Origin: Teichococcus aestuarii
GTDB lineage: Bacteria; Pseudomonadota; Alphaproteobacteria; Acetobacterales; Acetobacteraceae
NCBI RefSeq assembly: GCF_003116135.1
Contig: NZ_PDOA01000011.1
Span: forward strand, 1-64,000
Length of the DNA: 64,000 bases
Direction: 5' to 3'
Position 1 is the stretch's first letter, and each line of letters opens with the position of its first letter. Below, one piece after another: positions 1-64,000 of this stretch. The position numbers were made by a program, and so were the translations under genes. Below the pieces are notes generated by a model. That model was not told where the DNA came from, searched no databases, and saw nothing but the letters and a program-made list of their open reading frames with translations.

Positions 1-1
1 A

Positions 2-29
2 CCCCGCCCCGCCGGCCGGCGGGGCGGGG
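2..29 (-). terminator. 28-bp perfect GC palindrome, likely terminator of the Bug-type gene
   Basis: The sequence CCCCGCCCCGCCGG is followed directly by its exact reverse complement, forming a 14-bp stem with no spare loop bases. It begins 6 bp beyond the stop codon (36-38, minus strand) of the binding-protein gene. There is no U-tract, so termination strength is uncertain. Confidence 0.55.
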
Positions 30-35
30 ACAGGC

Positions 36-1028
36 TCAGCTGTCCGCCTGGATGTTGTTGTCGCGGATCACCTTGCCCCACTTGGCGATCTCGCTCTGAA
101 GGAAACGGGCGCAGGCATCCGGCGTGCTGGCCGTAACATCCGCGCCCTGCTCCTCGATCTTCTGGCGGACCACCGGGTCGGCCAGGGCCTTCGCCAGCGC
201 GTCGTACATCTTGTCCACGATGGGCTGCGGCGTGCCGGCACGGCCGAGCAGCGCCCACCAGGTCGGCGCCTCGAAATCCCCCGCCCCCTGCTGGGCGAAG
301 CTCTTCACCCCTTCCACGTGGCGGCTCTCGCCCCGGGTGGTCACGCCCACCGGCCGCAGCGTCCCGGCGCGGATATGCTGCTTGATCACCACCACATTCG
401 ACATGAACAGCGGCACATGGCCCGCCACCGCGTCCTGCGTGGCGGGGCCACCGCCGCGATAGGGCACATGCACCAGCTTGTAGCCGCCCTGCTGCTGCAG
501 CAGGGTCGTCGCCACATGGGCCAGGCCGCCGACGCCGCTGGTGGCGAAGTTCAGCGTCTCGGGCGCCTTCTTGGCCGCCTCCACGATGTCCTTGTAGCTG
601 CGGTAAGGGGTGGTCTGGTGCGCCACCAGCGCCAGCGGCCCGGTGCCCACCAGGCTGACCGGGGTGAAGGCCTCCATGGTCTTGAAGGGGAGGCGCATCA
701 CGCTCTCATTGGTGGCCTGGGTATCGTACACCAGCACCCAGGTGTAGCCGTCCGGCTCGGCCCGCGCCGCCTCGCCCGCGCCGATCGCCCCCGAGGCGCC
801 GCCGCGGTTCTCGATCACCACCGGCTTGCCCAGGATCTCCTGCAGCTTCGGCTGGAAGATGCGGCCCACCGTGTCGGTGCTGCCACCCGGCGGCCAGGGC
901 ACGATCAGCCGGATCGGCCGGTCAGGCCAGGATGTCTGGGCGCGCGACACGGTGGGGCTGGCCAGCCCTCCGGCGGCCAGGCCACCGGCCGTCGCGGCCA
1001 CCATCAGGCCACGGCGTTGAATCAGCAT
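36..1028 (-). CDS. Tripartite tricarboxylate transporter substrate-binding protein (TctC/Bug family)
   Basis: A 330-residue extracytoplasmic binding protein. The N-terminus has an RR-containing signal (QRRGLM, then an Ala/Gly-rich core) ending near SRAQ, suggesting Tat or Sec export. The mature part opens with the Bug-family pattern WPDRPIRLIVPWPPGGSTD, and a GGASGAIGAGEAARAEPDGYTW-type block follows, both typical of carboxylate-binding Bug proteins. Bug proteins deliver organic acids to a TctAB-type permease, but no tctA or tctB lies beside it, so it is an orphan receptor here and the ligand is unknown. It follows the LysR gene on the same strand after a 169-bp gap and has a strong palindrome at its 3' end. 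Family assignment is firm; ligand is open. Confidence 0.93.
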   Translation of the reverse strand: MLIQRRGLMVAATAGGLAAGGLASPTVSRAQTSWPDRPIRLIVPWPPGGSTDTVGRIFQPKLQEILGKPVVIENRGGASGAIGAGEAARAEPDGYTWVLVYDTQATNESVMRLPFKTMEAFTPVSLVGTGPLALVAHQTTPYRSYKDIVEAAKKAPETLNFATSGVGGLAHVATTLLQQQGGYKLVHVPYRGGGPATQDAVAGHVPLFMSNVVVIKQHIRAGTLRPVGVTTRGESRHVEGVKSFAQQGAGDFEAPTWWALLGRAGTPQPIVDKMYDALAKALADPVVRQKIEEQGADVTASTPDACARFLQSEIAKWGKVIRDNNIQADS

Positions 1029-1197
1029 TGTTGAACGTCCTCTCTCCGCATGGCCTCCCCGCCCACTCTCCCGGGGGCGGTGAAGGCAAGGCCGCGAAAG
1101 GGGCGGGCCTCCGCATCCGGAACATCGCGGTCCCTGGGCGGCGGCGGCCTTCCCCTTCCTTCCTTACGGGGATGAGAGCATTCCGCGGGCCGTTCCA

Positions 1198-2085
1198 TCA
1201 AGCATGGTTTGGTAGCCCCCCGGGTTCGTGCCTGAAGCTGTCGATGATGTGCCGGGCCAGCGCCCGGGTGCCGGGGCTCTCGGAACGCTGGGCCAGGGCG
1301 ATCTCGAACTCGGGCAGCGGCGGCAATCCCTCCTCCGGGCCCAGCACGCGCAGGCCGGGCGGCAACGGCCCGGCCAGCCCCACCGTGATGGCGAGCCCCG
1401 CCAGCACCACCGCATGCGTGCCCATCTGCGCGCTGGAGAGGTAGGTGACGCGCCAGGGCAGCCCGGCTGCGTCCAGCGCCGCCGTGGCCGCCCGGCGCCA
1501 GACGCAGGAGGGCGGGGCCAGCGAGAGCCGCAGCGGCGTCTGCCGGTGCACCGCATGGGCGGCCGAGCCCACCCAGTGCAGCGGCCCGCGCCACAGCGGC
1601 ACCCCGGCCTGGCCGCGCTCATTGCCGGCCGAATAGAGGGTGAGGTCCAGCTCGCCCCGATCCATCCGCTCCAGCAATTCCGTGGAGGGGGCGCAGATCA
1701 CCTCCAGCTCGGCCGCCGGGTGGCTTTCCGCGAATCGGGCCAGGATGTCCGGCAGCCAGAGCAGCACATAATCGTCCGGGGTGCCCAGCCGCACCGCGCC
1801 GGCGATGTCGGTGGCGCGGAAATTGGCCAGCATCTCGTCATGCATGGTCAGCCAGGGGCGCGCGCGCTCCAGCAGCCAGGCGCCGTGCGGCGTCAGCGAG
1901 AAGCCGCGCGGGCCGCGCACCAGCAGGGGCTGGCCCAGCATCTCCTCCAGCCGGCGCATCTGCATCGAGACCGCCGATTGCGTCCGCCCGACGCGCTGGG
2001 CGGCGCGGGTGACGCTGTCCCCCTCAGCGATCAGCACGAAGGAGCGGAGCAGGTCGGGGTCCAGTCCGGGCGGCAGGGCAAGCAT
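1198..2085 (-). CDS. LysR-family transcriptional regulator
   Basis: A 295-residue protein with an N-terminal winged helix-turn-helix at about residues 8-66 (DLLRSFVLIAEGDSVTRAAQ, then SAVSMQMRRLEEMLGQPLLVR) followed by a LysR effector-binding domain. The length is normal for the family. It lies upstream of the Bug-type gene on the same strand, so it could control that receptor, and it is divergent from the DUF1127 gene. A short inverted repeat (2119-2133) in the divergent gap is a candidate binding site. The inducer is not identifiable from sequence. Confidence 0.93.
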   Translation of the reverse strand: MLALPPGLDPDLLRSFVLIAEGDSVTRAAQRVGRTQSAVSMQMRRLEEMLGQPLLVRGPRGFSLTPHGAWLLERARPWLTMHDEMLANFRATDIAGAVRLGTPDDYVLLWLPDILARFAESHPAAELEVICAPSTELLERMDRGELDLTLYSAGNERGQAGVPLWRGPLHWVGSAAHAVHRQTPLRLSLAPPSCVWRRAATAALDAAGLPWRVTYLSSAQMGTHAVVLAGLAITVGLAGPLPPGLRVLGPEEGLPPLPEFEIALAQRSESPGTRALARHIIDSFRHEPGGLPNHA

Positions 2086-2118
2086 GGCGCCATATCAGCG
2101 CCGCTGATGCCTTGCGTC

Positions 2119-2133
2119 AAAACAATTCGTTTT
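2119..2133. promoter_or_regulatory. Inverted repeat in the LysR/DUF1127 divergent gap
   Basis: AAAAC and GTTTT arms flank AATTC, 34 bp upstream of the LysR start and about 70 bp upstream of the DUF1127 start. This AT-rich spot in a GC-rich region is a candidate operator or promoter. No experimental motif is known to me for this regulator. Confidence 0.35.
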
Positions 2134-2201
2134 CCTTATTACGGATGCGCATGCATCGTGCCGGGGTGATGAACCTCTCGGTGCATGAAAGGCCCCGAAC
2201 C

Positions 2202-2439
2202 ATGTCCGCCCAGCTCGGCTCCGGCTTCCATTCTTCCCCGGTCCTGCGTTCCGCGCCGCGCGCCACGCATCCGCGCGGCTGGCTGGAGGCGCTGCGCCTG
2301 ATCCTGCGCGTCATCCGCACCCGGCAGGATCTGGCGGGGATGGAGCCGCGCATGCTGCGCGACATCGGCCTCACTCCCGGCCAGGCCCGGCACGAGGCGC
2401 AGCGCGCCCCCCTGGGACATCGGCCCGCACCGGGGCTGA
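2202..2439 (+). CDS. DUF1127 (YjiS-like) small protein with an apparent one-base frameshift
   Basis: The ATG at 2202 starts a protein whose core reads TRQDLAGMEPRMLRDIGLTPGQ, the DUF1127 signature. DUF1127 proteins normally end in a short E-x-x-R-P/A-W-D tail. In this sequence the frame instead runs on after QRAPLGH to a stop at 2874-2876, across the opposite-strand gene at 2493-2822. Removing one C from the C6 run at 2407-2412 restores the expected ending QRAPWDIGPHRG and a stop at 2437-2439. I therefore annotate the repaired end. Family members are small, Arg-rich, often stress-related proteins, some linked to small RNAs and phosphate or carbon metabolism in alphaproteobacteria. The frameshift may be a sequencing error or a real mutation. 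Confidence 0.75.
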
Positions 2440-2492
2440 AGGCGGCACGGCGGGAGAGGACCCGGGGAACGGCGCCCCCGCCCTCCCCTGCC

Positions 2493-2822
2493 TCAGGCGG
2501 CGCGGCGCAGCTCCGGCTCGGCGCGCAGCAGGGCGGCCGCCCAGCGCGATCCCTCGGCCAGCAGCGCGTCGATCTGGCGCGGCGTCAGCGTCTCGACATG
2601 CTCGCGCGCGGTGGTGGCGGCAGGGTCCCAGCCCTGCATGACGGGCGGCAGCGCCATCACCCGGCCGGTCATGTCCACGGCGCGGCGGGCGGTGCGCAGC
2701 ACGCGCGCGGCGGCGTCCAGCCGCATGCGCTCGGCCAGGCCGCCCTCGGCCAGTTCCGCCAGCGCGTCCATCGTGGCGCGGCGGCGCACGGCCAGCGGCA
2801 TTTCCATCGTCTCAACAGCCAT
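2493..2822 (-). CDS. Hypothetical protein, 109 residues
   Basis: I do not recognise this family. It is a helical, Ala/Arg/Leu-rich cytosolic protein with no signal peptide or membrane segment. The start at 2822 is supported by GGAGATTCCCACC just upstream, with a GGAG ribosome-binding site at good spacing. The segment ARVLRTARRAVDMTGRVM and the end PRQIDALLAEG look like real amphipathic helices. It is convergent with the DUF1127 gene and divergent from serA. The plus-strand frame across it is best explained as read-through of the frameshifted DUF1127 gene. Confidence 0.65.
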   Translation of the reverse strand: MAVETMEMPLAVRRRATMDALAELAEGGLAERMRLDAAARVLRTARRAVDMTGRVMALPPVMQGWDPAATTAREHVETLTPRQIDALLAEGSRWAAALLRAEPELRRAA

Positions 2823-2905
2823 GGTGGGAATCTCCGGATGCTAGTCCCCGCTTCTTCTGGAAAGGGCGAGGCATGAGCCCGCGGAGATGGTCCTGGCGGC
2901 CTTCC

Positions 2906-2934
2906 GGGGCAAGAAAAAACAAAGGCTTTGCCCC
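2906..2934. other. Stem-loop with A-rich loop in the serA upstream region
   Basis: GGGGCAA (2906-2912) pairs with TTGCCCC (2928-2934) around an A-rich loop containing AAAAAAC and AAAGG. It lies in the 267-bp divergent gap between the 109-residue gene and serA. It could be a 5'-UTR element or a remnant terminator; nothing in it matches a known riboswitch. Confidence 0.35.
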
Positions 2935-3089
2935 TCGCTCGCCGCATGGGGCCATGCATGGGGCGCGGCCATGCCCAGGCTCGCGGCAGCGTGTGCCGAC
3001 TTCGCAGGCAGCGGCCTCGTGCGGAACGCGTGACACGCCTGCCGGTTTCGCACTTCACGAACGGAAGCCGCGCAGGCATTGAGCCTGCC

Positions 3090-4337
3090 ATGCCGAACCA
3101 ACGCATCTCCCTCCCCAAGGACCGAATCCGCATCCTGCTGCTGGAAGGCGTGGCGGACAGCGCCATCGCGCTGCTCGGGGCCGCCGGCTACACCAACATC
3201 CAGCGCGAGTCGAAGGCGCTGGAGGGGGAGGCGCTGAAGGCGGCGCTGCAGGGGGTGCACCTGCTGGGCATCCGCTCCCGCACCCAGCTCACCGCCGAGG
3301 TGCTGGAGGCGGCGGATCGGCTGATCGCGGTGGGATGCTTCTGCATCGGCACCAACCAGGTGGACCTGGCCACCGCCAAGCGCCTCGGCATCCCGGTGTT
3401 CAACGCGCCCTTCAGCAACACCCGCTCGGTGGCCGAGCTGGTGATGGGCGAGATCGTCATGCTGCTGCGCCGCATCCCGGACCGCTCCCGCTCGGCGCAT
3501 GACGGCGGCTGGGACAAGTCCGCCACCCATTCGCGCGAGGTGCGCGGCAAGACGCTCGGCATCGTCGGCTACGGCAACATCGGCAGCCAGCTCTCGGTGC
3601 TGGCCGAGGCCTTCGGCATGCGCGTCATCTACTACGACACCGTCCCGAAGCTGGGCCACGGCAACGTGGTGGCCGCCGCCAGCCTGCGCGACCTGCTGGC
3701 CGCCGCCGACGTGGTCAGCCTGCACGTGCCCGAGACCGCGGAGACCACCGGGCTGATCGGCGCGGCGGAGCTGGCGGCGATGCGGCCGGGCGCCATCCTC
3801 ATCAACAACGCCCGCGGCCGCGTGGTGGATCTCGACGCCGTGGCCGTGGCGCTGCGCGAGGGCCACCTGCTCGGCGCCGCCGCCGACGTCTTCCCCGAGG
3901 AGCCGAAGCGCAATGGCGAGCGCTTCGTCTCGCCGCTCCAGGGCCTGCCGAACGTCATCCTCACCCCGCATATCGGTGGCAGCACGGAGGAGGCGCAGGA
4001 GCGCATCGGCGAGGAGACGGCGCGCAAGCTGTCCGACTACTCCGACTCGGGCGCGACGCTCGGCGCGGTGAACTTCCCCGAGGTGACGCTGCCCGCCCGC
4101 CCGAGCGGCACCCGCTACATGCATGTGCACCGCAACGTGCCCGGCATGCTGGCGGCGCTGAACGAGGTGTTCAGCCGCTTCAGCCTGAACATCAGCGCCC
4201 AGTACCTGCAGACCGACCCCGAGATCGGCTACGTGGTGGTGGACGCCGACCAGGTGGCCGACCCTGAGGGCGTGCTGGCCGCGCTGCGGCAGATCCCCGG
4301 CACGCTGCGCGCCCGCCTGCTCTACGAGCGGAGCTGA
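3090..4337 (+). CDS. serA: D-3-phosphoglycerate dehydrogenase, ACT-domain type
   Basis: SerA oxidises 3-phosphoglycerate to 3-phosphohydroxypyruvate, the first step of serine synthesis. The 415-residue protein matches the short E. coli-like class. Visible features are the NAD-binding GYGNIG (after GKTLGIVG), the catalytic-region NNARGRVVD, the P-E-E-P-K-R loop, and the HIGGSTEEAQ motif carrying the catalytic His. The last about 75 residues (from RYMHVHRNVPGML) are an ACT domain expected to bind serine for feedback inhibition. I chose ATG 3090 because the upstream frame back to 2928 has no family similarity. A GGGCGGG/CCCGCCC hairpin follows the stop. Confidence 0.96.
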   Translation: MPNQRISLPKDRIRILLLEGVADSAIALLGAAGYTNIQRESKALEGEALKAALQGVHLLGIRSRTQLTAEVLEAADRLIAVGCFCIGTNQVDLATAKRLGIPVFNAPFSNTRSVAELVMGEIVMLLRRIPDRSRSAHDGGWDKSATHSREVRGKTLGIVGYGNIGSQLSVLAEAFGMRVIYYDTVPKLGHGNVVAAASLRDLLAAADVVSLHVPETAETTGLIGAAELAAMRPGAILINNARGRVVDLDAVAVALREGHLLGAAADVFPEEPKRNGERFVSPLQGLPNVILTPHIGGSTEEAQERIGEETARKLSDYSDSGATLGAVNFPEVTLPARPSGTRYMHVHRNVPGMLAALNEVFSRFSLNISAQYLQTDPEIGYVVVDADQVADPEGVLAALRQIPGTLRARLLYERS

Positions 4338-4340
4338 AGC

Positions 4341-4359
4341 GGGCGGGAGGGGCCCGCCC
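4341..4359 (+). terminator. Hairpin after serA
   Basis: GGGCGGG (4341-4347) and CCCGCCC (4353-4359) form a 7-bp stem with an AGGGG loop, 3 bp past the serA stop. No U-tract follows. The rest of the gap to 4592 holds no gene I can support; it presumably carries the csbD promoter. Confidence 0.5.
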
Positions 4360-4592
4360 CCTCCCCCTTCATCCCTGGCGCCCGCCTCCGCTCACCCTTT
4401 TCTTCGCCTGTTTCCTTCTTTCCCGGCTGCCTGCCGCCGGGCCTGCCCCGCTCTCCGCATTGCTGCCCCGCTCCGGCCTGCGGCAGCCCCACGCAACCCA
4501 ATGCTGGGCTGGGCCGTTCTTCCCGTGAGCCGTCACACACACGGCCGGAAGCGCCATCTGGCCCTTCCGAAGAGAAGAAAGGCAGGAAAGCC

Positions 4593-4775
4593 ATGGACAA
4601 GAACCGCATCGAAGGCGCCGCCAAGCAGGCCAAGGGCGCCGTGAAGGACGCTGTCGGCAAGGTCACTGGCGACCACTCGACCCAGGCCGAGGGCAAGGCC
4701 GACAAGACCGAGGGCAAGGCGCAGGGCGCCGTCGGCAACGCCAAGGACGCCGTGCGGGACACCTTCCGCTCGTAA
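4593..4775 (+). CDS. CsbD family stress protein (60 residues)
   Basis: A short Lys/Ala/Gly-rich protein opening MDKNRIEGAAKQAKG, with the repeated pattern GKVTGD...AEGKADKTEGKAQ that defines CsbD. CsbD proteins are general-stress proteins (sigma-B regulated in Bacillus); their molecular role is unknown. AGAAAGGCAGGAAAG lies just upstream as a ribosome-binding region. It heads a cluster with a membrane protein and a second CsbD-like protein. A GGCCCGC/GCGGGCC hairpin immediately follows, so it may also be transcribed alone. Confidence 0.93.
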   Translation: MDKNRIEGAAKQAKGAVKDAVGKVTGDHSTQAEGKADKTEGKAQGAVGNAKDAVRDTFRS

Positions 4776-4794
4776 GGCCCGCTTGTGGCGGGCC
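4776..4794 (+). terminator. Hairpin after csbD-like gene
   Basis: GGCCCGC (4776-4782) pairs with GCGGGCC (4788-4794) around TTGTG, starting at the base after the stop codon. There is no U-run, so it may attenuate rather than stop transcription into the next gene. Confidence 0.5.
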
Positions 4795-4953
4795 GCTCCC
4801 GACGAGGGGCCCGCGACAGGCTGCGAACAACAGGCTGACCGGACGCTGCAGGCCGCGGCATCCGGTTTCCGTCTGCGCCGGATCCCGCTGGAGCCCTGAG
4901 GGCCGGCGGCCGGCGTGATGGCGGGGCGGCACCGGCCATGGACACCCACGATC

Positions 4954-5895
4954 ATGAATACCAGAACCGCTGCCGGCGCCTATGCCGGCCCTGATGCGAC
5001 CGCGGCCGTGCAGGGCTCGCCGCGTCTGCCCACCCGCATCTCCTGGGGTGCCGTGCTGGCTGGCGCGGTGATCGCGCTGGCAGTGGGCGCCATGCTGAAC
5101 ATCCTCGGCGCCGCCATCGGCGCCAATCTCGTCGACGCGGCGGAACGCGCGACGCCGGACGCCTCGACGCTCGGCATCGGCGGCGGCATCTGGCTGCTGG
5201 TCTCGCACCTGATCGGCCTGGGGCTCGGCGCCTACGCGGCCGCGCGGCTTTCCGGCACGGCCGACGGCACCGATGGCAGCCTGCACGGCCTGGCCATGTG
5301 GGCCACCAGCACGCTGGTCTCCGCCTTCCTGCTGGGCAGCGTCGTCAGCGGCGCGGTGAGCACCGCCACCACCGGCCTCTCCAGCATGCTGGGCGGCCTG
5401 GCGCAGGGTGCCGGCAACGTCACCGCCATGGTGGGCAACGAGGCCGCCGACCGCACGGATACCGGCACCATCCAGTCCGTCACGCAGTCGGCGATCGAGC
5501 GCGCGCAGAACGCCCTCACCGCCAGCAATGCCGACCCTGCCGCGATGAACAGCGACCAGCGCAAGGCCGAGATCGGCCGCCTGGTGGGCCGCCGCGTCAC
5601 CGACGGCCAGCTCGCGCAGCCCGAGCAGGATCGCCTGGCCGCCCTGGTGGCCGCCGAGGCCGGCATCAGCCAGGACGAGGCCCGCACGCGCATCCAGCAG
5701 ACCGAGCAGGAAGCGCAGCAGGCCCTGCAGCGCACCGAGGAGCAGGCCCGCCAGGCCGCCGACACCGCCGCCACCGCGGCTGCCACCGCGGCGTACTGGG
5801 CCTTCGCCGCGCTGCTGCTGGGTGCCATTGTCTCGCTGCTGGGTGCCCGCGCCGGCACCCGCGCCGTGGTGGCCCGCGCGGCTTCCTTTCGCTGA
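4954..5895 (+). CDS. Integral membrane protein of the CsbD cluster
   Basis: About 313 residues. A hydrophobic helix follows RISWGAVLAGAVIALAV, a second follows GGGIWLLVSHLIGLGLGAY, a third lies around LVSAFLLGSVVSGAV, and a last one is near the C-terminus (YWAFAALLLGAIVSLLGAR). Between the third and fourth lies a long polar, Gln/Ala-rich helix (about residues 210-280, with QQTEQEAQQALQ-type heptads) that looks like coiled coil. The function is unknown to me; similar proteins in related genomes are often labelled PhnA-like or hypothetical. The start is uncertain: ATG 4954 gives MNTRTAAG, while ATG 4915 is possible, and neither has a clear Shine-Dalgarno. Flanking CsbD genes suggest a stress role. 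Confidence 0.75.
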   Translation: MNTRTAAGAYAGPDATAAVQGSPRLPTRISWGAVLAGAVIALAVGAMLNILGAAIGANLVDAAERATPDASTLGIGGGIWLLVSHLIGLGLGAYAAARLSGTADGTDGSLHGLAMWATSTLVSAFLLGSVVSGAVSTATTGLSSMLGGLAQGAGNVTAMVGNEAADRTDTGTIQSVTQSAIERAQNALTASNADPAAMNSDQRKAEIGRLVGRRVTDGQLAQPEQDRLAALVAAEAGISQDEARTRIQQTEQEAQQALQRTEEQARQAADTAATAAATAAYWAFAALLLGAIVSLLGARAGTRAVVARAASFR

Positions 5896-5924
5896 ACCCA
5901 CCCCTGAGAAGGAGAACAAGCACG

Positions 5925-6197
5925 ATGAACACCGATCGCCTTGAGGGCAGCGCCCAGAACCTGGCCGGCAAGGCGCAGGAAGGCTTCGGCAACCTGACCG
6001 GCGATGAGGGCCACCAGGCCGAGGGCATGAGCCGCCAGGCCGCCGGCCGCGTGCAGGAGGTCTATGGCGAGGCCCGCGACTACGCCCAGCATGCCGGCGA
6101 GCGCGTGGTGCGCCAGGTGGAGCAGCAGCCGGTGACGGCGCTGCTGGTGGCCGGCGCCATCGGCTTCGTGCTGGGGCTGATGACGGCGCGCCGCTGA
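5925..6197 (+). CDS. CsbD-like protein with C-terminal DUF883-type membrane anchor
   Basis: A 90-residue protein. The first 45 residues (MNTDRLEGSAQNLAGKAQE, NLTGDEGHQAEG) are CsbD-like. The C-terminus (VEQQPVTALLVAGAIGFVLGLM plus ARR) is the single membrane helix and basic tail found in ElaB/YqjD/DUF883 proteins, which anchor to the inner membrane and can bind ribosomes. The fusion suggests a membrane-tethered stress protein. GAAGGAG upstream supports ATG 5925. It sits 29 bp after the membrane-protein gene and is followed by two terminator hairpins. Confidence 0.85.
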   Translation: MNTDRLEGSAQNLAGKAQEGFGNLTGDEGHQAEGMSRQAAGRVQEVYGEARDYAQHAGERVVRQVEQQPVTALLVAGAIGFVLGLMTARR

Positions 6198-6205
6198 AGC
6201 CGCCT

Positions 6206-6239
6206 GGAAGGCGCGGGGAAGCAGTTCCCCGCGCCTTCC
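6206..6239. terminator. 15-bp perfect stem between convergent genes
   Basis: GGAAGGCGCGGGGAA (6206-6220) pairs exactly with 6225-6239 around GCAG. It lies 8 bp past the stop of the CsbD-like gene and is followed by TTCCTTT. It has a GGGGAA-N4-TTCCCC core. Confidence 0.75.
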
Positions 6240-6254
6240 TTCCTTTGCCGGTTT

Positions 6255-6287
6255 GCGGGCGCGCCTCTGGCGACGCCCGCTTTTTTT
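6255..6287 (+). terminator. Rho-independent terminator of the CsbD cluster
   Basis: GCGGGCG (6255-6261) and CGCCCGC (6274-6280) form a stem followed directly by seven T residues (6281-6287), the classic intrinsic terminator form on the plus strand. The T-run abuts the stop codon of the convergent ppk2 gene. Confidence 0.85.
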
Positions 6288-7177
6288 CAGTCCGCCTCGT
6301 TCCGCAGCGCGGTGCGGGCGGCGTGCAGGCGGGCCAGCCCCTCAGCGTCGAGCCGGGGATAGTGCGGGTCGATCGCCTCCAGCGCCTCCACCACGGCCTC
6401 CACCACCAGCAGGCGGGTCAGCCACTTCCGGTCGGCCGGCACCACGTACCAGGGGGCGTGCGGCGCGGCGGTGGCGCGGATGGCGGCTTCGTAGGCCTGC
6501 TGGTAGGCATCCCAGTGACGCCGCTCGGCGACGTCGCTCGCATCCAGCTTCCAGTTCTTCTCCGGCCGGTCGATGCGCGAGAGGAAGCGCTCGCGCTGCT
6601 CCTCCCGGCTGAGATGCAGGAAGAACTTCAGCACGACGACGCCCTGGCGCGCCAGGTAGCGCTCGAAGGCGGCGATGTCCTCCAGCCGCTCATCCCAGAT
6701 GCGCGGCGTCACCACCTCCTCGGGCAGGCCCTGCCGGGCCAGCACCGCGGGATGGACGCGGGCGATCAGCACCTCCTCGTACCAGGAGCGGTTGTGGATG
6801 CCGATCTGCCCCCGCGCCGGCAGCCGCGCCACGTGGCGGCGCAGGAAATCCTGCGACAGCTCCTCCGGCCCCGGCGCCTTGAAGGAGTGCACCGTGCAGC
6901 CCTGCGGGTTCACGCCGGAGAAGACGTGCTTGATGGCACCGTCCTTCCCCGCCGCGTCCATCGCCTGGAAGATGACGAACAGCGCGTGCCGGTCCTGCGC
7001 CGCCAGCCGGTCCTGCAGCTCGGCGAGGCGCTTGGTGCCCTCGCGCAGCAGCCTCTCGGCGGCCTCGCGCGGCAGGTCCTCCACCGCGCCGCGGGTGGAG
7101 AAATCGGCCAGGCGGAAGCCCTTCCCCGTCTCCACACGGCACGCCGCCGCCTGGGCACGGGCGATCTCGCGGGGCAT
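6287..7177 (-). CDS. Polyphosphate kinase 2 family protein (PPK2)
   Basis: PPK2 enzymes use inorganic polyphosphate to phosphorylate nucleotides (AMP, ADP, GDP and others). This 296-residue single-domain protein has the Walker A-like DAAGKDG at residues 74-80, followed by AIKHV, and the lid/Walker region NRSWYEEVL at 129-137, with DRPEKNWK further on. The size and GKDGAIKHV pattern fit the single-domain PPK2 classes, but the substrate class cannot be fixed from sequence by eye. It is the last gene of a minus-strand group (JmjC-like, OmpA-like, PPK2) after a 66-bp gap carrying a 13-bp tandem repeat. Confidence 0.93.
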   Translation of the reverse strand: MPREIARAQAAACRVETGKGFRLADFSTRGAVEDLPREAAERLLREGTKRLAELQDRLAAQDRHALFVIFQAMDAAGKDGAIKHVFSGVNPQGCTVHSFKAPGPEELSQDFLRRHVARLPARGQIGIHNRSWYEEVLIARVHPAVLARQGLPEEVVTPRIWDERLEDIAAFERYLARQGVVVLKFFLHLSREEQRERFLSRIDRPEKNWKLDASDVAERRHWDAYQQAYEAAIRATAAPHAPWYVVPADRKWLTRLLVVEAVVEALEAIDPHYPRLDAEGLARLHAARTALRNEAD

Positions 7178-7198
7178 GGCATCGTTCTCCTGGATGAC

Positions 7199-7235
7199 GG
7201 CGGGTCTGGCGGGCGGGTCTGGTGGGCGGGTCTGG
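7199..7235. repeat. Three tandem copies of GGCGGGTCTGG at 13-bp spacing
   Basis: GGCGGGTCTGG occurs at 7199-7209, 7212-7222 and 7225-7235, separated by CG or TG. The array fills the gap between the OmpA-like gene and ppk2. The 13-bp period is compatible with replication slippage; copy number may vary between strains. Confidence 0.8.
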
Positions 7236-7243
7236 GGAAAGCC

Positions 7244-7690
7244 TCAGGGCCGGGCGGGCAGCACCACGATGGTCACGCTGCGCGCCTCGCGGTTGGCGGT
7301 GCGCTGGCTGAAGCCGGGGTTGCGCGCCTCGGCGCGGATGCGGTCCCGCTCGACGCCGTGGCCGACCGAGAGCATCTCCGCCACCTCCCGGGCCCGGCGG
7401 GCGGCGAGCTGGGTGCTGGTGGCCTGGCCGCCCTCGCGGATGGCATGGCCCAGCACGCAGATGTTGCGCTCCGGCGCCGCCTTGGCCAGGGCGGCGGCGG
7501 CGGCCACGGGGGTGCGCGCCGCCTCCGGCGGGCGGGCGCTGCGCGCGGTGAAGGGCACCTCGAAGACGTCGTCCTCCAGCTTCTCGGCGCCGACGCAGTT
7601 GAAGGCGGCGCGGGGCTGCGCCAGGGCGGAGCCCGCCAGCAGGGGCGCGAGCGCCAGGGCCAGCAGGGCGGCGGGCAGGAGCAGGGTCAT
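7244..7690 (-). CDS. OmpA-like C-terminal domain protein, exported
   Basis: A 148-residue protein with a Sec-type signal peptide (MTLLLPAALLALALAPLLAGSALAQ, cut after ALA or AQ). The mature part resembles the OmpA peptidoglycan-binding fold: CVLGHAIREGGQ corresponds to the usual GHTD segment, LAARRAREVAEMLSVGHGV to the LSxxRAxxV helix, and the end NREARSVTIVV to NRRVEI. The normally conserved Asp of GHTD is Ile here, so peptidoglycan binding is uncertain. It overlaps the upstream JmjC-like gene by 4 bp (ATGA), so the two are translationally coupled. Confidence 0.7.
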   Translation of the reverse strand: MTLLLPAALLALALAPLLAGSALAQPRAAFNCVGAEKLEDDVFEVPFTARSARPPEAARTPVAAAAALAKAAPERNICVLGHAIREGGQATSTQLAARRAREVAEMLSVGHGVERDRIRAEARNPGFSQRTANREARSVTIVVLPARP

Positions 7691-8922
7691 GTCGGCGCCA
7701 GCAGCCCGGCCTCGGCCAGGCGCCGCAGCAGCGCGGCGGCATCCACGGCGGGGTGGGCGCCGCGCAGCTCGGCCTCGGTGCCGTCGGGGCGGGCGAGCAG
7801 CCAGTTGGTGGCCTCGGCCTCGGGCTGCGCCAGGGGCAGCGCGCCATTGGGGGTCTTGAGCACCCATTCCGTGCCGCGCCGCACCGCCTTGGCGCCGGGG
7901 GCGACCACGCGGAAGGCCGCGCCCTCCCCGCCGCCCGCCGCCTCCGGGGCGGCGGGGGCGGCGATGCCGCGCGCCGCTAGCAGGTCGTTGCCGCCGCGGG
8001 CATAGCGGTAGTCGGCCACGAATTTCGTCAGCACTTCCATCACCTTGGGATCCCGCGTCAGCTCCGAGAGGCGCTGCCCGAGTTGCACCGCACGGCTGGT
8101 CAACGCGAAGCGCGCGGCGGCGGTTCCATCCTGGCGCGGCAGGGGCTGGCGGAAAGGCGTCTCGTAGAGCACGCGCTCCACCAGGATGTTCATCAGGTCC
8201 ATCCCGAGCGGCGCGTGCACCCCGTAGGCCACATGCACCGAGGCGGGGGCCTCGGCCAGGGCGTCGTGGTACCAGCCGCGCGGCAGGTAGAGCAGGTCGC
8301 CGGTCTTCAGCGTCACCTGCCCGCGCAGCCGGCCCTTGGCCTGCTCGTGATGCGCCTGGCCCAGGCTGCGGAACACCGGGTGCGGGATCGGCCACTCGGC
8401 GCGGCCCTCCCAGATGTTCCAGGTCTTCTCGCCCTCCACCTGCACGGCCCAGACGTCATGCGTGTCGAAATGCGCGGGGAAGGCCTTGTGGCTCTGCCAG
8501 GAGATGTAGACGTTGGCCTGCGCCTTGCCGAGCCCGGCGCCTTCCAGCGCCTCGGAGACGGCGGTGAGGCCGGGGGTCAGGCTGTCGGCGTCGTTCATCA
8601 CCAGCGAGGCGCCGCGCTTCACCCATTGCTGCACCAGCGCCGCGTTGGGCTGCTGCACGGCGGCGTTGTCGCGGCTGGTGGCGCGGGTGCAGTACTGCTC
8701 CGGCGGCACCGGGGTTCCGTCCATCACCAGCTTCAGCGACTGGCTGGACCAGATATGCGTCTGGTCGAGCAGCCGGTTGATCTGGCGCCAGGAGAGCACG
8801 GGGGCGAACTTCGCGGCGCCGCCCTGCACGTGCAGCGGCTGCTTGTCGTAATACTCCGCGAAGAACTGCTCCGGCGTGACGGGGGCGAGGAGGTCGGCGA
8901 GCGTGCGGATCATGGCCGCCAC
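7687..8922 (-). CDS. JmjC-like cupin oxygenase (ribosomal-oxygenase type)
   Basis: A 411-residue member of the cupin/JmjC 2-oxoglutarate and Fe(II)-dependent hydroxylases related to YcfD/RoxA, which hydroxylates an Arg of ribosomal protein L16. The metal-binding HxD is HFDTHD with H151 and D153, and the distal His lies in ASVHVAYG (H230). The substrate-entry half begins with FFAEYYDKQPLHVQGG, and LYLPRGWYHD is the typical strand before the third ligand. A C-terminal winged-helix-like region of about 170 residues follows. The true target may be ribosomal or another protein. Starts at codon 1 (MAAM) or codon 4 are both possible. Confidence 0.85.
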   Translation of the reverse strand: MAAMIRTLADLLAPVTPEQFFAEYYDKQPLHVQGGAAKFAPVLSWRQINRLLDQTHIWSSQSLKLVMDGTPVPPEQYCTRATSRDNAAVQQPNAALVQQWVKRGASLVMNDADSLTPGLTAVSEALEGAGLGKAQANVYISWQSHKAFPAHFDTHDVWAVQVEGEKTWNIWEGRAEWPIPHPVFRSLGQAHHEQAKGRLRGQVTLKTGDLLYLPRGWYHDALAEAPASVHVAYGVHAPLGMDLMNILVERVLYETPFRQPLPRQDGTAAARFALTSRAVQLGQRLSELTRDPKVMEVLTKFVADYRYARGGNDLLAARGIAAPAAPEAAGGGEGAAFRVVAPGAKAVRRGTEWVLKTPNGALPLAQPEAEATNWLLARPDGTEAELRGAHPAVDAAALLRRLAEAGLLAPT

Positions 8923-8993
8923 GATAGCCCTGGAGCGGCCCGGCGGTCACGGGGGAGAGTTCAATCGCCGCGCGCAACCTCCGCTGAATATTT

Positions 8994-9006
8994 ATGCAAA
9001 TTGCAT
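8994..9006. promoter_or_regulatory. Palindrome ATGCAA-A-TTGCAT upstream of NAD-glutamate dehydrogenase
   Basis: A perfect 6-bp inverted repeat around one A sits in an AT-rich patch (AATATTTATGCAAATTGCAT context), about 81 bp upstream of the dehydrogenase start and 72 bp from the divergent JmjC-like start. It is a candidate operator or promoter site; the cognate regulator is unknown. Confidence 0.4.
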
Positions 9007-9086
9007 CGCATTGCGGCACCGGGTGGCTTGAACCGGGCCTGACCCTGGCCGATCCTCTGAGGCATCCGACTCAAAAGGAGCCCAGC

Positions 9087-12000
9087 ATGCCGGATGGCCA
9101 GAGCCGCGAGAGCGGCGCCCGCGCGGAGTTGTTGCGCGCCGCGGAGGAGGCCCTGCGGCAGCAGGCGCCCGCCCTGCCGCCGGCCGCCGCGGCGCTGCTG
9201 CACCGCCTGGCCGAGGCGCTGCCCACCGCCGAGCTGGCGGCCGAGCCGCCGGAGCGCATCGCCGCCGCCACCGCCAGCCTCTACGCCTTCGCCGCCGAGC
9301 GGAAGCCGGGCGCGGCCAAGGTGCGGCTGCTGCCCCCCGGCCCCGGCCGCGGCGCCGTGGCGGTGGCCGAGATCGTCACCGAGGACATGCCCTTCCTGGT
9401 GGACAGCGTGCTGGCGGCCCTGGCCCTCTCCGGCCGCACCCCGCGCCGGCTGCTGCACCCGGTGCTGCGCGTGGCGCGCGACGCCGCCGGCAGGCTGGAA
9501 GGCTTCGCTGAGGGCGGCGCGGCCGAGAGCATGATGCATGTCGAGATCGCCCCCGCCACGGCGCGGCTGCTCGGCGGCGGCGGCGAGGCGCCGGACGAGG
9601 GCTGGGAGACCACCGAGGCGGCGCTGCGCCGGGCGCTCACCGAGACGCGCCTCGCCGTGGCCGACTTCCCCGCCGTGCTGCAGCGCCTGCGCGCGGCCGA
9701 GGCCGAGATCGCCCGTGAGGATTCGGCCGAGGCCGCCGCCGGCCAGGCCTTCCTGCGCTGGATGGCGGAGGACAATTTCGTCTTCCTCGGCCACCGGCTG
9801 ATCCGCTTCGGCACGGCGGGGGCAAGCGACAGCGCCGAGGACCATCTCGGCCTGCTGCGCGACGAGGGCCTGCCGGTGTTCGACGCGCTGCGCGACCTCG
9901 GCGCCATTCCCGCCGCGGTGCGCGCCTCGCTGCGCGACGGCGCGCCGCTGGCCATCGCCAAGGCCAACATGCGCGCCCGCGTCCACCGCCCGCAGCACGC
10001 CGACGTGGTGGCGACGCGGGTGTTCGGCGCGGATGGCGCGGTGGTCGGCGTGCGGCTGTTCCTCGGCCTGTTCGCCGCCTCCGCCTACAACCGCAACCCG
10101 CGCAGCATCCCCTGGCTCTCGGCCAAGGTGGAGCGCATCCTGGACCGCGCCGGCGTCAACCCGGAGAGCCATGACGGCCGCGCGCTGCGCAACATCCTCG
10201 ACACCTGGCCGCGCGACGAGCTGTTCCAGGCCGACGAGGACTCCATCCTGGAGGGGGCGCGGCGGGCGCTCGACCTGTTCATCCGCCCCCGCCCCGCCCT
10301 CTACCTGCGGCGCGACCCGTTCGAGCGCTTCGTCTCCGCCATCGCCTGGCTGCCGCGCGACACCTTCGACACGCGGCTGCGCGAGAAGGTGGGCGCCATG
10401 CTGGCGCGCGCCTTCGGCGGCCGCCTCTCCGCCTTCCACATCGCGCTGGGCGACACGCCGCTGGCGCGGGTGCACTACATCGTCGGCACCGTGCCGGGGC
10501 ACGTCTCCAGCGTCGAGGATGCGGCGCTGGAGGCGGCGGTCGCCCAGGCCGCCCGCTCCTTCACCGACCGGCTGGGCGAGGCGCTGACCGCCGAGCTGGG
10601 CGAGGCGCGCGCCGCCGAGGCGCTCTCCCGCTGGGCCGATGCCTTTCCCGATTCCTATGCCGAGACCGTCTCCGCCACCACGGCGGTGGCCGACCTGAAC
10701 CTGGCCGAGGCGGCGCTGGCCGCCGGCCGCCCGGCCGCGCGCATCGAGCGCCTGCCCGGCGCCGGGCCGCGCGCGCTGACGCTGCGGCTGATCCACCCCG
10801 GCGGCCCGCTGCCGCTGGCCGATGCGCTGCCGCTGTTCGAGAGCCTCGACCTCCGCGCCATCGAGGAGCAGCCCTTCCACCTGCGGGACAACGGGGCGCT
10901 GCGGGCGGTGCTGCACGTCTTCACCCTGGAGGCCGGCACCGACCTGGAGGAGGCGCGCTTCCCCGCCCTGCTGGAGGCGCTGGAGGCGCTCCAGTCCGGC
11001 CGGGTGGAGGTGGACGGCTTCAACCGCCTGGTGGCGCGGGCCGGCCTCGCCTGGCGCGAGGCCTGGCTGCTGCGCGCCCTTTTCCGCTGGCTGAAGCAGG
11101 TGGGCTTCGCCTTCGCCCAAGGGTCGGTGGAGACGGCGCTGGCCGCCGAGCCGCGCGCCGCGCGGCTGCTGGTGGACCTGTTCAACGCCCGCTTCGACCC
11201 CGCCCGCGCCGGCAGCGGCGAGGCCGCCGGGCGCGCCCTGGAAGCCGAGTGGGCGGCGCTGATGGAGGGCATGGAGGACCCGGACACGGACCGCATCCTC
11301 GCCCGCCTGCGCACCGCGCTGGATGCCGTGCTGCGCACCAACTACTTCCAGCGCAAGCCCTACCTCTCGCTCAAGATCGACAGCGCGCGCGCCGGCGACA
11401 TGCCGCTGCCCCGCCCCTGGCGCGAGATCTTCGTCCATGCCGCGCACATGGAGGGCTGCCACCTGCGCGCCGGCCCGGTTGCGCGCGGCGGCATCCGCTG
11501 GAGCGACCGGCGGGAGGATTTCCGCACCGAGATCCTCGGGCTGATGAAGGCGCAGCGGCTGAAGAACGTCGTCATCGTGCCGACCGGCGCCAAGGGCGGC
11601 TTCGTGCTGAAGGGCCATGTGCCCCCGGCCGCGGACCGCGAGGCCTTCATGGCCACCGGCATCGCCGCCTACCGCACGCTGATCCGCGGCATGCTGGACA
11701 TCACCGACAACCTCCAGGGCGAGACGGTGGTGCCGCCGGCCGATGTCGTCCGCCGCGACGGGGACGACCCCTACATCGTCGCCGCCGCCGACAAGGGCAC
11801 GGCCACCTTCAGCGACATCGCCAACGGCCTGGCGCAGGAATACGGCTTCTGGCTGGACGACGCCTTCGCCTCCGGCGGCAGCCAGGGCTACGACCACAAG
11901 GCGATGGGCATCACCGCCAAGGGCGCCTGGGTGATGATCGCCCGCCACTTCGCCGAGCTGGGCCGGGACATCCAGCGCGAGCCCTTCAGCATGGTCGGCG

Positions 12001-13793
12001 TCGGCGACATGTCGGGCGACGTGTTCGGCAACGGGCTGCTGGTCTCGCGCCAGACCCGGCTGCTGGCGGCCTTCGACCACCGCCACATCTTCATCGACCC
12101 CGAGCCCGACGCGGCGCGCGCCTATGAGGAGCGCGCGCGGCTCTTCGCCCTGCCCCGCTCCTCCTGGGCCGATTACGACGTGCGGCTGGTGAGCGAGGGC
12201 GGCGGCGTCTATCCGCGCAATGCCCGCTTCATCCCGCTCTCGGAGCAGGCCCGCGCGCTGCTCGGCATCGAGGCGGAGAAACCGGACCCGGCGACGGTGA
12301 TGAAGGCCATCCTGCGGGCGAAGGTCGACCTGCTCTACTTCGGCGGCATCGGCACCTACATCAAAGCCTCCACCGAGAGCCAGGCCGAGGCGGGGGACCG
12401 CGCCAACGACGCCATCCGCATCGACGGGCGCGAGGTGGGCGCGCGCATCATCGGCGAGGGCGCCAATCTCGGCGTGACGCAGGCGGGCCGCATCGAGGCG
12501 GCGCGGCTCGGCGCCGATGGCCAGGGCGTGCGGATGAACACCGACGCGCTGGACAACTCCGCCGGCGTCTCCACCTCCGACCATGAGGTGAACATCAAGA
12601 TCCTGCTGGCCGATGCCCGGGCCAGCGGCGCGCTGACCGAGCGCCAGCGCGACGCGCTGCTGCGCGCCATGACCGACGAGGTGGCCGCGCTCGTGCTGCG
12701 CGACAACGCGCAGCAATCGCTGGCCGTCTCGCTGGAGGCCGAGGCGGGGGCGGAGGCGCTGCCCGCCCATGCTGCGCTGATGGCGCGGCTGGAGGCCACC
12801 GGCCTTCTCGACCGCGCCGTGGCCGGGCTGCCCGATGCCGCCGGCATGGCCGACCGCATCGCCGCCCAGGTGCCGCTGACCCGGCCGGAGCTTTCCGCCC
12901 TGCTGCCCTTCGCCAAGCTGTGGCTGGCCGAGGCGATCGAGCACAGCGGCCTGCCGGACGACCCGGCGCTGGCGCCGCTGCTGGAGGGCTACTTCCCCAC
13001 CGCGCTGCAGCGGGACTACGCCCCCTACATCGCCCGGCACCGGCTGCGGCGGGAGCTGCTGGCCACCATCCTGGCCAATGAGGTGGCCAACCGGCTCGGC
13101 CCGGCCGGGCTGGCGCGGCTGGCCGCCGGCAGCGAGCCCGCCGCCGCCGCCCGCGCCACCATCCTGGCCGACCGCCTGCTGGGCCTGGCCGGTGCCATGG
13201 ACGCGGCCGACACCGCCGCCGCCCCGGCCGAGGCGCGCCACGCGGCGATGCTGGCGCTGCGCCAGCTGCTGGCCGCCACGGCGCGGGAGCTGCTCTCCAT
13301 GCCGGAGACGGCGCTGCCGCTGGAGGAAGCCCTGGCGAAGCTCAGCCCCGGCATCGGCGCGCTGGTGGCCGCCGAGACGGCGCAGGCCCAGCCCGGCCCG
13401 CTGGCCGAGGCGGGGCTGCCCGGCGATCTGGCGCGCCTCGTCGCCGCGGCGCCGGCGCTGGAGGCGGCGCCGGCCATCGTGCGGCTCGCCGCCCAGGCCG
13501 CCGTCCCGCCGGACGAGGCCGCCCGCGCCTGGGCCGCGGTGGGGGAGAGCTTCCACCTCCCCGGCCTGCGGCTGGCGGCGACGCAGGCCCCGGCCAACGG
13601 CCCCTTCGGCACCCGCGCCAAGGCCGCGCTGCTGGACGACCTGGCCGAACTGCAGACCCGCCTTGCCGCCCGCGCGCTGAAGGGCGCGCTGCCGCAGGCG
13701 GAGACGGCCATGCGCATCGCCCAGGAGGCGGCCTCGCGCCCCGACCTGGCGGGCGTGACGGTGGCGGTGCGGGAACTCTCCCGCATCGCCTGA
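9087..13793 (+). CDS. Large NAD-dependent glutamate dehydrogenase (GDH-180 class)
   Basis: Converts L-glutamate to 2-oxoglutarate and ammonium with NAD, a catabolic entry of amino-acid carbon into the TCA cycle. At 1568 residues it has the length of the giant bacterial NAD-GDH family. The N-terminal third holds the regulatory region (AEIVTEDMPFLVDSVLAAL). The catalytic core includes ARGGIRWSDRREDFRTEI and PTGAKGGF at about residues 800-835, and SDHEVNIKILL and GEGANLGVTQ further on. AAAGGAG at 9074-9080 sets ATG 9087. The strand opposite is open for 1531 codons, but that frame has no family features. A hairpin with a GAATTC centre follows the gene. Confidence 0.97.
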   Translation: MPDGQSRESGARAELLRAAEEALRQQAPALPPAAAALLHRLAEALPTAELAAEPPERIAAATASLYAFAAERKPGAAKVRLLPPGPGRGAVAVAEIVTEDMPFLVDSVLAALALSGRTPRRLLHPVLRVARDAAGRLEGFAEGGAAESMMHVEIAPATARLLGGGGEAPDEGWETTEAALRRALTETRLAVADFPAVLQRLRAAEAEIAREDSAEAAAGQAFLRWMAEDNFVFLGHRLIRFGTAGASDSAEDHLGLLRDEGLPVFDALRDLGAIPAAVRASLRDGAPLAIAKANMRARVHRPQHADVVATRVFGADGAVVGVRLFLGLFAASAYNRNPRSIPWLSAKVERILDRAGVNPESHDGRALRNILDTWPRDELFQADEDSILEGARRALDLFIRPRPALYLRRDPFERFVSAIAWLPRDTFDTRLREKVGAMLARAFGGRLSAFHIALGDTPLARVHYIVGTVPGHVSSVEDAALEAAVAQAARSFTDRLGEALTAELGEARAAEALSRWADAFPDSYAETVSATTAVADLNLAEAALAAGRPAARIERLPGAGPRALTLRLIHPGGPLPLADALPLFESLDLRAIEEQPFHLRDNGALRAVLHVFTLEAGTDLEEARFPALLEALEALQSGRVEVDGFNRLVARAGLAWREAWLLRALFRWLKQVGFAFAQGSVETALAAEPRAARLLVDLFNARFDPARAGSGEAAGRALEAEWAALMEGMEDPDTDRILARLRTALDAVLRTNYFQRKPYLSLKIDSARAGDMPLPRPWREIFVHAAHMEGCHLRAGPVARGGIRWSDRREDFRTEILGLMKAQRLKNVVIVPTGAKGGFVLKGHVPPAADREAFMATGIAAYRTLIRGMLDITDNLQGETVVPPADVVRRDGDDPYIVAAADKGTATFSDIANGLAQEYGFWLDDAFASGGSQGYDHKAMGITAKGAWVMIARHFAELGRDIQREPFSMVGVGDMSGDVFGNGLLVSRQTRLLAAFDHRHIFIDPEPDAARAYEERARLFALPRSSWADYDVRLVSEGGGVYPRNARFIPLSEQARALLGIEAEKPDPATVMKAILRAKVDLLYFGGIGTYIKASTESQAEAGDRANDAIRIDGREVGARIIGEGANLGVTQAGRIEAARLGADGQGVRMNTDALDNSAGVSTSDHEVNIKILLADARASGALTERQRDALLRAMTDEVAALVLRDNAQQSLAVSLEAEAGAEALPAHAALMARLEATGLLDRAVAGLPDAAGMADRIAAQVPLTRPELSALLPFAKLWLAEAIEHSGLPDDPALAPLLEGYFPTALQRDYAPYIARHRLRRELLATILANEVANRLGPAGLARLAAGSEPAAAARATILADRLLGLAGAMDAADTAAAPAEARHAAMLALRQLLAATARELLSMPETALPLEEALAKLSPGIGALVAAETAQAQPGPLAEAGLPGDLARLVAAAPALEAAPAIVRLAAQAAVPPDEAARAWAAVGESFHLPGLRLAATQAPANGPFGTRAKAALLDDLAELQTRLAARALKGALPQAETAMRIAQEAASRPDLAGVTVAVRELSRIA

Positions 13794-13815
13794 CCGGCAG
13801 AAAAAGATGGGGGGT

Positions 13816-13839
13816 CCGGGGGGAATTCATTCCCCCCGG
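13816..13839. terminator. Hairpin after NAD-glutamate dehydrogenase
   Basis: CCGGGGGGAAT (13816-13826) pairs exactly with ATTCCCCCCGG (13829-13839) around TC. It lies 22 bp past the dehydrogenase stop. Its core GGGGAATTCATTCCCC recurs, in the opposite orientation, in the hairpin at 43190-43228. Confidence 0.65.
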
Positions 13840-13866
13840 CCTTCCTCCGGGGCAGTCTGCCCCCCC

Positions 13867-15126
13867 ATGAACACCCGCTTCTCGCGCCAGGCCTGGGCCT
13901 GGGCCCTGTATGACTGGGCCAACAGCGCCTTCCCCACCGTCGTCTCCACCTTTGTCATCGCCGCCTACTTCACCCAGGGAATCGCGCCCGACCCCGCCAC
14001 CGGCCAGGCCCAGTGGGGCTGGATGCAGACGGGGGCGGGCATCGCTATCGCCTTGCTCTCCCCCCTGCTCGGCGCCGTGGCCGATGCCGGCGGGCGGCGG
14101 CGGATGATGCTGCTGGCCTGCACCCTGCTCACCGCCATCGCCACCGGCCTGGTCTGGTTCGCCACGCCTTCCCCTGGCAGCGCGCTCTGGACGCTGGCCT
14201 GCGTCGGCATCGCCACGGTGGGGTTCGAGCTGGGCACGGTGTTTTACAATTCCATGCTGCCGCAAGTGGCGCCGCCCGAGCGGGTGGGGCGGCTCTCCGG
14301 CCTCGCCTGGGGGCTGGGCTATGCGGGGGGCCTCGCCTGCCTGGTGGTGGCGCTGCTGCTGCTGGTGCGGCCCGACCCCTCGCCCCTCGGCCTGGACCGC
14401 GGCGCCGCCGAGCATGTGCGCGCCACCGCCCTGTTGGTGGCGGTGTGGATGCTGGGCTTCGGCTGGCCGGTGCTGGTGCTGCTGCCCGACCCGCCGCCGC
14501 CGCGCCCGGCCTGGGGCACGGCCATCCGCCAGGGCGTGGGCGAGATCGGCGCTCTGCTGCGGGGGCTGCCGCGCAACCCCGTGCTGGCGCGCTTCCTGCT
14601 GGCGCGGCTGTTCTACACGGACGGGCTGAACACGCTGTTCGCCTTCGGCGCCATCTACGCCGCCGGCACCTTCGGCATGGGCTTCGACGAGATCCTGCTG
14701 TTCGGCATCGCGCTCAACGTCACCGCCGGGCTGGGCGCCGCCGGCTTCGGGCTGCTGGAGGACCGGCTGGGCGCGCGGCGCACCATCCTGGTGGCACTGG
14801 CGGCACTGCTGGGGCTCGGCCTGGGCGTGGTGCTGGCCGAGGACAAGAGCATGTTCTGGGCGCTGGCCCTGGCGCTCGGCCTGTTCATCGGGCCGGCGCA
14901 ATCGGCCTCGCGCAGCTACATGGCGCGACTGGCGCCGCCGGACGAGGTGGCGGCGCATTTCGGCCTCTTCGCCCTCTCGGGGCGCATCACCGGCTTCATG
15001 GGGCCGGCGGTGCTGGCCCTCGTCACCGCCGCCACGCAGAGCCAGCGCGCCGGCATGGCCACCGTGCTGGGCTTCCTGGCGCTGGGCGGCGCCATCCTCC
15101 TGACCGTCAGGGAGCCCCGGCGATGA
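13867..15126 (+). CDS. MFS transporter, UMF1/Atg22-like family
   Basis: A 419-residue, roughly 12-helix membrane protein. The opening WALYDWANSAFPTVV is the hallmark of UMF1/Atg22-like permeases. The cytoplasmic loop after helix 2 reads ADAGGRRRMM, and the C-terminal half includes LYxRLFYTDG-like and PAQSASRSYMARLAPPDE segments conserved in the family. Fungal Atg22 exports amino acids from vacuoles; bacterial substrates are unknown. ATG 13867 is preferred since it directly precedes the YDWANS block. Its stop overlaps the start of the next gene by 4 bp. Confidence 0.9.
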   Translation: MNTRFSRQAWAWALYDWANSAFPTVVSTFVIAAYFTQGIAPDPATGQAQWGWMQTGAGIAIALLSPLLGAVADAGGRRRMMLLACTLLTAIATGLVWFATPSPGSALWTLACVGIATVGFELGTVFYNSMLPQVAPPERVGRLSGLAWGLGYAGGLACLVVALLLLVRPDPSPLGLDRGAAEHVRATALLVAVWMLGFGWPVLVLLPDPPPPRPAWGTAIRQGVGEIGALLRGLPRNPVLARFLLARLFYTDGLNTLFAFGAIYAAGTFGMGFDEILLFGIALNVTAGLGAAGFGLLEDRLGARRTILVALAALLGLGLGVVLAEDKSMFWALALALGLFIGPAQSASRSYMARLAPPDEVAAHFGLFALSGRITGFMGPAVLALVTAATQSQRAGMATVLGFLALGGAILLTVREPRR

Positions 15127-15707
15127 GCCGTGCCTGGCTGCTCACCCACCCCGAGGTGGCGATCGACCCCGCCGTGGCGGTCACCGAATGGGGCCTCACC
15201 CCGCGCGGCCGGGCGCGGGCGGAGGCGCTGGCGCGGCTCCCCTGGGCGCGGGGCCTGCGGCACATCGCCAGCAGCGCCGAGCGCAAGGCGCGGGAGACGG
15301 CGGAATGCCTCGCCGCCGCCACCGGCCTGCCCGTGCGGGTGCATCCTGGCCTCGGCGAGAACGACCGCAGCGCCACCGGCTACCTCCACCCGGCCGAGTT
15401 CGAGGCGATGGCCGATGCCTTCTTCGCCCGGCCCGAGGAGAGCGTGCGCGGCTGGGAGCGGGCGGTGGACGCCCAGGCCCGCATGGTGGCGGCGGTGGAA
15501 GCGGTGCTGGCGGAGAGCACGGGCGAGGTGGCCATCGTCGCGCATGGGGCGGTGGGGGCGCTGCTGCTCTGCCACCTCGCCGGGCGGCCGATCTCCCGCG
15601 CCGAGGACCAGCCGGGGCGTGGCGGCGGCAATCTCTACGTCTTCGGGCGGGAGAGCCGCCACCTGCTGTGCGGATGGACAGCCTTCGAGGATGCCGGGCT
15701 GGCCTAG
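15123..15707 (+). CDS. Histidine-phosphatase-fold protein with altered RHG motif
   Basis: A 194-residue protein of the phosphoglycerate mutase/histidine phosphatase fold. The SSAERKARETAECLA segment and the second catalytic-like VAIVAHGAVG are clear. The first motif, normally RHG after a hydrophobic strand, reads AWLLTHPEVAID: the nucleophile His is kept but the preceding Arg is Thr and the following Gly is Pro. Similar THP variants occur in alphaproteobacteria as far as I recall. Substrate is unknown; activity may be altered. It is translationally coupled (ATGA) to the MFS gene. Confidence 0.8.
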   Translation: MSRAWLLTHPEVAIDPAVAVTEWGLTPRGRARAEALARLPWARGLRHIASSAERKARETAECLAAATGLPVRVHPGLGENDRSATGYLHPAEFEAMADAFFARPEESVRGWERAVDAQARMVAAVEAVLAESTGEVAIVAHGAVGALLLCHLAGRPISRAEDQPGRGGGNLYVFGRESRHLLCGWTAFEDAGLA

Positions 15708-15772
15708 GACACAAGCGCGGCGACAGGGGTCAGGAAGGACATCTACCCCCGGCCCACCGCCATCTCTTTCCG

Positions 15773-16204
15773 TCAGCCCGCCGGGCTGCCTTCCACCGTC
15801 TCGCTGCCGGCGCGCCAGCGATGGGTGGAGGCACCGAAGGCCACCATCTTGCCCGCCGCGTCGAACACCTCGGTGCGGGCGAAGAAGATGTTGCGGCCGC
15901 GCGAGACCACCTTGCCCTCGGCCCGCAATTCGCCCTCCGACACCTGGCCGGTGAAGCGGCAATCTAGGTCGATCGTCACCGCCTTGCGGATGTTGCCCGG
16001 CACGCTGCACCAGAGGCCGGCGAAGGCCGCCGCCTGGTCGAGCAGCGAGAGGATCACGCCGCCATGGACGATGCCGCTGCGGTTGTGGTGGCGCGCATCG
16101 GCGTCGCAGACGACGCAGGCATAGCCATCCCGCCACTCGGTGAGGCGGATGCCGATGAGGTCATGATAGGGCGGCGCCGGGGAGGCGAGGTCGGTCTTGG
16201 ACAT
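15773..16204 (-). CDS. PaaI-type hotdog-fold thioesterase
   Basis: A 143-residue acyl-CoA thioesterase of the PaaI/YbgC-like hotdog superfamily. The motif HHNRSGIVHGGVILSLLDQAAAFA matches the family active-site helix, with the HGG turn and the acidic residue D in LLDQA. The core strand VTIDLDCRFTG and the late RGRNIFFARTEVFD are also typical. It would release fatty or aromatic acids from CoA. It lies 32 bp downstream of the racemase-like gene on the same strand and convergent with the phosphatase-fold gene. Confidence 0.88.
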   Translation of the reverse strand: MSKTDLASPAPPYHDLIGIRLTEWRDGYACVVCDADARHHNRSGIVHGGVILSLLDQAAAFAGLWCSVPGNIRKAVTIDLDCRFTGQVSEGELRAEGKVVSRGRNIFFARTEVFDAAGKMVAFGASTHRWRAGSETVEGSPAG

Positions 16205-16236
16205 GGGCGTTTGCCTGCCTGCTGCGGCGCAGCACG

Positions 16237-16959
16237 TCAAGGCGCCAGCCGGGCCGCCAGGGCGGGGGAGAGGCCGGCGGTCGGCGTCCGGCCCGGCGGG
16301 GGCGGCACGGGCAGCGGCGTGGCGGTGTGGCGCAGCAGGCATTCCAGGCTGTCCAGCACCGGCACGGCGAGGCGCGGCGCGAGAGCGGGCGCCAGCCCGG
16401 CCAGCCCGGCGCCGCCCAGCACCACGCAGGCGGCGCCCTCCGCCACGGCGTCTTCCGCCGCACCCGCCAGCAGGGCCAGGGCGCGCTCCGGCTCGCGCGC
16501 GATCATGTCGCCCGTCGGCGCCACGGCGCGCACCAGCACGCGCTCGCGCGGCCAGCCGCGGGAGAGGGCGAATTCCTCCAGCATCGGCACCCAGGCGGCG
16601 CCACCCGTCAGCAGCGCCACGCGCGGATGCGCGGCGAGCGCGAGGGCGAGCGACGCATCCGCCATGCCGGTGACGGGGATGCCCGCCAGCTCCCGCGCCG
16701 CGTCCAGCCCCGGATCGCCGAAGCAGGCGATGGCGATGGCATCCACGCTGCCGGCGTGCTCCGCCACCTGCTCCAGCACCGCGTGCCCGGCGATGGCCGC
16801 CGCCACCCGGCTGGCGATGTAGCGCGCGCCGAAGCGCGCCGTGGCGGGCACGAGCGCGACATGCGCCAGGCCGAGCCGCGGCAGCGCCGCCGTGGCCAGC
16901 GCGCGCATCCGCTCCGTCATCGCGCTGTCGGTGTTGCCGTTGAGCAGGAGGATTCGCAT
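16237..16959 (-). CDS. Asp/Glu/hydantoin racemase family protein lacking the second catalytic cysteine
   Basis: A 240-residue protein of the two-cysteine racemase superfamily, closest by motif to hydantoin racemases. It begins MRILLLNGNTDSAMT, and the first catalytic Cys is present in AIACFGDPGLD (C79). The second site, normally LGCAGM, reads LGGAGL, so the base is Gly at 183; the nearest Cys is at 178. Racemases of this fold need both thiols, whereas decarboxylase or isomerase relatives use one. The product may therefore be non-racemising or use another residue. It overlaps nothing and precedes the thioesterase gene. Confidence 0.8.
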   Translation of the reverse strand: MRILLLNGNTDSAMTERMRALATAALPRLGLAHVALVPATARFGARYIASRVAAAIAGHAVLEQVAEHAGSVDAIAIACFGDPGLDAARELAGIPVTGMADASLALALAAHPRVALLTGGAAWVPMLEEFALSRGWPRERVLVRAVAPTGDMIAREPERALALLAGAAEDAVAEGAACVVLGGAGLAGLAPALAPRLAVPVLDSLECLLRHTATPLPVPPPPGRTPTAGLSPALAARLAP

Positions 16960-16987
16960 GCGGCGGCCCTGAAGGAACTGGCGGGGT

Positions 16988-17036
16988 CCGGGGTGACCCT
17001 GTCACCCCGGCGGAGGCGCGGGGGCGGCGCCCCCGC
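16988..17036 (-). terminator. Two hairpins after the ScfR-type regulator gene
   Basis: CCGGGGTGAC (16988-16997) pairs with 17001-17010 around CCT. GCGGGGGC (17018-17025) pairs with GCCCCCGC (17029-17036) around GGC, touching the regulator's stop codon (17036-17038). Together they form a likely terminator before the racemase gene; no U-tract is present. Confidence 0.6.
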
Positions 17037-18421
17037 TACTTCGAGAACCGGTAGGGTGCCGCGCTTTCCTCGTGCGGGTCCAGGTTGAGCCGGTGCTCCA
17101 GCGGCGGGAAGGCGCGGGAGCGGCACTCGGCACGGTCGCACAGGCGGCAGGAGAGGCCGATGCCGGTGCGCGCGCGCTGGAGGTCCAGCCCGTCCGCATA
17201 GACCACCTCCGCGGCCCGCCCGAGATCGCAGCCCATGGCGACGACATGCACCGGCGCCGGCTCGCCCCACCGGCTCGGCCCCGTGACGGTGCGGGCGAAG
17301 CAGAGGAAGGCGGCGCCGTCCGGCAGCTCGGCCAGCTGCACGCGCAGGGCGCCCGGCGTGGCGAAGGCGGTGTGCACCACCCAGCGCGGGCAGGAGCCGC
17401 CGAAGCGCGCGAAGGGGAAGCCCGCCGCCGAGAAGCGCTTGTCCACGTTGCCGGCGGGATCGACGCGCAGGAAGAAGAAGGGCACGCCGCGCGCCCCTTC
17501 CCGTTGCAGGGTGGAAAGGCGGTGCGCCACCTGCTCGAAGCTGACGCCGAAGCGCGCGGCCAGCAGGTCGAGATCGTGCCGCAGGGCGCGGGCGGCGGCG
17601 AGGAAGGCGGCATAGGGCATCAGCAGCGCGCCGGCCGCGTAGTTGAGCAGGCCGATGCGGATCAGCGCCGCCGCCTCCTGGGTGCTGGGCGCGGCGGGGG
17701 CCAGGATCTCCTCCACCGCCTCGCGCGCCTCCAGCAGCATGAGCTGGAAGGCCATCTGGAAGCCGCGGCTCTCGCGCGGCAGGTGCTCGGAGAGTTCCAG
17801 CAGCCGCGCGGCGGGGTCGTAGCGGCGCAGGCTCCCTTCCAGCGGCACGACGCGCACGCGCAGGTCGTGCCGGTGGCGCAGCCGCTCGGCGATGGCGTGG
17901 TTCAGCTCGGCGGGCGCCGCGCCCAGCTCGGCGCCGATGCGCTCCGCCACCGCCTCCAGCGCCGGGAAGACATTGGCGCGCTCGTGGAAGAAGTCGCGCG
18001 CCTCCTCGGTGGGCAGCAGGATGCGCCGGCCGCTGGGGAGCGCGATGCCGCTGGCATCCTCCCGCGCCACGCGCAGCGCGCGGTAGAGGGCGAGCATGGC
18101 GCGACCGGCATTGGGCGCGCTGCCGGCGAGCAGGCGCAGCTCCTCCTCCGGCAAGGCCTCCAGGCCGAGCTGCGGATCGGCCAGCACCTCGCGCAGCTGG
18201 CTCTCGAGCTGCCGCTCCTGGTTGCCGGAGAGGGCGGCGAGATCGACCTGCAGGGTCTGGCCCAGCTTGATGAGCAGCGCGGCGGTGACGGCGCGCTGGT
18301 CGTGCTCGATCAGGTTCAGGTAGCTGGCGGAAATGCCGAGGCGGGCAGCCAGGGCCTGCTGCGTCAGCCCCTGCTCCTGGCGCAGGCGCCGGACGGTGCG
18401 GCCGATCAGCGGGCGGGACAT
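17036..18421 (-). CDS. ScfR/RamB-type transcriptional regulator (XRE HTH plus ImmA/IrrE-like domain)
   Basis: A 461-residue regulator of the short-chain fatty acyl regulator family. Residues 8-62 form a Cro/C1-type HTH (RLRQEQGLTQQALAARLGIS). The middle holds an IrrE-like domain with the family's altered metalloprotease helix region (GFQMAFQLMLLEA). The C-terminus has a four-cysteine cluster in SCRLCDRAECRSR plus MGCDLG, typical of ScfR. RamB in Corynebacterium and ScfRs elsewhere sense acyl-CoA-type signals and control acetate and glyoxylate genes. It is divergent from aceA, and TTTACAG repeats begin 3 bp before its own start codon, suggesting control of aceA and autoregulation. Confidence 0.92.
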   Translation of the reverse strand: MSRPLIGRTVRRLRQEQGLTQQALAARLGISASYLNLIEHDQRAVTAALLIKLGQTLQVDLAALSGNQERQLESQLREVLADPQLGLEALPEEELRLLAGSAPNAGRAMLALYRALRVAREDASGIALPSGRRILLPTEEARDFFHERANVFPALEAVAERIGAELGAAPAELNHAIAERLRHRHDLRVRVVPLEGSLRRYDPAARLLELSEHLPRESRGFQMAFQLMLLEAREAVEEILAPAAPSTQEAAALIRIGLLNYAAGALLMPYAAFLAAARALRHDLDLLAARFGVSFEQVAHRLSTLQREGARGVPFFFLRVDPAGNVDKRFSAAGFPFARFGGSCPRWVVHTAFATPGALRVQLAELPDGAAFLCFARTVTGPSRWGEPAPVHVVAMGCDLGRAAEVVYADGLDLQRARTGIGLSCRLCDRAECRSRAFPPLEHRLNLDPHEESAAPYRFSK

Positions 18422-18423
18422 TC

Positions 18424-18460
18424 TTTACAGCCTTTACAGATTTACGGGCCGGACTGTAAA
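18424..18460. promoter_or_regulatory. Repeated TTTACAG boxes, candidate ScfR operator
   Basis: TTTACAG occurs at 18424-18430 and 18433-18439, TTTACGG at 18441-18447, and the inverted CTGTAAA at 18454-18460. The last two form a 20-bp imperfect palindrome (8 of 10 arm bases match). The cluster sits immediately upstream of the regulator's start and 115-150 bp before aceA. Binding by the ScfR product is an inference from position and symmetry. Confidence 0.65.
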
Positions 18461-18471
18461 GCCCGCCACCT

Positions 18472-18487
18472 TGTTGCGCCTGCAACA
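18472..18487. promoter_or_regulatory. Palindrome TGTTGC-N4-GCAACA in the scfR/aceA gap
   Basis: A perfect 6-bp inverted repeat separated by GCCT, lying about 90 bp before aceA. It could be a second operator or a promoter-proximal site. The same half-sites also occur, widely spaced, upstream of ftsK (34513-34519 and 34555-34561). Confidence 0.45.
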
Positions 18488-18574
18488 GCAAGATGCCGGG
18501 TGAACTTCGCGCCCGCAATGTGAATTATTGACGCACAGGCCGAGCGCCTCAAGCAGCATCAGGAGACCCCAGGC

Positions 18575-19927
<1,353 letters not shown>

Positions 19928-19955
19928 GCAACGCAGGACACAGGGAAACACGACC

Positions 19956-20117
19956 ATGACGCATGACGACGATTTCGACGACGGCCTGGTGCACAGCCAC
20001 AACTGGGCAACCGAGCCGGCCATCCCGCCCGCCCTGCACGGGCTGAAGGGTCCGCCGGAGGCGGCCTCCATCCCGACGCCGAGCACGGCCTTCCGCGACG
20101 ACACGATGGGCCACTGA
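19956..20117 (+). CDS. Small protein (53 residues) downstream of aceA
   Basis: I do not recognise the family. It starts MTHDDDFDDGLVHSHNW and ends RDDTMGH; it is acidic at the N-terminus, rich in His, Asp and Pro, has no hydrophobic helix, and looks disordered, with possible metal-binding His/Asp groups. CAGGGAAACACGACC precedes the ATG, giving a weak ribosome site. It lies 28 bp after aceA with a bidirectional hairpin just after its stop, so it appears to be the last gene of an aceA transcript. Confidence 0.6.
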   Translation: MTHDDDFDDGLVHSHNWATEPAIPPALHGLKGPPEAASIPTPSTAFRDDTMGH

Positions 20118-20123
20118 GAGGCC

Positions 20124-20151
20124 GGGCCGGGGGAGGAAGCGCCCCCGGCCC
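20124..20151. terminator. Bidirectional hairpin between the 53-residue gene and DUF1345 gene
   Basis: GGGCCGGGGG (20124-20133) pairs exactly with CCCCCGGCCC (20142-20151) around an 8-base loop. It lies between convergent stop codons, so it can serve both strands. Confidence 0.65.
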
Positions 20152-20155
20152 GCCG

Positions 20156-20776
20156 CTATCCGCCGAGCAGGCCGCCGACGATGCCGACCGTGCCGGCGAT
20201 GATCACCGTGTTGAAGAAGAACGCGATGATGCTGTGCAGCGTGGCGATGCGGCGGATCGGCGCCGAATGCGTGTCCACATCCGTCACGCCATTGGTCGTG
20301 CCGACGCCGATGGAGAGATAGAGGAACTCGGAGAAGGCCGGATTCCCGGCGCCGCCATGGAAGCGGATGCCGCCGCCGGTGAGATAGAACTCCCGCGCAT
20401 AGTCCTGCGCGAACAGCGTGTGGATGTAGAGCCAGGAGAGCGCCACCGTCACCACGCCGAAGGCGGGGATGCCGCCCGGGCGCATCGCCACGTCGAGCCC
20501 CACCCCCGCCACCGAGGTGGCGGCGGCGAGCAGCGAGAGCGTCAGCACCATGACGCGGCGCTCATCGGTGATCTCGGCGTGGCGGCGCATCGCCTCCGGC
20601 CCGGCGGACCAGAGGCGGCGCAGCAGCAGCGCCAGATGCGCCAGCACCAGCGCGCACCAGCCGGCCAGGGCGGCGTGCAGCCAGTGCAGCCCGAAGCCGA
20701 AGGCCGCGCCGCCCCCCGCCAGCCCCGCCAGCAGCGACAGGGTGCTGATTCGCAGCCGGCGCAGCGGCCCCGTCAT
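20156..20776 (-). CDS. DUF1345 family membrane protein
   Basis: A 206-residue inner-membrane protein with about five hydrophobic segments (SLLAGLAGGGAAFGFGLHW, WCALVLAHLALLL, VMVLTLSLLAAATSVA, VVTVALSWLYIHTLFA, and a C-terminal FFFNTVIIAGTVGIVGGLL). The block LSWLYIHTLFAQDYAREFY and SEFLYLSIGVGTTNGVTDVD is the DUF1345 signature. The function is unknown; some relatives show a pore-like TxxGxTxxDV region reminiscent of ion channels. Its start overlaps the PLP dehydratase stop by 4 bp (ATGA). Confidence 0.88.
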   Translation of the reverse strand: MTGPLRRLRISTLSLLAGLAGGGAAFGFGLHWLHAALAGWCALVLAHLALLLRRLWSAGPEAMRRHAEITDERRVMVLTLSLLAAATSVAGVGLDVAMRPGGIPAFGVVTVALSWLYIHTLFAQDYAREFYLTGGGIRFHGGAGNPAFSEFLYLSIGVGTTNGVTDVDTHSAPIRRIATLHSIIAFFFNTVIIAGTVGIVGGLLGG

Positions 20777-21777
20777 GCCGCCATGGGGCTCGCTGACAGG
20801 GCGCGCGCGAACACCGCCGGGTCCACATTGCCGCCGGAGAGCACCAGCCCCACCGTGCGGCCGCGCGCCGGCACCTTGCCCGCCAGCACCGCCGCCAGCG
20901 CCACCGCGCCGCCCGGCTCCACCACGATCTTCAGCGCCTCGAAGGCCAGGCGCATGGCGCGGAACACCTCCGCCTCGCTCACCGCCACGCCCGCCTTCAG
21001 CCGTGCCTGGTTCACCGCGAAGGTCAGTGCGCCGGGGCGCATGGAGAGCAGCGCGTCGCACAGCAGCGCGCCGTGGCCGTCATTGGCCAGCCGCTCGCCG
21101 GCGGCCAGCGAGCGGGCGGTGTCGTCCCACCCCTCCGGCTCCACCGCCCAGACCTCGGTGCCGGGCGAGGCGCCCTCGATGGCCAGCGCGCAGCCGGCGA
21201 TGAGGCCGCCGCCACCGGTGCACACCGCCAGCGCCTCCAGCTCGTGCCCGGCGGCGCGCGCATCCTCCACCAGCTCCAGCGCCAGCGTGCCCTGGCCGGC
21301 GATGACGTCGGGATGGTCGAAGGGCGGCAGCACGGTGGCGCCGCGCTCCCCGGCCAGCCGCGCCGCCAGCACCTCGCGGTCCGTCGTGGCGCGGTCGAAG
21401 AAGGTGATCTCGGGGCCCCAGCGGCGGGTGCTCTCCACCTTGATGGCGGGGGCGTCCTGCGGCATCGCGATCAGCGCCCGCACGCCCTCGGCGGCGGCGG
21501 CGCAGGCCACGGCCTGGCCATGGTTGCCGGAGGAATGCGTCACCACCCCCGCCGCGCGCTGCTCGGGCGTCAGCTTCAGCACGGCGTTGGTGGCGCCGCG
21601 GAACTTGAAGCTGCCGGTGCGCTGCAAGGGCTCGGGCTTCACCAGCACCGTGCCGCCGGCGATCTCGTCCAGCAGCGGGTGGCGCAGCATCGGCGTGCGC
21701 ACCACGCGGCCACGCAGCCGCGCGGCGGCGGCCAGCACGTCGGCATGGGTGGGAAGCGGCGGAAGGATGGCGTTCAT
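20773..21777 (-). CDS. PLP-dependent threonine/serine dehydratase family enzyme
   Basis: A 334-residue fold-type II PLP enzyme of the threonine/serine dehydratase or racemase group. The PLP lysine lies in QRTGSFKFRGA, the substrate loop is THSSGNHGQAVA, and the phosphate-binding glycines are CTGGGGLIAG. There is no C-terminal ACT or regulatory domain, so it is the catabolic or hydroxy-amino-acid type rather than biosynthetic IlvA. The adjacent FAD oxidoreductase (4-bp ATGA overlap) suggests joint amino-acid or imino-acid catabolism. The exact substrate (Thr, Ser, 3-hydroxyaspartate) is unresolved. Confidence 0.88.
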   Translation of the reverse strand: MNAILPPLPTHADVLAAAARLRGRVVRTPMLRHPLLDEIAGGTVLVKPEPLQRTGSFKFRGATNAVLKLTPEQRAAGVVTHSSGNHGQAVACAAAAEGVRALIAMPQDAPAIKVESTRRWGPEITFFDRATTDREVLAARLAGERGATVLPPFDHPDVIAGQGTLALELVEDARAAGHELEALAVCTGGGGLIAGCALAIEGASPGTEVWAVEPEGWDDTARSLAAGERLANDGHGALLCDALLSMRPGALTFAVNQARLKAGVAVSEAEVFRAMRLAFEALKIVVEPGGAVALAAVLAGKVPARGRTVGLVLSGGNVDPAVFARALSASPMAA

Positions 21778-22892
21778 GCAGTCACCTCGTGGCAGCGGCG
21801 CGGATCGACCAGCGGCAGGATGGCGGAGAGTGGCCCGGGGTCGGTGCCGTTGACCAGGGCGGCCAGCAGCGCGCCCTGGGCCGGCGCCGTCTGGATGCCA
21901 TAGCCCCCCTGCCCGATCATGTGGAAGAAGCCCGCCTCCTCGGCCGGGCCGATCGCCAGGGAGCGGTCCGGCAGGAAGCTGCGCAGCCCGGCCCAGGCAT
22001 GCTCCACCCGGCGCACCGCGATGTCGAGCGCCTGCGCCGCCCGGTCCACGGCGATGGCGATGTCCATCTCCTCCGGCGCTGCGTCGCAGGGGTCGCAGGC
22101 GGTCTCGTCGGCGGGGGAGAGCATCAGCCGGCCGCCCGCCTCGGCGCGGGCGTACCAGCTGGCGCCGACATCGCCGAGCAGCGGCCACTCCGCCACCGCC
22201 CAGGGGGCCGGGTCGACGATCAGCGCGGTGCGGCGCAGCGGCCGCAGGCCGAGCGGGCGCAACCCGGCGGCGCGCGCCACCGCGTCGCCCCAGGCGCCGG
22301 CGGCGTTGACCAGCACGGGCGCGGCGAAGACCTCGCCCGTGGCGGTCTCGGCCCGCCACAGCCCGGCCTCCCTCCAGACGCGGCCGGCGCGGCGGCGCAG
22401 CGCCAGCACGCCGCCGGCGCGCCGGAGCTGGCCGAGGAAGCCCTGGTGCAGCGCCGCCACGTCGATATCCAGCACATCCGGCTCCAGCGCCGCGGCGGCG
22501 GCGTAGCCGGGGCGCAGGGCGGGGACCAGGGCGCGCGCCGCCTCCGGCGTCAGGGGGCGGAAATCCGGGCATTCGGCCAGCGCCCGTTCCAGCGCCGGCA
22601 CCTGCTCCGCCGGCGCCAGGTGCAGCGCGCCGCGCGGCCGCACCAGCGGCACCGTGCCGAAGCCGGGCGGCGGTGAATCGAGAAAGGCGCGGGAGGCGCG
22701 GGTCAGCGCGCGCACATCCGGGTTGCCCCAGTTCGGCTCCCACAGCGCGGCGGAGCGGCCGGTGGTGTGGTAGCCGGCGCTCTCCTCCGCCTCCAGCAGC
22801 GCCACGCGGCGGGTGGCGGAGAGATGCGCCGCGGCGGTGGCGCCCGCCATGCCGGCGCCGATGACGATGGCCTCGAAGCGTTCGATCTGCAT
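21774..22892 (-). CDS. FAD-dependent oxidoreductase, DAO family
   Basis: A 372-residue oxidase or dehydrogenase of the D-amino-acid/glycine oxidase superfamily. The Rossmann motif VIGAGMAGATAAAHLS opens the protein, followed by LLEAEESAGYHTTGRSAA where covalent or tight FAD contact is common. VNAAGAWGD and the C-terminal HMIGQGGYGIQTAPAQG complete the FAD site. AGGA eight bases before ATG 22892 favours this start over ATG 22901. It likely oxidises an amino or imino acid. Its promoter region is shared with the divergent ABC importer genes. Confidence 0.88.
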   Translation of the reverse strand: MQIERFEAIVIGAGMAGATAAAHLSATRRVALLEAEESAGYHTTGRSAALWEPNWGNPDVRALTRASRAFLDSPPPGFGTVPLVRPRGALHLAPAEQVPALERALAECPDFRPLTPEAARALVPALRPGYAAAAALEPDVLDIDVAALHQGFLGQLRRAGGVLALRRRAGRVWREAGLWRAETATGEVFAAPVLVNAAGAWGDAVARAAGLRPLGLRPLRRTALIVDPAPWAVAEWPLLGDVGASWYARAEAGGRLMLSPADETACDPCDAAPEEMDIAIAVDRAAQALDIAVRRVEHAWAGLRSFLPDRSLAIGPAEEAGFFHMIGQGGYGIQTAPAQGALLAALVNGTDPGPLSAILPLVDPRRCHEVTA

Positions 22893-23050
22893 GGCGCGCA
22901 TCCTGGTTGCGCGATGAAATGCCGGCAAGGCGGCGCGCGGCGATGCAGGAAACGTTGCAAGGACGCGCCACCACCGCCTAACCTCCTTCCCGCAACGAGT
23001 GGCCATAAGGCCCGTGGCGGCGGAAGCCGTCCTTGCAAGGAGGTTACCGA

Positions 23051-24406
23051 ATGGAAGGCAACGGGTTTACCCGTCGCGGTGTGCTGCGCGCGGGCGCGCT
23101 GGGCGCCGCGGCCAGCGCTCTCCCCCTGGTGAATGTGCATGGCCAGACGTCCGGCGGACGGCTGGCCCTCGGCCTGTGGGACCACTGGGTTCCCGCCGGC
23201 AATGACGAGATGCGCCGCATCGTCATGGACTGGGGGCAGAAGAACAAGGTCGAGATCCAGCTCGACTTCATCACCTCGGTCGGCAACAAGAACCTGCTGA
23301 CCATCGCCGCCGAGAGCCAGGCGAAGCAGGGCCACGACATGCTCTCCTTCCCCACCTGGGAGGTGCATGCCAAGTCCGAGCTGCTGGAACCCATGGACGA
23401 CATCATGGGCCGGCTCAGCGGGAAATACGGCGCGCTGAACCCGATCGTCGAATACCTGGCGAAGGTGGAGGGCAAGTGGCGCGCCGTGCCGGCCATCTCC
23501 GGCAGCCAGAACAAGCCGGCGCTCGGCCGCATGGACCTGCTGAAGCAGCATGCGGGCATCGACATCCAGGCGATGTTCCCGGCCAACGCCAACCCCGGCA
23601 GCACCGCCGGCAACTGGAACTGGGACACCTTCCTGAAGGCGGCGGAAGCCAGCCACAAGGCGGGCTTCTCCTTCGGCCTGCCGATCGGCCAGTTCACCGA
23701 CGCGACGGACTGGATCGGCAGCCTGTTCCGCTCCTTCGGCGCCGAGCTGGTGAACAGCAAGGGCGACATCACCGCCAAGTCCGACAATGTGCGGAAGGTG
23801 CTGGAATACGCCAAGCAGCTCTGCACCTTCCTGCCGGGCGACGTGTTCTCCTGGGACGACGCCTCGAACAACCGGGCGCTGATCTCCGGCAAGTCGGCGC
23901 TGATCTTCAACCCGCCCTCCGCCTGGGCGGTGGCCAAGCGCGACGCGCCGCAGGTGGCCGAGCAGTGCTGGAGCTTCCCCGCCCCGGCGGGCGCGCAGGG
24001 GCGCTTCACCCCCTACCTGCCGTATTTCTGGGGCGTCTGGAGCTTCAGCCGCAACAAGGGCGCGGCGAAGGCGCTGGTGGAATACCTCAGCCAGCGCGAG
24101 CAGGCGGAGCTGATGGTCAAGGCCAGCAACGGCTACGACATCCCGCCCTTCACCAGCATGACCGACTTCAAGACCTGGGAGACGGAGGGCCCGCCGCCGG
24201 GCGTGGTCTACAACTACCCGGTCAAGCCGCACCACAACTCGCAGCAGTTCATCGCCTGCTACCCGGCGCCGCCGGAGATCGCGGTGCAGATGTACAACCA
24301 GGGCATCCAGGCGAAGATGATCGCCCGCGTGGTGCAGAACAACGAGACGCCGGACCGCGCCATCGCCTGGGCGGAACGCGAGATCGAAGGCTTCAAGCGC
24401 GGCTGA
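23051..24406 (+). CDS. ABC transporter substrate-binding protein, sugar-type (family 1)
   Basis: A 451-residue periplasmic solute-binding protein. A twin-arginine signal (FTRRGVLRAGALGAAASALPL) indicates Tat export. The mature protein has the layout of carbohydrate-binding family 1 (WxxAxxSxxx-type cleft, WNWDTFLKAAE, LPYFWGVWSF, EYLSQREQAELM). AAGGAGG at 23037-23043 gives strong translation. It heads an operon of SBP, two permeases and an ATPase. A 15-bp-stem hairpin follows, which would protect the upstream mRNA and give more SBP than permease. The ligand is unknown; the linked dehydrogenases hint at a polyol or sugar acid. Confidence 0.93.
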   Translation: MEGNGFTRRGVLRAGALGAAASALPLVNVHGQTSGGRLALGLWDHWVPAGNDEMRRIVMDWGQKNKVEIQLDFITSVGNKNLLTIAAESQAKQGHDMLSFPTWEVHAKSELLEPMDDIMGRLSGKYGALNPIVEYLAKVEGKWRAVPAISGSQNKPALGRMDLLKQHAGIDIQAMFPANANPGSTAGNWNWDTFLKAAEASHKAGFSFGLPIGQFTDATDWIGSLFRSFGAELVNSKGDITAKSDNVRKVLEYAKQLCTFLPGDVFSWDDASNNRALISGKSALIFNPPSAWAVAKRDAPQVAEQCWSFPAPAGAQGRFTPYLPYFWGVWSFSRNKGAAKALVEYLSQREQAELMVKASNGYDIPPFTSMTDFKTWETEGPPPGVVYNYPVKPHHNSQQFIACYPAPPEIAVQMYNQGIQAKMIARVVQNNETPDRAIAWAEREIEGFKRG

Positions 24407-24431
24407 TGGCCGCGCCGGCCATAGGCTGAAG

Positions 24432-24465
24432 GGGGCGCGTGGGCCGGCAGCGGCCCGCGCGCCCC
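24432..24465 (+). terminator. Intercistronic hairpin between SBP and permease genes
   Basis: GGGGCGCG-T-GGGCCG (24432-24446) pairs with CGGCCC-G-CGCGCCCC (24451-24465) around GCAG, a 15-bp stem with one G-U pair. Hairpins here commonly stabilise the binding-protein mRNA and reduce downstream expression in ABC operons. Confidence 0.65.
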
Positions 24466-24498
24466 GCATCATCTCCCGCAACCGCGAGGGAGTCTGGG

Positions 24499-25437
24499 AT
24501 GTCCCAAGGCACGCTCTCCGTACCGGCCGCTCCGGCCGCCGCGCCGCCGCGCGGCGGCGCGTTGAAGCGCCTGTCGCGCCGGAATTCCACCGTCGCCTTC
24601 CTGCTGACGCTGCCGCTGATCCTGCTGATCCTCGGGCTGGTGGTCTATCCGTTCCTCTACGCGCTCTACCTCTCCATGCTGAACAAGCGCATGACGCGCT
24701 TCATCGGCTGGGAGAACTTCACCTTCCTGCTGGGGCGCGAGACCTTCTGGAACGTGGTGTTCCAGTCGGTGCTGTTCGCCGTCTCGGCGGTGCTGCTGAA
24801 GGCGCTGATCGGCTTTGTCCTGGCGCATGTGCTGCACGCGCTCCCCTCCAAGGGGCAGCGGAAATGGCGCGGCATGCTGCTGGTGCCCTGGGTGATCCCG
24901 CCCGCCATCTCGACGCTGGCCTGGTGGTGGCTGTTCGACCCATCCTACTCCGCCTTCAACTGGGCGCTGATGGGCATCGGCGTCGATCCGGTGCCGTGGC
25001 TCGGCCAGGCCGGCTGGGCACGCTTCTCGGTGATCCTGGTCAATGTCTGGTACGGCTCGCCCTTCTTCATGATCATGTACCTCGCGGCGCTGAAGTCGGT
25101 GCCCGACCAGCTCTACGAGGCGGCGGCGATCGACGGCGCGAGCGGCTGGCAGAAGCTGCGCTACGTGACCTTCCCGATGATGCGCAACATCATCTCGATC
25201 ACCGTGCTGTTCAGCCTGATCGTCACCTTCGCCAATTTCGACATCGTCCGCATCCTGACCAATGGCGGGCCGCAGGACACCACGCATGTCTTCGCCACCT
25301 ACGCCTTCCAGGTCGGCATCCAGTCGGGCGACATCCCGCTCGGCGCCTCGGTGAGCCTGTTCATGTTCCCGCTGCTGGCGGTCTTCGCGATCTTCACGCT
25401 GCGCGGCGTCAACAAGCGCTCGAAGGAGATGGCGTGA
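24499..25437 (+). CDS. ABC transporter permease, sugar type (MalF-like)
   Basis: A 312-residue inner-membrane permease with six predicted helices. The first is LLTLPLILLILGLVVYPFLYALYLS. The EAA loop that docks on the ATPase reads EAAAIDGASGWQKLRYVTFP. The N-terminal Ala/Pro tail is cytoplasmic. ATG 24499 is chosen over the frame's earlier codons because the region 24439-24498 falls in the intercistronic hairpin. It pairs with the next permease to form the channel of the importer. Confidence 0.93.
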   Translation: MSQGTLSVPAAPAAAPPRGGALKRLSRRNSTVAFLLTLPLILLILGLVVYPFLYALYLSMLNKRMTRFIGWENFTFLLGRETFWNVVFQSVLFAVSAVLLKALIGFVLAHVLHALPSKGQRKWRGMLLVPWVIPPAISTLAWWWLFDPSYSAFNWALMGIGVDPVPWLGQAGWARFSVILVNVWYGSPFFMIMYLAALKSVPDQLYEAAAIDGASGWQKLRYVTFPMMRNIISITVLFSLIVTFANFDIVRILTNGGPQDTTHVFATYAFQVGIQSGDIPLGASVSLFMFPLLAVFAIFTLRGVNKRSKEMA

Positions 25438-25438
25438 G

Positions 25439-26332
25439 ATGAGCAGCACCACCGCGACACCCTTCGTCCCCGCCGAGATCAAGCATGGCAGCCTGAAGCG
25501 GGAACGGCGCTGGGCGCTGATCGGCGCCTACATCGCGCTGGCCGTCTTCGTGCTGTTCTTCATGATCCCGCCCTTCCACATGCTGATGACCAGCCTGAAG
25601 AGCTCGGCCGAGATCGCCGACCTCTCGGGCAACCCCTGGATCGTCTCGGCGCCGACGCTGCAGAACTACTGGGAGCTGCTGACCGAGGGGAACTACCTGA
25701 TCCATTTCCGCAACTCGGTCATCGTCACCACCTGCACCGTCGTCATCAGCATGATCATCTCGGTGATGGCGGCCTTCGCCCTGGCGCGGATGAAGTTCTG
25801 GGGCAGCGCCACCCTCGCCACCGGCGTCTTCCTCACCTACCTGGTGCCGGAGACGCTGCTCTTCATCCCGATGTTCCAGATCATCGGCAGCCTCGGCCTG
25901 TACAACAACATGTGGGCCATGGTGCTGATCTTCCCGACGCTGACGGTGCCCTTCTGCACCTGGATCATGATCGGCTACTTCGCCTCCATCCCGAAGGAGC
26001 TGGACGAGGCGGCGCTGATCGACGGCGCCGGGCACCTGCAGATGCTGTGGAAGATCTTCATCCCCGTGGCGCTGCCGGGCATCCTGGCGGCGATGATCTT
26101 CGCCTTCACGGTGAGCTGGGCGGCCTTCATCTACCCGATCGCCTTCCTGGTCTCCTCGGACCAGATGGTGCTGACGGTCGGCATCGTCTCCGACCTGATC
26201 CGGGCGGACACCTTCCAGTGGGGTAAGATCATGGCCGGCGCGCTGATGGCCGCGCTGCCGCCGCTGCTCGTCTACGCATTCCTGATGGACTACTACATCG
26301 CGGGCCTGACGGCCGGCGCCACCAAGGGCTGA
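25439..26332 (+). CDS. ABC transporter permease, sugar type (MalG-like)
   Basis: A 297-residue permease that begins one base after the preceding gene's stop codon. It has about six membrane helices, an EAA motif ([26 protein letters not shown]), and the family end GAL followed by [25 protein letters not shown], which is typical of MalG-type C-termini. It forms the second half of the membrane channel. Confidence 0.93.
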
Positions 26333-26348
26333 GGGAGGAGAACGAAGA

Positions 26349-27449
26349 ATGGCGCAGGTAACGCTCCGCAAGGTGGTGAAGGCCTATGAGGGTGGCGTGC
26401 AGGCCGTGAAGGGCATCGACCTCGACATCGCGGACCACGAGTTCGTGGTGCTGGTCGGCCCCTCCGGCTGCGGCAAGTCCACCACGCTGCGGATGATCGC
26501 GGGACTGGAAGAAATCTCGGATGGCGAGATCGCCATCGGCGGCAAGGTCATCAACGACGTGCCGCCGCGCGACCGCGACATCGCCATGGTGTTCCAGAAC
26601 TACGCGCTCTACCCGCACATGACGGTGTTCGACAACATGGCCTTCGGGCTCATGCTGCGGAAGTTCCCGAAGGAGGAGATCAAGCGGCGCGTCGACAACG
26701 CGGCCCGCATCCTCGACATCACGCCGCTGCTGGAGCGCAAGCCGAAGGCGCTCTCGGGCGGCCAGCGGCAGCGCGTTGCCATGGGCCGCGCCATCGTGCG
26801 CGACCCGAAGGTTTTTCTTTTCGACGAACCACTTTCCAACCTCGACGCCAAGCTGCGCGTGCAGATGCGCACCGAGATCAAGAAGGTGCACCAGACGGTG
26901 CGCACCACCACCGTCTATGTCACCCATGACCAGGTGGAGGCGATGACGCTGGCCGACCGCGTGGTGGTGATGAATGGCGGCATCATCGAGCAGGTCGGCT
27001 CGCCGCAGGAGCTGTACCACAACCCCAAGACGCGCTTCGTCGCCGGCTTCATCGGCAGCCCGGCGATGAACTTCATCCCCGGCCGGCTGGAGAACGGCGC
27101 CGGCGCGCTGCGCGTCCACCTGCCGAACGACATCGTGCTGCCCGTGCCGGCCGAGCGCACCGCGCGCTACCAGAACCTCGCCGGCCGGGAGATCCTGTTC
27201 GGCATCCGCCCCGAGCACCTGACCGAGGCCAAGAACCTCGACCGCCCGCATTTCGCGCCGATGACCGCGACGCCCGAGGTGACCGAGCCGATGGGCATGG
27301 AGACCCTGGTGCACTTCAAGATGGCGGGCGCCGAGATCTGCGGCCGCGTCGACCCCCTGGCCCCCGCCGCGCCCGGCCAGCCTTTGCCGATGGCCGTGGA
27401 CATGAGCAACATGCACATCCTGGACCCGCAATCGGGACGGGTCCTCTGA
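26349..27449 (+). CDS. ABC transporter ATP-binding protein (UgpC/MalK type)
   Basis: A 366-residue ATPase that powers the importer. Walker A is GPSGCGKST near residues 37-45, the signature is [10 protein letters not shown], Walker B is [12 protein letters not shown], and the switch His lies in [10 protein letters not shown]. The C-terminal third (from [10 protein letters not shown]) is the regulatory TOBE/MalK-like domain. The codons around Walker B (GTT TTT CTT TTC, 26812-26823) are unusually AT-rich for this genome. It lies 16 bp after the permease gene. Confidence 0.95.
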
Positions 27450-27465
27450 CGTCAGGGAGCGAGGC

Positions 27466-28221
27466 ATGAACAAGACCGCCTGGGTGACAGGGGCTGGCAC
27501 CGGCATCGGGCGCGCCGTCGCGGTGGCGCTGGCGGGGGCCGGCTGGCGGCTGGCGCTCACCGGGCGGCGCCGCGCGCCGCTGGAGGAGACGGCGGCGCTG
27601 CTGCCGGCGGGCACCGAGTCGCACATCGTCACCGCCGACCTGACGGATGCCGCCGCCGTGGAGCAGGCCACCGCCGCGGTGGCCGGGGCGCTGGGCGGCA
27701 TCGGCCTGCTGGTGAACAATGCCGGCGTCAACGTGCCGCGCCGCCACTGGCACCAGCTCTCCGCCGGCGATGTCGGCACGCTGGTCGATGGCAATTTGCG
27801 CGCGCCCTTCCTTACCAGCCTGGCAGTGCTGCCAGGGATGAAGGCGCAGGGCGGCGGGCTGATCGTGCAGATCGCCTCGATGGCCGGCAAGGGCGTCTCC
27901 GCCGTCTCCGGCCCCGGCTACATCGCGGCCAAGAGCGGCTTCGTCGCCCTCTCCGCCTCGCTGAACGCCGAGAACGGCATCCACAACATCCGCTCCACCT
28001 GCATCTGCCCGGGCGAGGTGGTGACCCCCATCCTCGACTTCCGCCCCGAGCCGGTGCCGGCCGAGGAGCGGGCGCGGATGCTGCAGCCGGAGGACATCGC
28101 GCAGGCCGTGCTGTTCGTCGCCACCATGCCGGAGCGGGTCTGCATCAACGAGATGCTGGTGACCCCCACCTGGAACCGCTTCCAGGCGGCGCAGGCGCAG
28201 AAGGTGGCGGCGATGCCGTGA
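27466..28221 (+). CDS. SDR-family NAD(P)-dependent oxidoreductase
   Basis: A 251-residue short-chain dehydrogenase. The cofactor motif TGAGTGIGRA is near the N-terminus, NNAGVN follows, the catalytic Ser is in QIASMAGKG, and the YxxxK pair is in GPGYIAAKSG. It sits 16 bp after the ABC ATPase gene and is probably in the same transcript, so it may act on the imported substrate. The substrate is unknown; a sugar, polyol or hydroxy acid is likely. Confidence 0.92.
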   Translation: MNKTAWVTGAGTGIGRAVAVALAGAGWRLALTGRRRAPLEETAALLPAGTESHIVTADLTDAAAVEQATAAVAGALGGIGLLVNNAGVNVPRRHWHQLSAGDVGTLVDGNLRAPFLTSLAVLPGMKAQGGGLIVQIASMAGKGVSAVSGPGYIAAKSGFVALSASLNAENGIHNIRSTCICPGEVVTPILDFRPEPVPAEERARMLQPEDIAQAVLFVATMPERVCINEMLVTPTWNRFQAAQAQKVAAMP

Positions 28222-28309
28222 CGGCGGAGGCGGGGCGCGCGCGGCATGGCTTGCCAAGCGCGCCCCGTGCGCCATGCTGCACGCACCAAGAAACGTGCAG
28301 GAACGCCCC

Positions 28310-29398
28310 ATGGACGCCCATCCCCCCGTGCTGATCGATGCCAAAACCCTGGAGACCCTGGTGCGCGACATCTTCGTCGCCGCCGGCAGCGGGGCGGAGG
28401 AGGCGGCGGGCATCGCCCACCACCTGCTCGGCGCCAACCTCGCCGGGCATGACAGCCACGGCGTGGTGCGGGTGCCGCGCTACATCGAGTGGCACCAGGC
28501 GGGGCATGTGCATTTCGGCCGCACCCCGCGAATCGTCACCGATGGCGGCGCCTTCGCCCTGCTCGACGCCGATTTCGGCTTCGGCCAGACCGTGGCGCGG
28601 CAGGCCGCCGAGATGGGCATCGCCCGCGCGAAGCAGCACGGCGCCGCCGTTATCGCGCTGCGAAACGCCGGGCATGTCGGCCGCATCGGCCACTATGCCG
28701 AGATGGCGCTGGCGGAGGGGCTCATCTCCATCCACCTCGTCAACGTGGCGGGTTCCGTGCTGGTGGCGCCCTTCGGCGGCGTCGAGCGGCGCTTCTCCAC
28801 CGCCCCCATCGCCATCGGCGCGCCGTTGCAGGGCCGCCCCGTGGTGCTGGACTTCGCCACCTCGCATGTGGCCGAGGGCAAGGTGCTGGTCGCCTCCAAT
28901 GGCGGCAAGGCGCTGCCGAAGGACGCGCTGATCGAGCCGGACGGCACCCTCTCGGGCGACCCGCACACCCTGTATGGCGACTATCCGCCGATCGGGCCGC
29001 GCAACCCGGCGGGCGGCGCCGGCGCCATCCGCGCCTTCGGCGAGCACAAGGGCTCGGGCCTCGCGCTGATGTGCGAGCTGCTGGCCGGCGCCTTCACCGC
29101 CGGCGGCACTTCCGGCCCGGTGGAGGGGCGCGGGCGCATCACCAACGGCATGCTCTCCATCTACCTCTCGCCGGCGCATTTCGGCACCGAGGCGGCCTTC
29201 CAGGAGATGGGCCAGGCCTATGTGGAGTGGGTGGCCTCGAGCCGCCCGGCGAAGCCCGGCCAGCCCGTGCTGCTGCCCGGCGAGCCGGAGGCCCGCACCC
29301 GCGCCGAGCGCCTGGCCCGCGGCGTGCCGCTGCAGCCCGACACCTGGACCGGCCTGCTGCAGACCGCCGCCTCGCTCGGCATCGCCGCCCCGGCCTGA
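28310..29398 (+). CDS. Malate/L-lactate/ureidoglycolate dehydrogenase family (LDH2) protein
   Basis: A 362-residue NAD(P)-dependent 2-hydroxyacid dehydrogenase of the LDH2/MDG type. DSHGVVRVPRYIEW is the diagnostic N-terminal block with the catalytic His; NAGHVGRIGHYAEMA and FGEHKGSGLALMCELLAGA follow in the usual order. ATG 28310 is preferred over 28274, as MDAHPPVLIDA fits family starts. It ends the importer operon and overlaps the next gene's start by one base. The substrate may be the product of the SDR enzyme. Confidence 0.9.
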   Translation: MDAHPPVLIDAKTLETLVRDIFVAAGSGAEEAAGIAHHLLGANLAGHDSHGVVRVPRYIEWHQAGHVHFGRTPRIVTDGGAFALLDADFGFGQTVARQAAEMGIARAKQHGAAVIALRNAGHVGRIGHYAEMALAEGLISIHLVNVAGSVLVAPFGGVERRFSTAPIAIGAPLQGRPVVLDFATSHVAEGKVLVASNGGKALPKDALIEPDGTLSGDPHTLYGDYPPIGPRNPAGGAGAIRAFGEHKGSGLALMCELLAGAFTAGGTSGPVEGRGRITNGMLSIYLSPAHFGTEAAFQEMGQAYVEWVASSRPAKPGQPVLLPGEPEARTRAERLARGVPLQPDTWTGLLQTAASLGIAAPA

Positions 29399-31257
29399 TG
29401 GAAGCGGGGGCCGGCGCGCCGCGGCCCCCGAACTTTCCACGAAGCCGGCGCAATCCCGCCACGATCGCCGGCCAGAAGCGGCGCGTGACGCCCCCCCCGC
29501 CGCTTCCTCCCGCGCCGCTTCCCCCCGCGCCGCCCGAGCGGCCGCGCCTTCGCCGCGCGGCCTTTCTCAGCCTCTGCCTGGCGCTGGGCCTGGGGCTCCT
29601 GCTGCTGATGCTGCGGGTGCTCGCCCCCGGCGGCTGGACCCTGTGGGAGGGGGTGCTGCTGGCCGCCTGGCTCGGCACCCTGCCCTGGAGCTGCCTCTGC
29701 GCCGGCAACGCGCTGGTGGGCCTCGCGCTGCGGCTGCGCCACGCCGAGCCAGCGGCGCGGGTGGTGCCGCAGCTCCTGCGCGCCGCGCCGCCGCCGCCCC
29801 GCGCCGCCACCGCCATCGTCGTCTGCCTGCGCAACGAGGCGATGGCGGGGGTGCTGCCCCCCCTCGCCCGGCTGCTGGACGGGCTGGAGGCGGCCGGGGC
29901 GGGCCACCGCTTCACCCTCTGGTTCCTCTCCGACACGCAGGAGCCGGCCCTCGCCGCGCGGGAGGAGGCGGCGATCGCCGGCTTCGCCCGGCTGCGCGCC
30001 GGCCGCCCCGTGGCGGTGCGCTACCGCCGCCGCGCGCGGAACACCGGCTTCAAGGCCGGCAACGTGATGGACTTCCTCGACCGCCACGGCGCCGGCCACG
30101 AATTCTTCCTCTGCCTCGACGCCGATTCGGAGATGTCGGCCGAGGCGGTGCTGCGGCTGGTGGCGGTGATGGAGGCGGATTCCAGGCTGGCCATCGTCCA
30201 GCAGCTCATCGTCGGCCGGCCGGCGCGCAGCGCCTTCACCCGGCTGTTCCAGTACGGCATGCGGGCGGGGATGCGGAGCTGGGCCACCGGCCAGGCCTGG
30301 TGGCAGCTCGACCAGGGCCCCTACTGGGGGCACAACGCCCTGCTGCGCGTGGCGCCCTTCCGCGCCCATGCCCGGCTGGAGCCGCTGCCCGATGGCAGCC
30401 CCATCCTCAGCCACGACCAGATCGAGGCGGTGCGGCTGCACGCCGCCGGCTGGAAGGTGCGCTGCCTGCCTATCGAGGCGGGCAGCCTGGAGGGCAACCC
30501 GCCCACCCTGCCGGACTTCCTCATCCGCGACCGGCGCTGGGGCGCCGGCAACATGCAGTACTGGCGGCTGCTGCGCCTGCCGGGGCTGACGCCGATGGGC
30601 CGCTGGCAGCTGGCGCAGGCCATCCTGCTGTTCCTCTCGGCGCCGCTCTGGCTGCTGGTGCTGGTGGCGGCGGTGCTGAACGCCGCCACCGGCGGCGGCG
30701 CGGCCACGCCTCCAGGGGCGCTGGCGGCGCTGCTGCTGGCCAACTGGGCGGCGATCCACGCGCCGAAGCTCGCCGGCTACCTGGAGCTGCTGCTGCGGCC
30801 GGAGCGCGCGGCAGCCTATGGCGGCCGCCGCGCCGTGCTGCGCGGGGCACTCGCCGAGACCGGCTTCACCACGCTGCTGGACCCGGTGAGCCTGGCCAGC
30901 AAGGCGCTGTTCCTGCTGGCCCTGCCCTTCGCCGGCCGCACCGGCTGGCAGCCGCAGAACCGGGATGCGCTGGGCGTGCGCTGGGCCGACGCGGCACGGC
31001 TGCTGCGGGCGCCCACGGCGCTGGGCGTGGCGCTGATGGCGGCGCTGCTGGCGGCGGGCGGCACGGCCTGGATCTGGGGCCTGCCCTTCCTCGGGCCGCT
31101 GGTGCTGGGCATCCCCTTCGCGGTGGTGACGGCGGACCCGGGATTCTCCCGCCGGCTGCGGCGCATGGGCGTGGCCTGCACGCCAGAGGAGGGCGGCGCG
31201 CGCCGCGCCGCTCAGTCCGCCACGAGGCGGAGGCGCATCAGCACCTCGTCGAAGTAG
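29398..31257 (+). CDS. mdoH: OpgH/MdoH-type glucan glucosyltransferase
   Basis: A family-2 membrane glycosyltransferase, about 619 residues from ATG 29398. After a Pro-rich N-tail, two membrane helices (LSLCLALGLGLLLLMLRV and the next) precede the GT domain: VVCLRNEAM, LCLDADSEM (DxD), QIEAVRLHAAGW and the RDRRWGAGN motif that replaces QxxRW. Several further helices follow. OpgH makes the beta-1,2-glucan backbone of periplasmic glucans. opgG, its usual partner, is not in the window. The start is uncertain; GTG 29485 is an alternative. Its end overlaps the convergent acetyltransferase gene by 46 bp. Confidence 0.88.
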   Translation: MEAGAGAPRPPNFPRSRRNPATIAGQKRRVTPPPPLPPAPLPPAPPERPRLRRAAFLSLCLALGLGLLLLMLRVLAPGGWTLWEGVLLAAWLGTLPWSCLCAGNALVGLALRLRHAEPAARVVPQLLRAAPPPPRAATAIVVCLRNEAMAGVLPPLARLLDGLEAAGAGHRFTLWFLSDTQEPALAAREEAAIAGFARLRAGRPVAVRYRRRARNTGFKAGNVMDFLDRHGAGHEFFLCLDADSEMSAEAVLRLVAVMEADSRLAIVQQLIVGRPARSAFTRLFQYGMRAGMRSWATGQAWWQLDQGPYWGHNALLRVAPFRAHARLEPLPDGSPILSHDQIEAVRLHAAGWKVRCLPIEAGSLEGNPPTLPDFLIRDRRWGAGNMQYWRLLRLPGLTPMGRWQLAQAILLFLSAPLWLLVLVAAVLNAATGGGAATPPGALAALLLANWAAIHAPKLAGYLELLLRPERAAAYGGRRAVLRGALAETGFTTLLDPVSLASKALFLLALPFAGRTGWQPQNRDALGVRWADAARLLRAPTALGVALMAALLAAGGTAWIWGLPFLGPLVLGIPFAVVTADPGFSRRLRRMGVACTPEEGGARRAAQSATRRRRISTSSK

Positions 31258-31757
31258 CGCCCCGCCACCTTCAGCGCGCGCGGCTCGAGCGCCCAGGCGG
31301 TGAAGCCGGCGCGCTCGTAGAGCCGCCGGGCCGTGTCGTTGCCTGCCACCACGCTGAGCCGCACCTCCTCCACCCGGCCCCGCGCATGGTCCAGCACCGC
31401 CGCCAGCAGGGCCGGTGCCAGGCCGCTGCCGCGTGCCCCGGGCCGCAGGTAGACCGACCAGAGCAGCCCCTTGTGCCGCGTCTTGGCCGCGCGGGGCAGG
31501 GCGAGCGCCATCAGCCCCTCCGGCTCCGCCGCGCCCGGCTGCCAGCCGGCGAAGACGGCGCTGTCCTCGAGCCGCGCCGCGAACCAGGCCTCGGGCTGCG
31601 CCGCCTCATCCTCCAGGCTGGCGCCGAAGGCCTCGGGGTGGCGCTCCAGCGCCTCCAGCCGCAGCGCGCGGAACAGCGGGGCATCCCCGGGGCCGAGGCG
31701 GCGGATGGTGAAGCCGGCCGCCGGGGCGGAAGCCTCCCCCGGCGCCCGCTCAGTCAT
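31212..31757 (-). CDS. GNAT-family N-acetyltransferase
   Basis: A 181-residue acetyltransferase. The N-terminal [22 protein letters not shown] and the acetyl-CoA loop [22 protein letters not shown] (QxxGxG-like) identify the GNAT fold, with [17 protein letters not shown] as the late conserved block. ATG 31757 overlaps the ftsK stop by 8 bp, so translation is probably coupled to ftsK. The acceptor is unknown. Confidence 0.88.
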
Positions 31758-34512
31758 CGTCGCTGCGCCGCGCCAGCACCTCGCGCTTGCCGACATGGTT
31801 GGCAGGCCCGACCACGCCCTCCTTCTCCATCTGCTCGATCAGCTTGGCGGCGCGGTTGTAGCCGATGGAGAGGTGCCGCTGGATGAAGGAGGTGCTGGCC
31901 TTGCCCTCGCGCGTCACCAGCGCCACGGCCTGGTCGAACAGCCCCTTCTCGCCATCGCCGGCGCCGGCGATGCCGGAGAGGCCGGACTCGCCGCCCTCCT
32001 CGTCATCGGTCTCGGTGACCTCCTCGATATAGGCCGGCTCGCCCTGCTCGCGCAGGAACTCCACCACCTTCTCCACCTCGGCATCCGAGACGAAGGGGCC
32101 GTGCACGCGGGCCACGCGGCCGCCGCCGGCCATGTGCAGCATGTCGCCCTGGCCGAGCAGCTGCTCGGCGCCCATCTCGCCCAGGATGGTGCGGCTGTCG
32201 ATCTTGCTGGTCACCTGGAAGGAGATGCGCGTCGGGAAGTTGGCCTTGATGGTGCCGGTGATGACATCCACCGAGGGACGCTGCGTCGCCATGATGACGT
32301 GGATGCCGGCGGCGCGCGCCATCTGCGCCAGCCGCTGCACCGCCGCCTCGATCTCCTTGCCGGCGACGATCATCAGGTCCGCCATCTCGTCGATGACAAC
32401 GACGATCATCGGCAGCGGCGCCAGCGCCAGGGGCTGGTCCTCGAACACCGGCTTGCCGGTGTCGGGGTCGAAGCCGGTCTGCACGCGGCGGGTCAGCACC
32501 TCGCCGCGCGCCAGCGCCGCCTGCACCTTCTCGTTGTAGCCGCCGATGTTGCGGACGCCGAGCTGGCTCATGGCGCGGTAGCGCCGCTCCATCTCGCGCA
32601 CCGTCCACTTCAGCGCGCCGATCGCCTTCGGTGGCTCCGTCACCACCGGCGCCAGCAGGTGCGGGATGCGATCGTAGACCGACAGCTCCAGCATCTTCGG
32701 GTCGATCATGATGAAGCGGCACTCATCCGGGCTGAACCGGTAGAGCAGCGACAGGATCATGGTGTTGATGCCGACCGACTTGCCCGAGCCGGTGGTGCCG
32801 GCGATCAGCAGGTGCGGCATCCGCGCCAGGTCGGCGATGACGGGCGCGCCGCCGATATCCTTGCCGAGCGCCAGCGGCAGGCGGGCGGTGTGGCGCACCC
32901 AGTCCTCGGCCGCCATCATCTCGGAGAAGAACACCATCTCCCGCTTGTCGTTCGGCAGCTCGATGCCGATGACGTTGCGCCCCGGCACGGTGGCGATGCG
33001 CACCGCCATCACGCTCATGCTGCGGGCGATGTCGTCGGCCAGGCCGATGACGCGGGCGGATTTCGTGCCGGGGGCCGGCTCCAGCTCGTAGAGCGTCACC
33101 ACCGGGCCGGGGCGGATCTCGACGATGCGGCCGCGCACGCCGTAATCCTCCAGCACCGTCTCCAGCAGCCGGGCATTGGCCTGCAGCGCCGCCTCGTCCG
33201 GGCCGCTGGCGCGGCGCGCGGGGGGCGGGGTCAGCAGGTCGAGCGGCGGCAGCTGGAACTGCGCCACGGGCTGCGGCTCCGGCCGGGTGGCGCGGCGCGG
33301 CGGCATCGGCTCGGCCGGGCGCGGCGGCGGCGCGGGGCTGCGCACGGGCGGCGGCGGCGGCAGCTCCAGGTCGCCACGGAGGGCAATGGCGCGCGGCTCG
33401 CCACCCCGCTCGCCACCACGCTCGCCACCACGGGGGGCACGCAGCTCGGGCGTGGCCTCGGGCAGCAGGCGCGGCAGGGCCTCGTCATCCTCCTCCTCCG
33501 CCTCGGGGCGGGGCGGGGCCGTGGAGACGCGGCGGCCGGGCGGCGGCACCACCGGCATCTGGCGCGGCCCGCGCAGCGCGGCATGGGGCGGCGCCGATTC
33601 GGCGGCGGCGGCATCGGCGGCACGCAGCATGGCGGCCAGCTGCGGCGAGGGCGCCTCCGCCCGGCGGCGGGCCAGCATGCCGCCCATGGCGCGGAACGGC
33701 GCCGCCAGGCGGGTGCCGAGGCCGGGGCCGCGCTCGGCCTCATCCTCCACCTCCTCCCAGGGGGCGGCGTAGTGCGGCGGCGGGGCGGCGGGCGCGGCCA
33801 CGGTGCGGCGCAGCACGCGCCCGGTGATGCCGGCGCCGCTGCGCGCGGCATGGCCGGCGGCGCGGCCCGCCTGCCGCCAGGCCAGCAGCGGCACGCCCAG
33901 CGCGGCGAAGGAGAGCGAGCCGGCCAGCGCCACCGTGCCCACCTGCCCGATCACCGAGCCGAAGGGGCCGAACAGGCCGCCCGCGAGGCCGAGGATCTTG
34001 CCCAGCAGCAGCTCGCCCGCGGCGCCGCCCGGCCCGGCCAGGGTGGGGGCGCCTTCCGGCAGCGGCGCCAGGGCGATGGCGGCGGCCAGCATCGGCGCCG
34101 CCGCCAGCACCGCCGCCACCCGCCCCACGAAGGGCGCGAGGCCGCGATGCGTGGCCAGCCGCCAGGACCAGCCCAGCATCACCCCCACCGGCAGGTAGCC
34201 GCCCCAGCCGAAGCCCTGCAGCAGCAGGTCGGAGACGATGGCGCCGCCCGGCCCGGCGAGGTTGGTCGGCGCCCGCGTGGCGGAGGTGTTCAGCGAGGGA
34301 TCGGCCGGGTTGTAGCTGATCAGCGCCAGCAGCAGCCCGAGGCCGCCCAGCGCCAGCACCAGCCCCAGCAGCTCGGCGCCGCGCCGCCGCAGTGCCGCCT
34401 GCACGGCGGGCGAGGCGAAGCGGCGCGTGCCGGCGGCCAGGCGGCCCTCGGGGCTGCCGGAAGACGGGTCGGAAGAACGATCGGCGTAAGCGCGCGGCAT
34501 GGCCTCAGTCAT
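31750..34512 (-). CDS. ftsK: DNA translocase FtsK
   Basis: A 920-residue divisome-linked DNA pump that moves chromosome termini before septum closure. The N-terminal about 210 residues contain four or more membrane helices. A Pro/Glu/Arg-rich linker follows, including a [11 protein letters not shown] repeat coded by a 12-bp tandem repeat. The motor has Walker A GTTGSGKS near residue 574 and Walker [12 protein letters not shown]. The C-terminal gamma winged helix ([25 protein letters not shown]), which reads KOPS sites, is intact. The upstream gap contains TGTTGC/GCAACA half-sites. Confidence 0.97.
33397..33432. repeat. Three tandem 12-bp units inside ftsK
   Basis: CTCGCCACCCCG, CTCGCCACCACG and CTCGCCACCACG lie head to tail and encode Arg-Gly-Gly-Glu repeats in the flexible FtsK linker. 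In-frame copy-number variation would be tolerated here. Confidence 0.85.
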
Positions 34513-34598
34513 CTGTTGCTGAGCGGGTGTCTCAGCCTACCACGACAAAGGCTTGCAACAGAAGGAAACCTCTCGCGAAAGCCGCCGCGCGTGCCGGT

Positions 34599-36383
34599 TC
34601 AGTCGCGCTTCGGCAACACCCGGCTCGCCACCTGCCGCGCGGTGTTGGCCAGCACGCTGCCAAGCTCCGGCTCGCCGAACATGCTGCGCATGAAGGCCTG
34701 CGCCTGCTTCAGCGTGATGTGCGGCGGCAGCGGCGGCACGTTCGGGTCGGTGCGGAAGTCGAGCACCACGGGGCGGTCCATGGCCAGCGCCTCGTCCCAG
34801 GCGGGGCCGACGCGCTCGGGGTCGTCCACCGCGATGCCGCGCAGCCCGGCGAGTTCCGCGAAGGCGGCGTAGGAGAATTCCGGCAGGCTCTGCGAGCCGA
34901 GGAACTTCGGGTCGCCGCCCATCACGCGCTGCTCCCAGGTCACCTGGTTCAGGTCGCGGTTGTTCAGCACCATCACCACCAGCCGCGGGTCGGACCATTC
35001 CTTCCAGTAGCGGGCCACGGTCAGCAGCTCGTTCATGCCGTTCATCTGCATGGCGCCGTCGCCCACGATGGCCACCACCGGCCGCTCCGGATGCGCGAAC
35101 TTGGCGGCGATGGCGTAGGGCATGCCGCTGCCCATGCTGGCCAGCCCGCCGGAGAGGGTGGCCATCATGCCGCGCCGCAGCTTCACGTCCCGCGCATACC
35201 AATTGGTGGTGGAGCCGGAATCGGCGGCGATGATGGCGCGCTCCGGCAGGCGGCGGGAGAGCTCCCAGAAGACGCGCTGCGGGTTGATCGGCTCGGCCGC
35301 CTGCATGGCGCGCTTCTCCAGCAGCGCCCACCAATCCTCCGTCCAGCCGCCGATGCGGTCCCGCCACTTGCCGGGCTCCTTGCGCTTCAGCAGCGGCAGC
35401 AGGGCGCGCAGTGTGGCGGCCGAGTCGCCGGCGAGGTTCACCTCCATCGGGTAGCGCAGGCTGAGCATCGAGGGGTTGCGGTCGATCTGCACGCCGCGCG
35501 CCGCCCCCTCCTTCGGCAGGAACTCGGAATAGGGGAAGCCGCTGCCCACCATCAGCAGCGTGTCGCATTCCTGCATCAGCTTCCAGGAAGGCTCGGTGCC
35601 GAGCAGGCCGATCGAGCCGGTGACCCAGGGCAGGTCGTCCGGCACCGCGGCCTTGCCGAGCAGCGCCTTGGCGATGCCGGCCTGCAGCACATCGGCCACC
35701 GCCAGCACCTCGTCCGTGGCGCCGAGCGCACCGGCGCCGACCAGCATGGCCACGCGCTCGCCGGCGTTCAGCGCCTCGGCCGCCTGTTGCAGCGTCTGCG
35801 GCTCCGGCACCACGCGGGGCGCGGCATAGCCCACGCCGCTGTGGATGGTGCCGTGCGCGTGCGGCGGCGTCTCCACCGCCTCCAGCTCCTGCAGGTCGTT
35901 GGGCAGGATCAGGCAGGCGATCTTGCGCTCGCCCTGGGCGATGCGCATGGCGCGGTCGATCAGGTGGCGGATCTGCTCGGGCACGCTGGCCTGCTGCACA
36001 TAATCCGCCACGTCGTTGAACAGCGCGGAGAGGTCCACCTCCTGCTGGTAGTGGCCGCCCAGCGCCGCCCGCGCCTGCTGGCCGACGATGGCCAGCACCG
36101 GCATGTGGTCCGCCTTGGCGTCGTACAGCCCGTTCAGCAGGTGGATGGCGCCGGGGCCGGAGGTGGCCAGGCACACCCCCACCTCGCCCGTGTACTTGGC
36201 GTGGGCGGTGGCCATGAAGGCGGCCATCTCCTCGTGCCGCACCTGCACGAAGGGCATGCGCTCCTTCGCCCGGTCCAGCGCGCCGATCAGCCCGTTGATG
36301 CCATCGCCCGGATAGCCATAGACCCGGCGGACGCCCCATTGCCCGAGGCGTTCCCAGACGAAGTCCCCGACCGTCTTGGCCAT
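34599..36383 (-). CDS. Thiamine-diphosphate-dependent enzyme (pyruvate oxidase/acetolactate synthase-like)
   Basis: A 594-residue ThDP enzyme. The catalytic Glu is in VRHEEMAAFMA, and the ThDP-Mg motif starts GDGAMQMNG and ends with VLNNRDLNQ. The three-domain layout (PYR, central, PP) and YGYPGDGIN start resemble PoxB-type pyruvate dehydrogenases and acetolactate-synthase paralogues. Catabolic ALS is less likely since no regulatory subunit or decarboxylase is nearby. It probably oxidises or decarboxylates pyruvate or a related 2-oxo acid. The 116-bp repeat lies 70 bp upstream of its start, so its promoter must lie within or after that element. Confidence 0.88.
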   Translation of the reverse strand: MAKTVGDFVWERLGQWGVRRVYGYPGDGINGLIGALDRAKERMPFVQVRHEEMAAFMATAHAKYTGEVGVCLATSGPGAIHLLNGLYDAKADHMPVLAIVGQQARAALGGHYQQEVDLSALFNDVADYVQQASVPEQIRHLIDRAMRIAQGERKIACLILPNDLQELEAVETPPHAHGTIHSGVGYAAPRVVPEPQTLQQAAEALNAGERVAMLVGAGALGATDEVLAVADVLQAGIAKALLGKAAVPDDLPWVTGSIGLLGTEPSWKLMQECDTLLMVGSGFPYSEFLPKEGAARGVQIDRNPSMLSLRYPMEVNLAGDSAATLRALLPLLKRKEPGKWRDRIGGWTEDWWALLEKRAMQAAEPINPQRVFWELSRRLPERAIIAADSGSTTNWYARDVKLRRGMMATLSGGLASMGSGMPYAIAAKFAHPERPVVAIVGDGAMQMNGMNELLTVARYWKEWSDPRLVVMVLNNRDLNQVTWEQRVMGGDPKFLGSQSLPEFSYAAFAELAGLRGIAVDDPERVGPAWDEALAMDRPVVLDFRTDPNVPPLPPHITLKQAQAFMRSMFGEPELGSVLANTARQVASRVLPKRD

Positions 36384-36452
36384 GGCTGTTCCCTTTCCGC
36401 TGCGTGGCGTGCTGGACGGCCAACGCGGAAGAGGAAGGGGTGTTGTCGGAGA

Positions 36453-36568
36453 TCTTCTTTTTCTGAAGAAAAAGAAGCAAAAAGACTTTTCGAGTCTGGT
36501 GTTCCGCTATCCACCCGCGCCACGCCAAACTGACAAAAGTTTTTTGGTTCTTTTTTCCAAAAAAGAAC
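36453..36568 (+). repeat. 116-bp AT-rich intergenic repeat, copy A
   Basis: This copy matches the reverse complement of 63450-63565 at 105 of 116 positions without gaps. One end is a hairpin with arms CTTCTTTTTC and GAAAAAGAAG (36454-36477), the other a hairpin with arms GTTCTTTTTT and AAAAAAGAAC (36547-36568, CC loop). The interior holds CGCCACGCCAAAC and GACAAAAGTTTTTTGG. It starts 6 bp beyond the stop of the DUF2075 gene. It has far lower GC than its surroundings. No transposase or obvious target duplication is seen; it resembles a REP/MITE-like or paired-terminator element. Confidence 0.9.
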
Positions 36569-36574
36569 GTGTTT

Positions 36575-38563
36575 TCAAAACACTCCAACGCCACAGCGTT
36601 GCAGGTAATTGGCCACGGCCTCGAACTCGGCCGGCGGACGGGTGCGGTCCGCCTCGTCGCCGCGCGGCACGTAGATCAGCGTCTCGTACCGGGCGCGCGT
36701 CAGCAGCACGCGGTAGGTGTTGCGCAGGTAGCGCCGCGTCTCGGGCGAGGCCACGCGCTGCCAGTCCTGCCCGGCGAAGCGGCGGGCCTGCCAGCCCTGG
36801 GCGCCGCGGATGAAGTCGCCGCCCCAGGCCAGGCCCACCACGTCCAGCTCCAGCCCCTGGCAGGCATATTCCGTGGCGCAGACCTCCAGCGCGTCCGAGC
36901 CGCGCACATCCGGCCAGCGGTTGAGGAACCAGTTGACCACCTCGTCATCCGCGCCGTGCAGCTGCGCGCCCAGGCCCTCGGCGCGCAGGCGCTTCGCCTT
37001 GGCCGAGCAGACCAGCCCCGCCCGGCGCAGCCCCCGCACCCGGGCGCGCAGCCCGGCCCGCAGCGCGCCGAGGTCGCGCGTCAGGAAGAAGGGCAGCCCG
37101 CCCCCCGTGGAACGATCGGCGGCGATGGCGGCGGCCTCCTCCGGCCGCTCCTCCAGCACCGCCGCCACCCATTGCGCGCTGCGCTCGTGGTGGATGGAGC
37201 GCACCGGTACGGTGAGGTCCAGATCCTCCTCCAGCGTGAGCCAGGGCGGGTGGCCCTCCGCCAGGCGCTGCGCCGGCTCCGCGGCGGAGAGCGCGCGCGG
37301 CGCCGCCACCGCCCCCCAGAGGCCACCGCCCCCTTTGGCCCAACTGGCGCCGATCACCCGGCCCCATTCGGCCAGCCCGGCCTCGCCCGTGTTGATCTCC
37401 TGCCCGTTGCCGATCAGCGCCACGATGACGGACCAGCCCGGCACCCGCGCCATGATCTCCAGCATGTGGCCGGGCTCGGAGGTGGTGAGGATGGAGCTGC
37501 GGCGCTGCGTGTCCCGCCCCGCCTGGGCGGCGTCCCAGGCGCGCTGCGCCTCGTCGAACACCACCACATGCTCGGGCGGCGCCTCGGCCGGGTGGCGGAC
37601 ATGGTGTTCCAGGAAGCGGTGCACGTTCTGCAGCACGGCGCGCGCCTCGCGGCGCGGCTGGCGGGCGCCGCGGCCCTGCGCCTCCCGCGCATCCCGCTCC
37701 AGCGCGCCACGCAGCACCGCCACCAGCGGCGCGTTGCCGGTGAGGAAGGCGGTGCTGCCTTCCGCGGCGGGGCCGAAGGCCAGGTTCAGCCCGCACAGCG
37801 TCTTGCCCGCCCCGGGGATGCCGGTGACGAACACCACGCGCCGCGCCCCCTCCGCCCGCGCCTGCCCGATGGCGGCGCGGATGGCCGCCGTGGTGCGGGT
37901 GAGGTTGCGCGCATCGGCCCGCGCCGTGGCGATGGCCTCCACCCCGTGCCGGTCGAACAGCCGCCGCGCCGCCTCGATGATGGTGGGCACCGGCCGGTAG
38001 GGCGCCGCCTCCCAGGCGGCGGCGTCGAGCGGCGCGGCGGGGGCGGGGATGGCGGCCTGGATGCCGCGCAGCAGCGCGCCGAGGCTGGCGGGGCTGGCGC
38101 GCAGCACCGGCGTCGTCACGCCAGGGAGGAAGATCGGCCACTGGTTCACCGGCGCCGCCGCGCCGCTCGCCAGCAGCAGCGGCACCACGGGGTGCGCCCG
38201 GCTGGCGGCGTGGAAGTCGAACAGGTCGAGCGCGTAATCCTCCACCTGGGCGAGGTCGGGCGCGGCGAAGCCGGTGGCGCCGTGCTTGTATTCCAGCACC
38301 AGCACCGCGCGGTCGGTCAGCAGCACGGCGTCGATGCGGCGTTCCAGCCGCAGCATCTCCACCTCCAGCAGCACCTGCCAGGATTCGCCGCCCGCCTCGC
38401 GCAGCGCCGCCTGGAGCGTGACGATGAGGGCGCGCCAGCTCTCCCGCTGCGCCCGCTGCACCTCCGAGAGTTGCCCGGCCTGGGCGTAGGAAAGCTGCGC
38501 GGCCCAGTCGGCCGCGTCCCGCGCCAGCAGCGCGGCGCCGGTGCAGGAGACCCAGGCCTTCAT
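36575..38563 (-). CDS. PD-(D/E)xK-like nuclease domain fused to DUF2075 (Schlafen-like helicase) domain
   Basis: A 662-residue protein. Residues 60-100 contain RRIDAVLLTDRAVLVLEYKHG, giving D78 and E91-x-K93, a NERD/PD-(D/E)xK nuclease-like core. From about 240 the DUF2075 helicase region has Walker A GIPGAGKT (248-255), Walker B VVFDEAQ (337-340) and motif III IGNGQEIN. The C-terminus (ATEYACQGLELDVVGLAWG, NTYRVLLTRARY) is like superfamily 1 motifs V-VI. Function is unknown; related nuclease-helicases act in nucleic-acid defence or repair. It overlaps the EamA gene by 4 bp and is followed directly by the 116-bp repeat. Confidence 0.85.
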   Translation of the reverse strand: MKAWVSCTGAALLARDAADWAAQLSYAQAGQLSEVQRAQRESWRALIVTLQAALREAGGESWQVLLEVEMLRLERRIDAVLLTDRAVLVLEYKHGATGFAAPDLAQVEDYALDLFDFHAASRAHPVVPLLLASGAAAPVNQWPIFLPGVTTPVLRASPASLGALLRGIQAAIPAPAAPLDAAAWEAAPYRPVPTIIEAARRLFDRHGVEAIATARADARNLTRTTAAIRAAIGQARAEGARRVVFVTGIPGAGKTLCGLNLAFGPAAEGSTAFLTGNAPLVAVLRGALERDAREAQGRGARQPRREARAVLQNVHRFLEHHVRHPAEAPPEHVVVFDEAQRAWDAAQAGRDTQRRSSILTTSEPGHMLEIMARVPGWSVIVALIGNGQEINTGEAGLAEWGRVIGASWAKGGGGLWGAVAAPRALSAAEPAQRLAEGHPPWLTLEEDLDLTVPVRSIHHERSAQWVAAVLEERPEEAAAIAADRSTGGGLPFFLTRDLGALRAGLRARVRGLRRAGLVCSAKAKRLRAEGLGAQLHGADDEVVNWFLNRWPDVRGSDALEVCATEYACQGLELDVVGLAWGGDFIRGAQGWQARRFAGQDWQRVASPETRRYLRNTYRVLLTRARYETLIYVPRGDEADRTRPPAEFEAVANYLQRCGVGVF

Positions 38564-39441
38564 GCGCGCCGCCTCCCCGGCCAGGTGGCCAGCCCGATGC
38601 TGGCCAGCATCAGCCCCAGCCCGGCGCCGTGCATCGGGGAAAAATGCTCGCCCAGCAGCGCCACCGCCACCAGCGCGGCGGTGGCCGGCAGGAACACGGT
38701 GAAGATGCCGGCCACCCCCGCCGGCGCCCGTTGCAGCCCGGCATACCAGAGCAGCAGGCACAGCACCGAGGCGGTGAGGCTGTGGAACACCAGCAGCGCC
38801 GAGACCTCGGCCGAGGCCAGCGCCGCCACGCCCCCCAGCACCGGCAGGGCGAAGGGCAGCATCAGGGCCGCGCTCCACAGCTGCATCCACAGGCTGGCGG
38901 TGAACACCGGCACCCGGCCGGCGATGCGCTTGGCCAGCAGCACATAGGCCGCCTCGCCGCAGACGCCCAGGAACACCAGCGCGTTGCCGAGCAGGCTGCC
39001 GCCCTGCCCGCCCTCGCCGGCCAGCCGCGCCAGGGTGATGGCCGCCATGCCGCCCACCGCCAGCCCCGCCGCCGCCCATTGCCGGGGCGGCAGGCGCTCG
39101 CGCAGCCACAGCGCCGAGCCGAGGGCGATGACCGCCGGCAGTGTGGCCAGCACCAGCCCCGCCTCCAGCGCCGAGGTGTGGCGCAGCCCGGTGAGCAGGG
39201 CCGCGTTGTAGAGCAGCGTGCCCAGCGCCGCCTGCAGCGCCAGGTTGCGCAGCACGGCGCCGGAGGGGATGGCGCCGCCCTCGCGCAGCCGGGCCAGCGG
39301 CCACAGCACCGCGCAGGCCAGCAGGCAGCGCAGCAGCACGATCAGCGCGATGGGCAGGGCGCCCGCCAGCAGCTTCGCCACCGCCACGTTGAGGCCGACC
39401 AGCGCCATCGAGGAACCCAACTGGAGATAGGCGGTCAGCAT
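38560..39441 (-). CDS. EamA/DMT-family transporter
   Basis: A 293-residue, ten-helix drug/metabolite exporter with two EamA halves. The first half starts YLQLGSSMALVGLNVAVAKLL, and the second half's helices (ALVFLGVCGEAAYVLLAK, FTVFLPATAALVAVALLGEHF) show the repeat. ATG 39441 is chosen because the upstream part of the frame is Arg/Pro-rich non-membrane sequence. Substrate is unknown. It is coupled (ATGA) to the nuclease-helicase gene, an odd pairing. Confidence 0.9.
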   Translation of the reverse strand: MLTAYLQLGSSMALVGLNVAVAKLLAGALPIALIVLLRCLLACAVLWPLARLREGGAIPSGAVLRNLALQAALGTLLYNAALLTGLRHTSALEAGLVLATLPAVIALGSALWLRERLPPRQWAAAGLAVGGMAAITLARLAGEGGQGGSLLGNALVFLGVCGEAAYVLLAKRIAGRVPVFTASLWMQLWSAALMLPFALPVLGGVAALASAEVSALLVFHSLTASVLCLLLWYAGLQRAPAGVAGIFTVFLPATAALVAVALLGEHFSPMHGAGLGLMLASIGLATWPGRRRA

Positions 39442-39523
39442 GCGGCTCCGGCGCGGCCATTGACGCGCGCAGGGTCGCAGGCTTCCGGGGTGGCGCCAAG
39501 CGGGGGCGCGCCCAGTCCTCCGC

Positions 39524-40678
39524 CTAGTCCTCCTGGCGGAAGGGCGAGGCCTCGGCCAGCGCCGCCATCTCCTCCAGCATGGCGGGGCGCTCGGCGTCCA
39601 GGAACTCGGCGACGGCGCGGCGCAGCCCGCCATGGCCGATCCAGTGCGCCGAATAGGTAGGCACCGGCAGGTAGCCGCGCTGGATCTTGTGCTGCCCCTG
39701 CGCCCCCGCCTCCACCCGCTTCAGCCCGTGCGCGATGGCGAAGTCGATGGCCTGGTAGTAGCAGAGCTCGAAATGCAGGAAGGGCGTCTCCACCGTGGTG
39801 CCCCAGTTGCGGCCGTAGAGCGCCTCCCGCCCCATCAGGTTCAGCGCGCCGGCCACGGGGCGGCCCTCCTGCTCGGCCACCATCAGCACCACCCGCTCGC
39901 CCAGCCGCTCGGCCAGCAGCGGCCAGAAGCGCGGCGTCAGGTAGGCGCTGCCCCATTTGCGGTCCACCGTGTCCATGTAGAAGCGGTGGAAGGCGGCCCA
40001 GTGGCGCGGCGTGATTTCGGCGCCGCGCAGCGTGCGGAAGGTGAGCCCGGCCGATTGCGCGTCCCGCCGCTCGCGCTTCAGCTGCTTGCGCTTGCGGCTG
40101 GACAGGGCGCCGAGGAAATCCTCGAAGCTGCCATAGCCCGCATTGCTCCAGTGGAACTGCGTGCCGATGCGCCGCAGCCAGCCGGCCTCGCCCAGCGCGT
40201 GCCACTCGGCCTCCGTGCAGAAGGTGACATGGGCGGAGGACAGGCCGAGCTGCTCCGCCGCCTGCGCCAGGGCCTGGGCCAGCGCGCCCGGCGGCAGGCC
40301 GGAATCCGGGCGGGCCAGCAGGCGCGGCCCCGGCACCGGGCTGAACGGCACCGCCACCTGGAGCTTCGGGTAGTAGCGCCCGCCCGCGCGCTCGAAGGCA
40401 TTCGCCCAGGCATGGTCGAACACGTATTCGCCATAGGAGTGGCTCTTGGCGTAGGCCGGGGCCACGGCCAGCAGCCGGCCCTCCGGGTCGCGCAGCGCGG
40501 CGTGCTGCGGCAGCCAGCCGGTGCGGGCGGAGGCCGAGCCGCTGTCCTCCAGCACCGACAGGAAGGCATGGCTGACGAAGGGGTTGTCGTCCCCCGCGCA
40601 GGCATCCCACTCCGCCGCGGGAATCTCCGCGATGGCGGGATGCAGGCGCAGGGTCAGCTCGGGGGCACCATCGGGCAT
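39524..40678 (-). CDS. Predicted N-acyltransferase (FemAB/DUF482-like)
   Basis: A 384-residue protein of the peptidogalycan-biosynthesis-like COG3146 group with a GNAT-type C-terminal half. Recognisable blocks are DACAGDDNPFVSHAFLSVLEDSGS, SSRKRKQLKRERRDA, FYMDTVDRKWGSAYLT, and GRNWGTTVETPFLHFELCYYQAIDFAI, with HKIQRGY near the end. The acceptor may be an envelope or amino-acyl substrate. It follows the TIGR01620 and YcjX genes on the same strand after an 88-bp gap. The call rests on block order rather than known biochemistry. Confidence 0.85.
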   Translation of the reverse strand: MPDGAPELTLRLHPAIAEIPAAEWDACAGDDNPFVSHAFLSVLEDSGSASARTGWLPQHAALRDPEGRLLAVAPAYAKSHSYGEYVFDHAWANAFERAGGRYYPKLQVAVPFSPVPGPRLLARPDSGLPPGALAQALAQAAEQLGLSSAHVTFCTEAEWHALGEAGWLRRIGTQFHWSNAGYGSFEDFLGALSSRKRKQLKRERRDAQSAGLTFRTLRGAEITPRHWAAFHRFYMDTVDRKWGSAYLTPRFWPLLAERLGERVVLMVAEQEGRPVAGALNLMGREALYGRNWGTTVETPFLHFELCYYQAIDFAIAHGLKRVEAGAQGQHKIQRGYLPVPTYSAHWIGHGGLRRAVAEFLDAERPAMLEEMAALAEASPFRQED

Positions 40679-40766
40679 GGCCCAGCATGTGCGCCGCAAC
40701 CGGGAACGCGCAAGGCGGGGCGGCGCCCCGCGCCCGCTTCTCTCTCCCGCGCGGGGAAGCCCGGTC

Positions 40767-41765
40767 CTAGAGCGGGCGGCAGGCCAGGGCGGTGGCGCCG
40801 GCCAGGCGCACCATGCGGCGCGCGGCCACCGCGGCCCCCGCGGCGCCGCCCGCCAGCTTGGCGGCATGGCCCTCCACCAGCTGCTCCACGCCGGCCTCGG
40901 TGACGATGTCGGCGCCCGCCGCCAGCCCGGCGGAGAGCGCCAGCCGCCGCAGCAGCCGGCCCAGCACGAAGGTGCCGGGGCGCACCCCGTGCAGCACCGC
41001 CACCTGGCGCATCAGCCGCAGGCCGAGCCAGCCCATCGCCACCGCGTCCAGCGCCGGGGAGGGCAGCACGGCGGTGGTCAGGAAGACCTGCCGCGCCGCC
41101 TGCCCGCCCAAGCTCCGGGTCTGCTTGTCCAGCACCGGCAGCAGCCCGGCGGAGAGCAGGCCGCGCGCCTCGGCCATGGTGGTGGCGCGGCGCAGCGTGG
41201 CCACGGCGGGCGCCGCCTCCGGCAGGCGGCGCGCCACGGATTCCGCCCAGTCGAGCAGCGCGGGCGGCGGCGGGGCGGCGTCCGGAGTCTCGCGGACGCG
41301 GGCGGCCAGCCGCTCCAGCGAGTCGAGCCGGCGCAGCGCGCGCCATTCCCGCCCCGCCGCCACCGCCAGCAGCCCGCCCACGCCGAGGCCGAGCGCGCTG
41401 CCCAGCCAGCCCAGCACGGGCGAGGCGGTGAACAGATCCGCCACCATCAGTCCCAGCCAGAGGCCGAAGCTGCCCAGCACCAGCAGCCCCGCCGCCAGCC
41501 CCACCGTGCCGAGCGAGGCCAGCCAGCCGGCGCCCGCCAGCGGCCCAGGCCCTTGCAATGCCACCGGCTCGCCATGGCGGACCAGCCCGCCCTCGGCCGG
41601 GGGCAGCAAGGCGGGGCCAAGATCGCCGGCCAGCACGGGCTCCGGCGCGCGGGTGGCGGTGCGCGGGCGCTCGGGCTCGTCGGCCCAGCCGGGGCCGGCG
41701 TTCACCGGGGGCCTCGCGGGGTGGGGCGGTCCGGGATAGTGCGGTCCGGGCAGGTCACAGCGCAT
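40767..41765 (-). CDS. ycjF: YcjF/TIGR01620-family membrane protein
   Basis: A 332-residue inner-membrane protein of the YcjF family (DUF697 region). A Pro-rich soluble N-tail precedes two helices (ASLGTVGLAAGLLVLGSFGLWLGL and VLGWLGSALGLGVGGLLAVAAG). The conserved core includes LDSLERLAARVRETPDA and GLRLMRQVAVLHGVRPG, and C-terminal helices follow. In E. coli ycjX-ycjF belong to the phage-shock (Psp) regulon, linked to membrane stress. It overlaps the ycjX stop by 11 bp. Confidence 0.88.
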   Translation of the reverse strand: MRCDLPGPHYPGPPHPARPPVNAGPGWADEPERPRTATRAPEPVLAGDLGPALLPPAEGGLVRHGEPVALQGPGPLAGAGWLASLGTVGLAAGLLVLGSFGLWLGLMVADLFTASPVLGWLGSALGLGVGGLLAVAAGREWRALRRLDSLERLAARVRETPDAAPPPPALLDWAESVARRLPEAAPAVATLRRATTMAEARGLLSAGLLPVLDKQTRSLGGQAARQVFLTTAVLPSPALDAVAMGWLGLRLMRQVAVLHGVRPGTFVLGRLLRRLALSAGLAAGADIVTEAGVEQLVEGHAAKLAGGAAGAAVAARRMVRLAGATALACRPL

Positions 41766-43155
41766 CCTCCAGGAGCCAGGCGATCAGCCGGTCCATCTCC
41801 AGGTGTGGCAGCCCTTCCCGGCCGTCCGGGTCGATCACCGGCGGGCGGAACACGGGCAGCTCGAAATAGGGCCGGCGCCAGAACGCATCGTCGGGAGCCG
41901 GCGGTTGCGGCGGGATCTGGCCGGGGCGGAAGGGCCGCCGCCGCGTCTCGCCCATCGGCACGCCCTGCACCACCGGCGCGCCGCCGGGAGCGGGCTCGCC
42001 CTCCTCCGTGCAGCGCAGCGCGGCGATCGCGGCATGGATCATGGCCGGGCCGCCGGCATGGCCGTGCGTGCCCACCATGCCGCGGAACAGCGAGAGGAAG
42101 TCGCCACGCTGCGCCTGCGGCACGTAGTCCGCCTTGGTGGCGACGAAGGCCACGCGCCGCAGCGTGCGCAGCCCCAGCCAGCGGGAGCGCGAGCGGGCAT
42201 CGTAGGCGCGGGCGATCTGCGCCACCGCCTGCCGGGCATCGGTGAAGGCGCCCTCGCCCGCGCAGAGCGCGCCCAGCGCGTCGACCAGCACCACCTGCCG
42301 GTCGAAGCGGGCGAACCAGGGGTCGAAATAGCTGCGCCGCATGTCGTCGCGATAGGCATCGAACCGCTCGGCCAGGGCGGCGCGCAGGCTGCCCGCGGCC
42401 GGGCTGCCCTGGCCGGAGAGGGGGAAGAACCACATCATCGGGCTCTCGCCCTTGGGGCCAGGCACCAGGAAGCGGCCCGGCTGCAGCCAGCGCAGCCCGT
42501 GCCGGTCGCGCGCCGCCGCCAGCAGGTCGCGGTAGAGCAGGAAGCCGCGCTTGGCCACGGCATCGTCGGCTGGGGCGTTGCGGTCCAGCCCGGCCAGGAA
42601 GGACAGGAAATCCCCGGCCAGGGCGGCGCGCGGCGGCTGGCGCAGCTGCGCCAGCGTGGCGGCCGACCATTCCTCGTAGCTCTGCTCCAGCAGCGGCAGG
42701 TCGAGCAGCCACTCGCCGGGATAGTCCAGGATCTCCAGCCGCACCCGCCGCGCCGGCAGCCAGCGGCCCCAGTCGCCGGGGCGCTCCACCACCAGGGTCA
42801 GGGTGGCGCTGGCCAGGTCGCTGGTGCGGGGCGGCCAGTGCGGCGTGGCGCCGGCCAGGTCGCGCAGCTTGTCGGCGGCGTCGAACCAGTCCAGCGCCTG
42901 GGTGCCGGCCGGCTCCAGCCGCACCGCCTGGATGCGGCGCCCCTCCTCCGCCATGCGGCGGCGCAGCGCCGGCAGCGTGTCCCGCCCCCGCCCCAGCGCC
43001 AGCAGGTTGGCGATGAGGGAGGTGATGAACACCGTCTTGCCGGAGCGGCTGAGGCCGGTGATGGCGATGCGCAGCGTCGTCTCGTTGAGCGCCCGTTCCG
43101 CCTCGCTGGTGAGCCGGGCCAGTCCCTCGCCCAGCAAACCCAATCCTGCCGCCAT
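41755..43155 (-). CDS. ycjX: YcjX-like P-loop protein (DUF463)
   Basis: A 466-residue predicted GTPase/ATPase. Walker A GLSRSGKT is at residues 34-41, followed by VFITSLIANLLAL; RLEILDYPGEWLLDLPLL carries a Walker B-like DxxG, and ATKADYVP is the NKxD-like base-recognition region. YcjX family members cooperate with YcjF in the membrane-stress response. Length is near the family norm. GNAT and RidA genes lie upstream on the same strand, separated by a strong hairpin. Confidence 0.92.
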   Translation of the reverse strand: MAAGLGLLGEGLARLTSEAERALNETTLRIAITGLSRSGKTVFITSLIANLLALGRGRDTLPALRRRMAEEGRRIQAVRLEPAGTQALDWFDAADKLRDLAGATPHWPPRTSDLASATLTLVVERPGDWGRWLPARRVRLEILDYPGEWLLDLPLLEQSYEEWSAATLAQLRQPPRAALAGDFLSFLAGLDRNAPADDAVAKRGFLLYRDLLAAARDRHGLRWLQPGRFLVPGPKGESPMMWFFPLSGQGSPAAGSLRAALAERFDAYRDDMRRSYFDPWFARFDRQVVLVDALGALCAGEGAFTDARQAVAQIARAYDARSRSRWLGLRTLRRVAFVATKADYVPQAQRGDFLSLFRGMVGTHGHAGGPAMIHAAIAALRCTEEGEPAPGGAPVVQGVPMGETRRRPFRPGQIPPQPPAPDDAFWRRPYFELPVFRPPVIDPDGREGLPHLEMDRLIAWLLEDAL

Positions 43156-43189
43156 CCGCCTCCGCCTTGTCTGTCAGCGCCCCATGTAG

Positions 43190-43228
43190 GAAGCCGGGCC
43201 GGGGGAATGAATTCCCCGGCCCGGCTTC
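43190..43228. terminator. 15-bp perfect stem between GNAT and ycjX genes
   Basis: GAAGCCGGGCCGGGG (43190-43204) pairs exactly with 43214-43228 around a 9-base loop (GAATGAATT), followed by TT on the plus strand. For the minus-strand GNAT gene it is the likely terminator. Its GGGGGAATGAATTCCCC core is the reverse complement of the hairpin core at 13816-13839. Confidence 0.75.
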
Positions 43229-43234
43229 TTTTGG

Positions 43235-43272
43235 CCCCTCAGAACACCTTGCGCCCCTCAGAACACCTTACG
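43235..43272. repeat. 19-bp tandem duplication of the GNAT gene end
   Basis: CCCCTCAGAACACCTTGCG (43235-43253) is repeated at 43254-43272 with one mismatch (ACG ending). The second unit contains the GNAT gene's last codons and stop (TCA at 43258-43260, minus strand). The extra unit lies just downstream, in untranslated sequence. Confidence 0.85.
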
Positions 43273-43689
43273 GAAGAAGTGCCGGGTGTGGCCCACCGGG
43301 TTGTCCGGCACATGGCCGAACTCGGTGTAGCCCTGCTTGATGTAGAAGGCAGGGGCCTGGAAGCTGTAGCTGTCGAGCCAGGCGCCGACGCAGCCGCGCG
43401 CCTTCGCCTCCGCCTCCGCCCGCGCGATCAGCTCGGCGCCGAGGCCGCCGCGGCGCAGATCCTCGGGCAGCCAGAACAGCTCGATGAACAGCCACTTCTT
43501 GTCCGTGCGGCCGGTCAGGCCGCCGCGGACGGCGCCGGTCTGCGGGTCGCGCACCAGCACCGAGAGCGGGCGGCGGCCGGAGGGGCCCACCGCCGCCTCG
43601 TTGAAGGCGATGATGCCCTTCAGCACCACGTCCTCCGCATCGGCGTCCGGCGCGTCGCTGACCTCGATCGCCGGCAGCGCCGTGCTCAC
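43258..43689 (-). CDS. GNAT-family N-acetyltransferase
   Basis: A 143-residue acetyltransferase with GTG start at 43689 that overlaps the RidA stop by 4 bp (GTGA). Conserved parts are WLFIELFWLPEDLRRGGLGAELIARAEAEAKARG (acetyl-CoA loop) and SYSFQAPAFYIKQGYTEFG. The pairing with RidA suggests a role in amine or imine detoxification, but the acceptor is unknown. Its final codons are duplicated downstream. Confidence 0.9.
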   Translation of the reverse strand: MSTALPAIEVSDAPDADAEDVVLKGIIAFNEAAVGPSGRRPLSVLVRDPQTGAVRGGLTGRTDKKWLFIELFWLPEDLRRGGLGAELIARAEAEAKARGCVGAWLDSYSFQAPAFYIKQGYTEFGHVPDNPVGHTRHFFRKVF

Positions 43690-44159
43690 GCCGCCACCTC
43701 GAACAGGCCCTCGACCTCCACCGCCGCGTCCATCGGCAGGGAGGGCACGCCGATGGTGCTGCGCGCATGCCGCCCCGCCTCGCCGAACACCGCCACGGCG
43801 AGGTCCGAGGCGCCGTTCATCACCTGGGCGTGCTGGGTGAAGGCGGGGGCGCAGGCGATGAAGCCGCCGAGGCGCGCCACCCGCGTCACCCGGTCGAGGT
43901 CGCCCACCGCCGCCCTGAGCTGCGCCAGCACGTTCACCAGGCAGAGCTGCGCCGCCTGCTGCCCGGTCTCGATGTCGATCACCTCGCCGAGCTTGCCGGT
44001 GAAGGCCACCTTGCCCTCGCGCATCGGCACCTGGCCGGAGACGACGACCAGCGTGCCGCCCGAGACGATGGTGAAGGGCACGTAGTTGGCGACCGGCGCG
44101 GCCGGCACGGGCAGGGTGATGCCAAGCTCGGCGAGGCGCGCCTCGATGCGTCCGGCCAT
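43686..44159 (-). CDS. RidA/YjgF-family protein, non-archetypal
   Basis: A 157-residue member of the Rid family. Family features include VVVSGQVP near residue 40, GFIACAPAFTQH and the end VPSLPMDAAVEVEGLFEV. True RidA imine deaminases have an Arg before LP (ARLP); here the position is Ser (PSLP), placing this protein among the non-catalytic or differently active Rid subgroups. Typical neighbours of such proteins are amino-acid catabolic genes. It is coupled to the GNAT gene. Confidence 0.9.
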   Translation of the reverse strand: MAGRIEARLAELGITLPVPAAPVANYVPFTIVSGGTLVVVSGQVPMREGKVAFTGKLGEVIDIETGQQAAQLCLVNVLAQLRAAVGDLDRVTRVARLGGFIACAPAFTQHAQVMNGASDLAVAVFGEAGRHARSTIGVPSLPMDAAVEVEGLFEVAA

Positions 44160-44227
44160 GGGACGTCTCCTTGTGTTCGGTGGCTATTGGGTGTCGGCGG
44201 GAATGGCGGAAAAGGGGAAGGCGCCGC

Positions 44228-45817
44228 TCAGCCCACCAGGCGGAGGGTGCGGCGGCGCGCGGCGGGCGAGGGCTGCGCCGGCAGGTCGAGCGGCAGCAGC
44301 GGGCCACGGTCGCCCGGCGTGCCGGTGGCCTCCACCGCGCATTCCTCGAGCGAGGGGTCGGGCCAGAGGCGCCGCGCCGCCTCGCCGCCGAGATGGGCGA
44401 TGGCCAGCCGGCGGAAGGCCCAGTCCAGCACCGAGGTGGCGCAGAGGATCTCGGGGTCGCCCTCCACCGCGCCGGCGGGGCCGAAGCGGGTGTAGGCGAA
44501 GCTGCCGACATAGTCGGAGAGCGGCACGCCACGGGCGAGGCCGATGTTCACCGCCTGGATGAAGCCTTCCAGCAGCCCGCGGAAGCCGCTGCCCTCCTTG
44601 CCGCCGGCGGTGAGCCCGACCTCGGCCAGCCCGCCCGTGGCCGACTGCGTGGCGCGCAGCGTGACCCGGTGGCCGCCGACGACGACGCGCCAGACCTGCC
44701 CGTGCAGGCCAGTGCCGGGGGCGGCGCCAGGGGCGATGGCGGGGCGCGGCGGCGGCAGCGGCCGGGCCGGCAGCGGCCGGGCCGCCGGCACCGGGCTGGC
44801 GGCGTGCAGATAGGGGCGGATGACGGCGTCCATCGCCTCCCGCGCCGAGTCGGGCACCGGGGCCAGCAGGGCCAGGGCGCGCTCCCCCTGCAGGGCGAGG
44901 GCGCGGCGCGCGGCCAGGGTGGGCTGCTCCACCACCCGGCCGGCCTCGTCATGCGCCAGGCGGGTGGCGCCCTGGGCGGGGGCGAGGCCGCCCGTCTCGG
45001 CGCCGAGCAGCGCCTCCACCGCATCCGGCACGGTGAGGGCGAAGCAGCCGGCGTGGCGCAGCCCCTGGGTGGCGCCGGCGGCATCCAGCGCGCGGCGGGC
45101 GGCGGCGGCGAGGCCGGGCACGGCGCAGCCGGCGGGCGGCGCCGGCCACAGCAGCGCGGCGGGCTCGCGCGCGCCCAGGTGCTCGGCCAGGGCAGCGCTG
45201 GCCTGCTCGGCGGCGCCGCGCGTCAGGGCGGAGAGGCAGGTGCCGACCTCGCGCGCCGCGGCCGAGTCGTAGGCCAGGCCCAGCGCCGCCAGCAGCCCGG
45301 CGAGATCGGCGAAGCCGACGCGCAGCCGCGTGGCCTTGCCGCCCGTGGCCACTTCCAGCGCGCGCACCGCGGTGCCCACGGCGGCCGCGTAGGCGGCATG
45401 GTCGAAGCCGCCGGCCTCGTCGAGGAAGGCGGGCAGGTTGAGCACGAAGCGCGGCTCGGCGCGGGTGTCGTTGCGCCACAGGCTGGCGCCGGGGGCGCCG
45501 CGCCGGGCCAGCAGCAGGGCGCGCAGCTCCCGCGCCAGGGCCTCGGCCTCCGCCGCGTCCAGCAGCTTCGGCGCCACGGCGCGGGCGGCGAGGCGGCCGA
45601 TCCATTCCTCGGCCAGGGCGGGCAGCGAGACGGGGCCGGTGCCGGGGGCCAGCGCCGCCAGCGCCTCGGCCGCCGCATCCTCCCAGCTCGCGGGCAGGGC
45701 GACGGGGCGCGGCGCGGAATCGGGGTCCGCCGCCGCGCGCAGGCGCCGCAGCGCGAGACCGCTCCAGGAAGTGTTGGCCCAGGGAGTGCCAGGAACCCGT
45801 GCCGTGATCCGTGCCAT
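44228..45817 (-). CDS. Shrunken class II ribonucleotide reductase relative with TSCPD domain
   Basis: A 529-residue protein collinear in pieces with NrdJ (B12-dependent ribonucleotide reductase), which is more than twice as long. Residues 168-215 (VGFADLAGLLAALGLAYDS onward) match the NrdJ LGFANxGGLLMxxGLPYDS helix. Residues 258-312 (VPDAVEALLGAETGGLAP) match the NrdJ PTGTIGLxxDxDTTGIEP stretch. Residues 377-475 are the TSCPD domain (VVGGHRVTLRAT, YTRFGPAGAVEGDPEI, ATSVLDWAFRRLA). The NPCSE active-site motif, the upstream catalytic barrel strands and the PTGT loop are missing or altered, so reductase activity is unlikely. A regulatory or nucleotide-sensing role is possible. It is divergent from NDUFA12. 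Confidence 0.85.
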   Translation of the reverse strand: MARITARVPGTPWANTSWSGLALRRLRAAADPDSAPRPVALPASWEDAAAEALAALAPGTGPVSLPALAEEWIGRLAARAVAPKLLDAAEAEALARELRALLLARRGAPGASLWRNDTRAEPRFVLNLPAFLDEAGGFDHAAYAAAVGTAVRALEVATGGKATRLRVGFADLAGLLAALGLAYDSAAAREVGTCLSALTRGAAEQASAALAEHLGAREPAALLWPAPPAGCAVPGLAAAARRALDAAGATQGLRHAGCFALTVPDAVEALLGAETGGLAPAQGATRLAHDEAGRVVEQPTLAARRALALQGERALALLAPVPDSAREAMDAVIRPYLHAASPVPAARPLPARPLPPPRPAIAPGAAPGTGLHGQVWRVVVGGHRVTLRATQSATGGLAEVGLTAGGKEGSGFRGLLEGFIQAVNIGLARGVPLSDYVGSFAYTRFGPAGAVEGDPEILCATSVLDWAFRRLAIAHLGGEAARRLWPDPSLEECAVEATGTPGDRGPLLPLDLPAQPSPAARRRTLRLVG

Positions 45818-46047
45818 GCGTCCAGGCTACCGCTGCCCCGCCCCACACGGAAGCCGCATCTGGTGGTAATTGCGCAAACAGCCGGCCAATATCCTGCTCC
45901 GCCGGCGTTGAAGGGTGCCCCCCCTCGGCACCACCCTTTTCCCCGGCCGCCGCATGTGCGAAGGAAGCCGGCGGCGCACACCCCCCTCCCCCCCGGAGCG
46001 AGGCCGTAACCGCGACCCCCTCGCCCAGTCATGGAACCGACCGAGAC

Positions 46048-46404
46048 ATGTCCTTCCTGCAGCGGCTGACCACTGGCCTCACCGCCAGCAAGATCGGCAC
46101 CGACCGCTTCGGCAACACCTATTACGAGAGCCGCAAGACCTGGCTCGGCTACGGCCGCAAGCGCCGCTTCGTGCTCTATGCCGGCGAGCCGGACCCGACC
46201 ACCGTGCCGTCCGAGTGGCATTGCTGGCTGCACCACGTGACCGACGCGCCGCTCTCGGAGCAGAAGCGCTACCCGTGGCAGCGCGAGCACCAGCGCAACC
46301 TGACCGGCACCGCCCAGGCCTACCGCCCGCCGGGGCACGACTATTCCGGCGCCCGCCGCGCCCCCACGGCCGGCGACTACGAAGCCTGGACTCCGGGTGG
46401 CTGA
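46048..46404 (+). CDS. NADH:ubiquinone oxidoreductase subunit NDUFA12 family
   Basis: A 118-residue accessory subunit of complex I shared by alphaproteobacteria and mitochondria. TDRFGNTYYESRK, RRFVLYAG, VPSEWHCWLHHVTDAPL and KPYPWQ-like RYPWQREHQRNLTGT are the family blocks in order. It stabilises the peripheral arm. The rest of the nuo operon is elsewhere, as usual for this gene. It overlaps no neighbour and starts the NDUFA12-mlaD-79aa-DUF2155 series. Confidence 0.95.
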   Translation: MSFLQRLTTGLTASKIGTDRFGNTYYESRKTWLGYGRKRRFVLYAGEPDPTTVPSEWHCWLHHVTDAPLSEQKRYPWQREHQRNLTGTAQAYRPPGHDYSGARRAPTAGDYEAWTPGG

Positions 46405-46450
46405 GGCCGTGTCAGGACAGATCGCCGCAGGCAAGGCCGGAGGCAGCCGC

Positions 46451-46978
46451 ATGCAGGGCCGCAACATCGCCGAGATCCTCACCGGCGCCGTGGTGGTGCT
46501 GGTGGCGGCCGCCTTCCTGGTGTTCGCGATCGGCCAGTCCGGGCGCAGCCTGGTCGGCGGCGGCGGCGGCATCACCCTCAGCGCCAAGTTCGACCGGATC
46601 GACGGTCTGACCCCGGGCGCCGATGTGCGCATCGGCGGCGTCAAGGTCGGCAGCGTCGTCGAGCAGCACATCGACCCGCGTACCTACCTGGCGGTGCTGC
46701 GGCTGCGCGTCGCTTCCGACATCGCCATCCCCGACGACAGCTCGGCCGAGATCACCTCGGAGAGCCTGCTGGGCGGCAAGTACGTGGCGCTGGTGCCGGG
46801 CGGCTCCGAGACCATGCTGAAGGACGGGCAGGAGGTCACCATCACCCAGTCCGCCGTCAGCCTCGAATCGCTGCTGGGCCGCTTCATCTTCTCGGTGACG
46901 GAACTGACCTCGAACACCGCCCGGCAGCAGGAGGGCGAGGCGCCCGCGCCCGCCCCGGCCCCCGCCGCGCGGCCATGA
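46451..46978 (+). CDS. mlaD: MlaD-family lipid-transport protein
   Basis: A 175-residue MCE-domain protein anchored in the inner membrane by one helix (EILTGAVVVLVAAAFLVFAIG). The MCE core includes LSAKFDRIDGLTPGADVRIGGVKVGSV, and ESLLGGKYVALVPGG. MlaD hexamers shuttle phospholipids between membranes with MlaE and MlaF; those partners are not adjacent. GGAGG at 46439-46443 selects ATG 46451 over the in-frame GTGs at 46397 and 46409. The tail is Pro/Ala-rich. It overlaps the next gene by 4 bp. Confidence 0.92.
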   Translation: MQGRNIAEILTGAVVVLVAAAFLVFAIGQSGRSLVGGGGGITLSAKFDRIDGLTPGADVRIGGVKVGSVVEQHIDPRTYLAVLRLRVASDIAIPDDSSAEITSESLLGGKYVALVPGGSETMLKDGQEVTITQSAVSLESLLGRFIFSVTELTSNTARQQEGEAPAPAPAPAARP

Positions 46979-47214
46979 GCCTGGAGCCGCCCGCCCGCTG
47001 GCCGGGCGCCGACGGCCAGCCCGTCTCCTGCCGGGAGAAGCTGAAGGTGCTGGCCGAGAACCACCGGGAGGCCGCCACCCTGCTGCAGGACCTGCTGGAG
47101 GATGCCGTGCTGATGGGCGTCGACGAGGCGGCGATGCGCCGCATCCTGGCCGAGATGGTGCAGGCCCTGCCCAGCCCGCGCCGTGCCGGGCCCGGCGCCG
47201 GAGGGGCCGGCTGA
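46975..47214 (+). CDS. Small conserved-context hypothetical protein (79 residues)
   Basis: Unknown family. A predicted helical protein (REKLKVLAENHREAATLLQDLLEDAVLMG, then AAMRRILAEMVQAL) with a Gly/Pro tail and no signal or membrane segment. It overlaps mlaD (ATGA) and the DUF2155 gene (TGATG), so all three are translationally linked. Its position suggests an auxiliary role in envelope or complex I related functions, but nothing in the sequence proves it. Confidence 0.75.
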   Translation: MSLEPPARWPGADGQPVSCREKLKVLAENHREAATLLQDLLEDAVLMGVDEAAMRRILAEMVQALPSPRRAGPGAGGAG

Positions 47215-47618
47215 TGCGCCGCCTGCGCCCGCTGCTGCGCCCCCTTCTGCTCGGCCTGCTGCTGGCCGCCACGCCGCTGGCGGAGGCGCCGCTGCGCGCC
47301 CAGCCGCAGGACCAGGGCTGGGTGCCGAAGCGCAACGCCAAGCTCCAGGCGCTGGACAAGGTGACGGCGCGCATCACCATCCTGGAGACGCCGCTCGGCC
47401 GCCCGGCCACCTTCGGCACGCTGCGGGTGATCGTGCACGCCTGCAACGCCCGCCCGCCGGAGGAGGTGCCGGACGCCGCCGCCTGGCTGGAGGTGCTGGA
47501 GACCCGCAACGATTCGCGCGGCCTCCCGGTGTTCCGCGGCTGGATGTTCGCCAACGCGCCCGGCGTGTCGATGCTGGAGCACCCGGTCTACGACCTGCGC
47601 GTGCTGGAGTGCCTCTGA
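47214..47618 (+). CDS. DUF2155 family exported protein
   Basis: A 134-residue protein with a signal peptide (LRPLLLGLLLAATPLAEA, cut near RAQ). The mature part shows the DUF2155 pattern: NAKLQALDKVTARITILETPLG, VIVHACNARPPEE, and GWMFANAPGVSMLEHPVYDLRVLEC with two paired cysteines (HAC and LEC). The function is unknown; the family is largely alphaproteobacterial and lies near complex I and acc genes. A GC palindrome follows the stop. Confidence 0.92.
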   Translation: MRRLRPLLRPLLLGLLLAATPLAEAPLRAQPQDQGWVPKRNAKLQALDKVTARITILETPLGRPATFGTLRVIVHACNARPPEEVPDAAAWLEVLETRNDSRGLPVFRGWMFANAPGVSMLEHPVYDLRVLECL

Positions 47619-47638
47619 CACGGTGCGGGGCCGGCCCG

Positions 47639-47660
47639 GCGCCCCGGCCGGCCGGGGCGC
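47639..47660 (+). terminator. 22-bp GC palindrome after the DUF2155 gene
   Basis: GCGCCCCGGCC is followed immediately by its reverse complement, 21 bp past the DUF2155 stop. No U-tract. The remaining gap to 47772 shows no gene and presumably carries the otsB promoter. Confidence 0.55.
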
Positions 47661-47772
47661 GGGTCACAATCCCGCCAGGAGCCTCCGCCGCACCCGCTGG
47701 CGGAGAATTTGCGCCGCGAGTCCTCCGGCCCAGGGTTCCCCATCTCCCCGCATCCGGCCATATCGGGAAGTC

Positions 47773-48513
47773 ATGGAGCAGAACGCCTTTCCCGACGCCC
47801 CGCCCTTGCCCCAGCGCGAGGCCGCGCTTTTCCTCGACCTCGACGGCACGCTGATCGAGATCGCCCCGCGCCCGGACGCCGTGGTGGTGCCGCCGCACCT
47901 CCCCGCCCTGCTGGCGCGCCTCTCGGCCGGGCTGGGCGGGGCGGTCGCCATCGTCACCGGCCGCGGCCTGGAGGTGGCGCGCGGCCTGACCCAGGCGCCG
48001 CCCATCGCCTTCGCCGCCGAGCATGGCACCATCATCGACGCCTCCGCCCTGCCGGGCGCCGCCATCCCGCCCATGCCGCTGCCGCCCTTCCCGCCCGAGG
48101 ACTGGCGCGCGGCGGCGGAAGCCTTCGCCGAGGCCCGCCCCGGCCTGCTGCTGGAGGAGAAGAAGCACGGCTTCGTGCTGCATTTCCGCGCCGTGCCGGA
48201 GCGCGGCAAGGAAGCCGCCGCCTTCCTGCGCGGCCTCGCCGAGGGCACCGACTTCCAGGTGCTGCCCGCCCATGCCGCCGCCGAGCTGCGGCCGCGCGCC
48301 ACCGACAAGGGCGTGGCCGTCTCCTGGCTGATGCGCCACGCGCCCTTCGCCGGACGCACCCCCATCTTCATCGGCGACGACGTGACCGACGAGTTCGGCA
48401 TCGAGGCCTGCCGCGCGCTGGGCGGCACCGGCTACCGCATCCCGCGCGACTTCGCCGGCCCCGCCGCGGTGCTGGCCTGGCTGGACCGCATCGCCGCCCG
48501 GCTGCCGGCATGA
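47773..48513 (+). CDS. otsB: Trehalose-6-phosphate phosphatase
   Basis: A 246-residue HAD-superfamily phosphatase that converts trehalose 6-phosphate to trehalose. Motif I is FLDLDGTLIEIAP, with the AIVTGR motif II Thr, K in EEKKHGFVLHFR, and motif IV FIGDDVTDEFG. It is the first gene of an otsB-GH15-otsA block and its stop overlaps the GH15 start (ATGA), so translation is coupled. Trehalose protects against desiccation and osmotic stress. Confidence 0.96.
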   Translation: MEQNAFPDAPPLPQREAALFLDLDGTLIEIAPRPDAVVVPPHLPALLARLSAGLGGAVAIVTGRGLEVARGLTQAPPIAFAAEHGTIIDASALPGAAIPPMPLPPFPPEDWRAAAEAFAEARPGLLLEEKKHGFVLHFRAVPERGKEAAAFLRGLAEGTDFQVLPAHAAAELRPRATDKGVAVSWLMRHAPFAGRTPIFIGDDVTDEFGIEACRALGGTGYRIPRDFAGPAAVLAWLDRIAARLPA

Positions 48514-50303
48514 GCCAGCCCCTCGACCTCGCGCCCGTCGGCAACGGCATCATCGCCGGGCTGTTCGACCGGCAGGGCCGCTGCTCCTGGCTCTGCTGGC
48601 CGCGCTTCGATGGCGACCCGATCTTCTCGGCCCTGCTCGGCGGCGCGGAGCCGCAGGACGGGTTCATGGAATGCGAGCTGATCGGGCTCACCAAGACCCG
48701 CCAGACCTACCGCCGCAACACGGCGGTGCTGGAGACCGAGCTGGAGGACGAGCATGGCGGGCGGCTGCGCATCATCGACGCCGCGCCGCGCTTCCGCCGC
48801 TTCGGCCGCAGCTTCCGCCCGCCCATGCTGGTGCGGCGGATCGAGCCGCTCTCCGGCCAGCCGCTGATCCGGCTGCGCATCCGCCCGCGCGCCCATTGGG
48901 GGCGGGACAAGCCGGTGCGCCGCTCCGGCTCCAACCACCTGCGCTACTTCACCGACGACGCGGCGCTGCGCGTCACCACCGACGCGCCACTGGCCTGCCT
49001 GGCCGAGGAGGCGCCCTTCCTGCTCGACCAGCCCGTCACCCTCATCCTCGGCCCGGACGAGACGGTGCCGGAGGGGGCGGAGGCGATCGGCCAGGAGTTC
49101 ATCCGCGAGACGGAGAATTACTGGCTGGACTGGACGCGCGGCCTGCACCTGCCCTTCGAGTGGCAGGAGGCGGTGATCCGCGCCGCCATCACGCTGAAGC
49201 TCTGCACCTTCGAGGAGACGGGCGCGGTGGTGGCGGCGCTCACCACCTCGATCCCCGAGGCGGCGGACACCGAGCGCAACTGGGACTACCGCTACTGCTG
49301 GCTGCGCGACGCGCTGTTCACCGTGCAGGCGCTGAACCGCCTCGGCACCACCCGGACGATGGAGGAGTACATCCGCTACGTCACCAACGTGGTGGCGATC
49401 TCCCCGGGCGGCGTGCTGAAACCCTGCTACCCCCTGGTGCCTTCCCTCCCCATGCCGGAACGCATCGAGGAAGCGCTGCCGGGCTTCCTGGGCATGGGTC
49501 CTGTCCGGGTCGGCAACCAGGCGGCCGAGCAGGTGCAGAACGACGTCTATGGCTCGGTCATCATGGCCGCGGCACAGATGTTCTTCGACCAGCGCCTGCC
49601 CCGCCCCGCCGGCGAGCCGCTGTTCCGCCTGCTGGAGAAGCTGGGCGAGCAGGCCGAGGCCCGCGCCCTGACGCCGGATGCCGGCATCTGGGAATACCGC
49701 GGGCGGGCGCGCATCCACACCTTCTCGGCGGCCATGTGCTGGGCGGGCATGGCGCGGCTGTCCGGCATCGCCAAGCATCTCGGGCTGCACGACCGGGCGG
49801 AGCGCTGGGCGAAATCGGCGCGCGAGCTGCACGCGGTGATCTGCGAGAAGGCCTTCCGGCCGCATCTCGGCAGCTTCGTCGAGAGCTTCGAGAGCGACGG
49901 GATGGACGCGGCGCTGCTGCTGCTGCCCGAGATCGGCTTCCTGCCGGCCACCGATCCGCGCTTCCTCGGCACGCTCGACATGATCGGGCGGCGGCTGATC
50001 CATGACGGATTTCTTTACCGTTACGATATGTCTGACGATTTCGGGAAACCTGAAACCGCCTTCCTCGTTTGTTCGTTCTGGTACGTGGACGCGCTCGCTG
50101 CCGCCGGCCGGACGGAGGAAGCGCGCGCCATGTTCGGGAGCATCCTGTCGTGCCGGAATCACCTGGGGCTACTCGCAGAGGACCTGGACCCGAAAAGGAA
50201 TCAGCTCTGGGGGAACTTTCCTCAGACCTATTCCCATGTTGGCCTGATTCTGTCGGCGATGCGTTTGAGCCGTTCGTGGGAGCACGGTCTGTGGGGCGGG
50301 TAG
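48510..50303 (+). CDS. Glycoside hydrolase family 15 protein
   Basis: A 597-residue GH15-type hydrolase with an N-terminal beta-domain (IGNGIIAGL-like PVGNGIIAGLFDRQGRCSWLCWPRFD) and a catalytic barrel. The likely general acid is the Glu in GIWEYRG; the base is the Glu in GLLAEDLDP; RNWDYRYCWLRDA is the family substrate motif. GH15 members linked to trehalose genes often act on trehalose or glucans. The final about 280 bp (from about 50006) use many T-ending codons unlike the rest of the gene. The end overlaps the otsA start by 13 bp. Confidence 0.9.
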   Translation: MSQPLDLAPVGNGIIAGLFDRQGRCSWLCWPRFDGDPIFSALLGGAEPQDGFMECELIGLTKTRQTYRRNTAVLETELEDEHGGRLRIIDAAPRFRRFGRSFRPPMLVRRIEPLSGQPLIRLRIRPRAHWGRDKPVRRSGSNHLRYFTDDAALRVTTDAPLACLAEEAPFLLDQPVTLILGPDETVPEGAEAIGQEFIRETENYWLDWTRGLHLPFEWQEAVIRAAITLKLCTFEETGAVVAALTTSIPEAADTERNWDYRYCWLRDALFTVQALNRLGTTRTMEEYIRYVTNVVAISPGGVLKPCYPLVPSLPMPERIEEALPGFLGMGPVRVGNQAAEQVQNDVYGSVIMAAAQMFFDQRLPRPAGEPLFRLLEKLGEQAEARALTPDAGIWEYRGRARIHTFSAAMCWAGMARLSGIAKHLGLHDRAERWAKSARELHAVICEKAFRPHLGSFVESFESDGMDAALLLLPEIGFLPATDPRFLGTLDMIGRRLIHDGFLYRYDMSDDFGKPETAFLVCSFWYVDALAAAGRTEEARAMFGSILSCRNHLGLLAEDLDPKRNQLWGNFPQTYSHVGLILSAMRLSRSWEHGLWGG

Positions 50304-51718
50304 TCGTCGTCTCCAACCGCGTGGCGGTGCCGCGGCGGGGGGAACCCTCGGCGGGCGGCCTGGCCGTGGCGCTGAAGGACGTGCTCAAGGCCAGCGGCGG
50401 GCTGTGGTTCGGCTGGAGCGGCGAGACCCGCAAGAACCCGACCCTGGAGCCCCGCCAGGTCCGAGCGGGCGGCATCGATTACGCCACGATCGACCTGTCG
50501 GACGAGGACCACAAGGGCTTCTACGCCGGCTACTCCAACAACACCCTCTGGCCGCTGTTCCACTTCCGCCTCGGGCTGATGGAGTACGACCGGGCGGAGG
50601 CCGCCTCCTACCGGAAGGTGAACCGGGATTTCGCGCAGGCGCTGCTCCCGCTGCTCGGCCCCGAGGACACCGTCTGGATCCATGACTACCAGATGATCCC
50701 CATGGCGGCGGAGCTGCGGGCGCTGGGCGCCCAGCAGCGCATCGGCTTCTTCCTGCACATCCCCTTCCCACCCTTCGCGGTGCTCTCGGCGCTTCCCGAC
50801 GCCGAGCGGCTGCTGCGCGACCTGCTGGCCTACGACCTGGTGGGGGTGCAGACCAAGCGTGACCTGGCGGGCATGATCAACTGCTTCCAGGATGGCCTTG
50901 GCCTGACGCCCGACGCCACCGGCGGCGTGCGCGGCGAGGTGGCCGGCCAGATGCGCCGCGCCCAGCTCTCCGCCCACCCGATCGGCATCGATACGCGCGG
51001 CTTCGCCACACTCGCGCGCAAGGCCGCCTACGGCCCCGAGACGCAGCGCCTGACCGCCAGCATGGGCGACCGCGCGCTGATCGTCGGCGCCGAGCGGCTG
51101 GACTACACCAAGGGCCTGCCGCACCGGATGCGCGGCTTCGCCGCCCTGCTGGCCAACTTCCCCGAGCATCTGAACAAGGTGACCTACCTGCAGGTGGCGG
51201 CGCGCAGCCGCAACGAGGTGGCCAGCTACCGCAACCTGCGCCGCGAGCTGGACTCGCTCGCTGGCCGCATCAATGGCGACTACGCCGAGTTCGACTGGAC
51301 GCCGGTGCGCTATGTGGCCCGCGCGGTGGCGCGGGACACGCTGGCGGGGTTCTACCGCGCCGCCCGTGTCGGCCTCGTCACCCCGCTGCGCGACGGCATG
51401 AACCTGGTGGCCAAGGAATACGTGGCGGCGCAGGACCCCGAGGATCCTGGCGTGCTGGTGCTCTCCAGCTTCGCCGGCGCCGCCGAGACCATGGAAGGCG
51501 CGCTGCTGGTCAACCCGCTGGATGCCGAGGCGATGGGCGAGACGCTGGACAAGGCGTTGAAGATGCCGCTGCCCGAGCGCCGCGAGCGCTGGGAGAACAT
51601 GATGCGCGGCCTGGAGGAGCAGACCGCCACCCGCTGGGCGGAGAGCTTCCTGGCCGAGCTGGAGGAACTCCCCCTGCCCGAGCAGGACCTCCTCTGGGCC
51701 GCCCCCACCCGCAGCTGA
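50291..51718 (+). CDS. otsA: Trehalose-6-phosphate synthase (GT20)
   Basis: Joins UDP-glucose (or a related donor) and glucose 6-phosphate to trehalose 6-phosphate. The 475-residue protein has the family blocks [12 protein letters not shown] at the very start, [10 protein letters not shown] (substrate binding), [10 protein letters not shown], and [10 protein letters not shown] in the glycosyltransferase core. GTG 50291 gives a normal N-terminus right at RVVVVSN; an earlier GTG at 50276 is possible. It overlaps the GH15 gene by 13 bp, so expression is linked. A GGGGAATTC-type hairpin follows. Confidence 0.96.
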
Positions 51719-51755
51719 CGGGCAGAGAAAAGACGGGCGGGAAAAAGCAAGGGTG

Positions 51756-51775
51756 CAGGGGAATTCCTTCCCCTG
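51756..51775. terminator. Hairpin between convergent otsA and aat
   Basis: CAGGGGAA (51756-51763) pairs with TTCCCCTG (51768-51775) around TTCC, followed by GGCCTTTT. It is related to other GGGGAATTC-core hairpins in the window. Confidence 0.65.
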
Positions 51776-51788
51776 GCCTTTTCCGTTT

Positions 51789-52439
51789 CTACTCCCGCAT
51801 CCCCCTGATCTCCGCCTCGATCTCCGCGCTGTCCAGATCCCACCGCGCCGGCCGCTCGACCGCTTCCGCGAGCTGCTGCTTGTAGAGTGCGCGGGGGATC
51901 TCGGCCGCCCCGAACTGCGCGAGGTGCCCGGTGATGAACTGGGTGTCCAGCAGGGTGAACCCTCCCAGCCGCAGCCGCGCCACCAGGTGCACCAGCGCCA
52001 CCTTCGAGGCGTCCCGCGCGCGGCTGAACATGCTCTCGCCGAAGAAGGCGCCGCCCAGCGAGACGCCGTAGAGGCCGCCCACCAGCTCGCCCTCCTGCCA
52101 GGTCTCCACCGAATGGCCATGTCCCATGCGGTGGAGATCGTTGAACAGCCGCTCGATCTCGGGGTTGATCCAGCTGTCCTCCCGCCCCGGGGCGGGGGCG
52201 GCGCAGGCGGCGATGACCTGGGCGAAGGCGGTGTCCGCCGTCACGGTGTAGGGGCCGGAGAGCACGGTGCGGCGCAGCCGGCGGGACAGGTGGAAGCCCT
52301 CCAGCGGCAGGACTCCGCGCAGCTCCGGGTCCAGCCAGTAGAGGCGGTTGCCGGCGCGCGATTCCGCCATGGGAAAGAGGCCGGCGCGGTAGGCGCGCAG
52401 CAGGAGGTCGGGGGTGATTTCCACCAGGTGGCGGGACAT
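51789..52439 (-). CDS. aat: Leucyl/phenylalanyl-tRNA-protein transferase
   Basis: Adds Leu or Phe to N-terminal Arg or Lys, creating N-degrons for ClpAP. The 216-residue protein has [80 protein letters not shown] and [20 protein letters not shown] in family order. The start is ambiguous: ATG 52439 (MSRHLVE) is used, with ATGs at 52448 and 52451 also in frame. In many alphaproteobacteria aat lies next to accBC and DUF2155, as it nearly does here. Confidence 0.95.
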
Positions 52440-52497
52440 GGCGCCCATCATGACGCCGCCGGGGGCCGGAGGCCAGCCTGCGGCATGGCCGCGGGCC

Positions 52498-53205
52498 TCA
52501 GCGCGGTAGGCGGGCCATGATGCGCTCGGCGAGGGCCGGATAGTCCTCGTCGAAATGGTGGCCGCCCTTGATGCGGATGCGCTGGGCCGGCGTGCCCTGG
52601 AAGGCGTTGCAGGCCGTCTCCGCCTCCTCCTCCGAGCCATAAACGCATTGCACCAGGGCGGGCGGCAGGCCGGGGATCTCCGGCGCGGTGGGCAGCGCGC
52701 TGGGGCGGGAGAGGCCGATGAAATCCCCCACCTTGATCTCGAAGGCCGCCTCCTTCGCGAAGGCCAGCAGGCTGATCAGCACCACCCTCTCCTTGTTCTC
52801 CGCCGCCATGCGGTTCCAGGCGAAGGGCATGACGTCGGCGCCGAAGGAGTAGCCGATCAGCGCCACGCGCGGCGTCTCCCAGCGGGCGGCGTAGAGGGCG
52901 ATGACGCGGTCCAGCTCCGCCGCCACCTCCTCCGGCGAGCGGCGCTTCCAGAACCAGTTCAGGCAGTCGAAGCCGAGCACGGGGATGCCCCGATCCCGCA
53001 TGTGGCGGCCGATCTGCCGGTCCAGGTCGCGCCAGCCGCCATCGCCGGAGAGGATGATGGCGAAGATGTCGCCCTGCTTCTGGCGCGGCGGCATCTCCAC
53101 CAGCCAGGCGGCGGTGTCGCGCCGCGGCGCCGCCGCGCGGGCGGCGGGGGGCAGGGCCAGGGCGCCGGCCAGGCCGGCCAGGAGCGGACGCCGCTGCATG
53201 CTCAT
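52498..53205 (-). CDS. acvB: AcvB/VirJ-family exported hydrolase
   Basis: A 235-residue alpha/beta-hydrolase-like virulence protein. A signal region ([20 protein letters not shown]) is followed by [16 protein letters not shown], the nucleophile elbow [11 protein letters not shown] and the late His in GGHHFDEDY. In Agrobacterium AcvB hydrolyses lysyl-phosphatidylglycerol made by the MprF homologue LpiA. Here it overlaps mprF by 4 bp, the same pairing, so the substrate is very likely aminoacyl-phosphatidylglycerol. The product has a single domain, like VirJ. Confidence 0.88.
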
Positions 53206-55850
53206 TTCCCGATCACCCCGCGCAGCCCGCCCGATTGCAGGGCGGCGACATCGGCCAGCACCACCCAGGGGTCCAGCCCACCGGGGGCGCAGAGGTAGCG
53301 CGGCTCCCACACCGGCTCGAACTTCTCCTTGAAGGCGCGCAGGCCGCGGAAATTGTAGAAGCGCTCGCCCCGGCGGAAGACCAGCCCGCCCAGCCGGTGC
53401 CAGACCGGCGCCAGACGGTGCGCGGCCAGGCCCGAGAGCGGCGCCATGCCGAGGTCGAAATAGGCGTGGCCGCTCTCCTTGGCGCGCAGGATCAGCTTCA
53501 GGAACAGGAAGTCCATCGTGCCGGGCGGGATCTCGGCGCGGTGGCGCATCAGGTCGATCGACATCTCGGCGGTGTGGCCGGGCGTCTCCAGCAGGGTGGC
53601 GAAGGCGATGATGGCGCCCTGCGGGTCCCGCACCACCGCCACCGGCTGCGCCGCCACATAGGCCGGCTCGAAGGCGCCGAGGGAGAAGGCCTTCTCCCGC
53701 GCATTGTGCTGCGCCAGCCATTCGCGGGAGACGGAGGACAGCTCGGCCATCGCCGCCGGCACCGCCTCGGGCGGCAGCACCGCGAAGGTGAGGCCCTCGC
53801 GCTCGGCGCGGTTCAGCGCGCTGCGCAGCGGCTGGCGGGACTTGCCGGTCAGGCTGAAGCTCTCCAGCGGCACGCGCGCCGCCTCGCCCAGCTTCAGCGG
53901 CCGCAGCCCGGCATCGATGTAGAGCGGCAGGTTCTCCGGCCGCACCTGATAGAAGGCGGCGCGCCCGCCCTGGGCATCGGCCATCTCGACGAAGCGCCAG
54001 ACAAGGTCGATCCGCCGCGCCTTCGGCCCCACCGGGTCGTAGAGCGCGATCCAGGAGCGGCCGCGCCGGCCATACATGATGAAGGCATCGCCCTGCTCGG
54101 CGAAGAGCAGCGCCTTGTCGCCCATCCGCACCAGGTTGGCGTCCGCCCGCTCCTGCCGGGCAAGGATGGCGGTGGCGCGCTCCAGCTCCTCCGGCGTCGG
54201 CGGGTGGGTGGCGTGGCGCACGGGGCGCAGCAGCGCCCACAGCCCGGCGGCGAACAGCGCCAGCACCGCCCCCAGCGCCGCGCGCATGTTGCGCGGGGCG
54301 GAGGCGTCCAGCTCGAACTGCCACCAGAGCTGGCGGGAATACGCCACGTCCCGGTGGGCGAAGAACAGCAGCCAGGCGGCGGCGGCCACCACCCCCGCGG
54401 CGGCCAGCCACCAGCCGGGGGTGAAGCTCGGCGCCAGCATCCGCGCGCGGCGGTCGAACCGCTCGCGCGAGGCGAGGAGGGCGATGGCCAGCAGCGCGAG
54501 CAGCGCCAGCTCCAGCGCGCCGCCGCCGCGCGCCACCGAGAGCACAAGGCCGCCCAGCGCCAGGGCGAGCGCCAGCCACCAGGCGCCGTCCAGCCGATGT
54601 ACCAGCCCATGCGCCACGAAGAGCAGCAGCAGCCCGCCGACGCTGGAGATCAGGTGGCTGGCCTCGAACAGCGGCAGCGGCAGGGCGGGGGCCAGCAGGC
54701 CGGGCATCTCACCGGCGGGGGGCGTGACGCCGCCCAGCAGCAGCCCGGCGCCGGCGGCGAAGGCGGTGGCGCCGAGGAAGCGCGGCATCAGCCGGGTGGC
54801 GGCGCGCACCGCGCGGGTGCCGCCCCGCAGCAGGTGCGCGCGCCGGCTGACCTCGAACCCGGCCAGCAGCAGCAGCGCCAGCCCCAGCGGCAGCGCGAAG
54901 TAGATGAGGCGGTAGAGCACCAGCGCGGCCGCCACCTGGTCCAGCGGCACGCCGGTGTCGCGGAAGGCGAGCAGCACCACCGCCTCGAACACGCCGATGC
55001 CGCCCGGCAGGTGGCTGGCGGCGCCGATGGCGATGGCCACGGCGTAGAGGGCAATGAAGAAGGGCAGGTCCACCGCGCCGGCCGGCAGCAGCAGCCACAG
55101 CACCGTGGCGGCGGCGCCGATATCGACCAGCGAGACCAGCCCCTGGAACAGCACCAGCCGCATGGGCGGCACCCGCAGCACGAAGCGCCCGAGGCGCAGC
55201 GCGCCGGGCCTGAGCCGCCCGAGCAGCGCCAGGCCGCCCATGGCGGCCAGGAACAGCAGGGCGACGCCACGCAGCAGCACGGGCGGCAGGCCCGACCAGT
55301 CATCGACCGATTCGGCGGTGATCAGCAGCCCGAGCGCGCCGACGGCGAACAGACCCAGCACGAAGCTGGCGGTGACGAAGACCAGCAGCCGGGCGATGCG
55401 CTCGGGCTTCAGCCCGGCGGCGGCGTAGATGCGCCAGCGCACGGCGGCGCCGGTGAAGGCCCCCACCCCCACCGTGTTGCTGAGCGCGAAGCCGCAGAAG
55501 GCCGCGAGCGCGGCGATGCGCGGCGGCACCGCCCCCGGCGCCACATGCCGCAGCGCCGAGAGGTCATAGCCCAGCATGGCGACGAAGCTGAGCGCCGTGG
55601 CCGCCACCGCCGCCAGCAGCACCCAGGGGCTCTGCGCCGAGAGGCTGGCCACCACGGCCGCGTAGTCCAGCTCGCGCGAGAGGCCATGCAGCGCGAACAG
55701 CGCCAGCGCCGCCATCAGGGCGCCACCGCCCAGCAGCAGCCAGGGGTGCAGAACGGCCCATCGCCAGGCGGAACGGGCCTCGGGGGGCATGGCCTCGCTC
55801 TGCTGCGGCGTCGCGGGCGGGGGGACGGAAATCGGGCCGTTCATCGACAT
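53202..55850 (-). CDS. mprF: Lysylphosphatidylglycerol synthase/flippase MprF
   Basis: An 882-residue bifunctional membrane enzyme. The first about 530 residues form a many-helix flippase domain (e.g. ALSFVAMLGYDLSALRH, ALSNTVGVGAFTGAAVRWR, ASHLPGGIGVFEAVVLLAF). The last about 300 residues are the cytosolic DUF2156 synthase that transfers Lys (or Ala) from tRNA to phosphatidylglycerol (LVRMGDKALLFAEQGDAFIMYG, DLGMAPLSGL, ERFYNFRGLRAFKEKF). It lowers membrane negative charge and aids acid and peptide tolerance. Codon 1 or codon 3 (MNGP) may be the start. A G12 run lies upstream. Confidence 0.95.
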   Translation of the reverse strand: MSMNGPISVPPPATPQQSEAMPPEARSAWRWAVLHPWLLLGGGALMAALALFALHGLSRELDYAAVVASLSAQSPWVLLAAVAATALSFVAMLGYDLSALRHVAPGAVPPRIAALAAFCGFALSNTVGVGAFTGAAVRWRIYAAAGLKPERIARLLVFVTASFVLGLFAVGALGLLITAESVDDWSGLPPVLLRGVALLFLAAMGGLALLGRLRPGALRLGRFVLRVPPMRLVLFQGLVSLVDIGAAATVLWLLLPAGAVDLPFFIALYAVAIAIGAASHLPGGIGVFEAVVLLAFRDTGVPLDQVAAALVLYRLIYFALPLGLALLLLAGFEVSRRAHLLRGGTRAVRAATRLMPRFLGATAFAAGAGLLLGGVTPPAGEMPGLLAPALPLPLFEASHLISSVGGLLLLFVAHGLVHRLDGAWWLALALALGGLVLSVARGGGALELALLALLAIALLASRERFDRRARMLAPSFTPGWWLAAAGVVAAAAWLLFFAHRDVAYSRQLWWQFELDASAPRNMRAALGAVLALFAAGLWALLRPVRHATHPPTPEELERATAILARQERADANLVRMGDKALLFAEQGDAFIMYGRRGRSWIALYDPVGPKARRIDLVWRFVEMADAQGGRAAFYQVRPENLPLYIDAGLRPLKLGEAARVPLESFSLTGKSRQPLRSALNRAEREGLTFAVLPPEAVPAAMAELSSVSREWLAQHNAREKAFSLGAFEPAYVAAQPVAVVRDPQGAIIAFATLLETPGHTAEMSIDLMRHRAEIPPGTMDFLFLKLILRAKESGHAYFDLGMAPLSGLAAHRLAPVWHRLGGLVFRRGERFYNFRGLRAFKEKFEPVWEPRYLCAPGGLDPWVVLADVAALQSGGLRGVIGK

Positions 55851-56004
55851 TCCCGGAGGCGTGAGGCGGGCGGTCCTGTCCTGGTTAACGGCAGGAAGGC
55901 GCGCAGGCTGCGTCCCGGGCATAGCCAAAAGATGAAGGGAAAGGGGCAACCCGCCTTTTTCGCGGTGCCGGCCGCCTTCCTGCCGCCCCGGGGCGCGGGA
56001 CAGC

Positions 56005-56016
56005 GGGGGGGGGGGG
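56005..56016. repeat. Run of 12 G residues
   Basis: A homopolymer of twelve Gs in the gap between mprF and accC, about 155 bp upstream of mprF. Such runs slip during replication or are mis-sequenced. No gene frame crosses it, so any effect would be on the mprF promoter or accC transcript end. Confidence 0.9.
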
Positions 56017-56049
56017 CGGCGCCCTGTCGAAGCGCCGCCGGTATTCATC

Positions 56050-56096
56050 GACGCGGCCTCGGCCGCACGGACTTTTCCTGACGCGGCCTCAGCCGC
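56050..56096. repeat. 17-bp direct repeat of the accC gene end
   Basis: GACGCGGCCTCGGCCGC (56050-56066) and GACGCGGCCTCAGCCGC (56080-56096) differ at one base. The second copy contains the accC stop (TCA at 56089-56091, minus strand); the first lies in the downstream gap. Confidence 0.8.
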
Positions 56097-57447
56097 GCAG
56101 GCCGACGAAGCGCTCCAGCCAGTGGATGGTGTAGTCGCCCGACTGGAACTGCGCGTCGTCCATGATGCGCTGGTGCAGCGGCAGCGTGGTCTTGATGCCG
56201 TCCACCACCATCTCGGAGAGGGCGCGGCGCATCCGCGCGATGGCCTCGGCGCGCGTCTTGCCGTGCACCACCAGCTTGGCCACCAGGCTGTCGTAGTGCG
56301 GCGGCACGGCGTAGCCGGAGTAGAGGGCGCTATCCACCCGCACCCCCAGCCCGCCCGGCGCGTGGTAGGTGTTCACCCGGCCGGGCGAGGGCGCGAAGCT
56401 CTCCGGGTCCTCGGCGGTGATGCGGCATTCGATGGCGTGGCCGCTGAAGGTGATGTCCTCCTGCGTGTAGCCCAGCCGCTCGCCGGCGGCGACGCGGAGC
56501 TGCTCCTTCACCAGGTCCACGCCGCAGACCATCTCCGTCACCGGATGCTCCACCTGCAGGCGGGTGTTCATCTCGATGAAGCTGAACTGGCCGTCCTGCC
56601 ACAGGAATTCCAGCGTGCCGGCGTTGCGGTAGCCGAGCTTCGAGAGGCCCTGCGTCACCTGCGCGCCGATCGCCGCGCGCTCGTCCGGCGTCAGCGCGGG
56701 CGAGCCGGCCTCCTCCACCAGCTTCTGGTGGCGGCGCTGGAGGGAGCAGTCGCGCTCGCCGAAATGCACCACGTTGCCGTACATGTCGGCCATCACCTGC
56801 AGCTCGATGTGCCGCGGCCGGTCGAGATACTTCTCCATGTAGACGGCGTCGTTGCCGAAGGCGGCCTTGGCCTCGGTGCGGGCGACGCGCCAGGCCTCCT
56901 CCAGCTCCTCGGCGGAGTGGGCCACCTTCATGCCGCGCCCGCCGCCGCCGGCGGCGGCCTTGATCAGCACGGGGTACTTGATGGCCTCGGCCACCGCCTG
57001 GGCTTCCTCCAGGCTGGCCAGCTCGCCGTCGCTGCCCGGCACCAGCGGCACGCCGAGCGACTGCATCGCCTGCTTGGCGGCGATCTTGTCGCCCATCATG
57101 CGGATGTGCTCGGCGGTGGGGCCGATGAAGGCGAAGCCGTGCGCCTCCACCATCTCGGCGAAGGAGGCGTTCTCGGAGAGGAAGCCATAGCCGGGGTGGA
57201 TGGCGTCCGCCCCCGTGATGCTGGCCGCCGAGAGGATGGCCGCGACGTTGAGGTAGCTGTCCCGCGCCGCCGGCGGGCCGATGCAGACGCTCTCATCGGC
57301 CAGCCGCACATGCATGGCGGTGGCATCGGCGGTGGAATGCACCGCCACGGTGCGGATGCCCATTTCCTGGCAGGCGCGGTGGACGCGCAGCGCGATCTCG
57401 CCCCGGTTGGCGATCAGCACCTTCTTGAACATCCCGGGCTTGAACAT
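56089..57447 (-). CDS. accC: Acetyl-CoA carboxylase, biotin carboxylase subunit
   Basis: Carboxylates the biotin of AccB using ATP and bicarbonate, the first half-reaction of fatty-acid synthesis. About 452 residues. [13 protein letters not shown] opens the protein; the ATP-grasp loop is [29 protein letters not shown] and [14 protein letters not shown] are the active-site blocks. The start is ambiguous: ATG 57447 has an AAAGG site that overlaps the accB stop; ATG 57432 gives the usual [12 protein letters not shown] 10-bp direct repeat (CTTGAACATC) accounts for the two similar starts. It lies 12 bp after accB. Confidence 0.97.
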
Positions 57448-57448
57448 C
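57424..57448. repeat. 10-bp direct repeat creating two accC starts
   Basis: CTTGAACATC occurs at 57424-57433 and 57439-57448. On the minus strand each copy contains ATGTTCAAG, so the gene has two in-frame ATG starts 15 bases apart. Confidence 0.8.
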
Positions 57449-57459
57449 ACGGGGTGCCT

Positions 57460-57927
57460 TTACTCGACCACCATCAGCGGCTCGCCATACTCGACCGGCG
57501 TGCCGCTCTCCAGCAGGATGCGCGTCACGGTGCCGGCCTTGGGGGCCTTGATCTGGTTGAAGGTCTTCATCGCCTCGATCAGCAGCAGGGTCTGCCCCGC
57601 CGCCACGCGGGCGCCGAGCTGCACGAAGGGCGCCGCGCCCGGCTCGGGCGAGAGATAGGCGACACCCACCATCGGCGAGGTGACGGCGCCCGGCGTGCTG
57701 GCGGTGATCTCGGCCGCGGCGGGGGCGGCCGCGGGAACGGCCACGGCCGGCGCGGCGGCGGCCGCCACCGGGGCAGGCGCCGCCACCGCCACCTGCGCCA
57801 CGGTCACGCTGCGGGTGACGCGCAGGCGGCTCTCGCCGTCGGCCAGCTCGATCTCGCTCAGATCCGTCTCGCGCAGGATCTGCGCCAGCGCCCGGATCGC
57901 CTCCGGGGTGAAGGAAATGCCGCTCAT
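57460..57927 (-). CDS. accB: Acetyl-CoA carboxylase, biotin carboxyl carrier protein
   Basis: A 155-residue carrier that moves carboxybiotin between AccC and the transferase. A helical N-terminus (MSGISFTPEAIRALAQILRET) is followed by an Ala/Pro linker at about residues 48-75 and the biotinyl domain with biotin-accepting K121 in IEAMKTFNQI. It sits between aroQ and accC on the same strand with gaps of 46 and 12 bp, the standard alphaproteobacterial order. Confidence 0.97.
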   Translation of the reverse strand: MSGISFTPEAIRALAQILRETDLSEIELADGESRLRVTRSVTVAQVAVAAPAPVAAAAAPAVAVPAAAPAAAEITASTPGAVTSPMVGVAYLSPEPGAAPFVQLGARVAAGQTLLLIEAMKTFNQIKAPKAGTVTRILLESGTPVEYGEPLMVVE

Positions 57928-57973
57928 GACGTTCTCGGGGAGCCTCTTTCTCTGCCGTTGCCCTGGCGCCGCG

Positions 57974-58429
57974 TCAGTCCTGCTCGGACTGGGCCAGGAT
58001 GCCGGCGATGCCGCGCAGCGCCAGCGCGTAGCCATGCGGCCCGAGGCCGCAGATCACGCCCTGTGCCGCGCGCGACACGTAGGACAGGTGCCGGAAGGAT
58101 TCCCGGCGATGAATGTTGCTCAGATGCACCTCGACCACCGGCAGGTCGGAGGCCAGCAGGGCATCCATCAGCGCGACCGAGGTGTGGGAATAGCCGGCGG
58201 GGTTGATGATGATGCCCGCCGCGTGGTTGCGCGCCTCCTGCACCCAGGAGATCAGCTCGCCCTCCACGTTGCTCTGGCGGAAGTCGATCGCGAGGTCCAG
58301 CGCGTCCGCCGTCTCGGCGCAGAGCGCCTCGATGTCGTCCAGCGTCTCGGCCCCGTAGATCTCCGGCTGGCGGGTGCCGAGCAGGTTCAGGTTGGGACCG
58401 TTCAGAACAAAGATCAGCGGCGGGTTCAC
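57974..58429 (-). CDS. aroQ: Type II 3-dehydroquinate dehydratase
   Basis: Converts 3-dehydroquinate to 3-dehydroshikimate in the shikimate pathway. A 151-residue type II enzyme with the flavodoxin-like start [20 protein letters not shown] (catalytic Tyr in IYG), [16 protein letters not shown], and [21 protein letters not shown] with the active-site His. It begins the aroQ-accB-accC series on the minus strand. Confidence 0.97.
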
Positions 58430-58578
58430 GTGCGGCTTCCGTCCGGTGCGGTGCGGCGGCGCCTAACACGAGGGGTCCGAACACCGCAAGCATCCGGTTT
58501 CCGCCCGGGCGGCGGCGCGGTCAAGCCCCGTTACGCCGCGATACGCGCGGCCGGGGCGGGCCGGCCGGCGAGGAACGG

Positions 58579-58619
58579 GCCGGGGGCCGCGCCGGGCGTC
58601 GCCCGCGCCCGCCCCCGGC
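58579..58619 (-). terminator. Long nested hairpin after the copper-storage gene
   Basis: GCCGGGGGC (58579-58587) pairs with GCCCCCGGC (58611-58619), enclosing an inner stem of GCGC/GGGC against GCCC/GCGC. It lies 8 bp beyond the stop of the Csp3-like gene and upstream of aroQ. It is a likely terminator without a U-tract. Confidence 0.6.
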
Positions 58620-58627
58620 GGCGGCCC

Positions 58628-58963
58628 TCAGGCGGCCATGGCGGCGCAGCTCTCGGCGCAGCTGCGGCAGGCCGCCACGCATTCCTCCATGCCGCCCACG
58701 CGCTCGCAGTCATCGGCGCATTCGCGGCAGATCTCGGCGCATTCCCGGCAGGTGTGGCGGTGGTGCGGCGTGCCCAGCAGCATGAAATGCGCCGAGGTGC
58801 GGCAGATCTCGGCGCAGGCCAGCATCAGCCGCGCATGCGCCGGCTCGGTGTGCGGGCCGCCCGCCTCCAGGCAATGGCCGGAGAAGCTGGACAGGCAGAT
58901 GCTGTAGCAGCGGAGGCAGTTCTCGATGCAGGCCCGCATCTCGGGCGAGAGGTGATGGCTCAT
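58628..58963 (-). CDS. Csp3-like four-helix-bundle copper storage protein
   Basis: A 111-residue cytosolic protein with 16 cysteines spaced along four helices (positions 12, 16, 19, 23, 31, 50, 54, 72, 75, 79, 82, 86, 95, 99, 102, 106) and several His. The CxxxC spacing and lack of a signal peptide match cytosolic Csp3, which binds many Cu(I) ions in the bundle core. GAGGAG upstream supports ATG 58963. It lies between aroQ and the BCCT transporter; no copper regulator is adjacent. Confidence 0.92.
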   Translation of the reverse strand: MSHHLSPEMRACIENCLRCYSICLSSFSGHCLEAGGPHTEPAHARLMLACAEICRTSAHFMLLGTPHHRHTCRECAEICRECADDCERVGGMEECVAACRSCAESCAAMAA

Positions 58964-59043
58964 GCTGGTCTCCTCGGCTCCGGGTTGTCTGCGGGGCAAC
59001 CGGTGGCGGCGGCGCGGGTTGCGCCGCCGCCGGGCCGCCGGCC

Positions 59044-61032
<1,989 letters not shown>

Positions 61033-61335
61033 GGGCGGGTCTCCTCGGCGGTCACGACAGCGAAGGGCGCCGGGCCGCGCGTGCCCGGCCGCTCCATACG
61101 CATACTAGGAATTTGACGAAAAGTTACAGCGCCGCTGGAAAAACCTGCTCCTCCCGGCCCGGCACGCCAGCCCTGCCGCGCCACGCCCGCAACGCCTGAC
61201 CCGCGACACCTTGCCCGCCACACCTTGCCCGCAACACTTCGTATGGCTGGTGGCACACCGGCGCGGGATGACACGGGGCACGCCGCTTTCTAGTTTGCGC
61301 CGCAGCGCAAGCCGCGGAGAATGAAGGGGGCCGTC
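61033..61335. other. 303-bp divergent intergenic region
   Basis: This gap between the BCCT gene and the lipoprotein gene shows no gene. It holds an AT-leaning patch (about 61098-61130, CATACTAGGAATTTGACG) that may carry promoters, and a 14-bp-spaced pair of ACACCTTGCCCGC repeats. Confidence 0.6.
61206..61232. repeat. Two ACACCTTGCCCGC repeats at 14-bp spacing
   Basis: The 13-base unit occurs at 61206-61218 and 61220-61232, with a shorter related ACACTT after it. It lies about 105 bp before the lipoprotein start. It may be a regulatory array or slippage product. Confidence 0.75.
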
Positions 61336-62079
61336 ATGACCCATGCCGCCAGGACCGGCCTGAAAGCCATCGCCACATCCATGTTCGTGCTGGCCATGCT
61401 GGCCGCCTGCAGCCCGAGCTACTCGCCCGATACCTATGCCAGCCGCGCCGTGCAGCAGGCCAACAAGGTGGAGCAGGGCGTGGTGGTCGGCCGCCGGCAG
61501 ATCGAGATCTCGGCCGATGGCACCACCGGCGCCGTGACCGGCGCGGCCGCCGGCGGCGTGGTCGGCACGCGGGTGGGCGGCGGCGACATCACCTCCGCCT
61601 TCGCCGGCATCGGCGGCGGGCTGCTGGGCGGGCTGCTCGGCACGGCGGTGGAGAAGGGCGTCGGCTCCTCGCCCGGCTTCGAGTATGTCGTGCGCAAGCC
61701 GAATGGCGAGCTGGTCTCGGTGACGCAGCGGGACGAGACGCCGCTGGCCATCGGGCAGAAGGTGCTGGTGATCGCCGGCGCCCAGGCGCGCATCGTGCCC
61801 GACTACACCGTGCCGAACGAGAGCCCGCCCGGCCCCGCCCCCACCGCGGACGGCACGGTGCCGCCCGCCCCGGCCGCCGCCGATTCGCCGGCCGCGCCCG
61901 CCACGGCGCCGCTCCCCGCCGCGCCCCTGCCGGCGGCCCCGGCGCAGGAGAGCCTGCCGCCGCCCCAGCAGGCGCCTGCCGAGGCGCCCGCCGAGGCACC
62001 CGCCCCCGCTCCCCTTCCCGCTCCGGCCACCCTGCCGGCGCGGCCGGAGCTGCCGGGTGTGCCGCAGCTGGCCATCTGA
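61336..62079 (+). CDS. Glycine-zipper outer-membrane lipoprotein, SlyB-like
   Basis: A 247-residue lipoprotein. The signal ends in the lipobox LAAC with Cys25. Residues 50-110 include [22 protein letters not shown] and [18 protein letters not shown], a glycine-zipper region, followed by [17 protein letters not shown] as in SlyB/Pcp proteins that aid outer-membrane integrity. The last 80 residues are a Pro/Ala tail, longer than in typical SlyB. AAGGGGG upstream favours ATG 61336 over ATG 61321. Confidence 0.88.
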
Positions 62080-62159
62080 GCCGCGCCGGGCCGCAAAGAC
62101 GGCGGGCGATGCCCCGCCCCCCCTTTCCCCCGGCGCCGCGCCGCGCCACATTCCGCGGC

Positions 62160-62372
62160 ATGGCGGACAGCATCGAGATCACCATCAACGGGGAGACCCG
62201 TTTCATCCAGCGGGACGCGACCATCGCGGACCTGCTGGGCACGCTCAGCCTGGACACGCGCAAGGTGGCGGTGGAACGGAACCTGGAGATCGTGCCCCGT
62301 TCCGCCTATGCCGCGACCCCCCTGGCCGCGGGCGATACGCTGGAAATCGTGCACTTCATTGGCGGGGGCTGA
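62160..62372 (+). CDS. thiS: Sulfur carrier protein ThiS
   Basis: A 70-residue ubiquitin-fold sulfur carrier for thiazole synthesis. It starts [14 protein letters not shown] and ends in HFIGGG; the C-terminal Gly becomes the thiocarboxylate. It lies 4 bp before thiG. There is no recognisable TPP riboswitch (THI box) before it. Confidence 0.94.
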
Positions 62373-62376
62373 GTCC

Positions 62377-63171
62377 ATGGACGGCTACCAGAACCAGACC
62401 GAGGATTCCTGGGAGGTCGCGGGCCGCCGCTTCCACTCGCGCCTCGTGGTTGGCACCGGGCGGTACAAGTCGCTCGAGGAGACGGCGGCGGCCATCGAGG
62501 CCAGCGGCGCCGAGATGGTGACGGTGGCGGTGCGCCGGGTGAACCTGGCCGACCGCAACGCGCCCATGCTGCAGGATTTCGTCGATCCGAAGCGCTACAC
62601 CTACCTGCCCAACACGGCGGGCTGCCACACGGCGCAGGAGGCGGTGCGCACCCTGCGCCTCGCCCGCGAGGCCGGCGGCTGGAACCTGGTGAAGCTGGAG
62701 GTGCTGGGACCGCCGCCCTTCCTCTACCCAGACATGCCCGCCACCTTCGAGGCCGCCGCCGCCCTCATCCAGGACGGCTTCCAGGTGATGGTCTACTGCG
62801 CCGACGATCCGCTGGCGGCGAAGCGGCTGGAGGAGATGGGCTGCGTGGCGGTGATGCCGCTCGGCGCGCCGATCGGCTCCGGCCTCGGGCTCAGCAACCC
62901 CTTCATGCTGCGCTCCATCATCGAGCAGGCGAAGGTGCCGGTGCTGGTGGATGCCGGCATCGGCACCGCCAGCGAGGCGGCGCAGGCGATGGAGCTGGGC
63001 TGCGACGCGGTGCTGCTGAACTCCGCCATCGCCCATGCCAAGGACCCGGTGCGGATGGCGCGCGCCATGAAGGCGGGGGTGGAGGCCGGGCGGCACGCGC
63101 ATCTCGCCGGCCGCATGCCCCGCAACTACGCCGCCGACGCCTCCAGCCCGCTCTCCGGGCTGATCCGGTGA
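62377..63171 (+). CDS. thiG: Thiazole synthase ThiG
   Basis: A 264-residue TIM barrel that forms the thiazole phosphate of thiamine from deoxyxylulose 5-phosphate, dehydroglycine and ThiS sulfur. [14 protein letters not shown], the Schiff-base Lys in [22 protein letters not shown] and [20 protein letters not shown] are the conserved blocks. It follows thiS by 4 bp. thiO, thiE and thiC are not in the window. Its stop overlaps the next GTG start. Confidence 0.97.
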
Positions 63172-63440
63172 GGCGGGCGGCGCTGCTGGCCGGGCTGGCC
63201 CTGGCCAGCCTGGCCCCGGCGCAGGCCCCGGCCCAGACCACCCAGCCCGGCATCGAGACGCGCTACGAGGAGCTGACCATCCCGCTCCAGGCGCTGCTCG
63301 ACGATGGCTGGGAGATCGTGGACATGGCGGGCAATCTCGGCGGCATCGCCTACCTGCTCCGCAAGAAGGGCAAGTGGGTCACCTGCCAGCTGGTCAGCCG
63401 GCGCGAGGATACGCGCAGCCGCTGCATGGCGATGAACTAG
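63168..63440 (+). CDS. Small exported protein coupled to thiG
   Basis: A 90-residue hypothetical protein with a GTG start at 63168 that overlaps the thiG stop (GTGA). A signal peptide ([22 protein letters not shown]) precedes a compact domain ([42 protein letters not shown]). The two Cys (about residues 75 and 86) could form a disulfide. Function is unknown; coupling to thiG may be accidental. It is followed 10 bp later by the second 116-bp repeat. Confidence 0.75.
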
Positions 63441-63449
63441 AAAGCAATT

Positions 63450-63565
63450 GTTCTTTTTTGAAAAAAAGAACCAAAAAACTTTTGTCGGTTTGGCGTGGCG
63501 CTGACGGATAGCGGGACGCCAAACTGGAGAAGTCTTTCTGCTTCTTTTTCTTCAGAAAAAGAAGA
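63450..63565 (-). repeat. 116-bp AT-rich intergenic repeat, copy B
   Basis: Reverse-strand copy of the element at 36453-36568 (11 mismatches, no gaps). Its hairpins are GTTCTTTTTT/AAAAAAGAAC (TC loop) near 63450-63471 and CTTCTTTTTC/GAAAAAGAAG near 63541-63564. It exactly fills the gap between two convergent genes, 9 bp from each stop codon. It would act as a bidirectional end element there. Confidence 0.9.
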
Positions 63566-63574
63566 ATTCTTCCG

Positions 63575-64000
63575 TCAATGGGCGTCCCCGCCGCCGCCCG
63601 GGCCGGGGCGGCGCAGGAACAGCACCAGCGGCAGCGAGGCCAGGAAGCAGAATGCCATGGCCAGGAGCGTGTCGTTGTAGGCCAGCACCAGCGCCTCCTG
63701 CGCCACCAGCGCCTTGATGCGCGCCAACGCCGCCACGTCCGCCGCCGCCTCGCCCAGCCGCCCCGCATAGGCGCCGGCCAGCGTGTCCTGGTAGGCGAGC
63801 ACCCCCTCCCGCGCCCAGTTCACCTGCTCGGAGAGGTGCAGCCGGTGCAGGTAGGAGCGGTCCGTCGCCAGGGTGTTGATGGCGGCCAGCCCCACCGCGC
63901 CGCCCAGGTTGCGCATCAGGTTGTAGAGGCCGGAGGCACCCTTCAGCGCCGCGGGCGGGATGGTGCCGAGCGCCATCTGGTTGATCGGCGCCATGCACAG
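63575..64000 (-). CDS. EmrB-type DHA2 MFS efflux permease, C-terminal part
   Basis: The 3' 142 codons of a gene whose start lies beyond the window. INQMALGTIPPAALKGASGLYNLMRNLGGAVGLAAINTLATDR is the family motif C-like stretch of DHA2 (14-helix) exporters, followed by the last helix (LAMAFCFLASLPLVLFLRR) and a short Gly-rich tail. EmrB partners with EmrA to expel hydrophobic drugs; emrA is not visible. It ends 9 bp from the repeat element. Confidence 0.92.
   Translation of the reverse strand: MCMAPINQMALGTIPPAALKGASGLYNLMRNLGGAVGLAAINTLATDRSYLHRLHLSEQVNWAREGVLAYQDTLAGAYAGRLGEAAADVAALARIKALVAQEALVLAYNDTLLAMAFCFLASLPLVLFLRRPGPGGGGDAH

Follow-up and report, generated by a model that had tools for sequence, protein, structure and literature searches.

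A ~117-bp palindromic repeat family at gene 3′ ends in Acetobacteraceae, a candidate bidirectional terminator or RNA-barrier module

The window, a 64,000-nt stretch of a Teichococcus aestuarii contig (NZ_PDOA01000011.1, positions 1 to 64,000), contained two copies of a repeat, copy A on the plus strand (36453..36568) and copy B on the minus strand (63450..63565), both delimited with BLAST and alignment. The copies aligned over 116 positions with 91% identity (E 5e-40), in agreement with the gap-free near-identity in inverted orientation described in an earlier sequence-only reading. Copy A was located between two minus-strand genes: its right end was 6 bp from the stop of a gene encoding an SLFN-g3 DNA/RNA helicase domain protein (36575..38563; PF09848, E 4e-68) and its left end was 69 bp from the start of a gene encoding a thiamine pyrophosphate-requiring protein (34599..36383; NF006129, 1057 bits, cut-off 724). 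Among named homologues, that of Pseudoroseomonas vastitatis was closest to the gene next to copy A (87%). Copy B was flanked by convergent genes with stop codons 9 bp away on either side, a 90-aa plus-strand gene without a family match (63168..63440) and a minus-strand gene cut by the window edge (63575..63994, from gene context). The latter resembled the end of an EmrB-type efflux permease (TIGR00711, a partial match of 47.7 bits, below the cut-off).

In copy A, the left arm (36453..36488) comprised the hairpin CTTCTTTTTC-TGAA-GAAAAAGAAG and the A-rich CAAAAAGACTT, with an exact 34-mer at 36455–36488, and the right arm (36536..36568) comprised AAAGTTTTTTGG and the hairpin GTTCTTTTTT-CC-AAAAAAGAAC, with an exact 21-mer at 36536–36556. 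The corresponding parts of copy B, all on the minus strand, were the left arm (63530..63565; exact 24-mer at 63540–63563), the central stem-loop (63479..63533, from RNA folds) and the right arm (63450..63482; exact 21-mer at 63462–63482). The near-perfect hairpins previously noticed at both element ends were present in copy A, at 36454–36477 (left) and 36547–36568 (right). Three features had escaped that reading: a third stem-loop in the middle of the element, indicated by RNA folds (36485..36539 in copy A, ACTTTT...AAAAG with a GC-rich core); base-pairing between the two arms, which makes the whole element an imperfect palindrome; and the membership of copies A and B in a family occupying at least 47 places in the own genome.

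BLAST of the own genome (5.2 Mb, 106 contigs) returned 52 rows representing 40 places, since the element is self-complementary and 12 of the rows were known places matched on the opposite strand. A left-arm 24-mer search added seven places, giving the total of at least 47; these seven were used for gene context only. Five truncated places among the 40 were excluded from the fold, frame and flank counts, leaving 35 full copies, and two short-centred copies were also excluded from the alignment, leaving 33. In a full copy of approximately 117 bp, a left and a right arm enclosed a GC-rich stem-loop of variable sequence. Between the 33 aligned copies, identity was 97.8% in the left 36 columns, 91.2% in the right 33 columns and 62.2% in the centre. 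The alignment confirmed the 10-bp left hairpin followed by CAAAAAGACTT, and the right arm was AAAGTTTTTTGG followed by the hairpin TTCTTTTTT-nC-AAAAAAGAA. The arms matched each other in reverse, as terminal inverted repeats (12 places had a match on both strands). In the congener G006, the left arm, centre or right arm was individually missing at various sites, and solo right arms began at a stop codon. At three contig ends of the own genome (C19:1-1700, C18:140 and C13:102134), the central hairpin was broken by a sequence ending or starting with TCTAACAGGCC, which looks like one insertion sequence inserted in the hairpin. No description of the repeat was found in open-licence PMC text, including a search with five sequence stretches.

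Gene context was derived from a small gene finder trained on the window, with an annotation check at two plasmid sites. The earlier suggestion of rule-like placement at gene ends held: the 47 places in the own genome were 32 convergent, 12 tandem and no divergent gaps, with three at contig edges (44 of 47 with readable neighbours). The 58 gaps of the window itself comprised 6 convergent, 46 tandem and 6 divergent gaps, and the convergent enrichment of the 47 places relative to these gaps was significant (Fisher p 7e-11). The first 40 places had 66 sides that faced a stop codon, of which 57 were 0–13 bp from it (median 6), and at 6 of the 66 the distance was negative, i.e. the neighbouring gene ended inside the element. 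The same preference was observed in congeners, where elements were present in 22/48 convergent, 18/185 tandem and 1/48 divergent gaps of G006 (324 kb sampled), in 6/52, 9/204 and 1/52, respectively, of G010, and in 7/60, 11/251 and 1/60 of G015. An independently annotated record pair, plasmids of Pseudoroseomonas cervicalis, had the same placement at two of three places viewed (one tandem, one convergent). Five of the 12 tandem copies in the own genome lay ≤25 bp ahead of the next start. The cobalamin cluster contained three copies, two of them at cobW/cobN and cobI/cobJ and retained there in sister species. These two were located 3–11 bp past one gene and 6–7 bp ahead of the next, a spacing too tight for a promoter downstream of them.

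Eight RNA folds of four copies had z-scores of −3.6 to −8.2 and switched between three hairpins and one long hairpin with paired arms. A hairpin followed by a T-tract (5–7 T within the next eight bases) occurred on both strands in all 35 full copies, with mean hairpin energies of −23 kcal/mol on one strand and −25 kcal/mol on the other. A simple terminator scan (loop 3–8), which performed at chance level, detected nothing in copy A or B. RNAalifold of the 33 copies gave a covariation term of −0.08, with both sides changed in 1 of 25 pairs. Pairing of own halves was slightly better than that of swapped halves (p 0.048), and the own half was the best of all in 2 of 33 copies. Between genera, stems persisted with unlike sequence: central regions had a mean z of −3.3, with 15 of 24 below −2 (24 copies from 13 genomes; 7 of the 31 copies in the between-genus set had no recognisable right arm). 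A scan of the copy A region against Rfam 15 yielded no family at threshold (best 27.8 bits, 55.8 required).

The left-arm 34-mer (≤1 mismatch) was detected in 75 of 397 sampled Acetobacteraceae genomes, representing 27 of 102 genera, with a maximum of 252 copies (G208). This supported the earlier reading, which had suggested similar AT-rich tails in the family. The reversed 34-mer, used as a control, had no match in the family genomes sampled. With ≤2 mismatches, none of the 380 alphaproteobacteria sampled outside the family had the 34-mer; the same search matched 2 of 385 genomes, both Acetobacteraceae. The genus of the window was heterogeneous, with 41 copies of the 34-mer in the own genome, 216 in G006 and 0–2 in several congeners. 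Because these searches used the left arm, the family-wide counts select for that arm, and the right arm is unselected. Exact copies of the right-arm 21-mer numbered 334 in G006, 52 in G015, 46 in G010 and 29 in the own genome; of 17 congeners, 11 had none. Outside the genus, the left arm was unchanged, the hairpins of the right arm were genus-specific and the centres were unlike, with an identity of 53% between genera and 47% after shuffling. The right arms of G327 and G095, for example, had genus-specific letters and retained the hairpin.

The exact 34-mer was also present in 15 stretches of 13 IMG/VR contigs. Twenty proteins from six of these phage loci were tested, and 13 had matches to families of head, tail or packaging proteins, one of these matches being as weak as E 4e-4. 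The phage copies were situated among co-directional late genes: one contig (L318) carried three copies inside a terminase–portal–scaffold–major head–sheath series, and another (L314) one copy between terminase and portal. Two of the copies in L318 were identical across the whole element, with unrelated flanks. A collection of named phages gave partial right-arm matches only. In a 6.6-kb record of Microviridae sp. from cattle blood (MG945182.1), 34 bases at 5908–5941 were 97% identical to the right arm. At several IMG/VR sites (L315, L319, L321 and L327), a solo reversed left arm was joined to a conserved stretch containing GGAGTATTCCTAAAAATCCATAG, shortly upstream of phage genes; this arrangement may be a phage-specific leader.

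Turnover of the element was followed in G010 and G015, which were syntenic over approximately 400 kb, the longest pieces being 89–95% identical. Among 17 elements or arms of G010, 13 had an element at the same place in G015, one shared only its left flank, two lay at inversion ends and one was absent. Orthologous centres were 87% identical (11 pairs) and non-orthologous centres 77%; the centre type was swapped in one of the 11 pairs, and the left-arm variant GAAG(C/T)TTTCTTTCAG differed in three. This second form of the left arm, with (C/T)TTTCTTTCAG in place of the usual CAAAAAGACTTTTTCAG after the hairpin, alternated at the same site between the two genomes. Both breakpoints of a 5-kb inversion (G010:C495:149190-154259 versus G015:C4, approximately 2902573–2907280) were in oppositely oriented copies, which fits recombination between copies, or possibly an assembly error, since G010 is a gapped scaffold.

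Empty sites in some sister species were found in the cobalamin cluster. At cobW/cobN, the element was present in the own genome, G005, G006 and G015, and the site was empty in G008, with stop and start 3 bp apart. At cobI/cobJ, it was present in the own genome, G006 and G015; the site was empty in G005, with overlapping stop and start, and in G008, with stop and start close together. For copy A of the window, no clean insertion was found in the relatives examined: the named relatives (L067–L073) had different neighbours upstream of the homologous gene, and in G005 (flanks 93% and 87% identical) the gap held other palindromes. In G015, a stretch at the counterpart of copy A resembled, by eye, a worn type-2 centre with a T-tract. 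Six congeners could be mapped on both flanks of copy B (G015, G010, G011, G012, G006 and G009); all lacked the element, and the gap contained other sequence, often other palindromes. Examples of these palindromes were GAGGGGGCTTTGCCCCCTC, GGGGACAGGGTCCCC, GAGAGGGGCAAAGCCCCTCTC and GGGGGAATGAATTCCCCC, seen at the counterparts of site B in G015, G010 and G006 and of site A in G005. It seems that terminator-like families take each other's place at a given site.

We consider it fairly probable, given the position and the hairpin with its T-tract from which this reading is inferred, that the element is a bidirectional terminator or RNA-barrier module, a ~117-bp palindromic 3′-end family spreading through Acetobacteraceae. 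It probably marks or protects message ends in the own bacterium and in many relatives. Transcription entering from either side would yield an RNA in which the central hairpin forms and is followed by a U-tract, and the module would end or protect the 3′ ends of both neighbouring messages. At convergent junctions it would act as a bidirectional intrinsic terminator, and inside operons as a partial terminator or RNA-stability barrier. Whole elements would be copied to give new ones, phages being one of the carriers, and copies already in place would swap parts through recombination in the identical arms. Of the functions proposed in the sequence-only reading, a terminator or RNA-stability module fits best, with gene-end position and the hairpin/T-tract in its favour and the scarce covariation, the negative scan and the intra-operon copies against it. 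The copies in the cob operon and the absent covariation count against strong termination everywhere. Since the cob and phage copies leave no room for a promoter, covariation within the own genome is scarce and the scan was negative, full termination is expected at convergent sites, and copies inside operons would terminate partially or protect the RNA.

Terminator function fails to account for the exact letters of the arms. In the own genome, the 24-mer (searched with ≤2 mismatches) was exact at 41 of 44 places. Three congeners, sampled over 1.12 Mb, contained the 34-mer 45 times exactly and five times with one mismatch, never with two or three, once with four and once with seven; the background started at ≥8. 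Despite these near-exact left arms, the centres of the own copies differed by 38%. A recent burst would have given like centres and neutral ageing would have given decayed arms, so the pattern requires selection acting on the letters, homogenisation through recombination, or the two together. A tentative possibility is that a trans-acting factor specific to the family recognises the arms as its signal and that the arrangement of hairpins at gene ends is secondary, by analogy with the uptake-sequence terminators of Neisseria. Candidates for such a factor would be recombinases or transposases, termination factors that bind RNA or DNA, and receptors for DNA uptake. The 34-nt left arm, letter-exact in most copies across 27 genera around a free centre, speaks for such a signal, as do modules that occur singly, with the left arm, centre or right arm absent, and right arms that vary by genus and keep their hairpin (G327, G095). 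However, no such factor was identified, gene conversion and phage transfer could also keep the arms alike, and an arm of 34 nt in 41–252 copies is unlike uptake sequences, which are 9–11 nt long and generally present in at least 1,000 copies according to PMC1852404. In a more specific and equally tentative form, a putative factor specific to Acetobacteraceae, also carried or used by their phages, would recognise the arms and both place and keep the modules at gene ends. The element would then be a bipartite, horizontally exchanged signal in which invariant arms flank a free hairpin core and which sets the format of transcription-unit ends.

A selfish, MITE-like miniature element with no host function, whose bias towards gene ends would result from harmful insertions elsewhere, appears rather unlikely. 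The MITE proposal of the earlier reading was borne out as to terminal inverted repeats and empty sites and failed as to target-site duplication. The patchy copy number (41 in the own genome, 216 in G006, 0–2 in several congeners) and the exact whole-element duplicates in phage contig L318 also favour a selfish element. Against it, the mean longest flank match of the 35 copies was 0.97, compared with 0.84 for swapped flanks, which indicated no target-site duplication; the preference for convergent over tandem gaps exceeds mere avoidance of genes; hardly any left arms are decayed, although centres differ by 38%; and no parent transposon was found, the systematic search being for PF01797 only. 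Inverted continuation into the flanks was likewise not detected (3.17 versus 3.15), and the flanks were purine-rich on the left and pyrimidine-rich on the right. The REP-like identity also proposed did not stand in the strict sense and was rejected: neither a GTAG nor a CGTC tag was present at the aligned ends of the 33 copies, and no PF01797 (RAYT-type) protein was found in the own genome. Across the 22 genomes searched, PF01797 was detected in three of the 12 that were rich in the element and in none of the 10 that were poor in it. A mobile C-terminal tail or small protein reading through the element is highly improbable, even though only 3 of 35 copies contain a stop in the frame for which coding constraint had been proposed and a few neighbouring genes end within the element (6 of 66 sides), because the copy lengths span all three frames (6, 14 and 15 of 35), the ..SFLVLF tail is kept in frame in only 10 of 35, the copies lie outside called genes save for end overlaps, and the arms are conserved at every codon position.

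If the terminator or RNA-barrier reading holds, an entire bacterial family possesses a gene-end marker that is interchangeable and moves horizontally. Sister species holding different palindromes between the same stop codons would then offer a natural test of terminator gain and replacement. The undecayed arms next to free centres pose the question of selection by a factor versus homogenisation by recombination and phages. For annotation, the AT-rich lysine/phenylalanine tails at these elements are not protein.

On the features tested, the element is not a REP/RAYT repeat or a DNA-uptake sequence, and its status as a MITE is unproven. ERIC-like and other enterobacterial palindromes of 100–170 bp are of similar length, imperfect and intergenic, and are thought to be non-autonomous mobile elements; ERIC is not known to share the sequence of the element or to have invariant arms around a free centre. 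Bidirectional intrinsic terminators share with the element the A-tract, hairpin and T-tract on both strands. However, ordinary terminators are not known to have 34 identical letters in common across genera, and the element has additional terminal hairpins and was missed by the simple scan. REP/BIME-RAYT sequences are, according to PMC3733652, likewise intergenic palindromes that prefer convergent and unidirectional gaps and vary in copy number among relatives, whereas the element has no GTAG or CGTC tag at its ends and the own genome no PF01797; in the same paper, CGTC repeats are said to be missing in Acetobacteraceae. By analogy, the element's mode of action would be closest to that of the terminators that Neisseria forms from uptake sequences; in Neisseria and Pasteurellaceae, a short genome-wide repeat often forms an inverted-pair terminator hairpin at gene ends (Kingsford 2007, PMC1852404). 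In contrast to these, its repeated arm is 34 nt long and occurs in 41–252 copies in rich genomes, a size and number (at most 252 copies found) for which a DNA-uptake sequence was rejected, and its hairpin core is a separate, variable segment.
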